Positions 1 to 64,000 of a DNA stretch of 64,000 nt are shown piece by piece. How positions within the stretch are numbered: the first letter of the stretch is position 1; each line of letters starts with the position of its first letter. The notes under the pieces are model-generated. The model did not search any database and was not told the origin of the DNA. It saw only the letters and a list, made by a program, of their open reading frames with translations. The position numbers were made by a program, and so were the translations under genes. Origin of the DNA: Pseudomonadota bacterium (GTDB taxonomy: Bacteria > Pseudomonadota > Alphaproteobacteria > Kiloniellales > JACOMY01); NCBI GenBank assembly GCA_029781795.1, contig JAKOWB010000408.1, positions 1 to 64,000 on the forward strand. The letters are read 5' to 3'.

Positions 1-842
1 ACCTCGTCCGGCGGGCCATCGGCCAGCTTGCGGCCGTAGTCCAGCACCACGACGCGGTCCGAGATGTCCATCACCACGCCCATGTCGTGCTCGATCAGGG
101 CGATGGTGGTGCCGAACTCGTCGTTCACGTCGAGGATGAAGCGGCACATGTCCTCCTTCTCCTCGACGTTCATGCCGGCCATGGGTTCGTCCAGCAGCAG
201 CAGCTTCGGCTCCATCGCCAGGGCGCGCGCCAGCTCGACGCGCTTCTGCAGGCCGTAGGGCAGCTTGCCCACCGGCGTCTTGCGGATGGCCTGGATCTCC
301 AGGAAGTCGATGATCCGCTCGCAGACCTCGCGCTGGCGGATCTCCTCCTTCAGGTTCGGTCCCCAGTAGAGGCACTGCAGCGCGAAGTCGATGGCGGCGC
401 TGCCGTAGCGCAGCAGGTGGTCGAGGCCGAAGACCCCGGTCTCGGGCGCGCGGACGTTGTGCATCTTCAGCAGCCGCCCGGTCATGATGTTGTCCAGCGT
501 CGACATGCCCTTGAAGAGCGCGACGTTCTGGAAGGTGCGGGCGATGCCCTGCACCGCCGCCTGGTGCGGGCGCATCTGCTTGCGCACCCGGCCCTGCCAG
601 GTGATGGTGCCTTCCTGCGGGTGATAGAAGCCGTTGATGACGTTCAGCATCGAGGTCTTGCCGGCGCCGTTCGGCCCAATGATGGCGCGGATCTCGTGCT
701 CCAGGATGTTGAAGGAGATGTTGGTCAGCGCCTTCACGCCGCCGAACGACAGCGAGATGTTGTCGACCGAGAGCAGCGGCGGGCCGAAGGTCCGTCCGGC
801 GGGCCGGGCTTCGTTGAGCGCGGCGGGCGTGGCCGTGTCCAT
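1..842 (-). CDS. livG: Branched-chain amino acid ABC transporter ATP-binding protein (LivG-like), 3' end beyond window
   Basis: Cytoplasmic ATPase that powers uptake of branched-chain amino acids or related solutes through a LivHM permease. Reading from the ATG at 842, 280 codons are inside the window. The Walker A motif GPNGAGKT lies at about residues 56-63, followed by a signature segment (LPYGLQKRVELARAL), Walker B with LLLLDEP and the switch histidine in ALIEHDMG. The long insert between Walker A and the signature, rich in hydrophobic residues, is typical of LivG rather than LivF. The last residues seen (ADGPPDEV) are near the usual C-terminus, so only a few codons should be missing. It lies 29 bp after the acyl-CoA synthetase-like gene on the same strand, a common alphaproteobacterial Liv operon arrangement; the permeases and binding protein would lie left of the window. 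Confidence 0.93.
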   Translation of the reverse strand, partial: MDTATPAALNEARPAGRTFGPPLLSVDNISLSFGGVKALTNISFNILEHEIRAIIGPNGAGKTSMLNVINGFYHPQEGTITWQGRVRKQMRPHQAAVQGIARTFQNVALFKGMSTLDNIMTGRLLKMHNVRAPETGVFGLDHLLRYGSAAIDFALQCLYWGPNLKEEIRQREVCERIIDFLEIQAIRKTPVGKLPYGLQKRVELARALAMEPKLLLLDEPMAGMNVEEKEDMCRFILDVNDEFGTTIALIEHDMGVVMDISDRVVVLDYGRKLADGPPDE

Positions 843-871
843 GACGTGTCCTCTGTCCTCGGGCGGCGGCG

Positions 872-2836
872 TCACTCGGCCGCCTGCGGCAGCGCGTCCG
901 TGCCGCGCGGGAAGGTCTTGGCGTCGGCGACCAGCACGTCGGCCTTGAGCAGGCCGCGGCGGCCGTCCTCGAAGGTGAGCTCGGTCTCGATGTGGGCGCT
1001 GGACGAGCCGTCGTATAGCGCGTCGATCAGCGACTTGTACTTGTCGAAGATGATGCGGCGGCGGACCTTGCGCGTCCGGGTCAGCTCGCCGTCGTCGGCG
1101 TCCAGCTCCTTGTGCAGCACCAGGAAGCGCCTGATCTGCGTGCCGGCGAGCTGCGGGTCCTTGGCCAGGTCGCGGTTCACCTGCTCGACGTGCTGCTGGA
1201 TGATGCCATAGACCTTGGGATTGGCCGCCAGCTCCTGGTAGCTGGAATAGGCGACGTTGTTGCGCTCCGCCCAGGAGCCCACGGCCTGCAGGTCGATGTT
1301 GATGAAGGCGGCGACATAGTCGCGCCCGTCGCCGAAGGCGACCGCCTCCTTGATGTTGGGGAAGAACTTCAGCTTGTTCTCGATGTACTTGGGCGGGAAC
1401 AGGCTGCCGTCGGTCAGGCGGCCCACGTCCTTGGCGCGGTCGATGATCCTGAGGTGCCCATCGTCCGTCATCATGCCGGCGTCGCCGGTCATGACCCAGC
1501 CGTCCGGCGTCTTGGTCTCGGCCGTGGCCTCGGGATTCTTGTAGTACTCCTTGAACACGCCGGGGCTGCGGAACAGCACCTCGCCGTTGTCCGCCAGCTT
1601 CAGCTCGACGCCGGGCGCCGGCCGGCCCACGGTGTCCGAGCGGATCTCGCCGTCCGGCTGCATGGTGATGTAGACCGAGGCCTCGGTGGAGCCGTAGAGC
1701 TGCTTCAGGTTCACGCCGAGCGAGCGGTAGAACTCGAAGATCTCGGGGCCGATCGCCTCGCCCGCGGTATAGGCCAGGCGGATGCGGCTGAAGCCCAGCG
1801 TGTTCTTCAGCGGCCCATAGACCAGGATCTCGCCCAGCAGGTAGTGCAGGCGGGTGCCGAGGCCGACCGGCTTGCGGTCCAGGATCTTGCCGCCGACCTT
1901 GCGGGCCAGCTCGAGGAAATGCTTGAAGACGCGACGCTTCAGGCGCGAGGCGTCCTCCATCCGGATCATCACCGTGGTCAGGATGTTCTCGAAGATGCGC
2001 GGCGGGGCGAAGAAATAGGTCGGTCCCAGCTCGCGCAGGTCCTGCATCACCGTGGCGCCGGATTCCGGGCAGGAGACGCAGAAGCCGGCGATGTAGGACT
2101 GGGCGAAGGAGAAGGTGTGGTCGCCGACCCAGGCCATCGGCAGGTAGGCCAGCACCTCCTCGTCGATGGTCAGACGGTCGAAGTCGATGCCGGCCTGCGC
2201 CGTCTTGATGATGTTGTCGAAGGTCAGCACCACGCCCTTGGGCGTGCCGGTGGTGCCCGAGGTGTAGAGCATGATCGAGGTGTCGCCGCCGCGGCCCTGC
2301 TCGACCTCCCTGTCGTACCAGCCGGGATCGCCGGCCAGCCGCGCGCGGCCGCTTTCGGCCACGCTCTCGAAGCTGCGCAGGAAGGGCTGCGTGTAGTGCC
2401 GCATGCCGCGCGGGTCGCTGAAGACGATCAGCTCCAGCGTCGGCACCTTGGACTTGATCTCCAGCAGCTTGTCGACCTGCTCCTGGTCCTCGGCCATGGC
2501 GAAGCGGGCGCCGGCGTGCTCGACCACGTAGGCCATCTCGCGCGCCACCGAGTCCTGGTAGACCGGGACCGGGATGGCGCCGATCGCCTGGGCCGCCACC
2601 ATGGTCCAGTAGAGCCGGGGCCGGTTGTCGCCGACGATGACGATGCGGTCGCCGCGCCGCAGGCCAAGCTCGGCCAGCCCGGCAGCCAGGCCCTTCACCT
2701 GCTCCTCGACCGCGGCCCAGGTCCAGGTCTGCCAGATGCCGAGATCCTTCTCACGGATCGCCGCGTGGCGCGCGTGGGTCCCGGCGTGGTGGCGCAGGTA
2801 CTTCGGAAAAGTATCGAGGCCCGCGTTCGCAGACAT
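872..2836 (-). CDS. AMP-dependent long-chain acyl-CoA synthetase-like enzyme
   Basis: A 654-residue adenylate-forming enzyme that probably activates a carboxylic acid (long-chain or aromatic) to its CoA thioester. The phosphate-binding loop LYTSGTTGTPKGV is at residues 190-202, the YGSTEA motif at 381-386, the TGDAG motif near 450 and the hinge-like IIDRAKD near 464-470. Length and motif order match FadD15/FAA-type long synthetases rather than the 550-residue short forms. It is the first gene of the operon ahead of livG with a 29 bp gap; in many alphaproteobacteria such a synthetase accompanies Liv-type transporters, so the operon may import and activate a carboxylate rather than an amino acid. 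That substrate idea is inference. Start is the ATG at 2836. Confidence 0.9.
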   Translation of the reverse strand: MSANAGLDTFPKYLRHHAGTHARHAAIREKDLGIWQTWTWAAVEEQVKGLAAGLAELGLRRGDRIVIVGDNRPRLYWTMVAAQAIGAIPVPVYQDSVAREMAYVVEHAGARFAMAEDQEQVDKLLEIKSKVPTLELIVFSDPRGMRHYTQPFLRSFESVAESGRARLAGDPGWYDREVEQGRGGDTSIMLYTSGTTGTPKGVVLTFDNIIKTAQAGIDFDRLTIDEEVLAYLPMAWVGDHTFSFAQSYIAGFCVSCPESGATVMQDLRELGPTYFFAPPRIFENILTTVMIRMEDASRLKRRVFKHFLELARKVGGKILDRKPVGLGTRLHYLLGEILVYGPLKNTLGFSRIRLAYTAGEAIGPEIFEFYRSLGVNLKQLYGSTEASVYITMQPDGEIRSDTVGRPAPGVELKLADNGEVLFRSPGVFKEYYKNPEATAETKTPDGWVMTGDAGMMTDDGHLRIIDRAKDVGRLTDGSLFPPKYIENKLKFFPNIKEAVAFGDGRDYVAAFINIDLQAVGSWAERNNVAYSSYQELAANPKVYGIIQQHVEQVNRDLAKDPQLAGTQIRRFLVLHKELDADDGELTRTRKVRRRIIFDKYKSLIDALYDGSSSAHIETELTFEDGRRGLLKADVLVADAKTFPRGTDALPQAAE

Positions 2837-2984
2837 CGTTCGTCCATCCTCCCTCGGGTCCCGATCCCGGGTCGAATGTCACGCGGGCGCACCGGCAAGA
2901 GCGGACGCCCCACCCCGATGGGACGTCAAACGGTGTCCATTCGGACTCCCGTTGCCACTATCGCGCGCCGCCCGACCTCCCTGG

Positions 2985-3013
2985 AGTTATGCTTCTGGTT
3001 CATGGCGGGACAA
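2985..3013 (-). promoter_or_regulatory. Candidate housekeeping promoter of the synthetase-liv operon
   Basis: On the minus strand a TTGTCC hexamer (3008-3013) is followed after 17 bp by ATAACT (2985-2990), about 150 bp upstream of the synthetase start. It is the AT-richest spot of the gap. The match is moderate and was found by eye. The rest of the 2837-3113 gap shows no gene. Confidence 0.3.
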
Positions 3014-3040
3014 CGTAATTGCTGTACCTAAGGCCAAAGC

Positions 3041-3068
3041 GCGGCAGCGTCAAGCGGCGCCCTGCCGC
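3041..3068 (-). terminator. Weak candidate terminator after xthA
   Basis: GCGGCAG and CTGCCGC form a 7-bp inverted repeat around a 14-nt loop, about 45 bp past the xthA stop. On the minus strand it is followed by only a short T-containing tract (gctttggcctt), so function is uncertain. Confidence 0.3.
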
Positions 3069-3113
3069 AGACGAAAGGATAGTGGTCCGGTTCAGGACAG
3101 TACGCCGTGAAGC

Positions 3114-3911
3114 CTAGGCGATGTCGACCAGGATCGGCACGTGATCCGAGGGTTTCTCCCAGGTGCGCGTGTCCTTGACCGTGGTGATGGCCTTCACCTG
3201 CGGCATGAGCTTGGGACTGGCCAGGGCGTGGTCCAGGCGCCAGCCGTAGTTCTTCTCGAAGGACTGCGGAAAACGGTAGCCCCACCAGGAATAGAGCTGC
3301 TCGGGCGCCGGGGTGAAGTGGCGCGGCGCGTCGACCAGCTTGCCGGCGGCCCAGAGTTTCTCCATCGCCCTGGATTCGCCCGGCGTGTGGCCGACCGAGC
3401 GGACCAGGCGCTTGTGGTCCCAGACGTCCCATTCCAGCGGCGCGACGTTGAGGTCGCCGACGATCAGCACCTTGCGCTTGTGGATCTGGTCCGCCGCCGC
3501 CCAGGCCGCCATCTCCTCGAGGAACTGCAGCTTGTGGGCGAACCTGGGATTGGCCTCGGGATCCGGGTCGGGCCCGCCCGAGGGAACATAGAAGTTGTGC
3601 AGCTCGACGTAGCCGGGCAGCAGCATCGAGGCATGGCGGCGGTCGTCCTTGCCGCACCAGACGCGCGGCTCGGGCGCGGTGAAGGGCAGGCGCGAGGCGA
3701 TGGCGACGCCGTTGTAGCTCTTCTGTCCGTGGATCACGAAGAAGCGGTAGCCGAGGCCCTTCAGGTGCTCGACGGGAAAAAGCTCGTCGGCGACCTTGGT
3801 CTCCTGCATCGCCAGCACGTCGGGCTGGTGCTCGGCCACGAAGCGCGACAGGTGGTCCAGCCGCTGGCGGATCGAATTCACGTTCCAGGTGGCGATGCGC
3901 ATCTTGGCCAT
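3114..3911 (-). CDS. xthA: Exodeoxyribonuclease III (AP endonuclease)
   Basis: Repairs abasic sites and degrades 3' ends in double-stranded DNA; cytoplasmic, Mg-dependent. The 265-residue product has the complete EEP-superfamily set: NVNSIR at 10-15, the metal-binding Glu in QETK (E37), GDLNVAP with D153 and N155, RLDH near 225-228 and the catalytic SDH at 255-257. Length is normal for ExoIII. The frame is open further upstream to about 4190, but the ATG at 3911 is chosen because the product starts directly with the conserved strand (MAKMRIATWNVNS) and has an AGAGGGG ribosome binding site 8 nt before it. It follows lolA-ftsK-type genes in other Rhodospirillales; here two extra genes and a candidate sRNA sit between. 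Confidence 0.96.
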   Translation of the reverse strand: MAKMRIATWNVNSIRQRLDHLSRFVAEHQPDVLAMQETKVADELFPVEHLKGLGYRFFVIHGQKSYNGVAIASRLPFTAPEPRVWCGKDDRRHASMLLPGYVELHNFYVPSGGPDPDPEANPRFAHKLQFLEEMAAWAAADQIHKRKVLIVGDLNVAPLEWDVWDHKRLVRSVGHTPGESRAMEKLWAAGKLVDAPRHFTPAPEQLYSWWGYRFPQSFEKNYGWRLDHALASPKLMPQVKAITTVKDTRTWEKPSDHVPILVDIA

Positions 3912-4020
3912 GGACTGCCCCTCTTGCCGGCCGACCGGTGACGGCCGAGCGGGGAAGCTAGCCAAGACGGCGCGTGACCGGCAACCCGGCCGGGAGCGGC
4001 GCAGCGGATTCGCCGGCCCC

Positions 4021-4062
4021 AAAAAGCGGAACGCCCGGACAGGGGGGAGTGCCGGGCGTTCC
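4021..4062 (-). terminator. Intrinsic terminator (end of candidate sRNA)
   Basis: Perfect 11-bp stem, arms at 4028-4038 and 4052-4062 with a 13-nt loop, followed on the minus strand by GC and a run of five T residues (4021-4025). It lies upstream of xthA and downstream of the amidotransferase gene, so it ends a transcript that starts right of 4062 and does not belong to xthA. Confidence 0.75.
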
Positions 4063-4192
4063 TGACTTGCTCCGCGGCGGTGGTCGTGGCCCGGGGGGAG
4101 GGGTTGGGCCACCGCGTCTTCGCGGAGGAGGAGGCGACGGTGTTTTGCTCCGCCGTCTCCGGACGGGGCGTCGATGACGCCGCCGTTCATGA
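4021..4192 (-). ncRNA. Candidate trans-acting small RNA with C-rich (anti-Shine-Dalgarno type) hairpin loops
   Basis: This 387-bp gap holds no convincing gene, but read on the minus strand it gives a compact structured RNA ending in an intrinsic terminator. In order: a GCGTC/GACGC hairpin (4168-4180), an unpaired CCUCCUCCUCC tract (complement of 4124-4134), a CCGCG/CGCGG tetraloop hairpin (4112-4125), a GUGGCCC/GGGCCAC hairpin (4086-4112) with a 13-nt loop, and an 11-bp perfect terminator stem (4028-4062) also with a 13-nt loop. Both 13-nt loops carry the same octamer CUCCCCCC. Alphaproteobacterial sRNAs of the CrfA and cuckoo-RNA type use CCUCC-rich loops to pair with ribosome binding sites. 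A weak promoter (TTAAAT at 4199-4204, TTGCGC at 4220-4225, 15-bp spacing) would start the transcript near 4192. No experiment or covariance supports it yet. Confidence 0.5.
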
Positions 4193-4298
4193 ATGAAGAT
4201 TTAAGCGCGCCCTGGCGCCGCGCAATGGCACAACCTCGGCGTTTCTTGCATGGCTGCTTGGTAGCGCAGGCGGAGAGGCGGAAGAAACCGTTTCGTCC

Positions 4299-5075
4299 CT
4301 AGGCCGCCGAGGCACGAGCCCGTGTCGCGCGGCGTTTTGATACCGCCTCGCCGAAGGCCCGGAAGAGCAACACGGAATCAGGGTTCGACATAATTTTGTA
4401 TTCAGGATGCCACTGCACGCCGAGGGCGAAGGCGCGGGCGCCCCTGACCGAAACCGCCTCGATCGTGCCGTCCGGCGCCTCGCCTTCCACCGCCAGGCCC
4501 TCGGCCAGGCGATCGATGCCCTGCCAGTGCAGCGAGTTCACCTGGATCTCGTCCTTGCCGAGGATGCGCGCAAGCTGCCCGCCGGGGACCAGGCGCAGGG
4601 CATGGCGCGCCGCATAGTCGGTGTCGTGGTGCCCGGTGTTGGGGCTGCGATGGTCCAGCCGTCCCGGCACCTCGTGCACGCGGGCATGGAGCGTACCGCC
4701 CAGCACCACGTTCAGCTCCTGGAAGCCGCGGCAGATGCAGAGCAGCGGCACGCCCTGGTCGATGGCGGCGCGGATCAGCGGCAAGGTCACCGCGTCGCGC
4801 GCCTCGTCGTGCGGCTCGGCCGCCGGCGAAGGCGGGAGGCCGTAGTGGCGCGGGTGCACGTTCGACACGCTGCCGGTCAGCAGCAGGCCGTCGAGCCCGG
4901 CCAGCAGCGTCGCCGGATCGAAGAACTCGCCGAGGTTGGGGATCATCAGCGGCACGGCGCCGGCGGCCTCGGCCACGGCGCGCACGTACTTGTCGCCGAC
5001 GGCGTGGAACGGCAGGCCGCCCACCTCCTTCATGCAGGCGGGAACGGCGACGAGGGGCTTGGAGAGCGTGCTCAT
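4299..5075 (-). CDS. Gamma-glutamyl-gamma-aminobutyrate hydrolase family protein (peptidase C26, PuuD-like)
   Basis: A 258-residue class I glutamine amidotransferase-fold hydrolase, predicted to cleave gamma-glutamyl amides such as the gamma-glutamyl-GABA intermediate of putrescine breakdown. The nucleophile elbow is CICRGFQELNV, the catalytic His-Glu pair is in QWHPEY, and the N-terminus (KPLVAVPACMKEV) matches the family. The ATG at 5075 is preferred over an in-frame start at 5111 because the upstream residues are glycine/arginine-rich and unlike the family. No other Puu-pathway gene is nearby, so the substrate is not certain. It stands alone between the candidate sRNA and a divergent gene. 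Confidence 0.85.
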   Translation of the reverse strand: MSTLSKPLVAVPACMKEVGGLPFHAVGDKYVRAVAEAAGAVPLMIPNLGEFFDPATLLAGLDGLLLTGSVSNVHPRHYGLPPSPAAEPHDEARDAVTLPLIRAAIDQGVPLLCICRGFQELNVVLGGTLHARVHEVPGRLDHRSPNTGHHDTDYAARHALRLVPGGQLARILGKDEIQVNSLHWQGIDRLAEGLAVEGEAPDGTIEAVSVRGARAFALGVQWHPEYKIMSNPDSVLLFRAFGEAVSKRRATRARASAA

Positions 5076-5200
5076 GCCCCAGCAGATACGCCGGCCGCCG
5101 CCGCCGGGCAAGCCGGCCGCGCCGCAGGGGAGGGGCGCGGCGGCCGCCTAGCCCGGGCGGCGCGTTGCTGTCCGGGGCCCGGTCCTGTCAGGATCGGGCG

Positions 5201-5977
5201 ATGCCGCAGTGGTTCGATACGCTCCTGGCCTGGAAGGCGGCGGCGGTGGCCGCCTGGTTCCTGCTGTTCTTCGCCCTGGAGCGCTGGCGCCCGGCGGCGC
5301 CGGAACCGCTCGCCGTCACCGGCCACTGGCGGCGGGTCGGGCGCAACCTGCTGCTCTGGGCGCTGAACCTGCCGCTGTCGCTGCTGCTCGTGCTGCCGCT
5401 GACCGACTGGGCCAGCCGCCACGCGCCGGCCTGGCGGCCGGACTGGTGGGGCGGCTGGACCGGCCTTGCCCTCGACCTGCTGCTGCTCGACCTGATGATC
5501 TACTGGTGGCACCGGGCGAACCACGTGGCGCCGCTGCTCTGGCGCTTCCATGCGGTGCATCACCTGGATCGCTTCCTCGACAGCTCCAGCGCGCTGCGCT
5601 TCCATTTCGGCGAGGTCGCGCTCTCGGCCCTGGCGCGCGCGGCGGTGATCCTGGCGCTCGGCTTCCCGCTGGCCTCGGTGCTGGTGTTCGAGACCCTGGT
5701 GCTGCTGGCGGCGATCTTCCACCACAGCAACGTCCGGCTGCCGCCGCGCCTGGAGCGGGCGCTGTCCTGGATCGTGGTGACGCCTTCGATCCACTGGGTG
5801 CATCACCACCGGATCCGGCGCGATACCGACAGCAACTACGCGACGGTCCTCAGCCTCTGGGACCGGCTCTTCGCCTCGCGCAGCGCAAGGGCGCGCGATC
5901 CGGCCATGCCGATCGGCGTGGAGGGGCTGGCGGAGGAGGCGGCGCCGGCGCTGCTCGGCCGGCCGTTCCGGGCCTAG
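5201..5977 (+). CDS. Sterol desaturase / fatty acid hydroxylase family membrane protein
   Basis: Di-iron membrane oxygenase of 258 residues. The histidine clusters that hold the two irons are all present: HRANH (HxxxH), HAVHH (HxxHH) and HWVHHH, set between four to five hydrophobic segments beginning close to the N-terminus. Members hydroxylate or desaturate lipids such as ornithine lipids, carotenoids or hopanoid-like compounds; nothing here tells which. Start is the ATG at 5201 with AGGA about 8 nt upstream. It is divergent from the hydrolase at 4299-5075 and convergent with lolA, with a palindromic repeat immediately after its stop. Confidence 0.88.
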   Translation: MPQWFDTLLAWKAAAVAAWFLLFFALERWRPAAPEPLAVTGHWRRVGRNLLLWALNLPLSLLLVLPLTDWASRHAPAWRPDWWGGWTGLALDLLLLDLMIYWWHRANHVAPLLWRFHAVHHLDRFLDSSSALRFHFGEVALSALARAAVILALGFPLASVLVFETLVLLAAIFHHSNVRLPPRLERALSWIVVTPSIHWVHHHRIRRDTDSNYATVLSLWDRLFASRSARARDPAMPIGVEGLAEEAAPALLGRPFRA

Positions 5978-6078
5978 CGCATTTTCGAGCGAAGCGGACG
6001 CCGGTTCGCGTCAAGAAAATGCGTGCAATCAATAGTTAGCTAGAGCGATTCGATTCAATCGGAAGCGAAACCGCCCTA
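5978..6078. repeat. Composite palindromic intergenic repeat, copy 1
   Basis: Two linked inverted repeats. The first has CGCATTTTC (5978-5986) pairing with GAAAATGCG (6015-6023) and an inner GCGAA/TTCGC stem; the second runs from TAGAGCG to the complementary CGCCCTA at the lolA stop codon. A second copy, about 91% identical over 101 positions by my alignment, is at 32973-33074. Similar gcattttcttgacgcgaaccgg-like palindromes are common between genes in alphaproteobacteria. It begins directly after the hydroxylase stop and touches the lolA stop, so it may act as a bidirectional terminator. Confidence 0.8.
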
Positions 6079-6747
6079 GCGGTTGCCGCCGGTGCGGTCC
6101 TCGAACTTGTAGACGTCGAGCAGCTTCAGGTCGAACAGCTTGGGGTCCATCTTGACCCCGTATTCCGGGTTCAGGAGGCCGGTCTGCACGATCAGGCCCT
6201 GCGAATCGACCACCTCCCACTTGCGCAGCTCGACCGGCGCCTCCGAGAAGGTCAGCGTGACCGAGGAGAGGTTGCCCTCGGCCTGCTCCTCCTGGATCGT
6301 CATGATGACCGAGCCGGCGCCGTAGCTGAGCGCCGTCAGCACCAGGTTGTCGGCGATCTTGATGGTATCCTTGAACAGGAACCACAGCGGCGTCTCCCAG
6401 ATCGGCACCTGGGTCACCTGCTTCAGCTCCTTGTCATAGAGCGCCAGGGTGTAGCCGTCGGCGATGATCAGCAGCGGCACCGGCGGGTCGTATTCGAAGC
6501 GCATCCGGCTCGGCCGCTCGACATAGATGTCGCCCTCGGCGTAGCTGCCGTTCGAGGAGGACTGCAGGAAGCGCGCCTTGAGGGTCGTCAGGCTGTTCAG
6601 GTAGGCCTCGACCTTCTCGATCAGCGCCTTGTCCTTGGCGGTGAGCTTCAGCTCGGTCGCCCCCAGCGCGGCGCGGCCGAGGACCGGCGCCAGCAGGCCG
6701 AAGAGCCCGAAGGCGGTCACCGACTGGAGGAAGCTGCGACGCTGCAT
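6076..6747 (-). CDS. lolA: Outer-membrane lipoprotein carrier protein LolA
   Basis: Periplasmic chaperone that takes lipoproteins released from the inner membrane and hands them to the outer membrane. The 223-residue product begins with a signal peptide with twin arginines (QRRSFLQ, then a hydrophobic stretch ending near GRAALGA), so export could be by Tat or Sec. The mature part has the LolA/DUF2092-like pattern: ARFLQSSSNG, GDIYVERPSRMRFEYDPP, then alternating strands to DVYKFEDRTGG. It is 43 bp downstream of ftsK on the same strand, the usual alphaproteobacterial arrangement, so it is probably co-transcribed with it. Confidence 0.92.
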   Translation of the reverse strand: MQRRSFLQSVTAFGLFGLLAPVLGRAALGATELKLTAKDKALIEKVEAYLNSLTTLKARFLQSSSNGSYAEGDIYVERPSRMRFEYDPPVPLLIIADGYTLALYDKELKQVTQVPIWETPLWFLFKDTIKIADNLVLTALSYGAGSVIMTIQEEQAEGNLSSVTLTFSEAPVELRKWEVVDSQGLIVQTGLLNPEYGVKMDPKLFDLKLLDVYKFEDRTGGNR

Positions 6748-6790
6748 GTGGCCTAACCCTTTGAAGTGACAGGAAACAGCCCCGCGGGGC

Positions 6791-9214
<2,424 letters not shown>

Positions 9215-9294
9215 GGGCTCCGGATCGGCAATGAAACACAGCGCCGGAGGGCCTGGCGACTCGCGAAGGGCCGCAGGCTATCCGGCGCGGGCCT

Positions 9295-10521
9295 TCATAG
9301 CAGAATTTCCGCGACGCGCGTGAGCACGGGTTCCAGGATCGCCGGCGGCTCGGCCAGCGAGGCGCGCAGGAAGCGCTGGCCAGGCGCGCCCTCGACCGAC
9401 TCGCGGCCGACGCTGAGGTAGCCGCCCGGCAGGAAGGTGATGCCGCCCTCGGTATAGAGTGCCCGCGCCGCCGCCTCGCCGTCCTGGAAGCGGCCGGCGG
9501 AGACGTCGAGCCAGAGGAAGAAGCCGCCGGCCGGCTTGCGCCAGCCGAAGGCGTTGCCGAGGATGCGCTCGGCGAGATCGAGATTGCGCGCGTAGTAGGC
9601 GCGGTTCGCCGCCACGTGCGTCTCCTCGCCCCAGAGCGCGGCGCCGGCGGCCAGCAGCGGTATGCCGGGCCCCGCGCCGCCGAAGCGCAGGAAGCCTTCC
9701 ACCGCGCGCACCAGCGCCGCGTCGCCGGCGACGAAGCCGAGGCGCAGGCCCGGCGCGCCGGAGCGCTTGGAGAGCGAATTGAACACCAGCAGGTTGTCGA
9801 GCCCGCCGCTGGCGGCGGCGACCTGCAGGCCGCCGGCCGGCGGGGCGCCGCTGTAGATCTCGCTGTAGCACTCGTCGACGGCCAGCACGTAGTCGCGGCG
9901 GCGCGCCTCGGCCAAGGCCGCGGCGAGGCGTTCGGCCGGAGCGACGGCACCCTGCGGATTGGCCGGGGTGCAGAGGAAGGCCAGCGCGGCACGGGCCAGC
10001 GCATCGTCCGGCGCCTGCGCGTAGTCGGGCAGCTGCCCCGTCGTCGCGTCGCACTGGACGTAGACCGGCTCGGCCCCGGCGGCGCGCGCCGCGCCGGCAT
10101 AGACGTGGTAGCCGGGGTCGGGCAGCAGCACGGTCGGCTGCGCCCCGCCGAGCGCCGCGCGCTTGCGCGCCACGGCGGCCAGCACGGCGAAGAACAGGCC
10201 CTCGCGGCTGCCGGCGACCGGAACGATGTGGCGCGCCGGATCGAGGAAGTCGGCCGGCAGGCCGTAGCGCCGGTTCAGCCAGGCGTGCACCGCCGCCAGA
10301 TAGCCGGGATGCCCGCGCGCCGGGGCATAACGCGACCAGCCGGCCGCCGCCTCGGCCATCGCCTGTTCGGCGGAGGCCGGCATGCTGGTGCGCGGATCGC
10401 CGACCGAGAGGTTGACCGGCTGCCCCTCGGCCAGCGGCGAGCGGCCCGGCGTCAGGTCGGCCAGGAGCTGGTTCAGGCGGTGGAAGGGATTGAGTTGCAG
10501 CAGGTCGGGCGCGGCGGACAT
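9295..10521 (-). CDS. Class I/II aminotransferase, DapC-like (N-succinyldiaminopimelate aminotransferase candidate)
   Basis: A 408-residue PLP-dependent fold-type I aminotransferase. The PLP-binding lysine is in the SLSKRSGAPGLR motif, with AVDECYSEIY for the cofactor-contacting Asp/Tyr and an N-terminal LSVGDPRTSMP segment. This pattern matches proteins annotated as DapC in alphaproteobacteria, which transaminate N-succinyl-2-amino-6-ketopimelate in lysine and peptidoglycan synthesis, but other amino acid substrates cannot be excluded. The ATG at 10521 is used; the frame extends upstream through sequence unlike the family. It heads the ftsK-lolA cluster (80 bp spacing), and its 5' side faces the AT-rich gap before the autotransporter. 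Confidence 0.85.
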   Translation of the reverse strand: MSAAPDLLQLNPFHRLNQLLADLTPGRSPLAEGQPVNLSVGDPRTSMPASAEQAMAEAAAGWSRYAPARGHPGYLAAVHAWLNRRYGLPADFLDPARHIVPVAGSREGLFFAVLAAVARKRAALGGAQPTVLLPDPGYHVYAGAARAAGAEPVYVQCDATTGQLPDYAQAPDDALARAALAFLCTPANPQGAVAPAERLAAALAEARRRDYVLAVDECYSEIYSGAPPAGGLQVAAASGGLDNLLVFNSLSKRSGAPGLRLGFVAGDAALVRAVEGFLRFGGAGPGIPLLAAGAALWGEETHVAANRAYYARNLDLAERILGNAFGWRKPAGGFFLWLDVSAGRFQDGEAAARALYTEGGITFLPGGYLSVGRESVEGAPGQRFLRASLAEPPAILEPVLTRVAEILL

Positions 10522-10639
10522 GGGGGTTTTCCCTGGGGGCGTTCCCTGAAAGGGCCGGCACCTTGGCCGAGCACCGTCGAACTGGCAAGCCGGGGGCGCG
10601 CGGGCCGGGACTCTGGCCCTGGCCCTGGAGAGAGGTTCT

Positions 10640-10848
10640 CGCGCCTGACGCGATTTACTATACCTATATATCATAAGTTAGGTTTGTATATATCCACTGA
10701 GTTGAATTGAATACAGCGAAATCTACTAAATACCAGCATTCCGATTCTCCAGATTAGTTACAATTGACTTGCTGCTAGTCTTCCTTGATTCCTAGACAAA
10801 GAAGCAGACAGCGTTTTCTCTGCTTCATCGGTTCTCTTGGGGGCGGCA
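10640..10848. other. AT-rich intergenic patch upstream of the autotransporter
   Basis: The gap between the aminotransferase and the autotransporter (10522-10848, 327 bp) holds no gene. From about 10650 to 10830 it switches abruptly from the local ~70% GC to strongly AT-rich DNA with runs such as tatacctatatatcat and gtatatatcc. A TTGACT hexamer at about 10763 could be a -35 element, but no good -10 follows at 16-18 bp. The composition is the most AT-rich in the window and suits a long regulatory region, silencing by an H-NS-like/Ros-MucR protein, or DNA acquired with the autotransporter. Confidence 0.8.
10801..10826 (+). promoter_or_regulatory. 5' leader hairpin before the autotransporter start
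   Basis: GAAGCAGA (10801-10808) pairs with TCTGCTTC (10819-10826) around a 10-nt loop ending in T-rich sequence. It ends 12 nt before the G-rich ribosome binding site and 22 nt before the GTG start, a position where it could tune translation. No known riboswitch is recognised. Confidence 0.45.
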
Positions 10849-13800
10849 GTGCGCAATCGACTTCTCGGCGGTTCGGCCATCGGACTGGCGTTGGCGCTGT
10901 CGCTTGGCGGCGGCCGGCCGGCCGACGCGGCCTGTAGCGGCGTGGTCGATGGCGGCGACAACAGCATCACCTGCGTGCCCTTCATTCCGGCGCCCTCGGT
11001 CGTCACCGGCCTGGACGGCAACGACACCATCACGCTGGACGGCGTCGTCGTCGGCCTGGAGGACCTGGTCATCGTCACCGGCGCCACCGGCGACGACCTG
11101 ATCTCCGTCTTCAACGGCTCCGTCCTCGGCCAGCTCGCCACCGGGCAGGCCGTGCTGCTGGGCGAGGACGGCGACGACCGCATCGAGTGGTTCGGCGGCT
11201 CCAGCGGCAGCGGCGGGACCGCGACGCTGGACGGCGGCACGGGCAACGACACATTCAGCCTGGGCGGCAACGCCGCCGTGGATGCCGCCACGCTGTTCGG
11301 CAACATCGGCCAGGACACGTTCCTGTTCGGCGACGTCCGCATCTCCGACGCCTCGGCCGCGACGGTGGATGGCGGCGCCGGCGACGACACCTTCGCACTC
11401 AGCGGCAGCCGCATCGGCACGCGGACCGGCACCGACGGCACGATCGCCGGCGGCGCCGGGAATGACAGCTTCGACTTCGCCGACGTGGCGATCGGCGACC
11501 AGGGCCGCGGCGTCGTCGACGCCGGCAGCGGCGGCGACACGCTGCACTTCACCGACGGCTCGTATCTCGGCCGCGAGCAGACCGGCAGCGGCGCGGTGCT
11601 GGGCGGCAGCGGCCGGGATGTCTTCGTGTTCGAGGACCTGGTCGCGGACGACACGATCAACGCCATCGGGTACATCGGCGATGGCACGCTCGACATGGGC
11701 GACGCCGACGACACGCTCTTCGCCAGCGGCCCGACGCCGCTGATTCTGGGCGCCTTCGACGGCGCCGACGGCACGCTGAGCGGCGGCGCGGGTGACGACA
11801 GCATCTACGGCTCGCTGGCGCTGGGGTCGATGGGCAACGGCACCGTTCTGGGCGGCGCGGGCGCCGACCTGCTGTCGCTCGAGAGCCTGCGTGTCGGCGG
11901 CGGCACCAATGTCGGCGGCACGCGCTCGGAAGGCTTTGTCGACCTCGGCCTCGGCAGCGACACGCTGGTCACCACGGGAGCGGCGTTCATCGGCCTGGTG
12001 GGCGCCGCGACGCTCGCCGGCGGCAGCGGCGACGATACCCTGTCCTTCGCCAGTGCGCCCGGCTTCAGCAATCTGGTCGCCTCGAACAGCGGCGTTGCCA
12101 CCATCGACCTGGGGAGTGGCGCGGACCGCCTGGAGTTTCTCGGCACCAGCTTCATCGGCATCGCCTCCTCCGCGAACGAACTGCTGCTGAGCCTGGGCGA
12201 GGGGGACGACTCCTTCCTGCTGCAGTCGACCAGCATGGCCGGCGCGGCGATCGGCGCCGGCACCGGCACCAGCGCGCTGCTGCTGGGCGGCGACGGCGGC
12301 GACACCCTGCAGATCGTCGGCGCGGGCGTGCGCGCCGAGGGCGGCGGACAGGTCACGCTCGACACCGGCCTGGGCGACGACACGGTCTTCCTGACCAGCA
12401 ACGCCTTCATCGACATGCAGTTCGACGCCACCGGCGGCGGGCAGGCGCTGATCACCGGCGGCAGCGGCGCCGACAGCCTGGTGCTGTCGAACATCACCAT
12501 GGGCATCCTGGGCCAGGCGACCTTGGCGGGCGGGTCGGGCAGCGATTCGATCGCCATCACTGACTTGACGCAGCTCGCCAACTCCGTCGGCGCCACCGCG
12601 CTGGTCACCGGCGGCCAGGGCGCGGACGTCCTCCAGGTGACGAACGCCCAGGTCGGGCAGGCCGGCAGCGCGACGCTGGCCGGCGACAGCGGCGCCGACA
12701 CCCTGCTGATCACCGACGCCTTCGTCGGCACCAACGCCGCGGGCAGCGGCAGCCTGCTCGGCGGCAGCGGGCAGGATACGCTCTTCTTCGACAACGCCGA
12801 CGTCGGCACCAACGGCGCCGGCATGGTCGACGGCGGCGACGCGGCCGACGTGATCCTGCTGACCAACGGCACGCGCCTCGGCGTGAACACCGCGACGGCC
12901 AGTGCCAGCCTCTATGGCGGCGGCGGCGACGACATCGTCGCGCTGACCGCCAGCACCCTGGCGGTCAACGGCTCGGCGACCTTCGACGGCGGCGACGGCA
13001 ACGACACGCTGACCCTGCAGTCCTCGACCGTGGCCGATGGCCCCTCGGCGCTGGCGACGCTGTCCGGTGGCTCGGGGGCCGATCTCATGGCCTTCGACGG
13101 CGCGACCCTGGCCAACCGCGGCGGCGCGGTGGTCGATGGCGGCGACGACGACGATTCCTTCCTGTTCGGCGGCGCCAGCCGGGTGTCGGTGAGCGGCACG
13201 GCCAGCCTGTTCGGCAGCGCCGGCAACGACACGCTGGACATCCAGGACTCGACGGTTGCGATCCACGGCCAGGCGCTGTTCGACCTGGGCGACGACGACG
13301 ACACGCTGATGCTGGCCAACGCCACCGTCGCGGAGTTCATGACCGCCAGCGCCTCGTTCCAGGGCGGCAGCGGCAGCGACAGCCTGATCTTCGACGGCGT
13401 GCTGCTGGGCCGCGACGGCCAGGCGCTGCTCGACGGCGGCGCCGGCGGCGACAGCCTGCGCTTCCTCGGCGGCACCCAGGTGGCCGAGGGCAGCAGCAGC
13501 CAGGTGACGGTGCTGGGTGGCCTTGGCAACGACAACGCCATCTTCACCGCCGTCACGGTGGGCGTCGCCGGGCAGGTCAGCCTCGACCTTGGCGGCGGCA
13601 GCGACACGCTGAGTTCCACGGGCGCCACCTTCGGCGCGCTGGCGGGGTCGGTCGTGCGCCTGCTGGGCGGCAGCGGCGGCGACACGCTGGGCTTCGGCGG
13701 CGACCTGATCGCCGCCGAGGGCAGCGTGTCGATCGGCGGCGGCACCGGCAGCGACAGCCTGCTGTTCGACGGCAGCGACCTGGTGGCGAGCATGACCGGC

Positions 13801-16686
13801 GCAGCGACGCTGTTCGGCGGCGACGACGCCGACCTCTTCCGCTTCAGCGCCAGCGATTTCGGTCTGGCGGGCGCCGCGCAGGCCTATGGCGACGGCGGCG
13901 GCGACACGCTGCAGCTCGTCGCCGGCAGCACCTTCGCGACGCAGGCCGGCACCGGCGCCAGCTACTATGGCGGCGATGGTGCCGACCAGATGCTGGTCGA
14001 TGCCTCGGTGCTGGGCGAGGGCGGCCAGGCGCTGCTGGACCTCGGCGCCGACGCCGACCTGCTGCGCCTGGTGAACGGCGCGGTCCTGGGCAACCAGGCC
14101 GGCGCCAGCGGCACCGCCCTGGGCGGGTCCGGCGACGACACCTTCCAGGTCACCGACAGCGATGTCGGCGTCGCGGCCGGCGCCAGCGGCACGCTGCTGG
14201 GCGACAGCGGCCAGGACCTGTTCGAGCTGACGAACGGCGGTTTCGGCGCCGCCGGCGGCGCCCTGGCGGAGGGCGGCAGCGGCGCCGATCTCTTCCGCCA
14301 GACCGGCGGCGCGCTGGGCGAGATGGCCGGCGGCAGCGGCGTCCTGCGCGGCGGCGGCGGCGGCGACGGCTTCACGCTGGGCGGCGCGATCGGCCTGGAC
14401 GGCAGCGGCCTGGTCGATGGCGGCAGTGGCGCCGATCAGATCCAGCTCCTGGCGGCGGCGGTGGTCGGCGCCAATGCCGGCGGCAGCGGCAGGGTGCTGG
14501 GCGGCGACGGCGACGACAACCTGACGGCGCTGGCGGCAGCCATCGGCGCGGCGGGCAGCGCGACGCTGGACGGTGGCAGCGGCGCCGACAGCCTCGACTT
14601 CGCCGGCAGCACGCTTGGCGTCCAGATGGCCGGCAGCGGCACGGTGCTGGGCGGCAGCGGCGCCGACCTGATCGCTTTTCGCCTGGGCGCGGTGATCGGC
14701 GGCCTGGGCAGCGGGCTGGTGGATGCCGGCCTCGGCGACGACGGCGTGACGCTGGACATGAGCAGCCTGGGCGGCGGCGGCAGCGGCCTGCTGACCGGCG
14801 ACGACGGCGACGACAGCATCCTGCTGCGCAACGGCGCGACCGTCGGCAGCGGCGCCGGGACCGGCACCCTGGCGGGCGGTAGCGGCGCCGACCGGGTCGC
14901 CTTGGAAGGCGCCACCCTGGGCGGCAACGGGCGCTTCCTGGGCGAGGAGGGCAACGACACCCTGGCGCTCAGCCTGGCCTCGAGTCTCGCCGCAGGTTCG
15001 CAGATCGAGAGCGGCGACGGCGACGACCGGGTGCGGATCGAGGACACGACGCTGATCGCCGCGACGGCCGTGCTCGACGGCGGCGCGGACAGCGACACGC
15101 TGGAGCTGTTCGGCGCCGGCGTCGGCACCTTCGACGGCGACGGCGTCATCAGCAACTTCGAGACGCTGCAGAAGAGCGGCGACGGCACCTGGAACTGGGA
15201 CCGCGCCGGCGCGGCCTTCGCCAACGTGCTGCTGACCCAGGGCGCCTTCAACCTGGTGGGACAGACCCTGGCCGGGGCGACGACGATCCAGGCCGCGGCC
15301 GTGCTGACCGGCGAGGGCACGCTGGTCGGGCCGCTGAGCAATGCCGGACGCATCGTGCCCGGCAGCGACGGCACCTTCGGCGTGCTGACGATCGATGGCG
15401 ACTACACCGGCGGCGGCCTGCTCGCGCTCGACGTGACCCTGGGCGCCGACGGCTCGCCGGCCGACCTGCTGCGCATCACCGGAACGACCGGCGGCGCGAC
15501 GCAGGTACAGGTAGCCAACATCGGCGGCCTCGGCGCCGAGTCGGTCGGCAACGGCATCCTGGTGATCGAGGTCGGCACGGCGGGCGGCAGCAGCACGGAC
15601 GGCGACTTCCTGCTCTCCGGCGGCCCCGTGTCGGCCGGCATGTTCGAGTACGGCCTGGTGCTGCAGCCCGACGGCAACTGGTACCTGACCACCAACTTCA
15701 TGGACGAGACCAACGACCTCAGCCTGGCCGGCGCGGCGGCGATGACCGCCTGGTACGCCGGGCTGCGCTCGGCGGACGAACGCCTTGGCGAGTTGCACGG
15801 ACTGCTGCGCGACGAGGACGGCGGCCAGCGGGCCGCGCTCGGGGCGGGCGACGCGCAGCAGGCCTATCGCGTCGCGGCGGAAGATCGGCCGCTGGCCGGC
15901 TGGCTGCGGGTCGGCGGCGCGATCGACGGCTTCGACGGCAGCGTCGGCACCGCCTTCGACCAGAGCACGGTGACGGTGCAGGGCGGCTTCGACGGCGGCC
16001 TGCGCAACCTCTTCGGCGGCGGCGACATCCTGCTGCTCGGCGCCTTCGCCAGCGTGGCCGAGGCCAGGGCGGAGGTGCGCGACAGCGCCGCCGAGCTGGA
16101 CCTCATGGGCTACGGCGGCGGCCTCTATGCCACCTACCTCAGCGGCGGGCTCTACATCGACGCCATCTTCAAGGCCGAGCACTACGACCTCGACTACAGC
16201 ATCCCCGCGATCGACGTCACGGCGAAGCAGGGCGCCCTGGCGCTGGGCGGCTCGCTGGAGGCCGGCTGGCGCTTCGACCTGGCCGAGGGCCTCTGGCTGG
16301 AACCGCAGGCGCAGGTCACCTACCTCGACGTGAACCTGGAGGACCTGCCCGACCTGGACGGCAGCACCGACGTGATCTTCGAGGACGCGCAGTCGCTGCA
16401 GGGCCGCATCGGCCTCCGCCTGGGCGGCGAGATCCTGGCCGGCGGCGCCACGGTCAGGCCCTATGCCGAGGTCAGCGGCCGGCGCGAGTTCCTGGGCGAG
16501 AGCAAGGCGCTGATCGGCGACAGCGGCTTTGCCACCGACCTGGGCGGCAATGCGCTGGAGCTCGGCCTCGGCGTCTCGGTGGTCGACGCCACCGGCCGCA
16601 TCAGCCTGTTCCTGGACGGCGACTACGTCACCGGCACGGCCGGCCAGTCAGTACAGGTGCAAGGCGGCCTGCGCATCGCCTGGTAG
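10849..16686 (+). CDS. Giant autotransporter (type V secretion) with RTX-like repeat passenger
   Basis: A 1945-residue surface protein. Residues 1 to about 28 are a signal peptide (NRLLGGSAIGLALALSLGGG, then ADA). The passenger is a long series of about 54 coils of roughly 22-30 residues, each with a turn of the form GGxGxDxL/F, for example GGAGDDTF or GGSGADSL, separated by short beta segments. It ends in a passenger-associated C-terminal region (GRIVPGSDGTFGVLTIDGDY ... NWYLTTN) and a translocator beta-barrel over about the last 270 residues, closing with the aromatic-terminated GLRIAW. This is a self-secreted outer-membrane protein, probably an adhesin or calcium-binding surface layer; the ligand is unknown. 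The GTG at 10849 is chosen because it follows GGGGGCGGC and gives a clean signal peptide; a TTG at 10837 is the alternative. It sits alone on the plus strand inside a block of minus-strand housekeeping genes, behind an AT-rich patch. Confidence 0.93.
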   Translation: MRNRLLGGSAIGLALALSLGGGRPADAACSGVVDGGDNSITCVPFIPAPSVVTGLDGNDTITLDGVVVGLEDLVIVTGATGDDLISVFNGSVLGQLATGQAVLLGEDGDDRIEWFGGSSGSGGTATLDGGTGNDTFSLGGNAAVDAATLFGNIGQDTFLFGDVRISDASAATVDGGAGDDTFALSGSRIGTRTGTDGTIAGGAGNDSFDFADVAIGDQGRGVVDAGSGGDTLHFTDGSYLGREQTGSGAVLGGSGRDVFVFEDLVADDTINAIGYIGDGTLDMGDADDTLFASGPTPLILGAFDGADGTLSGGAGDDSIYGSLALGSMGNGTVLGGAGADLLSLESLRVGGGTNVGGTRSEGFVDLGLGSDTLVTTGAAFIGLVGAATLAGGSGDDTLSFASAPGFSNLVASNSGVATIDLGSGADRLEFLGTSFIGIASSANELLLSLGEGDDSFLLQSTSMAGAAIGAGTGTSALLLGGDGGDTLQIVGAGVRAEGGGQVTLDTGLGDDTVFLTSNAFIDMQFDATGGGQALITGGSGADSLVLSNITMGILGQATLAGGSGSDSIAITDLTQLANSVGATALVTGGQGADVLQVTNAQVGQAGSATLAGDSGADTLLITDAFVGTNAAGSGSLLGGSGQDTLFFDNADVGTNGAGMVDGGDAADVILLTNGTRLGVNTATASASLYGGGGDDIVALTASTLAVNGSATFDGGDGNDTLTLQSSTVADGPSALATLSGGSGADLMAFDGATLANRGGAVVDGGDDDDSFLFGGASRVSVSGTASLFGSAGNDTLDIQDSTVAIHGQALFDLGDDDDTLMLANATVAEFMTASASFQGGSGSDSLIFDGVLLGRDGQALLDGGAGGDSLRFLGGTQVAEGSSSQVTVLGGLGNDNAIFTAVTVGVAGQVSLDLGGGSDTLSSTGATFGALAGSVVRLLGGSGGDTLGFGGDLIAAEGSVSIGGGTGSDSLLFDGSDLVASMTGAATLFGGDDADLFRFSASDFGLAGAAQAYGDGGGDTLQLVAGSTFATQAGTGASYYGGDGADQMLVDASVLGEGGQALLDLGADADLLRLVNGAVLGNQAGASGTALGGSGDDTFQVTDSDVGVAAGASGTLLGDSGQDLFELTNGGFGAAGGALAEGGSGADLFRQTGGALGEMAGGSGVLRGGGGGDGFTLGGAIGLDGSGLVDGGSGADQIQLLAAAVVGANAGGSGRVLGGDGDDNLTALAAAIGAAGSATLDGGSGADSLDFAGSTLGVQMAGSGTVLGGSGADLIAFRLGAVIGGLGSGLVDAGLGDDGVTLDMSSLGGGGSGLLTGDDGDDSILLRNGATVGSGAGTGTLAGGSGADRVALEGATLGGNGRFLGEEGNDTLALSLASSLAAGSQIESGDGDDRVRIEDTTLIAATAVLDGGADSDTLELFGAGVGTFDGDGVISNFETLQKSGDGTWNWDRAGAAFANVLLTQGAFNLVGQTLAGATTIQAAAVLTGEGTLVGPLSNAGRIVPGSDGTFGVLTIDGDYTGGGLLALDVTLGADGSPADLLRITGTTGGATQVQVANIGGLGAESVGNGILVIEVGTAGGSSTDGDFLLSGGPVSAGMFEYGLVLQPDGNWYLTTNFMDETNDLSLAGAAAMTAWYAGLRSADERLGELHGLLRDEDGGQRAALGAGDAQQAYRVAAEDRPLAGWLRVGGAIDGFDGSVGTAFDQSTVTVQGGFDGGLRNLFGGGDILLLGAFASVAEARAEVRDSAAELDLMGYGGGLYATYLSGGLYIDAIFKAEHYDLDYSIPAIDVTAKQGALALGGSLEAGWRFDLAEGLWLEPQAQVTYLDVNLEDLPDLDGSTDVIFEDAQSLQGRIGLRLGGEILAGGATVRPYAEVSGRREFLGESKALIGDSGFATDLGGNALELGLGVSVVDATGRISLFLDGDYVTGTAGQSVQVQGGLRIAW

Positions 16687-16699
16687 CCCGCGATTCCGC

Positions 16700-16858
16700 G
16701 AGCGCGAGGCGTCACGGTGCTGCGGGCGGCGTCCCCGCAAGCGCACCCACGCCGGCAGCGAGCATAGCGAGCGCGAGGCGTCACGGTGCTGCGGGCGGCG
16801 TTCCCGCGACGGCAACCGCCGCCGGCAGCGAGCGAAGCGAGCGCGAGGCGCGCGGCCC
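16700..16858. repeat. Tandem repeat of about 69-70 bp, 2.3 copies
   Basis: Units beginning GAGCGCGAGGCG start at 16700, 16769 and 16839. The first two share gagcgcgaggcgtcacggtg and the following ctgcgggcggcgt almost exactly; the third is cut short. It fills the gap between the autotransporter stop and the amtB terminator. It is not CRISPR: there are no unique spacers of even size. Its role is unknown; slippage or a former coding tail are possible. Confidence 0.8.
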
Positions 16859-16873
16859 CTTAACGCCGCCGCC

Positions 16874-16910
16874 AAAAAGAAAGCGGCCCGGGTGGTTTCC
16901 CACCCGGGCC
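16874..16910 (-). terminator. Intrinsic terminator of the glnK-amtB operon
   Basis: Perfect 11-bp stem GGCCCGGGTGG/CCACCCGGGCC (16885-16895 and 16900-16910) with a 4-nt loop, followed on the minus strand by gctttcttttt. It lies 45 bp beyond the amtB stop. Confidence 0.85.
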
Positions 16911-16955
16911 GGAGTTGAACGCGGAGGATCGCCGCGTTGAACCTTCGAGTCTGGA

Positions 16956-18260
16956 TCAGTCGTGTACCGTCTCGCCGTGCAGGTTGAGGTCCAGACCCTC
17001 GACCTCGACCTCCTTCGAGACACGCAGGCCGATCACCACGTCGATGACCTTGAGGATGACGAGGGTGACGATGGCGCAATAGACCGCGCTGATGGCCACG
17101 CCCTTCACCTGCAGCCAGATCTGCGCCACGTTGCCGTCGATCGCGCCGGAGCCGAAGTTGACGGCCGAGGTGGCGAAGACGCCGGTCAACACCGCGCCCA
17201 GCGCGCCGCCGACGCCGTGGATGCCGAAGGCGTCCAGCGAGTCGTCGTAGCCCAGCGCCCGCTTCACGAAGACCGCGGAGATGAAGCAGACCACGCCGGC
17301 GGCGAGGCCGATCCAGAGCGCGCCCATCGGGTCGACGAAGCCGCAGGCCGGGGTCACGGCGACCAGGCCGGCGACGGCGCCCGAGATGATGCCGAGCACC
17401 GAGGGCTTCTTCATCACCAGCCACTCGGCGAACATCCAGGCAATGGCCGCCGCGGCGGTGGCGATCTGGGTGTTGGCCATGGCCATGCCGGCAAGGCCGT
17501 TGGAGCCGACCGCCGAACCGGCGTTGAAGCCGAACCAGCCGACCCACAGCAGCGAGGCGCCGATCAGGCTGAGCACCAGGTTGTGCGGGGCCATGTTCTC
17601 GGTGCCGTAGCCCAGGCGCTTGCCCAGGACCAGCGCGGCCACCAGGCCGGCGACGCCGGCGTTGACGTGCACCACGGTGCCGCCGGCGAAGTCGAGCACG
17701 CCGTCGGCGCCGAGGAAGCCGCCACCCCAGACCCAGTGCGCGATCGGCGCGTAGACCAGCAGCGACCAGAGCCCCATGAACCAGAGCATGGCCGAGAACT
17801 TCATGCGATCGGCGAAGGCGCCGGTGATCAGGGCCGGGGTGATGATGGCGAAGGTCATCTGGAAGGTCATGAAGACCGACTCGGGGATCGTGTAGCTGAC
17901 CGCGCCGACGTCCATGCCCGAGAGGAACAGGCGGTCCAGGCCTCCGATGTAGTCATTCATCTCGCCGCCCGAGGTGAAGGACAGGCTGTAGCCGACGATG
18001 AACCACAGCACGGTCACCAGGCAGCAGGTGGCGAAGGACTGCATCAGGGTCGCCAGCACGTTCTTGCGGCGGACCATGCCGCCGTAGAACAGGGCCAGGC
18101 CCGGAATGGTCATCATCAGCACGATGGCCGTGGAGGTCAGCATCCAGGCGGTGTCGCCGGTGTCGATCGCCGGCGGCGCGGGCGCGTCGTCCGCCCGGAC
18201 GGCCGTGGCGGCGAGCAGGGCCGGAACCGCTGCGAGCCAACCGATACGCTTCAACGTCAT
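16956..18260 (-). CDS. amtB: Ammonium transporter AmtB
   Basis: Trimeric inner-membrane ammonium channel of 434 residues, with an N-terminal signal peptide (ending near ATAVRA) and eleven hydrophobic segments. The pore histidines are present in HVNAGVAG and FGIHGVGG, and the ADRMKF and GGTVVH segments are typical. GlnK plugs it when nitrogen is plentiful. The ATG at 18260 is preferred to an in-frame start at 18281 because AGGAG stands 7 nt before it. It follows glnK after 39 bp and is followed by a strong terminator; both genes should be driven by the sigma-54 promoter at 18712. Confidence 0.97.
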   Translation of the reverse strand: MTLKRIGWLAAVPALLAATAVRADDAPAPPAIDTGDTAWMLTSTAIVLMMTIPGLALFYGGMVRRKNVLATLMQSFATCCLVTVLWFIVGYSLSFTSGGEMNDYIGGLDRLFLSGMDVGAVSYTIPESVFMTFQMTFAIITPALITGAFADRMKFSAMLWFMGLWSLLVYAPIAHWVWGGGFLGADGVLDFAGGTVVHVNAGVAGLVAALVLGKRLGYGTENMAPHNLVLSLIGASLLWVGWFGFNAGSAVGSNGLAGMAMANTQIATAAAAIAWMFAEWLVMKKPSVLGIISGAVAGLVAVTPACGFVDPMGALWIGLAAGVVCFISAVFVKRALGYDDSLDAFGIHGVGGALGAVLTGVFATSAVNFGSGAIDGNVAQIWLQVKGVAISAVYCAIVTLVILKVIDVVIGLRVSKEVEVEGLDLNLHGETVHD

Positions 18261-18299
18261 GAACTCACTCCTCTTCCCCATGGTCTGTCCCCCCGCGCC

Positions 18300-18758
<459 letters not shown>

Positions 18759-18794
18759 TCAAGGGCTTACCCGAAAGGGGGAAGCCACGCGCAT

Positions 18795-18809
18795 TTGTGC
18801 ATTGCACAA
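18795..18809. promoter_or_regulatory. Candidate NtrC-type enhancer site upstream of glnK
   Basis: TTGTGC-ATT-GCACAA is a perfect 6-bp inverted repeat, about 70 bp upstream of the sigma-54 promoter, where an activator such as NtrC binds. It shares the GCAC half-site core with NtrC operators but lacks the full TGCACC arm, so the regulator's identity is inferred. The rest of the 18639-18939 gap shows no gene. Confidence 0.5.
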
Positions 18810-18939
18810 GAGAAGCTGATTACAAAATGGGCGTGCGTTGAAATATGGCTATATTTTAGCCAATGGGCCGCCTGGACAGCGGCCCGGCCGCCTGGGAAGG
18901 TGCGGACGTGCGAGGTGAAGCGGCTTGGAGCGGGCGCCG

Positions 18940-20190
18940 GTGACGCAGCAGGACGACAGCTTCGATGTGGTGATCGCCGGTGGCGGGCTGGCCGGCCTCT
19001 GCCAGGCCGTGGCCTTTGGCGTTGCCGGCCTCCGCGTCGCCCTGGTCGACCGCGACCGGCCGTCGGACCTGCTGGCCGAGCCCTTCGACGGGCGTTCCTC
19101 GGCCATCGCCCGCGGCTCGCAGCAGGTACTGCAGGGCCTGGGCGCCTGGCCGCTGCTGGGCGGCGAGGCCCAGGCGATCCGTGACATCCGTGTCTCCGAC
19201 GGTCGTCCCGGCCGGCCGCCGGCGCCCTTCTTCCTGCACTACGCCGAGGCCGACCTGGGCGAGGGTCCGATGGGCCATATCGTCGAGAACCGCGCCCTGC
19301 GTCGCGCACTCTACCGCCGGCTGGAGGCCTTGCCGGGCGTCGCCCTGCTGGCCCCGGCCAGCGTCGTGGCGGCCGAAGCCGGCGCTTCGGCGAGCCGCGT
19401 CACGCTGGAAGACGGCCGGCGCCTGACGGCGCGGCTGGTTGTCGCGGCCGACGGCAAGCGCTCGCGCCTGCGCGCGGCGGCCGGCATCCGCGTGACCGAA
19501 TGGTCCTATCGCCAGGTCGGGCTGGTCGCCACGCTGGCGCATGAGCGGCCGCACGAAGGCCTGGCGCACGAGCATTTCCTGCCGGCCGGCCCCTTTGCCG
19601 TGCTGCCCATGGTCGACGGCCCCGCGGCGGAACACCGCTCCTCGCTGGTCTGGACCGAGGACCCGGCCATCGCCCCCGCCCTGCTGGCGCTGGACAATGC
19701 CGCCTTCGGCCGGGCCATGGAGCGGCGCTTCGGCCTCTCGCTCGGCCGCCTGCGTCCCATCGGCGGGCGCTGGTCCTATCCCCTGGGCCTGCTGCTGGCC
19801 GAGCGCTTCGTCGCCCCGCGCCTGGCCCTGCTGGGCGAGGCGGCGCACGCCATTCATCCGATCGCCGGGCAGGGCCTGAACCTCGGCCTGCGCGACGTGG
19901 CGGCGCTGGCGGAGGCCGTGGTCGATACGGTGCGCCTGGGCCTCGAGCCCGGCGACGCCCAGGCGCTGGAGCGCTACCAGCGCTGGCGCCGCTTCGACAC
20001 GCTGCTGCTGGCCGGCGTCACCGACACGCTGACCCGGCTCTTCTCCAACGACATCGGCCCGCTGCGCCTGGCCCGCGACCTCGGCCTGGCCGCGGTCAAC
20101 CGCGCCAAGCCGCTGAAGCGCTTCTTCATGCGCCATGCCATGGGCGTGGTCGGCGAGCTGCCGCGGCTGGTGCGCGGCGAGGCGCTCTAG
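18940..20190 (+). CDS. FAD-dependent monooxygenase of the UbiH/UbiF/COQ6 family
   Basis: A 416-residue flavin hydroxylase that probably adds a ring hydroxyl during ubiquinone synthesis. It has the N-terminal FAD dinucleotide motif (VVIAGGGLAG), the NAD(P)H/FAD motif around AADGKRSRLR and the family fingerprint GEAAHAIHPIAGQGLNLGLRD near residue 290. The GTG at 18940 with GGAG nine bases upstream is chosen; a TTG at 18925 is an alternative. It is divergent from glnK across the regulatory gap. UbiH, UbiF, UbiI and UbiL/M cannot be told apart by eye, so no symbol is given. Confidence 0.9.
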   Translation: MTQQDDSFDVVIAGGGLAGLCQAVAFGVAGLRVALVDRDRPSDLLAEPFDGRSSAIARGSQQVLQGLGAWPLLGGEAQAIRDIRVSDGRPGRPPAPFFLHYAEADLGEGPMGHIVENRALRRALYRRLEALPGVALLAPASVVAAEAGASASRVTLEDGRRLTARLVVAADGKRSRLRAAAGIRVTEWSYRQVGLVATLAHERPHEGLAHEHFLPAGPFAVLPMVDGPAAEHRSSLVWTEDPAIAPALLALDNAAFGRAMERRFGLSLGRLRPIGGRWSYPLGLLLAERFVAPRLALLGEAAHAIHPIAGQGLNLGLRDVAALAEAVVDTVRLGLEPGDAQALERYQRWRRFDTLLLAGVTDTLTRLFSNDIGPLRLARDLGLAAVNRAKPLKRFFMRHAMGVVGELPRLVRGEAL

Positions 20191-20196
20191 CCGCCG

Positions 20197-20730
20197 CTAC
20201 GCCAGGGTCGGGTCGAAGCTGAGCAGCGTGCCGTTCTCGACGCTGCGGCCGGTCAGGCCGCGGATGAAGCCCCAATGGGTCACCACCAGCACCTCGCGCC
20301 AGTCCGCGCTCTCGGCCATGGCCAGGCGGAAGCGGGCGCAGCGCTGGTTCAGCGAGGCTTCGCTCTCGTCCGGGTGCGGCCACCAGACGTCGGGCAGGTC
20401 GCCGAAGGCGGCCTGCGGGAAGCGCACCTCGAGTTCGCTGCGCGGGGATCCGATGTCGCAGGCGAAGAAGGCGCGCTCGCGCACCAGCGGCTCCACCCGG
20501 ATCGGCAGGTCGAGGTGCGCGGCCAGGATCTCCGCCGTCTCCAGCGTGCGCCAGTAGGGACTGACCAGGATGCGCTTCAGGCCGCGCGCCTCGCGCGCCA
20601 TGGCCTGCGCGGTCTGGGCGATCTGCTGCCGGCCCTCGACCGTCAGGGCAGGATCGATGATCCCGGGGTCCTGGCGGGTGACCGAGAAGTGCTTGTTGAA
20701 GTGGGACTGGCCGTGGCGGATCAGCAGCAT
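20197..20730 (-). CDS. Histidine phosphatase family protein (phosphoglycerate mutase-like)
   Basis: A 177-residue member of the branch-1 histidine phosphatases. The phospho-accepting histidine is in LLIRHGQSHFN at the N-terminus, the conserved arginine in SPYWRTLETAE and the second histidine in VVTHWGFIRGL. The substrate is unknown; members act on sugar phosphates, nucleotides or phosphoproteins. The ATG at 20730 places the RHG motif at the usual distance from the N-terminus. It converges with the UbiH-like gene, 6 bp apart. Confidence 0.87.
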   Translation of the reverse strand: MLLIRHGQSHFNKHFSVTRQDPGIIDPALTVEGRQQIAQTAQAMAREARGLKRILVSPYWRTLETAEILAAHLDLPIRVEPLVRERAFFACDIGSPRSELEVRFPQAAFGDLPDVWWPHPDESEASLNQRCARFRLAMAESADWREVLVVTHWGFIRGLTGRSVENGTLLSFDPTLA

Positions 20731-20923
20731 GATGAAGGGAAAGAGTCTCCGGCATGAAGGCGGCAATGCTTGCCCTTTGCGGCTGCCTCGCCTATCTACA
20801 AGGCGTGATATCTAGAGCCTCCGACCTGTCGACGGAAGGCGGGCGGTGCCCTGGCGGCATCAAAAGCTCGGTTCCCGTATACCGGGCGTTGCAAGCGCGT
20901 GGTGCGCTGCAGCCCGGCCTGAG

Positions 20924-20953
20924 GGTTCGGTGCGGCCGGACGGTTCGGTGCGG
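20924..20953. repeat. Short direct repeat upstream of timA
   Basis: The 12-mer GGTTCGGTGCGG occurs twice with an 18-bp period (20924-20935 and 20942-20953), about 40 bp before the timA start. It could be an operator or chance slippage. Nothing else is recognised in the 20731-20992 gap. Confidence 0.4.
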
Positions 20954-20992
20954 GGCCCCTTGGCCCGCGAGCAAGAGGATGGGCCTGGCCGG

Positions 20993-21712
20993 ATGAGCGG
21001 CGGCGGTTTCCAGCTTCTCGACATCATCCTGCTGGCGGTCGTCGCCGGCTTCCTGGTGCTGCGCCTGCGCTCGGTGCTGGGCAAGCGCACCGGCCATCAG
21101 GAGCGGACCGATCCGCTCGCCGCCTATCGCGCCCGTCAGCAGCAGCAGGGCGAGCCGCCGGTGGAGGGCGAGGACAACGTCACCCGCTTCCCCGGGGCCG
21201 AGGAAGCCGACGCCACGCAGAGCCTGGGCAAGGCCGACCTGCCGAAGGACGTGACGCCGCTGGCCAAGGGCCTGATGGCGATCCGCGAGGTCGATCGTTC
21301 CTTCAACCCGCGCGAGTTCGTCGGCGGCGCGCGCGCCGCCTTCGAGATGATCCTGCAGGGCTACGCCAAGGGCGACCTGAAGGCGCTGCGCCCGCTGCTG
21401 GCGAACGAAGTCTTCGAGGAGTTCGCCGGCGCCATCAAGGAGCGCGAGCAGGACGGCGAGACGCTGGAGACGACACTGGTCGGCATCGGCCAGGCCGACA
21501 TCGTCGAGGCCGAGCTGCAGGGCAAGACCGCCTTCGTCACGGTGAAGTTCGTCAGCGAGCAGATCAACGTGACGCGGGACGCCAGCGGCAAGGCGGTCGA
21601 CGGCGCCGATACCCGGGTCGAGACCATCACCGACCTCTGGACCTTCGCGCGCAACACGCGCAGCCGCGACCCCAACTGGACCCTGGTCGCCACCGACACC
21701 CCGGAGGAGTGA
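20993..21712 (+). CDS. Tim44-domain protein (TimA-like), membrane anchored
   Basis: A 239-residue protein with one N-terminal membrane helix (LLDIILLAVVAGFLVLRLRS), a charged Gln-rich linker and a C-terminal Tim44/MBA1-type domain (about residues 95-235; FNPREFVGGARAAFEMILQGYAKGD and the closing DLWTFARNTRSRDPNWTLVAT). In Caulobacter the related TimA is an inner-membrane protein related to the mitochondrial import subunit. In alphaproteobacteria it is usually followed by mltA, as here. Start ATG at 20993. Confidence 0.88.
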   Translation: MSGGGFQLLDIILLAVVAGFLVLRLRSVLGKRTGHQERTDPLAAYRARQQQQGEPPVEGEDNVTRFPGAEEADATQSLGKADLPKDVTPLAKGLMAIREVDRSFNPREFVGGARAAFEMILQGYAKGDLKALRPLLANEVFEEFAGAIKEREQDGETLETTLVGIGQADIVEAELQGKTAFVTVKFVSEQINVTRDASGKAVDGADTRVETITDLWTFARNTRSRDPNWTLVATDTPEE

Positions 21713-21792
21713 CCGCCGCGGCGTTGCGGCGCGCACCCCTCCGGCGGCAGGCTGGGGGGATGCTTGATGCTTTGCGACTGGCGGCAAGCGAC

Positions 21793-21841
21793 CCTCTCCC
21801 GGCGGGAGAGGGTGGCGAGCGCAGCGAACCGGGTGAGGGGA
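21793..21841. repeat. Palindromic repeat element, left copy
   Basis: Begins with the hairpin CCCTCTCCC..GGGAGAGGG and ends CGGGTGAGGGG. It is inverted relative to the copy at 21884-21930. This CCCTCTCCC/GGGTGAGGGG pattern resembles short intergenic repeats found in many GC-rich bacteria. Confidence 0.75.
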
Positions 21842-21883
21842 AGCGCCAGGCCCGGGCGCGCCCAGGCCAGACCGCGCCGCTGC

Positions 21884-21930
21884 CCCTCACCCGCGCGCTG
21901 ACGCGCGCACCCTCTCCCCTCGTGAGAGGG
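21884..21930. repeat. Palindromic repeat element, right (inverted) copy
   Basis: Starts CCCCTCACCC and ends with the hairpin CCCTCTCCCCTCGTGAGAGGG. It is the reverse complement, with changes, of the copy at 21793-21841; the pair flanks about 42 bp. The GTG proposed as the mltA start lies inside its terminal hairpin. Confidence 0.75.
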
Positions 21931-23253
21931 TTGAGTGTTCTGCGCCTCCTCTCCGCCGCCACCCTCGTCCTCGCCCTCGCCGCCTGTGGCGACGAGGAGC
22001 AGAAGGCCGAGGCGCCGGTCCCGGCGCCCGCGCCGCCCCCCGCCGCCTTGCCCGCACCGGCGCCCGCCCCAGCTCCCGCACCCGCGACCACCCCCGACTG
22101 CCGCTGCGAGCAGCCGCAGCCGAAACAGGCCCTGACCCTGACGCCGGCGCGCTTCGCCGACCTGCCGGGCTGGGGCAGCGATGACCTCACCGAGGCGCTG
22201 CCCGCCTTGCTCGCCTCCTGCCAGGCGCTGCTGGCGCAGCCGGACGACAAGCCGGTCGGGCCGGCCGGCATCGCCGGCACCGTGGCCGACTGGCGCCCGG
22301 CCTGCAGCGCGCTGCTGACCCTGCCGGTGGACGAGGCGGTGCTGGCCCCGGCCCTGGAATCCTGGTTCCGCCCCTTCCTGGCCAGCGACGCGGCGAAGAG
22401 CGGCGAGGCCGCCAGCCAGGGCACCATCACCGGCTACTACGAGCCGCTGGTCACCGGCTCCCTGACGCGCGGGGGCAGCTACGTCTGGCCGCTCTACAAG
22501 CCGCCGGGCGACCTCGTGACCGTGCGGCTCGGCCGCTTCCGCGCCGACCTGGAGGGCCAGACGCTGTTCGGCCTGGTGCAGGGCGGCGAGCTGCTGCCCT
22601 ATCACGACCGCGCGGCGATCGACGAGGCGCACGTGCTGAGCGGCCAGGGGCTGGAGCTCGCCTTCCTGGACGACTATGTGCAGCTCTTCTTCCTGCAGGT
22701 GCAGGGCTCGGGGCAGATCCTGCTGCCCGACGGGCGGCGCTTGCGCGCCGCCTATGCCGCCAACAACGGCCAGCCCTTCACCGCCGCCGGCCGCGTGCTG
22801 AAGGAGGCCGGCAAGCTCGGCCCCGGCCAGTCCAGCGCGCAGGGCGTCATGGCCTGGCTGCGCGCCCACCCCGACGAGGCCTGGGCGGTGATGAAGCAGA
22901 ACCGGCGCTACGTCTTCTTCCGGCTGGAGGCGGCAACAGGCGGGCCGAAGGGCGCCCAGGGCGTCGCCCTGACCGCCGGCCGCAGCCTGGCGGTGGACAC
23001 CCGCTTCCTGCCGCTGGGCGCGCCGCTCTGGCTCGACACCACCTGGCCGGCCGGCACGCCGCAGGCCGAGCAGCCGCTGCGCCGCCTGATGGTGGCGCAG
23101 GACACCGGCGGCGCCATCCAGGGCCCGGTGCGCGGCGACTTCTTCTGGGGCGCCGGCGAGGAGGCCCTGGCCCTGGCCGGCGGCATGCAGCAGCCGGGCC
23201 GCTACTGGCTGCTGCTGCCGGCCAGCGTCGCCGAGCGTTTGCCCAGGCAGTAG
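21922..23253 (+). CDS. mltA: Membrane-bound lytic murein transglycosylase A
   Basis: Outer-membrane lipoprotein that cleaves peptidoglycan with formation of 1,6-anhydro-muropeptides. With the GTG at 21922 the 443-residue product opens with a lipoprotein signal (SVLRLLSAATLVLALAAC; lipobox LAAC), then a long Pro/Ala tether, the MltA barrel with GYYEP and YVQLFFLQVQGSG, and the 3D domain with the catalytic Asp in AQDTGGAIQGPVRGDFFWG. Start choice is uncertain: the frame is open through the two inverted repeats as far as 21709, no good ribosome binding site precedes 21922, and TTG 21931 is also possible. An upstream ATG at 21760 with GGGGG before it may be the pre-insertion start. It follows timA as in related genomes. 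Confidence 0.92.
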   Translation: MRGLSVLRLLSAATLVLALAACGDEEQKAEAPVPAPAPPPAALPAPAPAPAPAPATTPDCRCEQPQPKQALTLTPARFADLPGWGSDDLTEALPALLASCQALLAQPDDKPVGPAGIAGTVADWRPACSALLTLPVDEAVLAPALESWFRPFLASDAAKSGEAASQGTITGYYEPLVTGSLTRGGSYVWPLYKPPGDLVTVRLGRFRADLEGQTLFGLVQGGELLPYHDRAAIDEAHVLSGQGLELAFLDDYVQLFFLQVQGSGQILLPDGRRLRAAYAANNGQPFTAAGRVLKEAGKLGPGQSSAQGVMAWLRAHPDEAWAVMKQNRRYVFFRLEAATGGPKGAQGVALTAGRSLAVDTRFLPLGAPLWLDTTWPAGTPQAEQPLRRLMVAQDTGGAIQGPVRGDFFWGAGEEALALAGGMQQPGRYWLLLPASVAERLPRQ

Positions 23254-23282
23254 ACTGCTCCGGTACCTAAGGAGGCACGCCC

Positions 23283-23843
23283 ATGCACCTCGAAGGCTCC
23301 TGCCACTGCGGCAAGGTCGCGTTCTCGCTGGAGGCCTACGCGCCCCTGCCCTTCATGCGCTGCCACTGCTCGATCTGCCGCAAGACCCAGGGCGGCGGCG
23401 GCTTCGCCATCAACCTCGGCGGCTGGAAGAAGACGCTGAAGGTGAAGGGCGAGAAGCACGTCCAGGTCTATCGCGCGCGCGGCGCGGAGCGTGGCGAGGC
23501 GAAGAAGCGCTCCAGCCTGCGCCGGCACTTCTGCGGCAGGTGCGGCAGTGCGCTCTGGTGCTACGACCCGACCTGGCCGGATCTGGTGCACCCCTTCGCC
23601 AGCGCCATCGACACGCCGCTGCCGGCCGCCCCGGCGCACGACGACATCATGCTGGCCTACAAGGCGTCCTGGGAGGTGCTGCCGCCCAAGGGCAAGGGCG
23701 ACCGCCGCTTCGAGGAGTATCCCGACCTCTCGCTCGCCGACTGGCACGAGACGCAGGGCTGGGTGGGCGGCCAGCCGCCGAAGCGCGGCAAGGCGAAGGC
23801 GGAGGCCAAGAAGGCCGGGCGCAAGGCCAAGTCCCGGACATGA
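23283..23843 (+). CDS. GFA family zinc protein (glutathione-dependent formaldehyde-activating enzyme/CENP-V domain)
   Basis: A 186-residue protein with the two-zinc GFA fold. Cysteine ligands are visible: C7 and C9 (SCHCG), C27, C29 and C32 (CHCSIC), C84 and C87 (FCGRCG). The family was named for glutathione-formaldehyde adduct formation, but that enzymatic role is disputed and the true function of this copy is unknown. The last ~25 residues are a Lys/Ala-rich basic tail unusual for the family. GGAGG lies 6-10 nt before the ATG. Its stop overlaps the start of the XRE gene as ATGA, so the two are translationally coupled. Confidence 0.85.
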   Translation: MHLEGSCHCGKVAFSLEAYAPLPFMRCHCSICRKTQGGGGFAINLGGWKKTLKVKGEKHVQVYRARGAERGEAKKRSSLRRHFCGRCGSALWCYDPTWPDLVHPFASAIDTPLPAAPAHDDIMLAYKASWEVLPPKGKGDRRFEEYPDLSLADWHETQGWVGGQPPKRGKAKAEAKKAGRKAKSRT

Positions 23844-24199
23844 CGCCCTTCGGCGAGCGGCTGCGGGCGCTGCGCCAGGCGCGCGGCCAGACGGCGAAGC
23901 AGCTCGCCGCCGCGCTGGGCGTGACGCCGGCCTATCTCTCGGCGCTGGAGCATGGGCACCGCGGCCGCCCCTCGCGCCGCTTCGTCGAGCTGGTCTGCCA
24001 GCACTTCGGCATCATCTGGGACGAGGCCGAGGCGCTGCAGGCCATCGCCCGCGCCTCGCACCCGCGCGTGGTGGTCGACACCGCCGGCCTCTCGCCGACC
24101 CACACGGCCCTCGCCAACCGCCTGGCCGAGCGGATCGGCGCCTTGAGCGAGGATGAGGCCGCCGCGCTGCTGGAGCGTCTCGCGGGCCCGCGGTCCTGA
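23840..24199 (+). CDS. XRE-family helix-turn-helix transcriptional regulator
   Basis: A 119-residue DNA-binding protein. The helix-turn-helix spans about residues 8-45 (AKQLAAALGVTPAYLSALEHG), followed by an alpha-helical C-terminal part (SPTHTALANRLAERIGALSEDEAAALLERL) that probably dimerises. Its ATG overlaps the GFA stop codon (ATGA at 23840-23843). Closely similar regulators lie just after mltA/Smr genes in other alphaproteobacteria, so it may belong to the ancestral mltA neighbourhood. Target unknown. Confidence 0.85.
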   Translation: MTPFGERLRALRQARGQTAKQLAAALGVTPAYLSALEHGHRGRPSRRFVELVCQHFGIIWDEAEALQAIARASHPRVVVDTAGLSPTHTALANRLAERIGALSEDEAAALLERLAGPRS

Positions 24200-24312
24200 G
24201 GGCGCCGGCCGGCGGCGGACTATCGGGGTACTGGTCTTGACGCTTGTCCCGCCGCTGCCGAGGCTGGCGATGAAGAGCCGCGTCGGCGCGCGGCGGATTG
24301 GCGGGGACCATC

Positions 24313-24444
24313 ATGCACTCAGGTCGGACGGCACTGGCCCTGGTGGCGCTGCTGCTCGCGCACGTCGGGCTGTCGCTGGCCACGGCAGGCGACAGCCGGG
24401 CCAGCCCCAACGAGTTTCCCTGGCAGGTGTCGCGCTGCCCCTGA
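24313..24444 (+). CDS. Small predicted secreted peptide, possibly a truncated serine protease remnant
   Basis: A 43-codon frame with GGGG 7-8 nt before its ATG. It encodes a plausible signal peptide (RTALALVALLLAHVGLSLATA) followed by only about 20 residues. The tail SPNEFPWQVSR resembles the start of chymotrypsin-fold proteases, where a P-x-EFPWQVSL-like segment follows the activation cleavage. It may therefore be the stump of a degraded protease gene, or an unrelated short peptide. Nothing else is seen in the 24200-24467 gap. Confidence 0.35.
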   Translation: MHSGRTALALVALLLAHVGLSLATAGDSRASPNEFPWQVSRCP

Positions 24445-24467
24445 GGCGCCGGCGCGCCTGAGTCCCC

Positions 24468-25265
24468 TCAGGGCCCCTTGGCCGGCGCGCTGCGCAGCGA
24501 GAGGATGGGCCAGCCCCAGCAGTGCGCCTGCCGCCCGTCCAGCGCCGGCAGCTTGTGCAGGCGCCGGCGCACCTGGTCCAGGCTGAAGCGCCGCAGCAGC
24601 GCGGCGAGATAACCCGGCTGATGCGCCGCGCCGGTCAGCAGCAGCTTGTTGCCGTAGTGGCCGAAGGGCGCCAGCGCCGGCGCCGGCGCATCCAGCATGT
24701 AGCGGGCCAGGCCCTCCTGCACGCCGGGGAAGTGCGGATTGAAGCAGTCGTCGAGGAAGACCACGCCGCCCGGCGCCAGCAGCGCCGCCGCGGTCCGCAG
24801 GTCGTTGAGCGTGCTGGCCGGCGCGTGGTCGCCGTCGATGGAGAAGAGGCGCGCCGCGCCGTAGATGCCCCTGAGGCTGGCGCGCTTTTCGTCGTCGAAG
24901 CGGGTGGAATCGGCCGTCAGCACCGTCAGCGCGCCGCGCTCGGTGCCGTGCGCCGTCACATTGACCAGCAGGCCGCCCGAACCCAGCGCCAGGGGCCCGT
25001 CGCTGCGCCCCGGCAGGCCGAAGAGGTCGATGGCGACCAGCGCCTCGCCCGGCCGGCGAAGCTGGTCCAGCGCCAGCAGGAAGCGCCCCTCGTAGACGCC
25101 AATCTCATAGACCGCGCCGGCGACGCCGAGGCGCTCCTGTTCCGCGGCGATGGTCGGCAGCGCCTCGAAGACCTGGTCGTCCAGCCAGCCGGGGATGCCG
25201 GTACAGGCGACGCGATAGCGTGCCAGCCGTTCCGCCCAGGCTCCCTCCTTTGCCGCTTCGCCCAC
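24468..25265 (-). CDS. Class I SAM-dependent methyltransferase-like protein
   Basis: A 265-residue Rossmann-fold protein of the Methyltransf_24/CmcI type. Motif I is YEIGVYEGRFLLAL, the acidic SAM-contacting strand VAIDLFG, then LFSIDGDHA and GGVVFLDDCF. Such proteins often modify O-linked sugars or secondary metabolites, and many sit beside glycan genes; no glycan gene adjoins this one. Start is the ATG at 25265. It is on the same strand as the SRPBCC gene, 64 bp downstream of it. Substrate unknown. Confidence 0.75.
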   Translation of the reverse strand: MGEAAKEGAWAERLARYRVACTGIPGWLDDQVFEALPTIAAEQERLGVAGAVYEIGVYEGRFLLALDQLRRPGEALVAIDLFGLPGRSDGPLALGSGGLLVNVTAHGTERGALTVLTADSTRFDDEKRASLRGIYGAARLFSIDGDHAPASTLNDLRTAAALLAPGGVVFLDDCFNPHFPGVQEGLARYMLDAPAPALAPFGHYGNKLLLTGAAHQPGYLAALLRRFSLDQVRRRLHKLPALDGRQAHCWGWPILSLRSAPAKGP

Positions 25266-25329
25266 GCTGGCCTCCCTGACCGACCGGCAGTGTCGCCAGC
25301 GATCGGGCCAGGGGCAATGGCCGCTCGAC

Positions 25330-25737
25330 CTAGCCGCCCTCGGCCGCCTGCCTGGCCCGCTGCGCCGCGCCGCGCACCGCTTCGCCCAGGTCCGGCGCCG
25401 GGCCGCCGTCCTTGCGCCGCCAGTCGAGGCTGACGGTCAGGCGGCAGGCGAGGCCGGGTCGCAGTGGCGGTTCGATGGCAAGCCGGCTCTGCCCGGCGAG
25501 TTCGCCGTCATCCTCCAGCACGGCATCGACCTCGTGGCGCGCCGGGAAGCCGGTGACGCGTTCGGTCGCCGTCACGCCGTCCAGCGTGATCTGCCGCAGC
25601 AGCGAGCCGGCGCGCCGCTCCAGCGGCCGCGCCGTGGCGCCGGGCCAGAGGCTGCCGGGATCCTCGATCGAGGCCTGCAGCACGCGCCACACCGCCTCGA
25701 CGGAGGCCTTGATCTCAACGGTTTCGCTGGCCGCCAT
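25330..25737 (-). CDS. SRPBCC superfamily (START-like) protein
   Basis: A 135-residue single-domain protein. The opening ETVEIKASVEAVWRVLQASIEDP is the classic first strand and helix of polyketide cyclase/START-like ligand-binding folds, followed by strands (RQITLDGVTATERVTGF) and a C-terminal helix. It resembles AtaL-like members. Ligand and function are unknown. It lies 23 bp downstream of hslU on the same strand, so it may be read through from the hslVU transcript. Confidence 0.7.
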   Translation of the reverse strand: MAASETVEIKASVEAVWRVLQASIEDPGSLWPGATARPLERRAGSLLRQITLDGVTATERVTGFPARHEVDAVLEDDGELAGQSRLAIEPPLRPGLACRLTVSLDWRRKDGGPAPDLGEAVRGAAQRARQAAEGG

Positions 25738-25760
25738 GCGTCTCCTCCGGGACCACCCGG

Positions 25761-27119
25761 TCAGAGAATGAACTTCGACAGGTCCGAGTTCCGCGCCAGG
25801 GTGCCGACGCGGCTTTCGACATAGGCGCGGTCGATGACGACGCGCTCGCCCGGCTTGTCGCTGGCGGTGAAGGAGATCTCCTCCAGCAGCTTCTCGATGA
25901 CGGTGTGCAGGCGGCGCGCGCCGATGTTCTCGACCGAGCCGTTGATCTCGGCCGCGAGGTCGGCCAGCGCGTCGATGCCGTCGTCCTGGAAGTCCAGCTC
26001 GACCTGCTCGGTGCCGAGCAGCGCCTTGTACTGGCGGATCAGGCTGGTCTCGGGCTCGGTCAGGATGCGCTTGAAGTCGTCGCGCGTCAGGCCCTGCAGC
26101 TCGACGCGGATCGGCAGGCGGCCCTGCAGCTCGGGCAGCAGGTCGGCCGGCTTGGCCAGGTGGAAGGCGCCGGAGGCGATGAAGAGCACGTAGTCGGTGC
26201 GCACCGTGCCGTACTTGGTCGAGACCTGCGTGCCCTCCAGCAGCGGCAGCAGGTCGCGCTGCACGCCCTCGCGCGACACGTCGCCGCCGACACGCTCGCT
26301 GCGCGCCGAGATCTTGTCGATCTCGTCCAGGAAGACGATGCCGTTCTGCTCCACCGACTGGATCGCCTCGGCGCGTACCGCCTCCTCGTCCAGCAGCTTG
26401 TCGCTCTCTTCCGCCACCAGCAGCTCGTGCGATTCGCCGACCGAGACCTTGCGCTTCCTGGTGCGCTGGCCCATCGCCTTGCCGAAGAGGTCCTGCAGGT
26501 TGAGCATGCCCATCTGGGCGCCCGGCATGCCAGGAATGTCGAAGGTGGGCAGCTGCGCGCCGCGCGTGTCGGCGAGGTCGAGCTCGATCTCCTTGTCGTC
26601 CAGCTTGCCCTCGCGCAGCAGCTTGCGGAACTTCTGCCGCGTGTCGTCGCTGGCGTTGGCACCGACCAGCGCGGTGATGACGCGCTCCTCGGCGGCGAGG
26701 TCGGCCTTGGCGCGCACCTCCTTGCGCAGGCGCTCGCGCGTCATGGTCAGCGCCACCTCGACCAGGTCGCGCACGATCTGCTCCACGTCGCGGCCGACGT
26801 AGCCCACCTCGGTGAACTTGGTGGCCTCGACCTTCAGGAAGGGCGCCTGTGCCAGCTTGGCCAGGCGGCGCGCGATCTCGGTCTTGCCGCAGCCGGTGGG
26901 GCCGATCATCAGGATGTTCTTCGGCATCACCTCCTCGCGCAGCGCCTCGGGCAGCTGCTGGCGGCGCCAGCGGTTCCTGAGGGCGATGGCGACGGCGCGC
27001 TTGGCGTCCTGCTGGCCGACGATGTAGCGGTCGAGCTCGGAGACGATCTCGCGCGGGGAGAAGGCGGCGGCCGACGCGCCGTCGGGCGCGGTCGTCACGG
27101 GGGTGCGGGGATCAGGCAT
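25761..27119 (-). CDS. hslU: ATP-dependent protease ATPase subunit HslU
   Basis: AAA+ unfoldase that feeds substrates into the HslV peptidase. The 452-residue protein has Walker [10 protein letters not shown], the pore motif GYVGRD, Walker B VFLDEIDK, an intact I-domain between them and the C-terminal SKFIL tail that docks into HslV. The ATG at 27119 is used; an upstream in-frame TTG at 27131 lies within hslV. The start overlaps the hslV stop by 8 bp, indicating translational coupling. Confidence 0.97.
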
Positions 27120-27663
27120 CGAGGCTTTCAATGACGATGTTGCGGTTGGTGTAGACGCAGATGTCGGCAGCGATCTCCAGCGCGCGGCGCGCCGTGGCCT
27201 CGGCGTCCAGCGGCTGGTCGGCCAGCGCGCGGGCGGCGGCCAGCGCGTACATGCCGCCCGAGCCGATGGCGATCAGGTTGTCCTCGGGCTCCAGCACGTC
27301 GCCGGTGCCGGTCAGCAGCAGCGAGACCTTGCGGTCGGCCACCGCCATCATGGCCTCCAGCCGGCGCAGGTAGCGGTCGGTGCGCCAGTCCTTGGCCAGC
27401 TCGACGCAGGCGCGGGTGAGCTGGCCGGGAAAGGTCTCCAGCTTGGCCTCCAGCCGCTCGAACAGGGTGAAGGCGTCGGCCGTGGCCCCGGCGAAGCCGG
27501 CGATCACCTCGCCCTTGGCCAGGCGCCGCACCTTGCGGGCATTGGACTTCAGCACGGTCTGGCCGAACGAGACCTGGCCGTCGCCGGCGATCACCACGCG
27601 GCCGCCCTTGCGGACGCAGAGGATGGTCGTGCCGTGCAAAAGGGGGGACTTGTCTTCGGGCAT
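27112..27663 (-). CDS. hslV: ATP-dependent protease subunit HslV
   Basis: Threonine peptidase of the bacterial proteasome-like HslUV complex; 183 residues. The catalytic threonine follows a propeptide of about eleven residues in [12 protein letters not shown] (T12), longer than the single-Met propeptide of E. coli but usual in alphaproteobacteria. The conserved lysine and [15 protein letters not shown] segment are present, as is [17 protein letters not shown]. It is the upstream gene of hslVU, divergent from nothing nearby; a serine protease gene lies 76 bp upstream on the same strand. Confidence 0.97.
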
Positions 27664-27739
27664 GGCGCCTTAGATGGCGTGAATCAGCCCACCGATCAAG
27701 CGACCCTCCGGAAACCGCCCCAGACCTAAGGTCCCGGGC

Positions 27740-29125
27740 CTACTGCGGATAGAGGTTCAGCGCGGCCAACGCCTGGTCGATCGGGATGAAGAAGTTGAGG
27801 CCGATGGAACCGCCGGCCGGCTGCACGCCGAAGACGGTGATACCGATGACGTTGCCCGAGCTGTCGAGCAGCGGCCCACCGGAGTTGCCGGGCTGCACGT
27901 CGATGTCGGCCTGGATGTAGAGCAGGCCGTCGGGTTCGCGCCGCAGCGCCGAGACGATGCCCTTGGTGATGGTGCCGGTGAAGGCCGTGTCCAGCGGCGC
28001 GCCGCTGGCATAGACCTCCTCGCTCACCTGCGGCAGGGCCAGGTCGAGCGGCAACGCCGGGGCATCGGCGAGCGGCACCTGCACCAAGGCGACGTCGCGC
28101 TGGGCGTCGCGGCGCAGCACCTGGCCGGTCAGCACGCGGCCGTCGGGCAGCTCGACGCGGATCTGCGCCTGGCCCTGCACCACATGCGCGTTGGTCAGGA
28201 TCAGGCCGTCGGCACTGATGAGGAAGCCGGAGCCGTGGCCACCGGCGCGCAGCAGGACCGTCGCCTGCGTCACCTGCTTGGCGTGCGACTGAAAGCTGCC
28301 GGTGAAGAGCGGCCGCTTGGCAAGGGTGATCGGCCCGGCGACTGTCTGCGACGTGGTCTGCGGACCAGGCGCCTGCTTCACCAGGACGGCGCGAAACTGC
28401 GGATCGCCGCCCAGCCGGGCGGCCGCCTCCGCCACGGCGTCGTTGATGCCCTGGATGCCGGCTTCCGCCGGCGTGCCGCCGCTGACCTTCGCCGAGCCCC
28501 GGGTGCTGCCTCGGAAGACCACACGCTGCTCGAGCAGCGAGAAGAGCTCCCAGTCGACGGTCAGGCTGCCCTCCAGCTCGGTCACGTGCCAGAAGGCGCA
28601 GTAGCCGAAGTCGACGTCGGTGGCGCGCCCACGCAGCAGGAAGAGGGCCTGACTGCCGGTCTCGAACAGCGAGCTGCTCACCGGCACCGGGATGCCACTC
28701 GCCGCCAGGCCCTGGCGCGCCGACTGCGCCAGGTCTTCGTAGGCCTGCTCGCCTGCCTGCTCGGGCTGCACGTCGTGGCCGAAGCCGCACATCGCGCCGG
28801 TCTTGCGCACCAGGGGCTGCCCGGGGGCCAGGGCCAGCACCAGCTTGTCGAGGTTCACCTCCTCCAGCCCGGTGACCTTGACCGTGGTGACCGGCGGGGT
28901 GGTGCCCGGCGCGGCCGCAGCGGCGGTACCGGTCGGGGCGGGCGAGGCAGGCGATGACGGAGACTTGCCGGCAACCTGGTTCCCGCCCTGGCCATCGCCC
29001 GGCGACTGAATGGCCACGGGACGCGTGCTCACTTGCGCATCGCCATTGCCCGTCACGCACCCGGCAAGGGCCGGCAGCAGGCTCGCGGCAAGGGCCGCGG
29101 CCAGAATCGAGAACGCCCCATGCAT
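27740..29125 (-). CDS. Lipoprotein trypsin-like serine protease with an unrecognised N-terminal domain
   Basis: A 461-residue envelope protease. It begins with a lipoprotein signal (lipobox LAGC at about 22-25) and a Pro/Ala/Ser linker. About 190 residues (roughly 85-275) form a domain I do not recognise, with two conserved-looking cysteines (MCGFGHD and YCAFWH). The C-terminal domain is a DegP-like S1C protease with the triad in [15 protein letters not shown] and QPGNSGGPL, but with no PDZ domain. GGGGGTG precedes the ATG at 29125 by about 6 nt. It is divergent from hisB and upstream of hslVU, so it may take part in envelope quality control; this is inference. Confidence 0.85.
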
Positions 29126-29265
29126 CGCCGACACCCCCTGTTTGTTCTGCATCTATTGGGAGCATCTGCTGCAAACTTTTGCAATCCCAATCTGCAGCCG
29201 CTTCGTCGCGCTTGCGATTGCCGGCCGAACGTGGCTTACCTCCCCCGCCGCAGGAGGAGCCGCCG

Positions 29266-29853
29266 TTGCGCCAGGCCAGCGTCAAGCGCCAGACCAAGGA
29301 GACCCGGATCGAGGCCAGCCTCGATCTCGACGGGACCGGCGCCTATGACGTGAAGACCGGCATCGGCTTCCTGGACCACATGATCGAACAGCTCGCCCGC
29401 CACAGCCTGATCGACATCAGGCTGCGCGCCGAGGGCGACCTGCACATCGACTATCACCACACCACCGAGGATTCCGGCATCGTGCTGGGCCAGGCCCTCA
29501 GCCAGGCACTGGGCGAGCGCAAGGGCATCCGCCGCTATGGCGACGCGCTGATCCCGATGGACGAGACCCTGACGCGGGTGGCGCTCGACGCCTCGAACCG
29601 GCCCTACCTGATCTGGAAGGTGGACTTCACCCGCGACAAGCTGGGCGAGATGGACACCGAGCTCTTCAAGGAGTGGTTCCAGGCCTTCGCCCAGGCCGGC
29701 GGCCTGACGCTGCACGTCGAAAATCTCTACGGCCAGAACAGCCACCATATCGTCGAGTCCTGCTTCAAGGGTCTCGCCCGGGCCCTCAGGCACGCGGTCG
29801 AGATCGACCCGCGCGCCGCCCAGGCGGTCCCCTCGACCAAGGGCCAGCTCTAA
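29266..29853 (+). CDS. hisB: Imidazoleglycerol-phosphate dehydratase HisB
   Basis: Sixth step of histidine synthesis. The 195-residue monofunctional enzyme has the repeated manganese-binding motifs: [26 protein letters not shown] and [15 protein letters not shown]. It lacks the N-terminal phosphatase domain of the E. coli fusion, as expected. The start is a TTG at 29266, supported by a perfect AGGAGG 8 nt upstream; no ATG exists at a suitable place. First gene of the his operon, 140 bp from the divergent protease gene. Confidence 0.96.
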
Positions 29854-29881
29854 CCCTTTCCACAAGCCTCGCCGTCGTCTT

Positions 29882-29901
29882 GGACTGGCAGGCGCCAGTC
29901 C
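29882..29901. other. Intra-operon hairpin between hisB and hisH
   Basis: GGACTGGC (29882-29889) pairs with GCCAGTCC (29894-29901) around a 4-nt loop, without a T-run. It may affect mRNA stability or stoichiometry in the 67-bp hisB-hisH gap. Confidence 0.4.
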
Positions 29902-29920
29902 GGGAGAGTATCGGGTATTC

Positions 29921-30571
29921 ATGGGACTCTTCACCGTCGCCCTCATCGACTACGGGTCGGGCAACCTGCGCTCGGCGGAAAAGGCGTTGCAGCGCGCCGC
30001 CGCCGAGGCCGGGCTGCCGGCGCAGGTGCTGGTGACCGACCGGCCCGAGCAGGTGCGCCTGGCCGACCGCGTGGTGCTGCCGGGCGTCGGCGCCTTCGCC
30101 GACTGCAAGGCCGGGCTGCTGGCCCGCCCCGGGCTGGCCGAGGCCCTGGCCGAGAGCGCGATCCAGCGGGGGCGGCCCTTCCTCGGCATCTGCGTCGGCA
30201 TGCAGCTCCTCGCCACGCGCGGGCTGGAGCACGGCACGCATGAGGGCCTGGGCTGGATCCCCGGCGAGGTCGTGGCGCTGACCCCCGCCGACCCGGCCCT
30301 GAAGGTGCCGCACATGGGCTGGAACGAGCTGCGAGCGCAGGCCGAGCATCCGCTGCTGGCCGGCATCGGCGCCGGCAGCCACGTCTATTTCGTCCACAGC
30401 TATCATTTCCGCGCGGCGCGGCCGGCGCATGTGCTGGCGACGGTCGATTACGGTGGCCCCATCGCCGCCATGATCGGCCGCGACAACCTGGCCGGCACCC
30501 AGTTCCATCCCGAGAAGTCGCAAGGCCCCGGCCTGCGGCTGCTGTCGAATTTCCTGACCTGGAGTCCCTGA
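29921..30571 (+). CDS. hisH: Imidazole glycerol phosphate synthase, glutaminase subunit HisH
   Basis: Supplies ammonia from glutamine to HisF. The 216-residue class I amidotransferase has the nucleophile C91 in GICVGMQL and the catalytic pair H196/E198 in HPEKS; the N-terminus VALIDYGSGNLRS is typical. Its TGA stop overlaps the ATG of the GNAT gene by one base (TGATG). Confidence 0.97.
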   Translation: MGLFTVALIDYGSGNLRSAEKALQRAAAEAGLPAQVLVTDRPEQVRLADRVVLPGVGAFADCKAGLLARPGLAEALAESAIQRGRPFLGICVGMQLLATRGLEHGTHEGLGWIPGEVVALTPADPALKVPHMGWNELRAQAEHPLLAGIGAGSHVYFVHSYHFRAARPAHVLATVDYGGPIAAMIGRDNLAGTQFHPEKSQGPGLRLLSNFLTWSP

Positions 30572-31122
30572 TGCAGCAGGAAGCCAATGCGCCCACCGTG
30601 TCGGTGGAGCCGCTCGCGGCCTTCGCCGGCCCCGACCTGCACGACCTCTGCGATGCCGCCGACGCGGCGATCGCCGACGGCGGCGGCTTCGGCTGGCTGG
30701 CGGTGCCGCCGCGCGATGCCATGCAGAGCTACTGGCGCGGCGTGCTGCTGGTGCCGGAGCGCGAGCTCTTCGTCGCCCGCCTGGACGGCACGATCTGCGG
30801 CTCGGCGCAGCTGCTGCGTCCCAGCAAGTCGAACGAGGCCGGTGCCGCGGTCGGCGCGCTGACCACCTTCTTCCTGGCGCCCTGGGCGCGCGGCCACGGC
30901 CTGGCGGCCCGCCTGGTGCTGGCGGTGGAGCGGCGCGCCCGCGCCCTCGGCCTCGGCGTCATGCAGCTCGACGTGCGCGAGACGCAGAAGCGCGCCATCG
31001 AGGTCTATGAGCAGCTCGGCTACCGCCGCTGGGGCACCAACCCGCGCTATGCCCTGGTCGAGGGGCAGTGGCTGGTCGGCCACTACTACTGCAAGGACCT
31101 CACCGGACTGGAGGCGGCGTGA
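30571..31122 (+). CDS. GNAT-family N-acetyltransferase within the his operon
   Basis: A 183-residue acetyltransferase with the acetyl-CoA loop region around [22 protein letters not shown] and the C-terminal [19 protein letters not shown]. It is inserted between hisH and hisA with one-base (TGATG) and four-base (GTGA) overlaps, so it is translated as part of the operon. No role for a GNAT in histidine synthesis is established; the same insertion is found in related alphaproteobacteria, which argues for conserved co-expression. Substrate unknown. Confidence 0.85.
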
Positions 31123-31841
31123 TCCTCTTCCCCGCCATCGACCTGAAGCAGGGCCAGGTGGTCCGCCTCTACAAGGGGGCGATGGAGGCCGCCACGGTCT
31201 ATGGCGACGACCCGGCGGCGCAAGCGCTGCGCTTCCAGGCGCTTGGCTTCTCCTGGCTGCACCTGGTCGACCTGGACGGCGCCTTCGCCGGCCAGCCGCG
31301 CAACGCCGCGGCGGTGGAGGCGATCCTCAAGGCCACGAAGCTGCCGGCGCAGCTCGGTGGCGGCATCCGCGACCTCGCCACGGTGGAGCGCTGGCTGGCG
31401 CTCGGCCTGAAGCGCGTGATCCTGGGCACCGCGGCGGTGCGCGACCCGGCCTTCGTGCGCGAAGCCTGCCGGCGCTTCCCCGGCCAGGTCGTGGTCGGCG
31501 TCGACGCAAAGGACGGCCTGGTCGCGGTCGCCGGCTGGGCCGAGACCTCGACCCTGACCGCGCTGGACCTGGCCCGGCGCTTCGCCGACGCCGGCGTGGC
31601 GGCGCTGCTCTATACCGATGTGGCGCGCGACGGGGCCCTCACCGGCGTCAACGTCGAGGCGACGGCGGCGCTGGCGCGCGACAGCGGCCTGCCGGTGCTG
31701 GCCTCGGGCGGCGTCGCCGGGATCGAGGACATCCGCCGCCTCAAGGCCGTCGCCCATGACGGCATCGAGGGCGTGGTCATCGGCCGCGCGCTCTACGAAG
31801 GGCGCATCGATCCGGCCCAGGCCCTGGCGGAGGCCGCCTGA
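31119..31841 (+). CDS. hisA: ProFAR isomerase HisA
   Basis: Fourth step of histidine synthesis, an Amadori isomerisation in a (beta/alpha)8 barrel. The 240-residue product starts at a GTG that overlaps the previous stop as GTGA. The catalytic Asp is at residue 7-8 in [13 protein letters not shown], the second in [10 protein letters not shown], with phosphate-binding GGGIRD and SGGVAG loops. Its stop overlaps the hisF ATG (TGATG). Confidence 0.96.
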
Positions 31842-32599
31842 TGCTGAAAGTCCGCGTCATCCCCTGCCTGGACGTGAAGGACGGGCGCGTGGTCAAGGGC
31901 GTCAACTTCGAGGGGCTGCGCGATGCCGGCGATCCGGTCGAGCAGGCGCGGCGCTACGACGCCGAGGGGGCGGACGAGCTCTGCTTCCTCGACATCACCG
32001 CGAGCCACGAGAAGCGCGGCATCATCCTGGACGTGGTCGCCCGGACCGCCGCGGTCTGCTTCATGCCGGTGACCGTGGGCGGCGGGGTACGCGGCCTGGA
32101 GGACATCCGCGCCCTGCTGCTGGCCGGCGCCGACAAGGTCTCGATCAACACCGCGGCGGTGGAGCGCCCCGATTTCGTGCGCGAAGCGGCCGAGAAGTTC
32201 GGCAGCCAGTGCATCACCGTGGCGGTCGACGCCAAGCGCGCGGGGGCGGGCTTCCAGGTCTTCACCCACGGCGGGCGCCGGCCCACCGGCCTCGACGCCA
32301 TCGACTGGGCCAGGCGCATGGCGGCGCTGGGCGCCGGCGAGATCCTGCTGACCTCGATGGACCGCGACGGCACGCACAGCGGCTACGACCTGGCGCTGAC
32401 CCGCGCCGTGGCCGATGCCGTTACCGTTCCGGTGATCGCCTCGGGCGGCGTCGGGCGGCTGGAGGACCTGGCGGCCGGGGTGCTGGAAGGCCATGCCTCG
32501 GCCCTGCTGGCGGCTTCCATCTTCCACGACCGGCGACATAGCATTGCGGACGCGAAACAATTACTGGCCGAGTCGGGGGTACCGGTGCGGCTGGCCTGA
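31841..32599 (+). CDS. hisF: Imidazole glycerol phosphate synthase, cyclase subunit HisF
   Basis: Barrel enzyme of 252 residues that, with HisH ammonia, forms imidazole glycerol phosphate and AICAR. Catalytic D11 is in [16 protein letters not shown] and the second Asp in [14 protein letters not shown] and SGGVGRLED are phosphate loops. The AICAR by-product is used by PurH, encoded at 45634-47205. Confidence 0.97.
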
Positions 32600-32613
32600 G
32601 GGGGCGGAGACGG

Positions 32614-32937
32614 ATGGCGGAGCACACCCTGGACGACCTGTTCGCCGTGCTGGCCAGCCGGAAGGAGGCCGATCCGGCCGACAGCTACACCGCGCGCCTG
32701 CTCGCCAAGGGACCGGGGAAGATCGCCAAGAAGCTGGGCGAGGAGGGCGTGGAGACCGCGCTGGCCGGTGCCTGCGGCGACCGCGGCGAGGTCATCGCCG
32801 AGTCCGCCGACCTGCTCTATCACCTGCTGGTGCTGTGGATCGCCCGCGACATCGCCCCGCAGGACGTCTGGAACAAGCTGGCCGAGCGCGCCGGCACCTC
32901 GGGCCTGGCGGAGAAGGCCAGCCGGGCCGAGGAATAG
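32614..32937 (+). CDS. hisE: Phosphoribosyl-ATP pyrophosphatase HisE
   Basis: Second step of histidine synthesis. A 107-residue all-alpha MazG-like enzyme with KIAKKLGEEGVETALA and the acidic EVIAESADLLYHLLVL helix that binds magnesium. HisE is separate from HisI, as in most alphaproteobacteria; hisI is not in the window. It lies 14 bp after hisF and is followed by the palindromic repeat. Confidence 0.95.
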   Translation: MAEHTLDDLFAVLASRKEADPADSYTARLLAKGPGKIAKKLGEEGVETALAGACGDRGEVIAESADLLYHLLVLWIARDIAPQDVWNKLAERAGTSGLAEKASRAEE

Positions 32938-32972
32938 GTCCTTCGCCCCGGACGGGTGCCGCCGGCCCCTAA

Positions 32973-33074
32973 AGCATTTTTGAGCGAAGTGGGCGCCGGT
33001 TCGCGTCAAGAAAATGCGTGAAATCAATAGGTAGCTAGAGCGGTTCGATTCAATCAGAAGCGAAACCGCTCTAG
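32973..33074. repeat. Composite palindromic intergenic repeat, copy 2
   Basis: Second copy of the element at 5978-6078. Here the second palindrome is perfect: TAGAGCGGTT pairs with AACCGCTCTA. The first palindrome keeps GCATTTTT facing GAAAATGC. It lies between hisE and hinT and could terminate the his transcript. Confidence 0.8.
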
Positions 33075-33139
33075 CCAAAGGCGGCGGCCAGCCGCCATGC
33101 TCCCTGCCGCTGCGAGGGCGACGGCCGAGGAGCTGCTCC

Positions 33140-33508
33140 ATGACCTACGATCCGAACAACATCTTCGCCCGCATCCTGCGCGGCGAGATTCCCTGCAAGA
33201 AGGTCTACGAGGACGCGCACGTCCTGGCCTTCCACGACATCAATCCGCAGACGCCGGTGCATGTCCTGGTGATCCCCAAGGGCGCCTATGTCTCATTCGA
33301 CGACTTCTCGGCCAAGGCCAGCGACGCGGAGATCGCCGCCTGGATCCGCGCGACCGGCAAGATCGCCCGCGACCTCGGCGTGGCCGAAAGCGGCTACCGG
33401 GTGCTGAGCAACATCGGCAGCGACGGCCACCAGGAGGTGCCACACCTGCATATGCATCTCTTTGGTGGCAAGCCACTGGGCCGTATGATCAAGCCGGCGG
33501 ACAAGTAG
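33140..33508 (+). CDS. hinT: HIT-family purine nucleoside phosphoramidase (HinT-like)
   Basis: A 122-residue cytoplasmic nucleotide hydrolase acting on adenosine phosphoramidates. The histidine triad is HLHMHLF near the C-terminus, with the N-terminal NIFARILRGEIPCKKVYED typical of HinT. GAGG lies upstream of the ATG. It often follows hisE in alphaproteobacteria. Confidence 0.94.
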   Translation: MTYDPNNIFARILRGEIPCKKVYEDAHVLAFHDINPQTPVHVLVIPKGAYVSFDDFSAKASDAEIAAWIRATGKIARDLGVAESGYRVLSNIGSDGHQEVPHLHMHLFGGKPLGRMIKPADK

Positions 33509-33604
33509 GCGGGCACCAAATCCCTCGGCGGGCGTTATGGGTGGGATGCGGCCACGCCTAGCGGCGTAGGACTGTCCGAACCTGCCAAGCCATTGGAGGA
33601 TATG

Positions 33605-34033
33605 ATGCGACGCAGTCTCACCCTGCTGACGGCCGGCGTCCTGGCGCTGGGCGCGCTGCAGCCCGCGCTCGCCGACAACAACAAGGGCAAGGGGCACGGC
33701 AACAAGGGCGACAAGGGCTACGAGGTGGACGCCGGCGACGTGCTGCTGAACGTTGCCATCACCGCGGCCGAGATCGCCATCTTCCACGACTACATCCGCG
33801 AGTACGGCGCCGCCGCCTTCGGCCCGCCCCAGGGCCTGCCGCCCGGCATCGCCAAGAACCTGGCGCGCGGCAAGCCGCTGCCCCCTGGCATCGCCAAGCG
33901 CTATCTGCCGGGCAACCTGCTGGCTCGCCTGCCGGCGCGGCCGGGCTATGAGTGGCGCGTGGTCGACAACGACATCTTCCTGGTGGTCGCCGCCACGGCG
34001 GTGATCGTGGACGTGCTGGCCGACGCCTTCTAG
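33605..34033 (+). CDS. Secreted CigR/RcnB-like small protein
   Basis: A 142-residue predicted exported protein: signal peptide (MRRSLTLLTAGVLALGALQPALA), a Lys/Gly/Asn-rich segment (NNKGKGHGNKGDKG), then paired LPPGIAKNL / PLPPGIAKRYLPG repeats and a C-terminal WRVVDNDIFLVVAATAVIVDVL. This pattern resembles the CigR-type anti-virulence regulator/RcnB group, whose biochemical role is unclear. GGAGG stands 5 nt before the ATG at 33605; ATG 33602 is too close to it. Confidence 0.65.
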   Translation: MRRSLTLLTAGVLALGALQPALADNNKGKGHGNKGDKGYEVDAGDVLLNVAITAAEIAIFHDYIREYGAAAFGPPQGLPPGIAKNLARGKPLPPGIAKRYLPGNLLARLPARPGYEWRVVDNDIFLVVAATAVIVDVLADAF

Positions 34034-34111
34034 CCAGCCGCCGTCGACTGCAGGACGGCGATTCCCTCCTTGGCCTGCTGCGCTGCGGCTGGCTGGGTGG
34101 GGAGGGGTGGC

Positions 34112-35356
34112 ATGTCCGTGCTCGGTGACCGCAAGCGCGCCTATCTGAATGCCGAGGGCGCGGACCGCCCGCTGAGGAGCCCGGTGCCGGCGGCGACGCT
34201 GGAACGGGCGCGTCACCACCGCAAGGGCCGCCTGCTGGCCGAGATGGCCAGGCACGACTGCGGCGCCATCCTGCTCTACGATCCGGTCAACGTGCGCTAC
34301 GCGCTGGACATTCAGAACATGAACGTCTGGCTGCTGCACAACGCCAGCCGCTATGCCCTGATCTTCGCCGACGGCACGGCCTTCGCCTTCGAGTACCGCG
34401 GCTCGGAGCACATGGTGCGGCACCTCAGCACCGTCACCGAGGTCAGGCCGGCGATCGGCTGGTACTACTTCGCCGCCGCCGAGTACGCCGCCAGCAACTG
34501 CGCGCGCTGGGCGGACGAGATCGAGTCCCTGCTGCGCCAGCACGGCGGCGGCAACCGGCGCCTGGCCGTCGACAAGCTGGAGCCGATGGGCGTCGACGCG
34601 CTGCGCCAGCGCGGCCTGACCCTGGTCGAGGGCCAGGAGATCTGCGAGCAGGCGCGCGCCATCAAGAGCGCCGACGAGATCGCGCTGATGCGCTGGACCA
34701 TCCGCGTCGCCGAGGCCGGCATCGCCCGCATGGCCGCGGCGTCCGAGGCCGGCCGCACCGAGCAGGAGATCTGGGCCGAGCTGGCCTTCGAGAACACGCG
34801 CTCGGGCGGCGAGTGGCTGGAGACGCGGCTCTTGACCTGCGGGCAGCGCACCAACCCCTGGTTCGCCGAGTGTTCGGACTACGTCTGCCAGGAAGGCGAG
34901 CTGATCGCCTTCGACACCGACATGATCGGCCCCTACGGCTACTGCGCCGACCTCTCGCGATCCTGGACCGTCGGCGGCACGCCCTTCACCAACGTGCAGC
35001 GCACGCTCTATGCCACGGCGCTGGAGCAGATCCACCACAACCTCGCCCTGGTGAAGCCGGGCGTCAGCTTCGCCGAGTTCAACGAGCGCTCCTGGCGCAT
35101 CCCCGAACGCTACCTGGCGCGCCGCTACAGCGTGGCCGCGCACGGCGTCGGCATGGCCGACGAGTGGCCGGCGATCCCGCTGCATCCCGACTTCCTGCGC
35201 CCGCGGGCCGGCGCGTTCCAGCCCGGCATGACGCTCTGCGTCGAAAGCCTGATCGGCGAGGAGGGCGGTCCCTGCTGCGTCAAGCTGGAGACCCAGGTGC
35301 TGGTCACCGAGACCGGCTGCGAGCGGCTGGATTCCTTTCCCTGGGAGGAGGTCTAG
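34112..35356 (+). CDS. dddP: M24-fold enzyme, DddP-type DMSP lyase candidate
   Basis: A 414-residue protein of the creatinase/M24 metallopeptidase superfamily. Instead of the usual peptidase spacing, its acidic ligands are D268 and D270 (FDTDMIG) and D280 (CADLSR), with H344 (AAHGVG), E378 and E393. The offsets match the iron ligands described for Ruegeria DddP (D295, D297, D307, H371, E406, E421), within one residue at the last two. The reported catalytic residues Y366 and D377 also fall on Y339 and D350. DddP cleaves dimethylsulfoniopropionate to dimethyl sulfide and acrylate. Function is inferred from these residues; a related lyase-like paralog remains possible. The ATG at 34112 follows GGAGGGG. 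It converges on a flavoenzyme gene, sharing a CTAG stop. Confidence 0.65.
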   Translation: MSVLGDRKRAYLNAEGADRPLRSPVPAATLERARHHRKGRLLAEMARHDCGAILLYDPVNVRYALDIQNMNVWLLHNASRYALIFADGTAFAFEYRGSEHMVRHLSTVTEVRPAIGWYYFAAAEYAASNCARWADEIESLLRQHGGGNRRLAVDKLEPMGVDALRQRGLTLVEGQEICEQARAIKSADEIALMRWTIRVAEAGIARMAAASEAGRTEQEIWAELAFENTRSGGEWLETRLLTCGQRTNPWFAECSDYVCQEGELIAFDTDMIGPYGYCADLSRSWTVGGTPFTNVQRTLYATALEQIHHNLALVKPGVSFAEFNERSWRIPERYLARRYSVAAHGVGMADEWPAIPLHPDFLRPRAGAFQPGMTLCVESLIGEEGGPCCVKLETQVLVTETGCERLDSFPWEEV

Positions 35357-37386
35357 GCCACCACCGGCCGTTCGCGTTCGGCGGCCGTCTCGGTCCCGCC
35401 GAAGGCGCGCGCCGCGCGATGGCCGCTCCAGACCGCCTGGGCGATGATGCCCGGCGCCTCGCAGTCGCCGGCGCGGACCAGCGTCGCGAGGCTGTGATCG
35501 AGGGCCGAGAGTTCATGCCACAGCGCGTCCTCCGGCTCGCGCGAGGTCACGGGCACCAGGCCGGCCAGGCTGATGCGCTGCGCCGCGCCGCTGCGCAGGC
35601 AGGCCAGCTCCAGTGTCTCGCCCTCGAGGCGCTGGATGCCGTGGTGCAGGACGAAGCGCACGCCGAGGCCCGCCAGCCGCTGCCAGGTCAGGCTCTGCTC
35701 GGCCGTGTGCACGCTCCAGGCGGCGACGCCGTCGGCGCTGGTGACATAGGTCACCGCGCGCCCCTCGCGCGCCAGCAGCTCGGCCAGCACGGCGGCGAGG
35801 TAGTAGTGGTCGTCGTCATAGACCGCGACCGGGCCAGGGGCCGGCCGCTCGCCGGCCATCACCTGCTCCGGCGTCAGCACCAGCGGGCTGTCCGCCAGCC
35901 CGGGCAGGGGCAGCGGGGAGCTGCGGCCGCGCCCGTCGCGGCGCCAGGCACTGCCGGTGGCAAGGACGACATGCGCCGGCCCGGCGGCCAGCACGTCGGC
36001 CGCGCCCATGCGGCTCTCGCGGTAGATCTCGACGTTCGGCAGCTTGCCGAGCTGCGCGATCCGCCAGTCGGCGACGCGGCCCCACTCGCCGAGGCCGGGC
36101 AGTCGCCGCTCGCGCGCGACGCGGCCGCCGAGGTCACGGCCCGCCTCGGCCAGCAGCACGCGATGGCCCTGGCGGCCGAGGGTCAGCGCCGCCTCGAGGC
36201 CGGCCGGGCCGGCGCCGACCACCAGGACCTCGTCCGGCGCCGCGGCGGGCGCGACGCGCTCGGGATGCCAGCCGCGGCGCCACTCCTCGCCCATGGTCGG
36301 GTTCTGCGTGCAGCGGATCGGCACGCCGAGCGAGTTGTGCGCGTAGCAGATGTTGCAGCCGATGCACTCGCGGATCTCGTCGTAGCGCCCCTCGCGGATC
36401 TTCGCCGGCAGGAAGGGATCGGCGATCGAGGGGCGCGCCGCGCCGATCAGGTCCAGCACGCCGCGTCGCACCTGGTCGGCCATGGCGTCCGGCGTGGTGA
36501 AGCGCCCGACGCTGACCACCGGCCGGCCGGTCAGCGCCCGCACCTCCTGCACGAAGGGCTCCAGCGAGCCCTCCTTGTGGAAACGCGACGAGCCCATCTC
36601 CTGGTAGTAGTCGGTGATGGTGACGTCGAAGAGGTCGACCAGCGGCGCCACCTGCCGGAAGAGCTCCCGCCGCTCCGGCGGCAGCACGACGCCGGGCGTG
36701 CCCTCGTCGTCGACCTCGATGCGCACGGCGATGGCACAGCGGTCGCCGATGGCCTCGCGCGTCTCTTCCAGCACCTCGAGCAGCAGGCGGCGGCGGCCGG
36801 CCGCGTCGCCGCCATAGCCGTCGCCACGCGGATTGGTCGGCTGGTTGAGGAACTGGTCCAGCAGATAGGTGTGCGCGGCATAGACATAGACGATGTCGAA
36901 GCCGGCGGCCTTCGCGCGCAGCGCCGCCGCGCGGTGCGCGCGGCGATAGGCGCGGATGTCGGCGAGGTCCATGGCCCGCGCCTGCCAGGGTGCGCGGCTG
37001 GCCGGCAGCGAGACCGGGCCGAGCGCCGGCTGCCGCGTCTGCTGGTTGGCCGAGCGCAGTCCACCGTGCCAGAGCTCGACCCCCGCCAGCGCGCCGTGGG
37101 CGTGCACGCCCTCGGCCAGCCGCGCGAGGGTCGCACGGTCGCCCTCGTCCCACAGCGAGGCATAGGGATAGGGCCGGTCGTCGGAGCTGGGATCGACCGA
37201 GCAGTACTCGGTGTTGACCACGCCCCAGCCGCCCTCCGCCTTCATCGCCCGCATGGCGATCAGGGTCCGCGGCTGCTCGTAGCCCATGCCGGTGCAGTGC
37301 GGCACCTGATAGAAGCGGTTCGGCGCCGTCACCGGTCCCAGGCGGACGGCATCAAACAGTATGTCGTGACGCGGATCGCGGCTCAT
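35353..37386 (-). CDS. Trimethylamine dehydrogenase/dimethylglycine-demethylase-like iron-sulfur flavoprotein
   Basis: A 677-residue three-domain enzyme. The N-terminal Old Yellow Enzyme barrel (about 1-340) carries C31 in RFYQVPHC, equivalent to C30 of TMADH that holds the 6-S-cysteinyl FMN, and Y61 (TMADH Y60). The 4Fe-4S cysteines are C341, C344, C347 and C359 (CIGCNIC, then C). The C-terminal part binds a dinucleotide (VLVVGAGPAGLEAAL). Two tryptophans of the TMADH amine-binding bowl (W264, W355) are replaced here (a YY region and N351), so the substrate is probably not trimethylamine; another N-methylated or onium compound is plausible. GGAGG precedes the ATG at 37386. Its stop overlaps that of the DddP candidate in CTAG. 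Confidence 0.82.
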   Translation of the reverse strand: MSRDPRHDILFDAVRLGPVTAPNRFYQVPHCTGMGYEQPRTLIAMRAMKAEGGWGVVNTEYCSVDPSSDDRPYPYASLWDEGDRATLARLAEGVHAHGALAGVELWHGGLRSANQQTRQPALGPVSLPASRAPWQARAMDLADIRAYRRAHRAAALRAKAAGFDIVYVYAAHTYLLDQFLNQPTNPRGDGYGGDAAGRRRLLLEVLEETREAIGDRCAIAVRIEVDDEGTPGVVLPPERRELFRQVAPLVDLFDVTITDYYQEMGSSRFHKEGSLEPFVQEVRALTGRPVVSVGRFTTPDAMADQVRRGVLDLIGAARPSIADPFLPAKIREGRYDEIRECIGCNICYAHNSLGVPIRCTQNPTMGEEWRRGWHPERVAPAAAPDEVLVVGAGPAGLEAALTLGRQGHRVLLAEAGRDLGGRVARERRLPGLGEWGRVADWRIAQLGKLPNVEIYRESRMGAADVLAAGPAHVVLATGSAWRRDGRGRSSPLPLPGLADSPLVLTPEQVMAGERPAPGPVAVYDDDHYYLAAVLAELLAREGRAVTYVTSADGVAAWSVHTAEQSLTWQRLAGLGVRFVLHHGIQRLEGETLELACLRSGAAQRISLAGLVPVTSREPEDALWHELSALDHSLATLVRAGDCEAPGIIAQAVWSGHRAARAFGGTETAAERERPVVA

Positions 37387-37507
37387 GACCCCTCCGTTCG
37401 GCAGCATCCCGACCCGGAATGGGAGGGCCTTGCGCGCTTATGGCGGGATGGTGCACCAAGCACGAGGCGGGCGGCCAGGGGGAGTCGCCCGGCCAGCGAG
37501 GTGGCCA

Positions 37508-38707
37508 TTGCGCGTCCTGCTGACCAACATCCATCTCGCCGAGCGCGCCGGCACCGAGATCAACATTCGCGACTGGTCGCTGGGCCTGCTCCGCCGCGGC
37601 CGCGTGCCGATCGTCTATTCGCCGAGGCTCGGCGAAGTCGCGGCCGAGATCGCCGCCGCCGGCGTGCCGGTCATCGACAGCCTGGCACGCCTGCGCCAGC
37701 CGCCCGACGTGATCCACGGCTGCCACCACCCGACGGTGATGGCCGCGCTGAATGCCTTTCCCGGCGTGCCGGCCCTGGTCTGGTATCAGGATTTCACGCA
37801 CTGGGCGGACGCCCCGCTGCGCCATCCCCGCGCCGTCCTGCACGTCGCCATCGATGCCACGCTGCGCGGCCGCCTGCTGGACGGCGACGGCTTCGATCCG
37901 GCTTGCGTGCGGCAGGTCCTGAACGCCGTCGACCTGGAGCGCTTCGAGCCGCGCCCGCCGCTGCCGGCGCGGCCGGCCCGCGCGCTCGCCTACTGCAAGA
38001 AGCCCGATCACCTGGCAGCGCTGCGCCAGGCCTGCGCCGCGCGCGGCCTGTCGCTGGACGAAATCGGCGTCGGCGGCGGCAAGCCGATCGCCCGCCCCGA
38101 GGAACTGCTCGGCATCTACGACCTGGTCTTCGCCTCGGGGCGCTGCGCCATGGAGGCCTTGGCCGCCGGCTGCGCGGTGGTCTGCTGCGACGCCCGCGGC
38201 TTCGCCGGCCCGGTGACGCCCAAGAGCTACGAGCGCTGGCGGCCGCTGAACTTCGGCCGCCGCTGCCTGCTCGGCCCGGTGACCCTGTCGGCGGCGCTGG
38301 CCGCCATCGATGCCTATGACGCGGCGCTGGCCACCGCCGCGGCCGAGCGCTTCCGCCAGGAGGGCAGCCTGGACGCACAGCTCGACCGCATCGAGGAGCT
38401 CTATGACGAGGCGAGGTCCAGGCTGGCGGCGGCGCCGGCCGATGCCGAGGCGGAACGCGCCGCGGTGACCCGCTACCTCGAGGCCTGGTCGCCGCGCACC
38501 GGCGGCGGCTGGCCCTGGATGGACGAGCGCGTGGCCTTCGAGGCGCACGTCGCCGCGCTGCTCGAACAGGCGGACAAGCTGCCCGCGCTGCGCGAGGAGG
38601 CCGGCCAACTGCGCCAGCAGCTCAAGCAGAAGACGGACCGCCTCGAGGAGCTGAGGGCCGAGCTGGCCCGCTTGCGCGGCCAGGGCCTGCGGAGCCCGGC
38701 GGACTAG
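37508..38707 (+). CDS. Glycosyltransferase-like protein with C-terminal coiled coil
   Basis: A 399-residue protein that looks like a GT-B fold: an N-terminal strand and glycine-poor loop (RVLLTNIHLAERAGTEINIRDWS), a mid-domain linker (NAVDLERFEPR), and a C-terminal donor-type domain with SGRCAMEALAAGCAVVCCDARG, as in GT4-like enzymes. The last ~75 residues form a heptad-rich coiled coil (EEAGQLRQQLKQKTDRLEEL). The TTG at 37508 is chosen because GAGG lies 6 nt upstream and the product starts on the first strand; ATG 37448 is the alternative. Acceptor and donor are unknown. Confidence 0.65.
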   Translation: MRVLLTNIHLAERAGTEINIRDWSLGLLRRGRVPIVYSPRLGEVAAEIAAAGVPVIDSLARLRQPPDVIHGCHHPTVMAALNAFPGVPALVWYQDFTHWADAPLRHPRAVLHVAIDATLRGRLLDGDGFDPACVRQVLNAVDLERFEPRPPLPARPARALAYCKKPDHLAALRQACAARGLSLDEIGVGGGKPIARPEELLGIYDLVFASGRCAMEALAAGCAVVCCDARGFAGPVTPKSYERWRPLNFGRRCLLGPVTLSAALAAIDAYDAALATAAAERFRQEGSLDAQLDRIEELYDEARSRLAAAPADAEAERAAVTRYLEAWSPRTGGGWPWMDERVAFEAHVAALLEQADKLPALREEAGQLRQQLKQKTDRLEELRAELARLRGQGLRSPAD

Positions 38708-38871
38708 AGCGGATAGCCCAGCGCGGCCGGCGGCGACCAAGCGCGGCGCTCGGCCAGCAGGCCGTAGAGCCCGGTCCCGGCCGGAATCGCCAGGTGCGGA
38801 TGGCTGCCGAACCTGCAGGCGAGCGGCGCGGTGCCCGAGCGCCCCAAGCCGACGATGAAGGGACGGGCGTC
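38704..38871 (-). pseudogene. Sulfotransferase N-terminal fragment (gene remnant)
   Basis: Between the glycosyltransferase-like gene and the channel gene, the minus strand reads 55 codons to a TAG: RPFIVGLGRSGTAPLACRF, then SHPHLAIPAGTGLYGLL. This is the 5'-phosphosulfate loop and following segment of sulfotransferase-family proteins (typically FIVG-x-GRSGTTLLR, then DxHPxLAIPxET). No start codon precedes it in frame; it begins at the channel's stop codon and is cut off after about 50 residues, while the family has 250-350. It is therefore a truncated remnant rather than a gene. Confidence 0.5.
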
Positions 38872-39691
38872 ATCCCCGCGGCGTCCGCAGCAGGTCCTTC
38901 AGTTCCGCCACCTCGGCGCGCAGCGCGGCCATGCCGGCCGCCAGGTCGTCCTGTCGTGCCTTGTCGTCGGCCAACTCCTGCGCGCGGTCCGCGTCGTGCT
39001 TCTCCTGCATGGCGTTGACGATGATGGCGATGAAGAGGTTGAGCACCGCGAAGGTGGTGACCAGGATGAAGAGCACGAAGAAGATCCAGGCCTGCGGGTG
39101 CACTGCCATCACCGGCCGCACGATTTCGGCCGACCAGCCTTCCAGGGTCATGACCTGGAACAGCGTGTAGGCGCTGTCGCCCAGCGTGCCGAAGAGCTCT
39201 GGAAAGGCGTCGCCGTAGAGCTTCGTCGACATGACCGCGGCGACGTAGAAGATCAGCGCCAGCAGGGCGACGATGGAGCCCATGCCGGGGATCGCCTTCA
39301 GCAGCGCCTCGACCACCCCGCGCATCGAGGGCACCAGCGAGATGAGGCGCAGCACGCGGAGCACGCGCAGCGCCCGCAGGACCTGCAGCGGTCCGCTGGC
39401 AGGCAACAGTGCGATGCCGACGACGATGAAGTCGAAGACGTTCCAGGGGTCGCGCCAGAAGCGCCAGCCGTAGGCGGCGATCTTGGCCAGAAGCTCGGCG
39501 ACGAAGATGCCGAGCAGGACGTGGTCAAGCGCGCGCAGCAGGCCGCCCCCGGCCGCCATCGCCAGGGCCGAGGTCTCGAGCCCCAGGGTCAGGGCGTTCA
39601 GCACGATGAGCGCGGTGATGGTGCGCTGCACGGCCGGCCGCTCGACCAGGTGGCCGAGGCGGCGGCGCAGCGTGGCGATGTCGGCAGGCAT
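38870..39691 (-). CDS. Bacterial voltage-gated cation channel (NaChBac/BacNav superfamily)
   Basis: A 273-residue single-domain (one-quarter) channel that would tetramerise in the inner membrane. S4 carries four arginines every third residue (R106, R109, R112, R115). The pore has the selectivity filter TLEGW at 182-186, followed by S6 (FFVLFILVTTFAVLNLFIAIIVNAM) and a C-terminal coiled coil. Most sodium-selective members have TLESW; Gly at the fourth filter position is reported for the calcium-selective CavMr of Meiothermus, so ion preference here is open. GGAG precedes the ATG at 39691. Confidence 0.92.
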   Translation of the reverse strand: MPADIATLRRRLGHLVERPAVQRTITALIVLNALTLGLETSALAMAAGGGLLRALDHVLLGIFVAELLAKIAAYGWRFWRDPWNVFDFIVVGIALLPASGPLQVLRALRVLRVLRLISLVPSMRGVVEALLKAIPGMGSIVALLALIFYVAAVMSTKLYGDAFPELFGTLGDSAYTLFQVMTLEGWSAEIVRPVMAVHPQAWIFFVLFILVTTFAVLNLFIAIIVNAMQEKHDADRAQELADDKARQDDLAAGMAALRAEVAELKDLLRTPRG

Positions 39692-39817
39692 GGGGGCTCC
39701 GGCGAAGCGTCTGGCCACGTTAGATGGCCGGCCCCTGGGAGACGGTCAAGCAGGTGACGCGACGCCGCCCGGCGGACTAGCCTCCTTGAGGGGTGGGACC
39801 AAGCGAGGGGTGGCCCG

Positions 39818-41095
39818 GTGAGCGAAAGCACGACGCTGAATCCCGGCCGCCGCGGCCTGATCGCCTGGGCGCTCTACGACTGGGCCAACTCGGCCTTTCC
39901 CACCGTGGTCATCACCTTCGTCTTCGCGACCTACTTCAGCGTCGGCGTGGTGGGGGACGAGGAGCGCGGCCAGTCGCTCTGGGGCCTGGCCATGTCGATC
40001 TCCGGCATCGCCGTCGCCATCCTGGCGCCGATCGTCGGCGCGGTGGCCGACCACGCCGGGCGGCGCAAGCCCTGGCTGCTGCTCTTCACCCTGCTTTGCC
40101 TCGTGGCCGGCGCCGGCCTCTGGTTCGTCAAGGCCGACCCGGCCTACATCGTCCTGGGCATGGTGCTGGCCGGCCTCGCCAACCTCGCCTTCGAGTTCGG
40201 CACGGTCTTCTACAACGCCATGCTGCCGGACCTGGCGCCGCCGCGGCTCTATGGCCGCCTGTCGGGCTGGGCCTGGGGCCTGGGCTATGCCGGCGGCCTC
40301 GGCTGCCTGGCCGTCGCCTATGTCTTCGTCAAGGCCGACCCGGCGCCCTTCGGCCTCGACAAGGCGCTGGCCGAGCCGGTGCGCGCCATCGGCCCGCTGG
40401 TCGCGCTCTGGTACCTGGCCTTCGCCTGGCCGCTGTTCCTCTGGACGCCGGACCGCCCGGCGGTGCGCATCGGCGCCGGCCAGGCGCTGCGGCAGGGCCT
40501 GGCGCAGCTCGGCCGCACCTTGAGGGACCTGCGCCACAACGGCACGGTGCTTCGTTTCCTGCTCTCGCGCCTGTTCTACACCGACGGGCTCAATACGCTC
40601 TTCGCCTTCGGCGGCATCTACGCCGCCGGCTCCTTCGGCATGAGCCTGGACGAGATCCTGCTGTTCGGCATCCTGCTGAACGTCACCGCCGGCCTTGGCG
40701 CCGTGGTCTTCGGCTGGGTCGACGACCGCATCGGCGCCAAGCCGACGATTCTCATCTCGCTGGTGGCGCTGCTGGCGCTCAGCAGCGCCATCCTGCTGGT
40801 CGAGGGCAAGCTCTGGTTCTACGTCCTGGGCAGCGCCATCGGCGTCTTCATCGGGCCGGCGCAATCGGCCAGCCGCTCGCTGATGGCGCACCTGGCGCCG
40901 CCGGAGCAGCGCACCGAGATGTTCGGGCTTTTCGCGCTGACCGGGAAGGTCACGGCCTTCCTCGGCCCGGCGCTGGTCGCGGTGCTGACCGCCGCGTCGG
41001 GCAGCCAGCGCGTCGGCATGGCCGCGATCCTGCTGCTCTTCCTGCTCGGCCTGCTGATCCTCTGGCCGCTGAAGGCGCCGCCCCGCCGGAGCTGA
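39818..41095 (+). CDS. MFS transporter, Atg22/UMF1-like permease
   Basis: A 425-residue, 12-segment permease. The N-terminus (LIAWALYDWANSAFPTVVITFVFATYF) is the hallmark of the Atg22/UMF1 branch of the MFS, and the loop motif VADHAGRRKPWLL is the MFS A-like motif. In yeast Atg22 exports vacuolar amino acids; bacterial substrates are unknown. Start is the GTG at 39818. It is divergent from the channel gene and convergent with the universal stress protein. Confidence 0.87.
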   Translation: MSESTTLNPGRRGLIAWALYDWANSAFPTVVITFVFATYFSVGVVGDEERGQSLWGLAMSISGIAVAILAPIVGAVADHAGRRKPWLLLFTLLCLVAGAGLWFVKADPAYIVLGMVLAGLANLAFEFGTVFYNAMLPDLAPPRLYGRLSGWAWGLGYAGGLGCLAVAYVFVKADPAPFGLDKALAEPVRAIGPLVALWYLAFAWPLFLWTPDRPAVRIGAGQALRQGLAQLGRTLRDLRHNGTVLRFLLSRLFYTDGLNTLFAFGGIYAAGSFGMSLDEILLFGILLNVTAGLGAVVFGWVDDRIGAKPTILISLVALLALSSAILLVEGKLWFYVLGSAIGVFIGPAQSASRSLMAHLAPPEQRTEMFGLFALTGKVTAFLGPALVAVLTAASGSQRVGMAAILLLFLLGLLILWPLKAPPRRS

Positions 41096-41108
41096 GACGG
41101 CGCCCAGA

Positions 41109-41150
41109 GCCGAGGATCAGGGGCCAAGGATCAGGGGCGAAGCATCAGGC
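41109..41150. repeat. Short tandem repeat between MFS and Usp stops
   Basis: Three imperfect 14-bp units built on gccgaggatcaggg, gccaaggatcaggg and gcgaagcatcaggc fill the gap between two convergent stop codons. On the minus strand they supply two further in-frame-looking TGA triplets after the Usp stop. Function unknown, possibly slippage. Confidence 0.5.
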
Positions 41151-41942
41151 GCTGAGCAGCACCGGCACCGGCGAGGAGCCGACGATCTTCTCGGTCGCGC
41201 GGCCGAAGCCCAGCAGGCTGCCCATCGAGCTGCCGAAGGCGCCCATGACCAGCAGGTCGGCGCCGGCGGCCTTGGCCTCGGCCAGCAGGGCGCGGCCCCA
41301 GCCGCGCGCGGTCAGGCCGTGTCCGCCGTAGCCGCGGAAGGCCACGGTCTTGATGCCGTGCGCCTGCAGGTAGCGCTGCAGGTCCTGGTCGTCCGGCGTG
41401 CCCTTGCGCTGCAGGATCGTGACCTGCACCGCCTTCTGCAGATAGGGCAGGGCGGCGCGCAGCGCGCGGCCGGCCTGGGGCGTGCCGTTCCAGGCGATGG
41501 CGATGTGCTTGATGCTCTCGGGCACCGTGTTCGGCGGGTTCACCAGGATCGGCGTGTGCGAACCCCAGAGGGCGGTGGAGAAGGCAACGGCATCCGGCCC
41601 TTCGGCCTCGGACACGCGCTCCAGCACCACGAGGTCGTGATAGGGGCTGATCTTCTGGATCGCCTCGGCGGCGCTGGCGTCGATTTCGACCATGCGGGCG
41701 TCAGTCGACTGGCCGCAGACCGCGGCATAGGCGTCGCGGGCGCGCTTCAGCGTTTCCTGCGCGTAGGCCGAGTTGTCGATCGCCGCGACCGCGATTTCGT
41801 AGGCGCCGGCCGGCAGCACCTCGGCCGCCTTGGTGTGCACCACGGTCAGGCGGCCACCCGCCGCCTGCGCCAGCTTCATCGCGCACTTCAGCGACGCGGC
41901 ATCGTTCTCCGAGCCATCGATCAGCACTGCCAGACTCTGCAT
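41145..41942 (-). CDS. Universal stress protein with two Usp domains
   Basis: A 265-residue tandem Usp protein. Domain 1 runs from LAVLIDGSEND to about residue 140; domain 2 starts at HIAIAWNGTPQAGRAL and contains the ATP-binding-type MGAFGSSMGSLLGFGRATEKIV. Such proteins are induced by starvation, oxidative stress or energy limitation. It lies alone, with a 48-bp convergent gap to the MFS gene. Confidence 0.88.
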   Translation of the reverse strand: MQSLAVLIDGSENDAASLKCAMKLAQAAGGRLTVVHTKAAEVLPAGAYEIAVAAIDNSAYAQETLKRARDAYAAVCGQSTDARMVEIDASAAEAIQKISPYHDLVVLERVSEAEGPDAVAFSTALWGSHTPILVNPPNTVPESIKHIAIAWNGTPQAGRALRAALPYLQKAVQVTILQRKGTPDDQDLQRYLQAHGIKTVAFRGYGGHGLTARGWGRALLAEAKAAGADLLVMGAFGSSMGSLLGFGRATEKIVGSSPVPVLLSA

Positions 41943-42080
41943 GGAACCGCCCCCTTATCCCGATATTCAAACTTGCCCGAGGAAGTATCACAGGGCGGCC
42001 CGGTGCGTCACCCGACGGGACCGGCGCCGCGCCATGCGCAAAGCGAAGGCAAGTCCGCGCCTTTCGTCAAGAAAAGGCAA

Positions 42081-42115
42081 GAAAAAGGGGGCCGCAGCGT
42101 TCCGCTGCGGCCCCC
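42081..42115 (-). terminator. Strong intrinsic terminator of the 42164-42394 gene
   Basis: Perfect 13-bp stem GGGGGCCGCAGCG/CGCTGCGGCCCCC (42087-42099 and 42103-42115) with a 3-nt loop, followed on the minus strand by TTTTTC. It lies about 50 bp past the small gene's stop. Confidence 0.88.
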
Positions 42116-42163
42116 AGTCGCGGCGAGGACCCCGGGGGAGGAGAAGGACTCGCGACGGCAGGA

Positions 42164-42394
42164 TCAGTGGCTGTGGTGCAGCGACAGGCGGACGCTGCGG
42201 CCGGGCCAGCTCACGACCCTATGCCAGGCCTGGCGCAGCGCCTGCCTGCCGGCCTCGGCCCGCACCCGGCGCGCCTCGCGCTCGCCGAGGGCGATGGCGG
42301 CGCCGAGATCGCGCTCGGCAAGCTGCTGCAGGGCGGTCACGTCCAGCGCCTGGTACGGCAGGGTCTGGCTGGTCAGGGCGGTGATGGCACGCAT
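42164..42394 (-). CDS. Small basic protein, unrecognised (DUF1127-like in style)
   Basis: A 76-residue protein with a near-perfect AAGGAG ribosome binding site 8 nt before its ATG and its own strong terminator, so it is very likely expressed from a single-gene transcript. It contains an alanine/leucine/glutamate-rich helix (ALQQLAERDLGAAIALGEREARRVRAEA) and a basic, His-ending tail (WHRVVSWPGRSVRLSLHHSH). Size and setting recall the short Arg-rich DUF1127 proteins of alphaproteobacteria, but the RELxxMSDRELxDIG core is absent, so I do not assign it. Confidence 0.7.
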   Translation of the reverse strand: MRAITALTSQTLPYQALDVTALQQLAERDLGAAIALGEREARRVRAEAGRQALRQAWHRVVSWPGRSVRLSLHHSH

Positions 42395-42478
42395 GGCCGT
42401 ATCTCCTTGGTCAGAGGGGCGGGAAGACGTCTCCCGCCCACGCCAAGAAGCTAAGTCTTGACATTGAGCTTGATAATC

Positions 42479-42491
42479 TGAGGAATTCTCA
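42479..42491. promoter_or_regulatory. Candidate LysR-type box (T-N11-A)
   Basis: TGAG-GAATT-CTCA is a T-N11-A inverted repeat 38 bp upstream of the LysR gene at 42530, in a short AT-rich gap that also contains a TTGACA hexamer (42458-42463). It could serve autoregulation and control of the divergent small gene at 42164-42394. Confidence 0.45.
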
Positions 42492-42529
42492 TACATTCCG
42501 TGCCGACTGGGCATAAGTGAGGGTCTGTC

Positions 42530-43438
42530 ATGGATTCTTTGAATGCGATGGAGGTCTTCGTCCGCGTCGTGCAGTCGGGCAGCTTCTCGGAGGCCGCGCG
42601 CGCGCTGAACCTGACACCCTCGGCGGTTTCCAAGCAGGTGAGCCGCCTGGAAGACCGCCTGGGCGCGCGCCTGATCAACCGCACCACGCGGCGCCTGGGC
42701 CTCACCGAAGAGGGCCAGGCCTTCTTCGAGCGCGCGCAGCGCATCCTGGCCGACGTGACCGAGGCCGAGCAGGCGGTGACGCAGCTGCACGGCGCACCGC
42801 GCGGCACGCTGAAGCTAAACGCGCCGGTGGTCTTCGGACGCATGCACATCGCACCGCTGCTGCCGGGCTTCATCGCGCAGTATCCGGAGATGCGCGTCGA
42901 CTTCACGGTGAACGACCGCTACGTCGACCTGCTCGAGGAAGGCCTCGACCTCGTCATCCGCATCGGCGAGCTGAAGGACTCCAGCCTCATCGCGCGGCGC
43001 CTCGCCGCCAACCGGCGCCTGCTGGTGGCGACCGAGGGCTACCTCGCCAAGCACGGCGCGCCGGAGAAGCCCAGCGACCTCTTGAAGCACAACTGCCTCG
43101 TCTATCTCTATCGACAGCAGCGCAACAGCTGGCAGTTCGACGGCCCCGAGGGGCCGGAGACCGTGGAGGTGCGCGGCAACCTGGAGGCCAACAATGCCGA
43201 GGTGATCCTGGAGCTGACGCGCGCCGGCCACGGTATCGCGCTGATGCCGACCTGGCTGGTCGGCGAGTGCCTGCGCAAGGGGTTCCTCAAGCAGGTCATG
43301 CCGGGCTACCAGGCCTCGGACTCGCAGATCTACGCGGTCTACCCGCCGGGACGCCACCTCTCGCCCAAGGTGCGCTCCTTCGTCGACTACCTGGTGCAGC
43401 ACTTCAAGACCGACCCGCTGTGGCGCGAGATGCAGTAG
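42530..43438 (+). CDS. LysR-family transcriptional regulator
   Basis: A 302-residue regulator. The N-terminal winged helix-turn-helix is canonical (NAMEVFVRVVQSGSFSEAAR, then LTPSAVSKQVSRLEDRLG and LINRTTRRLGLTEEGQAF), followed by the two-lobed effector domain. The sequence style is that of the CrgA/DmlR subgroup that often controls a divergent oxidoreductase or transporter; here the divergent neighbour is only the small protein at 42164. Its 3' end overlaps the GNAT gene by 19 bp. Confidence 0.93.
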   Translation: MDSLNAMEVFVRVVQSGSFSEAARALNLTPSAVSKQVSRLEDRLGARLINRTTRRLGLTEEGQAFFERAQRILADVTEAEQAVTQLHGAPRGTLKLNAPVVFGRMHIAPLLPGFIAQYPEMRVDFTVNDRYVDLLEEGLDLVIRIGELKDSSLIARRLAANRRLLVATEGYLAKHGAPEKPSDLLKHNCLVYLYRQQRNSWQFDGPEGPETVEVRGNLEANNAEVILELTRAGHGIALMPTWLVGECLRKGFLKQVMPGYQASDSQIYAVYPPGRHLSPKVRSFVDYLVQHFKTDPLWREMQ

Positions 43439-43941
43439 CCGCCTTCCGCCTGGAGACGCCGCGCCTCGTCCTGCGCCACCTGACGCGGCGCGACCTCGCG
43501 GCGCACCTGGCGACGCGCGCCGACCCGCTGACCCGCCGCTACCAGGGCTTCCCCCGCCGCTATGGCGCGCTGGAGGCTCTGGCCTTCTTCGCCTGGATGC
43601 AGGCCCGCGACCCGGCGGCCGGCGGCTGGTTCAATCTCTGCATCGCCGAGCGGGCCGAGGATCGCCATGCCGGCGACGTGGCGCTGAACGCGTCAGGGAG
43701 CGAGGCGATGCTCGGCGTCACGCTGGAACGGCGTGCCCAGGGCCGCGGCTACGCGACCGAGGCGCTGACCGCGCTGCTGGACTGGCTCAAGGGACGCGGC
43801 ATCGCCGTCGTCCGGGCGGAGATCGACGCGCGCAACCAGCGCTCGATCGCGCTCTTCGAGCAGCGCCTCGGCTTCGCCTTCCAGGACAGCTACCTGGATG
43901 GCGCGGTCATGGTGAATCGCTACGCCCGGCCGGCCGGCTGA
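43420..43941 (+). CDS. GNAT-family N-acetyltransferase (RimJ-like)
   Basis: A 173-residue acetyltransferase in the plus-one frame relative to the LysR gene. It opens with FRLETPRLVLRHLTRRDLAAH, the RimJ/RimL-type first strand, and has the acetyl-CoA loop around LERRAQGRGYATEALTALL and the closing LFEQRLGFAFQDS. The likely start is the GTG at 43420, inside the LysR 3' end; no ATG is available, and no clear ribosome binding site is seen, so coupling to LysR translation is possible. Its end overlaps the convergent LysR gene by 35 bp. Substrate unknown. Confidence 0.75.
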   Translation: MARDAVAAFRLETPRLVLRHLTRRDLAAHLATRADPLTRRYQGFPRRYGALEALAFFAWMQARDPAAGGWFNLCIAERAEDRHAGDVALNASGSEAMLGVTLERRAQGRGYATEALTALLDWLKGRGIAVVRAEIDARNQRSIALFEQRLGFAFQDSYLDGAVMVNRYARPAG

Positions 43942-44809
43942 GGGCCTCCACCAGCCGCCGCGCGGGCAGCGGCAGCGCGGCGAGGCTGCGCAGGCAGAGG
44001 CAGAGCCGCCGCTCGGCGAAAGCATCGGTCAGGCGCAGCACCGCGAAGTCGCGCCCGCCGCCGCAGCGCTCCGCCGCCAGCGCCGGCAGGATCGCCAGGC
44101 CGACGCCCGCCGCCACCAGCGTGCAGAGCGCGGCAAAGCCGTCGAGCCGCACGCGCAGGCGCAGGCTGCCGCCCAGGCGCTCGGCCTCGCCCTGCAGGTG
44201 CGCCTGCAGCGCCGAGCCGGCGCCGAGGCCGACGAAGTCCTCGCCCAGCACCTCGGCCAGCGCGGCCTGGCGCCGCCGCGCCAGGCGGTGGCCGCGCGGC
44301 ACCGCCAGCACCAGGCGGTCGAGCGCGAAGGGCAGGCTCTCCAGGTCGCGCAGGCCGGCGTGGTCCGAGAGCACGCCGACCTCGGCCCGTCCGGCGGCGA
44401 TGGCGCCGGGGATGACGTGGCTCGGCGCCTCGGCGACCTCCAGGTCGATGCCGGGATTGGCGCGCAGCCAGGGCGCCAGCGCCGCCGGCAGGTGTTCCTT
44501 CGCCGCCGTGTTGCAGAGCAGGCGCACGTGGCCGCGCAGGCCGCGCGCATGCTCGGCCAGCTCGCCGCGCAGCCGCTCCACCTGCTGCAGCACCAGGTGC
44601 GCCTGGTGCGCCAGCGCGTCGCCCGCGGCGGTCGGCGTGACCCCGCGCCGGCCGCGCCGCAGCAGCGGCTGGCCGAGTTCCTGCTCCAGACCGCGCACGC
44701 GCTCGCTGGCGGCGGGCAGCGAGAGATGCGCGGCAGCGGCGCCGGCGGTCAGGCTGCCGGCCTCCGCCACCTTGAGGAAGAGATCGAGGTCGACCAGGTC
44801 GAAGCGCAT
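43907..44809 (-). CDS. LysR-family transcriptional regulator
   Basis: A 300-residue regulator with an N-terminal helix-turn-helix (DLDLFLKVAEAGSLTAGAAAAHLSLPAASERVRGLEQELG read in short) and an effector domain containing GVGLAILPALA. It is divergent from the TauE/SafE exporter gene with an 88-bp gap holding a perfect inverted repeat, the classical layout for a LysR regulator and its target. Confidence 0.9.
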   Translation of the reverse strand: MRFDLVDLDLFLKVAEAGSLTAGAAAAHLSLPAASERVRGLEQELGQPLLRRGRRGVTPTAAGDALAHQAHLVLQQVERLRGELAEHARGLRGHVRLLCNTAAKEHLPAALAPWLRANPGIDLEVAEAPSHVIPGAIAAGRAEVGVLSDHAGLRDLESLPFALDRLVLAVPRGHRLARRRQAALAEVLGEDFVGLGAGSALQAHLQGEAERLGGSLRLRVRLDGFAALCTLVAAGVGLAILPALAAERCGGGRDFAVLRLTDAFAERRLCLCLRSLAALPLPARRLVEALSRPAGRSDSP

Positions 44810-44821
44810 CGCGGGCTCTCC

Positions 44822-44844
44822 AGCCTTCGGGAGAGCCGAAGGCT
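44822..44844. promoter_or_regulatory. Candidate LysR operator between regulator and TauE/SafE gene
   Basis: AGCCTTCGG-gagag-CCGAAGGCT is a 9-bp perfect inverted repeat with a 5-bp spacer, containing a T-N11-A core, in the divergent gap. An overlapping GGCTCTCC/GGAGAGCC repeat (44814-44837) shares it. Confidence 0.55.
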
Positions 44845-44897
44845 AGCATCGGGCCTTCCGGCTTGTCGCGGCGCGCGGCGAGGCGCAGGGAAGGGGC

Positions 44898-45626
44898 ATG
44901 AGCCTCGACGCCGCCACGCTGCTGCCACTCGCCGCCGTCTTCCTGCTGGCCGGCCTGGTCAAGGGCGTGGCCGGCCTCGGCCTGCCCACCGTCGCGGTGG
45001 CGCTGCTCAGCCTCTGGCGCCCGCCGGCCGAGGCGGCGGCGCTGCTGCTGCTGCCCTCGCTGGTCACCAACCTGTGGCAGGCACTGGCCGGCGGCGCGCT
45101 GGGGCCGCTGCTGCGGCGCCTCTCGCCGGCGCTGGCGGCGCTGGCGCTGGGGGCCTGGATCGGCCGTGGCTGGCTGGCCGGCGGCCTCGCCACCTGGCCG
45201 CTGGGCCTGGCGTTGCTGGCCTACGCCGCCCTCGGCCTCGCAGCGCCTGCCTTCGCCCTGACGGAAGCCTGGGGCCGGCGTCTCGCCCTCCCCGTCGGCC
45301 TCGCCACCGGCCTCACCACCGCCGCGACCGGCGTCTTCGTGCTGCCGCTGGTGCCCTGGCTGCAGGCCTTGAGGCTGGAGCGCGCGGCCTTCGTGCAGGC
45401 CCTCGGCCTCGGCTTCAGCGTCGCGACGGTCGCATTGGGTGGCGCCCTGCTGAGCCAGGACGCGCTGTCATCGCCGCTGCTCGGGCTCTCGGCCCTGGCG
45501 CTGCTGCCGGCGCTGGCCGGCATGGCGCTGGGACAGGCACTGGGCCGCCGCCTCTCCCCCACGCTCTTCCGCCGCTGCTTCTTCCTGGTCCTGGCCGGAC
45601 TGGGACTGCACCTGCTGCTGCGCTGA
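44898..45626 (+). CDS. TauE/SafE (TSUP) family sulfite/organic anion exporter
   Basis: A 242-residue membrane protein with seven to eight hydrophobic segments in two repeats. The N-terminal LLAGLVKGVAGLGLPTVAVALLSL and the mid GLATGLTTAATGVFVLPLVPWLQAL carry the family's paired G-rich motifs. Members export sulfite, sulfoacetate or other anions. Control by the divergent LysR protein is likely from layout. Confidence 0.87.
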   Translation: MSLDAATLLPLAAVFLLAGLVKGVAGLGLPTVAVALLSLWRPPAEAAALLLLPSLVTNLWQALAGGALGPLLRRLSPALAALALGAWIGRGWLAGGLATWPLGLALLAYAALGLAAPAFALTEAWGRRLALPVGLATGLTTAATGVFVLPLVPWLQALRLERAAFVQALGLGFSVATVALGGALLSQDALSSPLLGLSALALLPALAGMALGQALGRRLSPTLFRRCFFLVLAGLGLHLLLR

Positions 45627-45633
45627 CGAGCCC

Positions 45634-47205
45634 CTAGTGGCGGAAGTGCCGCATGCCGGTGAAGACCATCGCCAGGCCCGCCCGGTCGGCGGCGGCGATC
45701 ACCTCCTCGTCGCGCAGGCTGCCGCCCGGCTGGATCACCGCGGTGCAGCCGGCCTCGATGGCGGCCTGCAGACCGTCGGCGAAGGGCAGGAAGGCCTCGG
45801 AGGCCATGACCGAGCCCTTGGCGCCGTCGGCGCCGAAGGCGGCCTCGGCCTTCCAGGCGGCGATGCGCGCGCTGTCGACGCGGCTCATCTGGCCGGCGCC
45901 GATGCCGACCGTGGCGCCGCCGCGCGCATAGACGATGGCGTTGGACTTCACGTGCTTGGCGACGCGGAAGGCGAAGACCAGGTCGGCGAGTTCGGCCGGC
46001 GTCGGCGCGCGCCGCGTGACGATCTTGAGCTTGGGCTCTTCGACGCGCCCGGCATCGCGCGACTGCAGCAGGAAGCCGCCGGCCACGGTCTTGACCAGCA
46101 GGCCGGCCGCCGCCGGGTCGGGCAGGCCCCCGGTCACCAGCAGGCGGAGGTTCTTCTTCGCGCCGATGATGGCGGCGGCCTCCTCGCTCACCGCCGGGGC
46201 GACGATGACCTCGGTGAAGAGCTTGGCGATCTCGGTCGCGGTGGCGGCGTCCAGCGGCCGGTTCAGCGCGACGATGCCGCCGAAGGCCGAGACGGGGTCG
46301 CAGGCCAGCGCGCGGGCGTAGACCGCGGCCAGATCCTCGCCGCCGGTCGCCACGCCGCAGGGATTGGCGTGCTTGACGATGACCACCGCCGGGCCGGCGA
46401 ACTCGGCGACGCACTCGAAGGCGGCGTCGGCATCGGCGATGTTGTTGTAGGAGAGCTCCTTGCCCTGGAGCTGGCGCGCCGTGGCGACGCCGGGCCGCCG
46501 CTCGCCGGTGAGGTAGAGCGCCGCCTGCTGGTGCGGGTTCTCGCCATAGCGCAGCGCCTGCTGCCGCCGGCCAGCGAGGGCGTAGCGGCCGGGCAGCGCC
46601 TCGCCGGTCTGCTGCGCCAGCCAGGCGGCGATGGCGGCGTCGTAGCCGGCGGTCATGGCGAAGGCCTTGGCGGCGAGGCGGCGGCGCGTCGCCGCCGAGA
46701 TGCCGCCCGCCGTCATCTCGGCCAGCAGGGCCGGATAGTCGGCGGGGTCGCTCAGCACCGCGACGAAGTCGTGGTTCTTCGCCGCCGCGCGGGTCATGGC
46801 CGGGCCGCCGATGTCGATGTTCTCGACGCAGGTGGCGAAGTCGGCGCCCTTGGCCAGCGTCGCCTCGAAGGGATAGAGGTTCACCACCAGCAGGTCGATG
46901 CCGGCGATGCCGTGCGCCTGCATGGCCGCCAGGTGCTCGGCGGAATCGCGCCGCGCCAGCAGGCCGCCGTGGATCGCCGGGTGCAGCGTCTTCACCCGCC
47001 CGTCCATGATTTCGGGAAAGCCGGTGACGCTCGCCACCTCCCGCACTTGAAGGCCGGCCTCGGCCAGGCTGCGCGCCGTCCCGCCGGTGGAGATCAGCTC
47101 CACCCCCGCCGCCGCCAGGCCCTGGGCGAGCGCCAGCAGCCCGGTCTTGTCGGAGACCGACAGCAGGGCACGGCGGACGACGAGCGGCTGGTCGGCGCTT
47201 TGCAT
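45634..47205 (-). CDS. purH: Bifunctional AICAR formyltransferase/IMP cyclohydrolase PurH
   Basis: Last two steps of IMP synthesis. The 523-residue enzyme has the N-terminal MGS-like IMP cyclohydrolase domain ([34 protein letters not shown]) and the C-terminal AICAR transformylase domain with [25 protein letters not shown] and SDAFLPF-like segment ([11 protein letters not shown]). The ATG at 47205 has AGGAG about 10 nt upstream. It recycles AICAR released by HisHF. Its end is 7 bp from the convergent TSUP gene. Confidence 0.97.
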
Positions 47206-47233
47206 CGTAGAGAGACTCCTCAGGAACGGACGA

Positions 47234-49150
47234 TCAGATCTCGGCGACCTTGCCGGCCGCGGGCCCGCCGCCTTGATACTCCGGCACGAGGCGGGCGAGA
47301 AGCCGCAGCGCCGCGTCACGGTCGCGCGCCGCGGCGGCGGCGGCCAGCTCGTCCAGGCCGCGCGCCAGCAGCTCCAGGTTGGCGACGCGCGGCGCGGCCA
47401 GGCGCAGGCTGGGATGCCCGGTCGGCGCCAGCGGCTCCTGGTCGTGGAATAGCTCTTCGGTCAGCTTCTCGCCGGGGCGCAGGCCGGTGAAGACGATCTC
47501 CACGTCCTTGCCCGGCGTCAGGCCGGCCAGGCGGATCATCTGCCGCGCCAGGTCGAGGATGCGGATCGGCTCGCCCATGTCGAGCACATGGATGCGGCCC
47601 GCCTCCTCGCTGCCTTCCAGGCCGAGGACCGAGGCCTGCAGCACCAGCTCCACCGCCTCGCGGATGGTCATGAAGTAGCGCGTGACCTCGGGGTGCGTGA
47701 CGGTGATCGGCCCGCCGGCGGCGAGCTGCGCCTGGAACAGCGGCACGACCGAGCCGGTGGAGCCCAGCACGTTGCCGAAGCGCACCGTGACGTAGCGCGT
47801 GCCGCCACGCCTGCGCTCGGCCAGATCCAGCGCCTGGCACCAGCCCTCGGCCAGGCGCTTGCTGGCGCCCATGATCGAGGAGGGGTTCACCGCCTTGTCG
47901 GTGGAGATCAGCACCATGGCGTCGACGCCGTTCGCGCGGCAGGCCTCAGCCACCTGGCGCGTGCCGACCACGTTGGTCAGCAGGCCCTCCAGCGGGTTCT
48001 CCTCCACCAGCGGCACGTGCTTCAGCGCCGCGGCGTGGAACACCAGCTCGGGCCGGCGCGCCTGGAAGCACTCGGCCAGGCGCTGGACGTCGCGCACGTC
48101 GCCCAGCAGCGCATGGCGCGGCAGGCCGGGCCAGCGTTCCATTACCTCGCGGTCGATCTGGTAGAGGTTGAACTCGCTGGCCTCGAACAGCGTCAGCTCC
48201 GCCGGACCCAAGGCGGCGAGCTGGCGGCAGAGCTCGCTGCCGATCGAGCCGCCGGCGCCGGTCACCAGCACGCGGCGCCCCGCCACCAGGCGGCGCATCG
48301 CCGGCCGGTCCAGCGTCGCCTGCGGCCGGCCCAGCAGGTCCTCGATGGCGACCGGCCGCACCTCCAGCGCCTTGGGGTCGCCGCCGGCCAGGTCGGTCAG
48401 GCGCGGCAGGCTGGCCAGCGTCATGCCGTGGCGCTCGGCCGCCGCCAGCAGGCGCTCCAGCACCTCGCGCGGCAGGCGGCGGGTCAGGATCAGGCGCTGC
48501 GGCCGGCGGTCGCGATGGGCGATCTCCTCCAAGAGCGCATCGAGGCGGTCGAGCGGCCCCAGCACCGGCACGCCGTGGATCGAGCGGCCGACGCGCCCGC
48601 CCTTGTCGTCCACCAGCGCCAGCACCTCGTAGGGGGCGTCGCGGGCGCGGCCCATCTCGCGCACGAAGACCTCGGCCTCGTCGCCGGCGCCGACCAGCAG
48701 CACCGGCACGCGCCGGCCCGAGGCGCGCTCCAGCAGGTGGCGCAGGCCGTGGTCCTTGTAGACGCGGTAGCCGACGCGGCCGAAGGCCAGCAGCGCCACC
48801 AGCAGGAACCAGGCGATGACGTAGGCCGAGCGCGGCACGGCCTCCAGCCGGTTGACCAGGAAGGTGACCGGCAGGAAGAGCAGCAGCGCCAGGCTGGCCG
48901 CCTTGACGATGGCCACCAGATCGGAAAGCGAGGCGTAGCGCCAGATGCCGCGGTAGAGCCCGGTCGCCAGGAAGACCGCCGCGGCGACGGCGACGAAGAT
49001 CAGCCCCGGGATCCAGAGGCCCTGCTCCAGCTTCGCCCAGGCGCCGTCGCCCAGGCGCAGCAGCAGGGCGCCGACGAAGGCCGCCCCGGCCATGACCAGG
49101 TCGTGCAGGAAGGCGATCGCCGCGCGCGAGGAGCGGGAGAAGAGCCGCAT
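47234..49150 (-). CDS. Membrane nucleotide-sugar 4,6-dehydratase (PglF/CapD/WbpM family)
   Basis: A 638-residue inner-membrane enzyme with four N-terminal membrane segments, a CoA-binding-like domain ([19 protein letters not shown]) and a C-terminal short-chain dehydrogenase domain (from about 290) with the NAD motif [16 protein letters not shown], the STDKAVNP segment and MGASKRLAE, where Met replaces the usual catalytic Tyr as in this family. It converts UDP-GlcNAc or similar to a 4-keto-6-deoxy sugar, the first step toward bacillosamine- or FucNAc-type residues. The start is ATG 49150 or GTG 49159. It is 10 bp after the transferase gene, an operon. Confidence 0.9.
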
Positions 49151-49160
49151 GGCCGCCACT

Positions 49161-50156
49161 CTAGGCCGGCCGCGCCCGGCGGGCGAGCCAGAGCAGCAGC
49201 CCCGCCGTCAGGAGGACAGCCAGCCCCAGGCCCGCCCAGACCCGCCCGTCGGCGGCGATCACCGCCGCGGCCACCAGGCCGAGGTCGGCGAGCAGGATGG
49301 CGCCGGCGACCTGCCCGTGCGTCAGGCTGGCCAGGGCGCGCTGGTAGAAGTGGCTGCGGTGCGCCTGCCAGACCTTCTCGCCGCGCGCCAGGCGCTTCAG
49401 CAGGGTCAGGGTGGCGTCGGCCCAGTAGTAGGCCGGCAGGATCAGCGCCACCGGCCAGAGGCCCTGGCCGCAGGCCAGCAGCAGCAGCCAGCCGGTGAGG
49501 AAGCCGAGCGGCACCGAGCCGACGTCGCCGAGGAAGAGCGCCGCCGGCGACCAGTTCCAGGCCAGGAACCCCAGCATCGCGGCCAGCAGCAGCAGCGCCG
49601 CCAGCCCCTGGCCCGGCGCCAGCAGGCCGAGCGCCGCCAGCAGCACCAGGCCGAAGGCGACGCTGCCCAGCTCCACCCCGCTGATGCCGTCGATGCCGTC
49701 CATGAAGTTGGTGAGCTCGGTCAGCCAGAGCCAGGCGAAGCCGGCCAGCACCAGGTCGGCCCAGCGCGGCAGCAGGCCCTGCGTCAGCGTCCAGTCGGCC
49801 GGCAGCGCCAGCAGCCCGGCGACCACCGCCAGCAGATGCAGGCCGAAGCGCAGCCCGGCCGGCAGGCCGCGCAGGTCGTCGAGGAAGGAGACCAGCAGCA
49901 GCACCAGCGCCGCCAGCAGCACCATGCCGGGCTGGCCCGGCAGGGCCTCGTGCCGCATGAGCCCGGTCCACAGCAGCAGGACCACCGGCACCAGCACCAG
50001 GCCGCCGCCGCGCGGCGTCGGCACGGCGTGGCTTGAGCGTTCGTTCGGCCGGTCCAGCACGGCGCGCCGCACCAGGATCCAGCGCAGCGGCCAGAGCAGC
50101 AGCGCCACGACCAGCGTCACCAGCGGCGGCAGCAGCAGGAAGCCGAGCGGATGCAT
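49161..50156 (-). CDS. Polyprenyl-phosphate N-acetylhexosamine-1-phosphate transferase (WecA/MraY superfamily, GT4)
   Basis: A 331-residue integral membrane enzyme with about ten helices that transfers a sugar-1-phosphate to undecaprenyl phosphate, starting a surface glycan. It shows the family motifs: SFLDDLRGLPA, LTNFMDGIDGISG, LFLGDVGSVPLGF and HRSHFYQRA (HxxH-type loop). The paired dehydratase gene suggests the first sugar is a modified N-acetylhexosamine, as in WbpL/WbpM. It is 16 bp after the heparinase-like gene. Confidence 0.9.
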   Translation of the reverse strand: MHPLGFLLLPPLVTLVVALLLWPLRWILVRRAVLDRPNERSSHAVPTPRGGGLVLVPVVLLLWTGLMRHEALPGQPGMVLLAALVLLLVSFLDDLRGLPAGLRFGLHLLAVVAGLLALPADWTLTQGLLPRWADLVLAGFAWLWLTELTNFMDGIDGISGVELGSVAFGLVLLAALGLLAPGQGLAALLLLAAMLGFLAWNWSPAALFLGDVGSVPLGFLTGWLLLLACGQGLWPVALILPAYYWADATLTLLKRLARGEKVWQAHRSHFYQRALASLTHGQVAGAILLADLGLVAAAVIAADGRVWAGLGLAVLLTAGLLLWLARRARPA

Positions 50157-50172
50157 CAGCGCGGAGTCCCGC

Positions 50173-51924
50173 TCATCGCTTCGCCTTGCTCTCGCGCTGC
50201 AGGGCCCAGTTGACCAGGGTCTCGCCGCTCTTCGTCAGGCCGCTGACCACGACCTGCTGGCTGCGGCGCACCTCGCCGGCGCGGCCGAGGTAGACCGAGG
50301 GCTCCAGCGTCACCTCGCCGCCCTTGGCGCGCAGCCGCCAGCCGTCGCCCTTGGGCAGGCGCAGCAGCGCGGCGTCGTTGCCCTGCGCCAGGGTGGCGCG
50401 CACGTCGGGATGCAGGTGGAAGCGCAGCGCGAAGGAGAGGCCGCCGTGGCCGCCCTCCAGCCGCTCCTCGCCGCGCAGGTCGTCGCCCGACTTGTCGAGG
50501 TAGAGCTTGCGGTGGTGCACCACGCCGTGACGCCCCTGCCAGCCGTCATGGCTCATGTCGAGCCAGGCGTTGCCCTCCGCCTCGTCGCGGCGGCAGGTCA
50601 CCATGGCCGGCCGGCGGCCGAGTCCGCCCGGCAGCACGGCGCTGGAGTTGTGGTCGGCCAGGGTCAGGGTGGAGTGCGCCGCCGTGGCACGCTGCGCCTT
50701 GCGCCAGGCGGGATCGCCCGGATGCGCGCCGCAGTTCACCACCAGCCGCTCGCGCCCGACCGAGACCTCGAAGGCCAAGGTGCCGGCATGCGCCGCCTGG
50801 TCGAGGCCCGGCGGGGGCGGCGCACCGGCATCGACGATGACGACGAGGCGCCCGGCCTGCAGCCGCTGGAAGCCCGACTGCGGCGCCGACATGAGCGGTC
50901 GCAGGCGGCCCGAGGCACGCTGCAGCACCAGGTCGGCGGTCACCGGGTCGCCCTCGCCGCCGCCGTTGAACAGCGCCAGCGCGCCGTCGCCGTGCTGCAG
51001 CAGGCGCAGCGTCGGCGCCATCTGCTCGATGGCGTCGGCCAGGGCCGGCGGGGCCTCGACGCCCTTGGCCTCGCCGGCTGCGTGCAGCACGGCGCGCAGG
51101 TCGATGAGATCGCGCAGAACGGCGAGCTGGACCGAAGGCGCACGCTCGACATGCCCGCCGTCGGGCAGCACCTGCCGCGGCAGCTCGCGAGCCAGCAGGG
51201 CGACGGCCTTGCGCAGCCAGGGACCGCCTTCCTCGCAGGCGGCGCCGGCATAGGCCAGGCCCTTGATCGCCTGGATCAACGCCGCGCCGGTGAGGCCCGC
51301 GGGCAGCACACGCGCCAGGTGCCGCGCCTGGCGCGCGATCGAAGCCAGCAGGCGCTGGCGGAAGGCGACCTCGGCCGAGACGCCGTAGAATTCGTAGTGG
51401 CCGAGCCAGGCGCCGAGCCGCTCGCCGAGCGTGGCCGGCGCCCAGGCGAGCGGCGACCAGCGCCCCTCGCGTTCGATCCACAGCGCCACCAGGTCGCGGG
51501 CCGCGCGCCGCGCCTGGTCGCCGCCGGCCGCCCGCAGGTCGCGCAGCCAGGAAAAGCCGTTGAGCGCGGCGATCCAGCGCGGCTCGGCGCCGAGCGGACG
51601 GAAAGGCGGCTGCGGCTCGGCCAGGCTGCGGCCGAGCAGGGGGAAGCGCCCGGCGGCGATCTCCTGCCCCACGGCGGCGGTGCCGGGCCAGGAATCCGGC
51701 ACCAGGGCCAGCGGCTCGCGGGTGCGCGTGCCGCCACCCAGCAGGCCGGCGAGCCAGGCCGGCGGCGAGAGGCTGTAGAGCGGCTGGCGCGCCAGGTAGA
51801 GCACGCGCTCCAGCGCCTGGTGGCGCGGCAGGCGCAGCAGCTCCATAAGGCGACCGCCCGCCCGTTCCTCCTCCGACAGGGGGTCCCTGGCGCGGGGGTC
51901 GCGGGCCTGGGAGGCGTCGGTCAT
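50173..51924 (-). CDS. Heparinase II/III family protein
   Basis: A 583-residue protein with an N-terminal alpha-helical toroid (about 30-330) and a C-terminal beta-sandwich with the heparinase II/III pattern (HSTLTLADHNSSAV, then YLDKSGDDLRGEERL). Members are polysaccharide lyases acting on acidic glycans. No signal peptide is evident, so a cytoplasmic or unusual route is implied. This gene regularly stands between rpe and purH in Rhodospirillales; its physiological substrate is not established. It starts 2 bp from the rpe stop. Confidence 0.85.
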   Translation of the reverse strand: MTDASQARDPRARDPLSEEERAGGRLMELLRLPRHQALERVLYLARQPLYSLSPPAWLAGLLGGGTRTREPLALVPDSWPGTAAVGQEIAAGRFPLLGRSLAEPQPPFRPLGAEPRWIAALNGFSWLRDLRAAGGDQARRAARDLVALWIEREGRWSPLAWAPATLGERLGAWLGHYEFYGVSAEVAFRQRLLASIARQARHLARVLPAGLTGAALIQAIKGLAYAGAACEEGGPWLRKAVALLARELPRQVLPDGGHVERAPSVQLAVLRDLIDLRAVLHAAGEAKGVEAPPALADAIEQMAPTLRLLQHGDGALALFNGGGEGDPVTADLVLQRASGRLRPLMSAPQSGFQRLQAGRLVVIVDAGAPPPPGLDQAAHAGTLAFEVSVGRERLVVNCGAHPGDPAWRKAQRATAAHSTLTLADHNSSAVLPGGLGRRPAMVTCRRDEAEGNAWLDMSHDGWQGRHGVVHHRKLYLDKSGDDLRGEERLEGGHGGLSFALRFHLHPDVRATLAQGNDAALLRLPKGDGWRLRAKGGEVTLEPSVYLGRAGEVRRSQQVVVSGLTKSGETLVNWALQRESKAKR

Positions 51925-51926
51925 GA

Positions 51927-52595
51927 CTACCCCTGGCGCAGCCGGCGGATGTTCTCGGCGTAGTGCTGCGGCCCGCCCTGGAACGAGGCCGTGCCGGCCA
52001 CCAGCACGTCGGCGCCGGCGGCGATGGCCTGCCGCGCGGTTTCCAGGTTGATGCCGCCGTCGACCTCCAGGTCGATCTGCCGGCCGCTGGCGTCGATGCG
52101 CTTGCGCAGCGCCTCGATCTTCCTGAGCTGCGAGGCGATGAAGGCCTGGCCGCCGAAGCCCGGGTTGACGCTCATCACCAGGATCAGGTCCAGGTCCTCG
52201 ATCACCGGGTCCACCACCGCGACCGGGGTCGCCGGGTTCAGCACCAGGCCGGGCTTCTTGCCCAGCGAGCGGATCAACTGGATGGTGCGGTGGACATGCG
52301 GCCCGGCCTCGGGGTGGAAGGAGATGATGTCGGCCCCCGCCTCGGCATAGGCCGGCACGTAGGGGTCGACCGGGCTGATCATCAGGTGCACGTCGAAAGG
52401 CTTGGCCGAGAAGCGGCGCAGCGCCTTCACGATCATGGGGCCAAGGGTGATGTTCGGCACGAAGTGCCCGTCCATCACGTCGACGTGGATGTAGTCGCCG
52501 CCGGCCCGGTCGATCGCCGCCACCTCCTCGCCCAGCCTGGCGAAGTCGGAGGAGAGGATCGAGGGCGCGATCTTGACGGGGCGGGAGGCCGGCAT
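51927..52595 (-). CDS. rpe: Ribulose-phosphate 3-epimerase
   Basis: Interconverts ribulose-5-phosphate and xylulose-5-phosphate in the pentose phosphate and Calvin pathways. The 222-residue (beta/alpha)8 enzyme has KIAPSILSSDFARLGEE, metal ligands in IHVDVMDGHFVPN and DVHLMI, the SVNPGFGGQAF loop and the catalytic Asp in LEVDGGIN. Length and motifs are standard. It is flanked by rsmB upstream (48 bp) and heparinase downstream. Confidence 0.97.
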   Translation of the reverse strand: MPASRPVKIAPSILSSDFARLGEEVAAIDRAGGDYIHVDVMDGHFVPNITLGPMIVKALRRFSAKPFDVHLMISPVDPYVPAYAEAGADIISFHPEAGPHVHRTIQLIRSLGKKPGLVLNPATPVAVVDPVIEDLDLILVMSVNPGFGGQAFIASQLRKIEALRKRIDASGRQIDLEVDGGINLETARQAIAAGADVLVAGTASFQGGPQHYAENIRRLRQG

Positions 52596-52643
52596 GTCTT
52601 CCCTTATCAGATGGCCCCCGAGGCCCTCAAGCCGCTGTCCGCC

Positions 52644-53942
52644 CTACGCGGCGGCGCGGCGCAGGCGGCAGGCGTAGAAGCCGTCGAGGCCGCCCTCGCC
52701 GGCCAGGTGGCAGGGCAGGGTGCGCAATGCGCCCTCCGCCGTCAGCAGGTAGTCCTGGCCGCCGACCTCGGCCGGCGCCAGGGCGTCGCGGACGAAGTCC
52801 GGATGGGCCGCCAGGAAGGCTTCGGCCTGGGCCGGGCCCTCCGCCGGCTCCAGCGAGCAGACGGCATAGACCAGCGTGCCGCCGGGCGCGACCAGCGCGG
52901 CGGCGGCCGGCAGCAGCCTCGCCTGCACAGCGACCAGCTCGGTCACCTGGCCCGGCTGCTTGTGACGGGCGAGGTCGGGGTGGCGCCGCAAGGTGCCGGT
53001 GGCGCTGCAGGGCGCATCGAGCAGCACGGCGTCGAACTGCCGTCCGGGCTGCCAGGCCAGCAGGTCGGCGGCCACGGTCTCGGCGGCGAGGCCGGTGCGC
53101 TTCAGGTTCTCGCGCACCCGGCCCAGGCGTTCGGCCGAGAAGTCCAGCGCGGTGACCTGTGCCCCGGCGGCGGCGAGCTGCAGGGTCTTGCCGCCGGGCG
53201 CGGCGCAAAGGTCGGCCACGGCCTTGCCGGCCACTGCTCCCAGCAGGCGGGCCGGCAGGGCGGCGGCGGCGTCCTGCACCCACCAGCGGCCCTCGGCGAA
53301 GCCGGGCAGGCGTGTGATCTCGCCGGCGCCGGGCGGCAGGCGCAGGCTGCCGGTCGGCAGCAGGCGGGCGCCCAGCGCCTCGGCCAGGGCCGGCGCCTCG
53401 GCCGGATCGCGCGGCGTCAGGTCGAGCGGCGGGTCGGCCAGGTGCTGCTCGGCGATCGCCAAGGCCGTCGCCTCGCCATAGGCCGCGACCCAGCCCTGCC
53501 AGAGCCAGCCCGGCGTGTTGAGGCGCGCCGCCTCGGCCGGCGGCAGCGCGGCGCCCTCGCGCGCCAGGCGGCGCAGCACGGCATTCACCAGGCCGCGGAA
53601 GCCGGCCTCCTTGGCGCCCAGCAGCTCGACGGCGGTGGAGACCGCGGCGTGCGGCGGCGTGCCGAGGTGCAGCAGCTGCACGGCGCCGAGGCGCAGCGCC
53701 ATGCGGGTGCGCGGCGCCTTGCCGGGCAGGGGCTTGGCCAGCAGGCGCGCCAGGGCGGCGTCGACCTCGGGCAGGCGGCGCAGCAGCGTCGCCAGCAGCA
53801 GCCGGGCAAAGCCGCGGTCGCGCGGCGCCAGGCGCGGCAGGTCGGCGCTGCCCTCCAGGGCCTCGTCCAGCAGGCGGCCGCGCTCCAGCACCGCCAGCGC
53901 CAGGTCCAGCGCGACGCGGCGCGCGGCAAGTCCTTCGCTCAT
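52644..53942 (-). CDS. rsmB: 16S rRNA (cytosine-967-C5)-methyltransferase RsmB
   Basis: Methylates C967 of 16S rRNA. The 432-residue protein has the N-terminal NusB-like helical domain (to about 145) and a C-terminal Rossmann domain: SAM motif in VADLCAAPGGKTLQLA, motif IV DAPCSATGTLRRHPD and motif VI VYAVCSLEP, the two catalytic cysteines. First gene of the rsmB-rpe-heparinase run. Confidence 0.95.
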   Translation of the reverse strand: MSEGLAARRVALDLALAVLERGRLLDEALEGSADLPRLAPRDRGFARLLLATLLRRLPEVDAALARLLAKPLPGKAPRTRMALRLGAVQLLHLGTPPHAAVSTAVELLGAKEAGFRGLVNAVLRRLAREGAALPPAEAARLNTPGWLWQGWVAAYGEATALAIAEQHLADPPLDLTPRDPAEAPALAEALGARLLPTGSLRLPPGAGEITRLPGFAEGRWWVQDAAAALPARLLGAVAGKAVADLCAAPGGKTLQLAAAGAQVTALDFSAERLGRVRENLKRTGLAAETVAADLLAWQPGRQFDAVLLDAPCSATGTLRRHPDLARHKQPGQVTELVAVQARLLPAAAALVAPGGTLVYAVCSLEPAEGPAQAEAFLAAHPDFVRDALAPAEVGGQDYLLTAEGALRTLPCHLAGEGGLDGFYACRLRRAAA

Positions 53943-53999
53943 GGCGCGGGGTCTAGCACGGCGGCGCGGGGAAGGAAAAACGCGCTCTTGGCCCCGCTG

Positions 54000-54887
54000 T
54001 CAGCCCCAGGGACCGCGCGCCGGCGCCGCCATCGAGGCGCCGGGGCCCATCTCGCGCGCCAGGACCTGCAGCCGGGCGATGCGGTTCTCCACCGCCGGGT
54101 GGGTGGAGAAGAGGCTGTCGGCGCCGCGCCCGCGCAGCGGGTTGACGATGAAGAGGTGCGCCGTCGCCGGGTTGCGCTCGGCCGCCACGTTGTCGATGCG
54201 CGCCGCGCCGCCGGCGATCTTGGCCAGCGCGGACGCAAGCCAAAGCGGATTGCCGCAGGTGAGCGCGCCCTGGCGGTCGGCCTCGTACTCGCGCCCGCGG
54301 CTGATCGCCATCTGCACCAGCATGGCGGCCAGCGGCGCCAGGATCGCCACCAGCAGCACGCCGACGAAGCCCAGCGGGTTGTTGCGGTCGTTGCCGCCGA
54401 AGAAGAAGGCGAAGTTCGCCAGCATGGAGATGGCGCCGGCCAGGGTGGCGGTGACCGTCATGGTCAGGGTGTCGCGGTGCTGCACGTGCGCCAGCTCGTG
54501 CGCCATGACACCGGCCACCTCCTCAGGCGACAGGCGCCGCAGCAGGCCGGTGGTGGCGGCGACCGCCGCGTTCTCCGGGTTGCGGCCGGTGGCGAAGGCG
54601 TTGGGCTGGTCGCTGTCGATGATGTAGACGCGCGGCATCGGCACCTGCGCGCGCTCGGCGAGCTGGCGGACGATGCGGTGGAAGGCCGGCTGCTCGCGCT
54701 CCGTCACCTCGCGGGCGCGGTAGTAGCGCAGCACCATCTGATCGCTGTTCCAGTAGGCGTAGAGGTTCATGCCCGCGGCCAGCAGGAAGGCGATGACCAT
54801 GCCGCCGCTGCCGCCGATCAGGTAGCCGGCGCCGACGAAGAGCGCGGTCAGCAGGGCCAGCAGGAAGGTGGTCCGTACCAGGTTCAT
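54000..54887 (-). CDS. htpX: Zinc metalloprotease HtpX
   Basis: Inner-membrane M48 protease for quality control of membrane proteins. The 295-residue product has two N-terminal membrane helices, the zinc motif HELAH ([13 protein letters not shown]), two more hydrophobic segments and the third ligand in [13 protein letters not shown]. The N-terminal [12 protein letters not shown] segment is typical. It is 57 bp upstream of rsmB and divergent from the SDHAF4-like gene. Confidence 0.96.
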
Positions 54888-54994
54888 GGGTTCTCACTTC
54901 TCCTTCGGTCGGAGAAATGGTCCCGGATTGGTTGGCCCGCAAGGCACCTGCCCGCCACTTGGCGCGGCGCGCCCGCGATGTCATATCCAGTTCC

Positions 54995-55210
54995 ATGCGC
55001 CTCTTCGTCAGCCACAAGCCCAAGGCCGCCCGCCCCGCCGCCGCCCAGCCGGCAAAGCCGGTGAAGCCCGTGCCCAAGGAGGCGCTGGAGAAGGCGGCCG
55101 CCGACCTGCCCGACAAGGATGGCAAGGTGAAGGAGATCGGCGGCCCCGAGGGCCCCGAGCCGACGCGCTACGGCGACTGGGAGCGCAAGGGCATCGCCAG
55201 CGACTTCTGA
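54995..55210 (+). CDS. DUF1674 / succinate dehydrogenase assembly factor 4-like protein
   Basis: A 71-residue protein whose C-terminus GGPEGPEPTRYGDWERKGIASDF (read in parts) is the DUF1674/SDHAF4 signature. SDHAF4 binds the flavoprotein subunit of succinate dehydrogenase in mitochondria and helps its assembly. The N-terminal half is Lys/Pro/Ala-rich. The ATG at 54995 fits the usual length; an ATG at 54917 would add 26 residues unlike the family. Confidence 0.88.
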   Translation: MRLFVSHKPKAARPAAAQPAKPVKPVPKEALEKAAADLPDKDGKVKEIGGPEGPEPTRYGDWERKGIASDF

Positions 55211-55220
55211 CGCCGGCGCC

Positions 55221-56126
55221 TCAGCCCCGCTTCAGGTTGACCAGCGCGACGCCGCAGACCACCAGGGCCATGCCGGCGAGTTCCAGGCCGTGCAGGGACT
55301 CGCCGAACAGCGGCCAGGCCATGAGCGCGGCGGTCGGCGGCACCAGGAAGAAGAGGCTGGAAACCTTGGACGCCGCGCCGCGCCGCATCAGCAGCACGAA
55401 GAGCGCCATGGCGCCGAGCGACAGCACCACCACCAGCCAGCCCAGCGCGAAGAGGAAGTGCCAGTCCCAGACGACACGGTTGTCCTCGAGCAGCCAGGCG
55501 GCGAGCGCCGTCAGGACGCCGGCGACGATGAACTGCAGCGCGTTGCCGGTGACCAGCGGCATGCTCTGCAGGAAGCGCTTCTGGTAGAGCACGGCACTGG
55601 TGATGGCGGCGAGCGAAACGAGGCAGAGCGCGGCGCCACCCAGCGCCCCGTCGTCCAGCCCGGCCTTGCGCCAGACCACCAGCGCGACGCCGCCGAGGCC
55701 GAGGGCGAGGCCCAGCCACTGCCGCCGCGTCACCCGCTCGCCCAGCAGCGGGCCGGCCAGGGCGGCGACCAGCAGCGGCTGTACCGAGACGATGAGCGCC
55801 GAGGTGCCGGCCTCCAGCCCCCAGGAAATGGCGACGAAGACGCCGCCCAGGTACACGGCGTGCAGCAGGATGCCGACCACGGCGATGTGGCCGAGCTGCC
55901 GGCGCGCCGGCCAGGGGCTGCGCACCAGGGCAATCCAGGCCAGCAGCAGCAGCGCCACCACGCCGAAGCGGATGGCCAGGAAGGTCAGCGGCGGCGCATA
56001 GGGCAGGCCGAACTTGGCACCGACGAAGCCGGTCGACCAGAGCAGCACGAAGACCGCCGGCATGAGGCGGATCAGCAGCGGCGTCTGGCCGGCGGTGGTG
56101 TCGGCGGGCGGCATGGCAGGCGGCAT
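55221..56126 (-). CDS. EamA-family (DMT) permease
   Basis: A 301-residue drug/metabolite transporter with ten hydrophobic helices in two EamA repeats (LLIRLMPAVFVLLWSTGFVGAKFGLP at the start, SALIVSVQPLLVAALAGPLLGERVT in the middle, and VPPTAALMAWPLFGESLHGLELAGM near the end). Substrates may be amino acids, nucleobases or drugs. Start could be ATG 56126 or 56114, as a small Met-Pro-Pro repeat hides the true start. Convergent with the SDHAF4-like gene, 10 bp away. Confidence 0.85.
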   Translation of the reverse strand: MPPAMPPADTTAGQTPLLIRLMPAVFVLLWSTGFVGAKFGLPYAPPLTFLAIRFGVVALLLLAWIALVRSPWPARRQLGHIAVVGILLHAVYLGGVFVAISWGLEAGTSALIVSVQPLLVAALAGPLLGERVTRRQWLGLALGLGGVALVVWRKAGLDDGALGGAALCLVSLAAITSAVLYQKRFLQSMPLVTGNALQFIVAGVLTALAAWLLEDNRVVWDWHFLFALGWLVVVLSLGAMALFVLLMRRGAASKVSSLFFLVPPTAALMAWPLFGESLHGLELAGMALVVCGVALVNLKRG

Positions 56127-56219
56127 GGCGGGCGGGACACTGCCTGACGGCGCGCCCCGGCGCCACGGGGCCCCGAGGCAAGGCTGCCTTGCCTGGGACG
56201 GCCGGCCGGGACGACTGTG

Positions 56220-56870
56220 CTAGTTCACCCGGCGCCAGGCGGCGGCGCCGATGTCGGCTTCGATGCGGACCGGCACGATGCCCTCCTCCAGGTCGAGCAG
56301 GAACTCGGCCTCGTCCTGCTCGATGAAGGGCGCCTCCTGCAGCTCGGCCGAGATGCGGTCGAGGTCGATGGAGAGGATACGCCCGGCCCGCAGCGCGCCG
56401 CGGGTCTTGTCGGTGAGCTTGTCCCAGACATGGCCGCCGTTGCGCCGGGCGAAGGTCGCCAGCACCTGGTCCTTGCTGACGCCGAGCGGCAGCGGCTGCG
56501 CCACCGCCAGGGCGAAGAGCGAGCGGCAGTGCAGCCGCACCGGGATCGCCGCCTGCACGCCCGGCGTCGGCACCTGCAGGCCGCCCTTGGGCACCAGGCC
56601 GAAGCAGATGACCGGGGTGCCGCCGGCCTCGTCCAGCAGCGCGGCGGCGTCGGCGGCGTCCCAGCAGAGCAGGTTGCCATGCCGCCAGTAGACGCTGTCG
56701 AAGACCTGCGGGCCGGCCTTGCCGCTGTAGCCGATCTGCGCGACGGCATGAGAATCGAGGATGCGATAGACCGTGGCGCGGTCGGCCGGCAGGCGCTCCA
56801 CCGGCTCGTCGGAGCCGGCGATCTCGTAGCCGAAGACTTCCGGGAAGCGCCAGAAACGGTTCGACGTCAT
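56220..56870 (-). CDS. Conserved-looking protein of unknown function
   Basis: A 216-residue soluble protein I do not recognise. It has no signal peptide or membrane helix. Features include a repeated mixed alpha/beta pattern (ATVYRILDSHAVAQIGYSGKAG, FDSVYWRHGNLLCWDAADAAALLDEAG), a single-looking hydrophobic core and an acidic C-terminus. Codon use and GC match the neighbours, so it looks native. It is divergent from the DUF4139 gene across 192 bp. Confidence 0.7.
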   Translation of the reverse strand: MTSNRFWRFPEVFGYEIAGSDEPVERLPADRATVYRILDSHAVAQIGYSGKAGPQVFDSVYWRHGNLLCWDAADAAALLDEAGGTPVICFGLVPKGGLQVPTPGVQAAIPVRLHCRSLFALAVAQPLPLGVSKDQVLATFARRNGGHVWDKLTDKTRGALRAGRILSIDLDRISAELQEAPFIEQDEAEFLLDLEEGIVPVRIEADIGAAAWRRVN

Positions 56871-57062
56871 GCCAGCTCCGCTGCCGGTGCCGGGAAGCGG
56901 CCCCGGCCCCTCTTGATCTTGATACTAGTCGCAAAACGGGAGGGATATAAGGCCCCGGCGCCCCGGACCGGTCACGATTCGGCCGCTCCGGCGCCAATCT
57001 GGGCATGCTAGCCTCGGCGCCCTCTGCAACCTTTCCTCTCAAACAACCCCCTGGGGGAGACC

Positions 57063-59111
57063 ATGTCGAAGCGCCGCCTCCTGCTGACCGTCGCCGCCGT
57101 CTGGCTGCTGCCCGACGCCGCCATGGCCGCCGAACTGACCCTGAAGCGCGTGATGCTGTCGACCGGCGGCGTCGGCTATTTCGAGTACGAGGCCAAGGTC
57201 ACCGGCGACGAGGTGCTGGAACTGCCGGTCCGCCTGGACCAGGTGGACGACGTGATGAAGTCGCTGGTGGTCTATGACAGCACCGGCGGCGTCGGCGAGG
57301 TGAGCCTGCCGGGCCGCCAGCCGCTGAGCGACGTGTTCCGCGACCTGCCCTTCGACCAGAACGCGCTCGCCTCGCCGGTCGCGCTGCTCGATGCGCTGCG
57401 CGGCGCCGAGATCGAGGTGACCGGCGCGCGCAAGCTGAAGGGCCGCATCCTGTCGGTCACCAGCGAGCAGGTGCAGCTGCCGAACAACGGCGGCCTGGTG
57501 ACGCGCACCCGCGTCAGCATCATGACCGCCGCCGGCGTCAGCCAGTTCCTGCTGGAGGACACCGACAGCCTGACCTTCAGCGACCCGGCGCTGCAGGCCG
57601 CGGTGGACAAGGCGCTGACCGCCATGGCCGAGCACGGCGCGCGCGACGAGCGGACGCTGCAGCTGCAGACCTTCGGCCAGGGCGAGCGCACGGTCTATGT
57701 CGCCTATGTCGTCGAGGCGCCGCTGTGGAAGACCAGCTACCGCCTGACGCTGGATTCCACGCCCGGCGCCAAGACCGCCGACCTGCAGGGCTGGGCCGTG
57801 CTGGAGAACATGAGCGGCGAGGACTGGAACGACGTCGAGCTGACCCTGGTCTCGGGCAACCCCGTCACCTTCCGCCAGGCGCTCTACAATACCTACTACG
57901 TCGAGCGGCCCGAGGTGCCGGTCGAGGTGCTGGGCCGCGTGCTGCCGCCGGTGGACGAGGAGAAGCAGATGGCCGGCGACCTGGCGGGCGGCTATGCCAA
58001 GGGCGAGGGGGAGTACGACGACCGGGCGCGCGACGCGGCGCCGGCGCCGCCGGCCGCCTCGTCGCCCTACTACGCGGAATCCAGCGGCACGGTGTCGCCG
58101 CAGCCGCAGGAGGCCAGCATCGTCGCCGCCGCCTCGAACGAGGCGACGACGCAGGTGATCTTCACCTTCCCCGAGCCGGTGACCGTGGCCAGCGGCCACT
58201 CGCTGCTGGTGCCCTTTGCCAGCCGCGAGATCCCGGCCGAGGCCGTGGCCTACTTCGATCCGGCGACACATCCCAGCCACCCGCTGGCGACGGTGATCCT
58301 GGAGAACGACGGCGAGACCGGCCTGCCGCCCGGCGTCATCACGCTCTACGAGCGCGATGCCAAGGGCAGCGTGGCCTACGTCGGCGACGCGCGCCTGGCG
58401 GCCCTGCCGGCCGGCGAGACGCGCCTGGTCTCCTACGCCCTCGACCAGAAGGTGACGGTGCGCCAGGACAGCCGCGACACCCAGACCGTGAACCAGGTGA
58501 AGGTGGTGAACGGCGTGATGATGCTGATCAGCAAGGAGGTGGCGGAGGACAGCTACGAGATCGAAGGCGCCGCCAAGGAGGAGCGCACGGTCCTGCTGGA
58601 GCACCCGCGCTGGAGCGGCTGGACCCTGACGCAGCCGAAGGAGAGCGAGCTCGAAACCACGCCCGACACCTATCGCGTGCTGGTCAAGGTGCCGGCCGGC
58701 GAGACCAAGACCTTCACCTTCGGCTTCGAGCGGCCGGTCTCGCAGGCGGTCTACCTCTCGTCGATCGACGACAACACGCTGACCTATTACCTCGAAGCCA
58801 GCTACATGCCGGACAAGGTGAAGCAGCAGCTGGCCCTGCTGGTGAACCTGCGTGGCGACCTGGCCGACCGCCGGCGCGAGCTGCAGACGATCGAGGCGAA
58901 GATCAACCAGATCGTCGCCGACCAGGGCCGCATCCGCCAGAACCTGCAGTCGGTGCCGGCCGAGAGCGACCTGCAGCGCCGCTACCTGGAGCAGCTCGGC
59001 CAGCAGGAGGACGAGCTGGCGAAGCTGCGCGCCGACGCCGAGGCCAAGCGCAAGGAAGTGGAGGCCGCGCAGGCCGCGGTCGCCGACTTCGTCAAGCAGC
59101 TCAACATCTGA
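57063..59111 (+). CDS. Exported DUF4139 domain protein with C-terminal coiled coil
   Basis: A 682-residue predicted periplasmic or outer-surface protein. A signal peptide (KRRLLLTVAAVWLLPDAAMAA) is followed by DUF4139-type beta domains: VYVAYVVEAPLWKTSYRLTL, WAVLENMSGEDWNDVELTLVSG, and a second strand-rich half to about residue 580. The last ~100 residues are a charged coiled coil (RRELQTIEAKINQIVADQGRI, LGQQEDELAKLRADAEAK). A Pro/Ala linker (about 325-345) divides the two halves. GGGGGAGA precedes the ATG. The family is widespread but without an agreed function. Confidence 0.83.
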   Translation: MSKRRLLLTVAAVWLLPDAAMAAELTLKRVMLSTGGVGYFEYEAKVTGDEVLELPVRLDQVDDVMKSLVVYDSTGGVGEVSLPGRQPLSDVFRDLPFDQNALASPVALLDALRGAEIEVTGARKLKGRILSVTSEQVQLPNNGGLVTRTRVSIMTAAGVSQFLLEDTDSLTFSDPALQAAVDKALTAMAEHGARDERTLQLQTFGQGERTVYVAYVVEAPLWKTSYRLTLDSTPGAKTADLQGWAVLENMSGEDWNDVELTLVSGNPVTFRQALYNTYYVERPEVPVEVLGRVLPPVDEEKQMAGDLAGGYAKGEGEYDDRARDAAPAPPAASSPYYAESSGTVSPQPQEASIVAAASNEATTQVIFTFPEPVTVASGHSLLVPFASREIPAEAVAYFDPATHPSHPLATVILENDGETGLPPGVITLYERDAKGSVAYVGDARLAALPAGETRLVSYALDQKVTVRQDSRDTQTVNQVKVVNGVMMLISKEVAEDSYEIEGAAKEERTVLLEHPRWSGWTLTQPKESELETTPDTYRVLVKVPAGETKTFTFGFERPVSQAVYLSSIDDNTLTYYLEASYMPDKVKQQLALLVNLRGDLADRRRELQTIEAKINQIVADQGRIRQNLQSVPAESDLQRRYLEQLGQQEDELAKLRADAEAKRKEVEAAQAAVADFVKQLNI

Positions 59112-59127
59112 TCGTCGCATGACCGGA

Positions 59128-59157
59128 GGGGCCGCGCGGCGTCGGCTGCGCGGCCCC
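59128..59157. terminator. Candidate terminator between convergent DUF4139 and AlgX/J-like genes
   Basis: GGGGCCGCGC/GCGCGGCCCC is a 10-bp perfect inverted repeat with a 10-nt loop, 17 bp after the DUF4139 stop. It is followed by only TTC on the plus strand, so it is strong in stem but weak in T-tract. Confidence 0.5.
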
Positions 59158-59186
59158 TTCGCATCTGCCGGGTCGAGGCCTGGCGC

Positions 59187-60398
59187 CTAGAGGTCGAGCG
59201 CGGCCGCCAGATCGGCCAAGAGGCGCCGCAGGTAAGTGTCGCCGGCGTAGAGCGCGGTCTCCTGCACCTCGATCATCAACAGGGGACGATCGCGCAGGCG
59301 GTCGCGCCAGACCTCCGGTGAAGCGCGCGGCGAGGGATAGAGCGCCGCGCCAAGGGTGCCGTCGCGCTTCAGCGCGCGCTGCCAGTTGTCATAGCGGTTG
59401 AAGTAGAGCACCTGCTGGAACAGTCCGCAGCTCGCGATGCGCCGTGACAGGCCCAGGCCGAAGCTGGTGCCGGCGGCCAACAGCGGGCGCGCCGCGCCAT
59501 CGGGCCCAGCTTCGCAGCGGACCTCGGGACGTGCCGTCGGGTAGTCGAGTGGCGGCCGCAGCAGGTTCAGCAGGTTTGCCAGGTCCGCATCGCTCTCCTG
59601 CGGCGGCGCGGCCTCGTCCACGGCCTGGATGTCGAGCGTGCCGAGGGCGAGGCCGCTCTCGGCGGCCAGCAGCCGGAGCACCTCCTGGTCCACCTGCCAC
59701 TGCAGCAGAAGGCTCCAGTGCACGCCGCCCGGCGGAAAGGCCGGCAGCGGGCCGGCGGCGTCGGCGGCCGCGGCCAGGGCCGCGCCGTCGAGCACCGGTA
59801 CCCGCGCCGACCGCAGCGCCGCGACGAAGGCCAAGCGCAGCTCTTCCTGCGCCGGATCGTGGCGGCAGCGCGCCACCGGCAGGTCACCTGGCCGGACGTG
59901 AGGCTTCGAGGGCGAGACGACGAGCAGCAGCGCGCCGCCGCGCGCGCGCAGCGCGGCCGACACCGCGGCAAGCCGCGGCGTGACCTCCTGCAGCCAGGCG
60001 GTGCGGCCAGGATCCAGCGAACTGCAGTAGACCTTCACATAGGGCCAGCTGAACAGCGTGCCCGACGCACCGATGAGGATCGGGTCCGCGCTGCCGTGGC
60101 TGCGGCGGAAGAGATCGTAGTAGAGCTGGTTGAACGTGCGGACCGCCAACGCCCGGCCGGCCAGCGCCGGCGGCAGCCGCGCCGCCAGCGCGGCCTGCAG
60201 GGTGCCGTCCGACCAGGCACGCAGGACCCGGTCCCGGGGCAGCGGCGGCGGCGGCGCCTCGCCCACCAGGGCCGGCGCGGCGACCAGCCCGCGCGCCCAG
60301 CCGGCGCCCGGCCAGTCGGCCGGCGCCAGCGCCAGCAGGCCCGGCAGGGCCAGCAGCAGCCAGGCGATCAGCAGGAAGAGGCGGCGCAGGCTTCGCAT
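59187..60398 (-). CDS. AlgX/AlgJ-like SGNH O-acetyltransferase domain protein
   Basis: A 403-residue protein with one N-terminal membrane or signal segment (RRLFLLIAWLLLALPGLLAL) and an SGNH-type domain: catalytic Ser probably in the GTSFGLGLSRR block and Asp/His likely in HWS (PGGVHWSLLLQ). This is the pattern of periplasmic AlgJ/AlgX-like subunits that complete O-acetylation of alginate and other exopolysaccharides. It lies 3 bp after the MBOAT gene on the same strand, forming a two-gene module. The polysaccharide is not identified. Confidence 0.75.
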   Translation of the reverse strand: MRSLRRLFLLIAWLLLALPGLLALAPADWPGAGWARGLVAAPALVGEAPPPPLPRDRVLRAWSDGTLQAALAARLPPALAGRALAVRTFNQLYYDLFRRSHGSADPILIGASGTLFSWPYVKVYCSSLDPGRTAWLQEVTPRLAAVSAALRARGGALLLVVSPSKPHVRPGDLPVARCRHDPAQEELRLAFVAALRSARVPVLDGAALAAAADAAGPLPAFPPGGVHWSLLLQWQVDQEVLRLLAAESGLALGTLDIQAVDEAAPPQESDADLANLLNLLRPPLDYPTARPEVRCEAGPDGAARPLLAAGTSFGLGLSRRIASCGLFQQVLYFNRYDNWQRALKRDGTLGAALYPSPRASPEVWRDRLRDRPLLMIEVQETALYAGDTYLRRLLADLAAALDL

Positions 60399-60401
60399 CG
60401 G

Positions 60402-61805
60402 CTAGAAGCGGAAATAGAGGAAGGGTTGGAAGCTGACGGTCAGGCTCTGCCCCAGCGACAGCGACAGCAGCAGCAGGGCAAGCGCCATGCCGCCGGCGCC
60501 GGCTGGGCCCTGCAGCAGGCCGCGGCGCCAGCGCTCCAGCGGCGCCGCGGCCGGCAGCAGCAGCAGCACGGTGCCGGCGGCGAGCGCGGCCAGGGCGTCG
60601 CGCGGCAGCACCAGGAACTCCATCGGCCCGCTCCCCACCCCCGCCAGCGCCAGCAGGTAGTCCCCCGCCGCGGCCAGGCCGGGCGCGCGGAACAGGACCC
60701 AGCCGAGCATCACCAGCAGCAGCGTGACGGCCCAGCGCAGTGCCGCCCTCTGCCGGGCCAGCAGCCGCCCCGGCGCCATGCGGTCCAGCGTCAGGAGCAG
60801 GCCATGCCAGGCGCCCCAGAGCAGGAAGGTCCAGGCGGCGCCATGCCAGAGGCCGGACAGCAGGAAGCAGATCCAGAGGTTGAGGTAGGTGCGCGCCGGC
60901 CCGCGCCGGTCACCGCCCAGCGGCTTGTAGAGGTAGTCGCGGATGAAACGGGTCAGCGACATGTGCCAGCGCCGCCAGAAGTCGCGCGGGCTCAAGGCCA
61001 GGTAGGGACGATCGAAGTTCTCCAGCAGGCGGAAGCCGAAGCAGCGGGCGAGGCCGATGGCCATGTCCGAATAGCCGGAGAAATCGAAGTAGATCTGCAG
61101 CGTGAAGGCCAGCAGGCCGAGCCAGGCGTACCAGCACTCCAGGCCGCCGGCCGGCCGGCCGAAGGCATCCTCGACCAGCGGTGCCAGCAGGTCGGCGACC
61201 AGCAGCTTCTTCGCCAGGCCGAAGGCGAAGCGCTGCAGTCCGACGACCAGATCTTCCTGCAGCAACGGCCGGCGGCCAAGCTGCGGCGCCAGCTCGTGGT
61301 ACCGCAGGATCGGGCCGGCCAGCAGCTTGGGGAAGAGGAAGACGTAGAGCAGGTATTGCCCGGGCCGCGCCGGCGGCGTCGTGCCGCGCGCGACGTCGAC
61401 CAGATAGGTGATCTTCTCGAAGACGATGAAGGAGACGGCGATGGGCAGCGCCGGGGCGAGGAAGTCGGGCAGCGCCAGCCAGCCCACCAGCAGGCCCCGC
61501 GTTTCGCCATAGAGGAAGCCGGCGTACTTGTACCAGCAGAGCAGGCCCAGATTGACGGCGATGCCAAGGGTCAGCCAGCCGCGTCGCCAGCTGGCGGCCG
61601 GGCGCGCCAGCAGCAGCCTGGCGCAAAGCAGGTCGAACAGAGCCGAGGCCAGGGCGACCAGGACGAAGAACGGCTCGCCCCAGGCGTAGAACAGCAGGCT
61701 GGCGAGCAGCAGCAGGGCGTTGCGGCAGGCGGCGGGGACCAGAAGGAAGATCAGCAGCAGGGCGGGCAGGAAAGCGAAGAGGAAGATCGGCTCGCCAAAC
61801 CCCAT
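60402..61805 (-). CDS. MBOAT family O-acyltransferase (AlgI-like)
   Basis: A 467-residue integral membrane acyltransferase with about eleven helices that passes acetyl groups across the membrane for polysaccharide O-acetylation. The catalytic histidines are in FWRRWHMSLTRFIRDYLYKPL and LSGLWHGAAWTFLLWG. N-terminal region FLFAFLPALLLIFLLVP is typical of the DltB/AlgI group. Partner of the adjacent SGNH protein; no alginate polymerase genes are in the window. Confidence 0.93.
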   Translation of the reverse strand: MGFGEPIFLFAFLPALLLIFLLVPAACRNALLLLASLLFYAWGEPFFVLVALASALFDLLCARLLLARPAASWRRGWLTLGIAVNLGLLCWYKYAGFLYGETRGLLVGWLALPDFLAPALPIAVSFIVFEKITYLVDVARGTTPPARPGQYLLYVFLFPKLLAGPILRYHELAPQLGRRPLLQEDLVVGLQRFAFGLAKKLLVADLLAPLVEDAFGRPAGGLECWYAWLGLLAFTLQIYFDFSGYSDMAIGLARCFGFRLLENFDRPYLALSPRDFWRRWHMSLTRFIRDYLYKPLGGDRRGPARTYLNLWICFLLSGLWHGAAWTFLLWGAWHGLLLTLDRMAPGRLLARQRAALRWAVTLLLVMLGWVLFRAPGLAAAGDYLLALAGVGSGPMEFLVLPRDALAALAAGTVLLLLPAAAPLERWRRGLLQGPAGAGGMALALLLLSLSLGQSLTVSFQPFLYFRF

Positions 61806-61953
61806 CTGCCCGCCCTTCCGGCACCCGGTCCCGGATCACTCTGTTGCGCGGCCACCCGGCTTGGCAAGCCATTGCCTGACAGGCGCCGGGCCCGGCCGCG
61901 CCGGGTGGCGCGGGCCCGCGACCCTATCGGCCGGGCGGCGGGCCGCCGGCGTC

Positions 61954-63894
<1,941 letters not shown>

Positions 63895-64000
63895 CGGGCT
63901 TCGTCCCCTTGGCTGCCGGCCGCGCTGATGTCGCGGCCTTGATGGTTCTTGGACCGGATTATTGAACGCTTCGCCGCGCTGCGGCAACGCTACCTTCGCC

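Follow-up and report, generated by a model that had tools for sequence, protein, structure and literature searches.

The 64,000-nucleotide stretch of DNA analysed here (the window) contains, on the minus strand, a gap between a class-I glutamine amidotransferase-like gene (Peptidase_C26, PF07722; 4299–5111, minus strand) and xthA, an exodeoxyribonuclease III-like gene (Exo_endo_phos, PF03372; 3114–3911, minus strand). The question raised by this locus is whether the gap encodes a small RNA (sRNA) and, if so, of what family and with what function. The synteny of both genes, the former upstream and the latter downstream of the candidate, is conserved, and the conserved neighbourhood also includes lolA (PF03548; 6076–6747) and ftsK (PF01580; 6791–9214), both on the minus strand. 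In this genome a fatty acid hydroxylase-like gene (5165–5977, plus strand) lies on the opposite strand, with lolA on one side and the C26 peptidase gene on the other. Our best explanation, to which we assign a probability of about 0.7, is that the gap holds a diverged member of a conserved alphaproteobacterial sRNA family, the two C-rich loops of which would act in trans.

Folding of minus strand 4021–4204 gave −87 kcal/mol as against −62.9 ± 4.3 kcal/mol in shuffles (z = −5.6), and none of the 200 shuffles was as low. Going from 5′ to 3′ on the minus strand, the first element is the hairpin H1, GGCGUC-AUC-GACGCC (4167–4181), to which the fold adds flanking pairs. It is followed by an extra hairpin, GGAGACGGCGGAGCAAAACACCGUCGCCUCC (4130–4160), a CCUCCUCCUCC tract (4124–4134), the hairpin H2, GUGGCCC-AACCCCUCCCCCC-GGGCCAC (4086–4112), with 7 bp and the 13-nt loop AACCCCUCCCCCC at 4093–4105, and CCGCGGAG (4070–4077), apparently what is left of the small hairpin H3, which reads CUCCGCGGAG in relatives. 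The last hairpin is the terminator hairpin H4, GGAACGCCCGG-CACUCCCCCCUGU-CCGGGCGUUCC (4028–4062), in which 11 perfect base pairs enclose the 13-nt loop CACUCCCCCCUGU (4039–4051). The T-run GCTTTTT (4021–4027) lies directly 3′ of H4, in agreement with the original prediction that the gap ends in an 11-bp stem and a T-run. The prediction of two 13-nt loops with a common octamer is equally borne out, as the octamer CTCCCCCC occurs only twice in the 64-kb window, exactly in the loops of H2 and H4; CUCCCCCC is also present in both of these C-rich loops. Whole-window shuffles average 5.6 copies of the octamer, and hence it is the placement of the octamer that is notable, not its count. The CCUCCUCCUCC tract, on the other hand, had been placed between the larger hairpins; it lies 5′ of both C6 hairpins (4134–4124), is predicted to be mostly paired and is absent from the relatives read, so that a shared functional role for it is not supported.

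Both C-rich hairpins can form as proposed, but the 7-bp closing stem of H2 accounts for only ~2–6% of the computed ensemble. A longer alternative stem, CUCCGCG...CGCGGAG together with GCGGUGG...CCACCGC, gains 2.5 kcal/mol over the fold obtained when the 7-bp H2 is enforced, and the H3 remnant pairs with the upstream CUCCGCG in the best fold. The C6 runs of the window have an unpaired probability of ~1 in the ensemble and are still unpaired when the 7-bp H2 stem is enforced; the longer alternative stem in the H2 region likewise leaves C6 exposed.

Homologous sequences were found by several methods. When 38 whole genomes of the order were searched with blastn, 20 gave a match, including the window's own, and nearly all of the matches were to the 3′ hairpin. 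The original prediction had called for a covariance search with related genomes, and a covariance model (R1) built from 10 of these copies, with the window excluded, recovers the window copy at 4023–4112 with 40.6 bits (E = 4.7e-6 in 64 kb, shortened calibration). With the same model the RNA was detected in 48 of 61 order genomes, nearly always once per genome. By an exact-pattern scan of named genomes, the members within the order belong to Pelagibius, Fodinicurvata, Tistlia, Rhodovibrio, Denitrobaculum, Ferruginivarius, Aquibaculum and further Kiloniellaceae/Kiloniellales. A broader model (R2), for which 56 copies were used, gave matches in 45 of 385 sampled Alphaproteobacteria genomes (33 genera), and all matches in a phylum-wide draw fall within Alphaproteobacteria. 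Two near-identical RNA copies with xthA (L053 and L073/L171) lie at the two ends of contig 1 of genome G005, which could mean that the RNA is duplicated or that a circular assembly was left unclosed.

Covariation was analysed in several alignments. In the first MAFFT alignment of 19 copies H2 was misaligned and little covariation was seen, which was remedied by a smaller seed and a model-fitted alignment. In the 56-copy alignment, which was fitted to the model and hence leans towards it, 95% of the cells are paired, 19 of 24 stem pairs have two-sided compensatory change and 217 double-change cells are counted, compared with 58.5 when columns are shuffled and no more than 54 with the partners slid. 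The MAFFT seed alignment showed the same trend (15 double-change cells vs 5.6 in shuffles), and single-sequence folding, in which no model is involved, gave the same hairpins in most copies as well as a 5′ hairpin of variable sequence in most relatives. The conserved core of the family is made up of H2 with its exposed C-rich loop, a small CUC...GAG hairpin and the terminator hairpin with an exposed C5–C7 loop. The H2 loop is UCCCCUGCC in most relatives; its CCCC is invariant in 55 letters, while the flanks, U and U/C-G-C-C, have 0.3 to 0.9 bits and the entropy of the H2 stem averages 1.22 bits. In the terminator loop, 44 of the 47 copies read have a C run of five or more. Non-conserved loops had been named as a finding that would speak against an sRNA; it was found instead that the loops are kept and the stems drift. 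At the level of sequence comparison, these data show that the RNA structure is under selection, with loops kept while stems covary, and the contrast between loops and stems speaks for a role of the loops in pairing or binding. The inner stem of the terminator, CGCCCGG/CCGGGCG, hardly varies class-wide (alignment A4) while the outer pairs covary; this counts against the preferred explanation, since pairing by the loops alone is not enough to account for it. In copies from some families (L135, L136, L137, L139 and L140) a further run of 6–8 C, for instance tgcccccccgctcgca, is located upstream of the model match, which suggests that this lineage has a third C-rich loop.

The window copy is an outlier within this family. 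In the window 86 nt separate the −10 end from the start of H2, as against 37–48 nt in relatives, and the window copy therefore carries ~45 extra nt, a stretch specific to this copy that includes the 4160–4130 hairpin and the CCUCCUCCUCC tract. The first loop is CCCCUCCCCCC where relatives have UCCCCUGCC; a C6 in the first loop is also present in L012- and L052-type copies. The window has the C-rich-loop core, the covariation, the syntenic locus and the promoter of the proposed lolA–xthA sRNA family, with H3 degraded. In G001, the nearest genome from the window's own taxonomic family, no RNA copy was detectable at the xthA locus, which indicates that the RNA is dispensable and, like the divergence of the window copy, weighs against the preferred explanation. 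In another genome (G007, locus L263) only ~30 nt separate the C26 gene from xthA and no RNA copy lies between the two, a natural deletion or loss of the RNA.

The position of the RNA bears on whether it is transcribed independently. In each of the 19 relatives read the RNA is flanked by the C26 gene, xthA or both, on the sides expected, and at least one of ftsK, lolA, C26 and xthA is co-oriented with the RNA within about 4 kb at 32 of 40 class-wide loci, the usual order being ftsK–lolA–(C26 peptidase)–sRNA–xthA. The RNA being co-oriented with both neighbours and mostly located between them, it might be a cis element that does nothing in trans and serves either as attenuator or leader of xthA or as 3′ UTR/terminator of the operon upstream. 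We regard this as quite improbable. The distance between the sRNA and xthA ranges from ~0.13 to >3 kb, the upstream gene differs among copies (C26 peptidase, lolA and others), and the copies for which the flank read lacks xthA, such as L148, L149, L150, L155 and L160, argue for an independent RNA. The conservation of exposed loops with covarying stems also stands against a cis element, and no conserved alternative pairing was noticed on unsystematic inspection. Furthermore, a promoter motif, TTGYA-N15-YTARAT, is conserved directly upstream of the RNA, 37–48 nt upstream of H2 in relatives, and TTG[CT]A-N-YTARAT was found in 16 of 27 copies of the order vs 0.013 in shuffles. The corresponding boxes in the window are a −35-like TTGCGC (4220–4225, minus strand; TTGCAA/TTGTAA in relatives) and a −10-like TTAAAT (4199–4204, minus strand; CTAAAT/CTAGAT in relatives), with a 27-nt span to the −10 end and thus the same spacing as in relatives. 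From the −10 box it follows that the RNA probably starts near 4192, that is, inside the span of 4021–4204 given originally, which is structured as claimed. With the start taken from the promoter spacing and the end from the terminator, the proposed transcript would be ~170 nt long (4020–4192, minus strand); the RNA of relatives is shorter, ~115–125 nt as judged from their sequences.

A small protein encoded through the same sequence, which had been named as the other finding contrary to an sRNA, deserves hardly any credence. An ORF from ATG 4190 does stay open through to xthA in the window. Among relatives, however, the longest ORFs occur in all three frames, mostly cross the terminator and have no common peptide, and several copies are without any ORF. 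Taken together, the promoter motif, the variable distance to xthA and the lack of a shared ORF favour an independently transcribed RNA over an attenuator or 3′ UTR, and the possession of its own promoter (TTGCGC–TTAAAT) and its own terminator by the window RNA is a probable part of the best explanation.

As to the mechanism, the RNA would be transcribed from its own promoter and ended at its own terminator, and its two exposed C-rich loops would serve as trans-acting seeds for G-rich mRNA sites, e.g., GGGG-type ribosome-binding regions. The outcome would mainly be translation repression, as with NfeR1/ar14. Pairing of the C-rich loops of a trans-acting sRNA with G-rich mRNA sites is the most likely mode of action, which we infer by analogy with NfeR1/ar14 (PMC10746234) and PmaR (PMC6234868). 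A search of 8 genomes for GGCAGGGGA-N2-14-ATG gave 91 matches vs 19 for the reversed pattern. In the same 8 genomes, no orthologous gene has an exact GGCAGGGGA 2–14 nt before ATG in three or more genomes, and for this reason the excess is not counted as evidence. No consistent G-rich complement to the loops was present in the xthA leaders.

The loops could alternatively titrate G-rich sRNAs, as a sponge in mirror image of the CrfA–SisA pair, or an RNA-binding protein. Pairing of G/A-rich with pyrimidine-rich sRNAs is documented in Caulobacter (PMC12559287), and the inner terminator stem, invariant beyond the needs of pairing, could mean recognition by a protein; nevertheless, no partner was identified here, and we take titration to be rather unlikely. 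Also unlikely is a broader proposal in which a hitherto undescribed, class-wide sRNA family with two different C-rich loops and an invariant terminator core would act as a two-site regulator, residing beside the envelope and DNA-repair genes lolA/xthA since early in the class. Such a regulator might, for example, silence mRNAs with G-rich leaders and titrate a protein or G-rich sRNAs.

To return to the RNA as such, it is structured, is held by selection in many alphaproteobacterial families and falls below every Rfam 15 cut-off, and it is a candidate post-transcriptional regulator for poorly studied marine and saline orders. Its relatives, fixed neighbourhood and contrast between loops and stems make it directly testable in cultured strains.

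It remains to compare the RNA with known families. No family of Rfam 15 matched the window at the gathering threshold, and at permissive thresholds the window and its relatives gave at most weak sub-threshold matches to ar14/6C and unrelated families. No sRNA at lolA/xthA or in these genera was found in the open-licence literature, though a description in a subscription journal is possible; an Azospirillum sRNA paper does not deal in its main text with exodeoxyribonuclease, lipoprotein carrier or C-rich loops. That the gap holds a structured sRNA whose loops are C-rich and which belongs to a separate family, as the original prediction had considered possible, is well supported by the absence of an Rfam gathering match, the relatives at the same locus, the strong compensatory change and the conserved loops with drifting stems.

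The closest likeness is to ar14 (RF02344; NfeR1 of Sinorhizobium meliloti), also an intergenic alphaproteobacterial sRNA of ~120 nt with several hairpins and exposed pyrimidine- or C-rich loops, in which stems drift around conserved loops and the terminator hairpin bears one loop. In addition to this similarity in style, weak full-length matches to the ar14 covariance model were obtained for the window (19.5 bits) and for L061 (31.8 bits, the best relative), L054 (29.0), L059 (28.3) and L010 (26.9). All of these scores are, however, far under the cut-off of 58.8. In ar14 an identical CCUCCUCCC motif is present in three hairpins (PMC10746234), whereas the loops here are UCCCCUGCC and C5–C7, CCUCCUCCC is missing and the CCUCCUCCUCC of the window is predicted to be paired. 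The locus also differs: at 16 ar14-like loci across the class neither xthA nor the C26 gene is a neighbour, and R2 gives these loci at most 30.6 bits. Identity with ar14 was rejected on the basis of this locus test and cross-scoring. The 16 loci (L103–L118) are RNAs of other alphaproteobacterial families that form two or three hairpins, the loops of which read CCUCCUCCC or CCUCCCC; they score 30–57 bits, below the Rfam cut-off, and stand in tandem twice (L103/L117 and L104/L118). The cuckoo/CcsR RNAs of Rhodobacter are alphaproteobacterial sRNAs of similar style with C-rich loops. They are linked to DUF1127 genes and transcribed together with them (PMC10253847), in contrast to the single-copy RNA studied here, which has its own predicted promoter and is flanked by Peptidase_C26 and xthA and not by a DUF1127 gene. 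A diverged ar14 (NfeR1) or cuckoo/CcsR RNA is thus very unlikely.

The 6C RNA (RF01066), known from Actinomycetales (PMC4046766), resembles the candidate in having two stem-loops with six or more C. The window has two stem-loops of ~C6 (AACCCCUCCCCCC and CACUCCCCCCUGU), while the C run of the first loop is just CCCC in most relatives. The terminator hairpin of the window aligns to the 6C model with CUCCCCCC in the loop, but the score of 23.2 bits (E 0.63, shortened calibration) misses the cut-off of 47, and identity with 6C was rejected on this score. Likewise, 6C has neither the small CUC..GAG hairpin nor the UCCCCUGCC loop nor the synteny. CrfA had been put forward as an example of pyrimidine-rich loops, but that comparison is inverted, as the CrfA loop that binds SisA is G/A-rich and the pyrimidine-rich partner is the alpha-R8 RNA SisA with UUUCCUCCCU (PMC12559287). 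The loops here are C-rich, and a G/A-rich loop pairing with alpha-R8 RNAs is not among them. PmaR of Agrobacterium shares with the candidate a C-rich exposed loop, which has been shown to act in trans (PMC6234868). Unlike the present RNA, PmaR is one long spoon-like hairpin, is confined to Agrobacterium and a Rhizobium strain, has different neighbours and regulates mostly positively. The family described here may therefore be set beside ar14, 6C and PmaR as a test case for target choice by C-rich-loop sRNAs with differing loop sequences.
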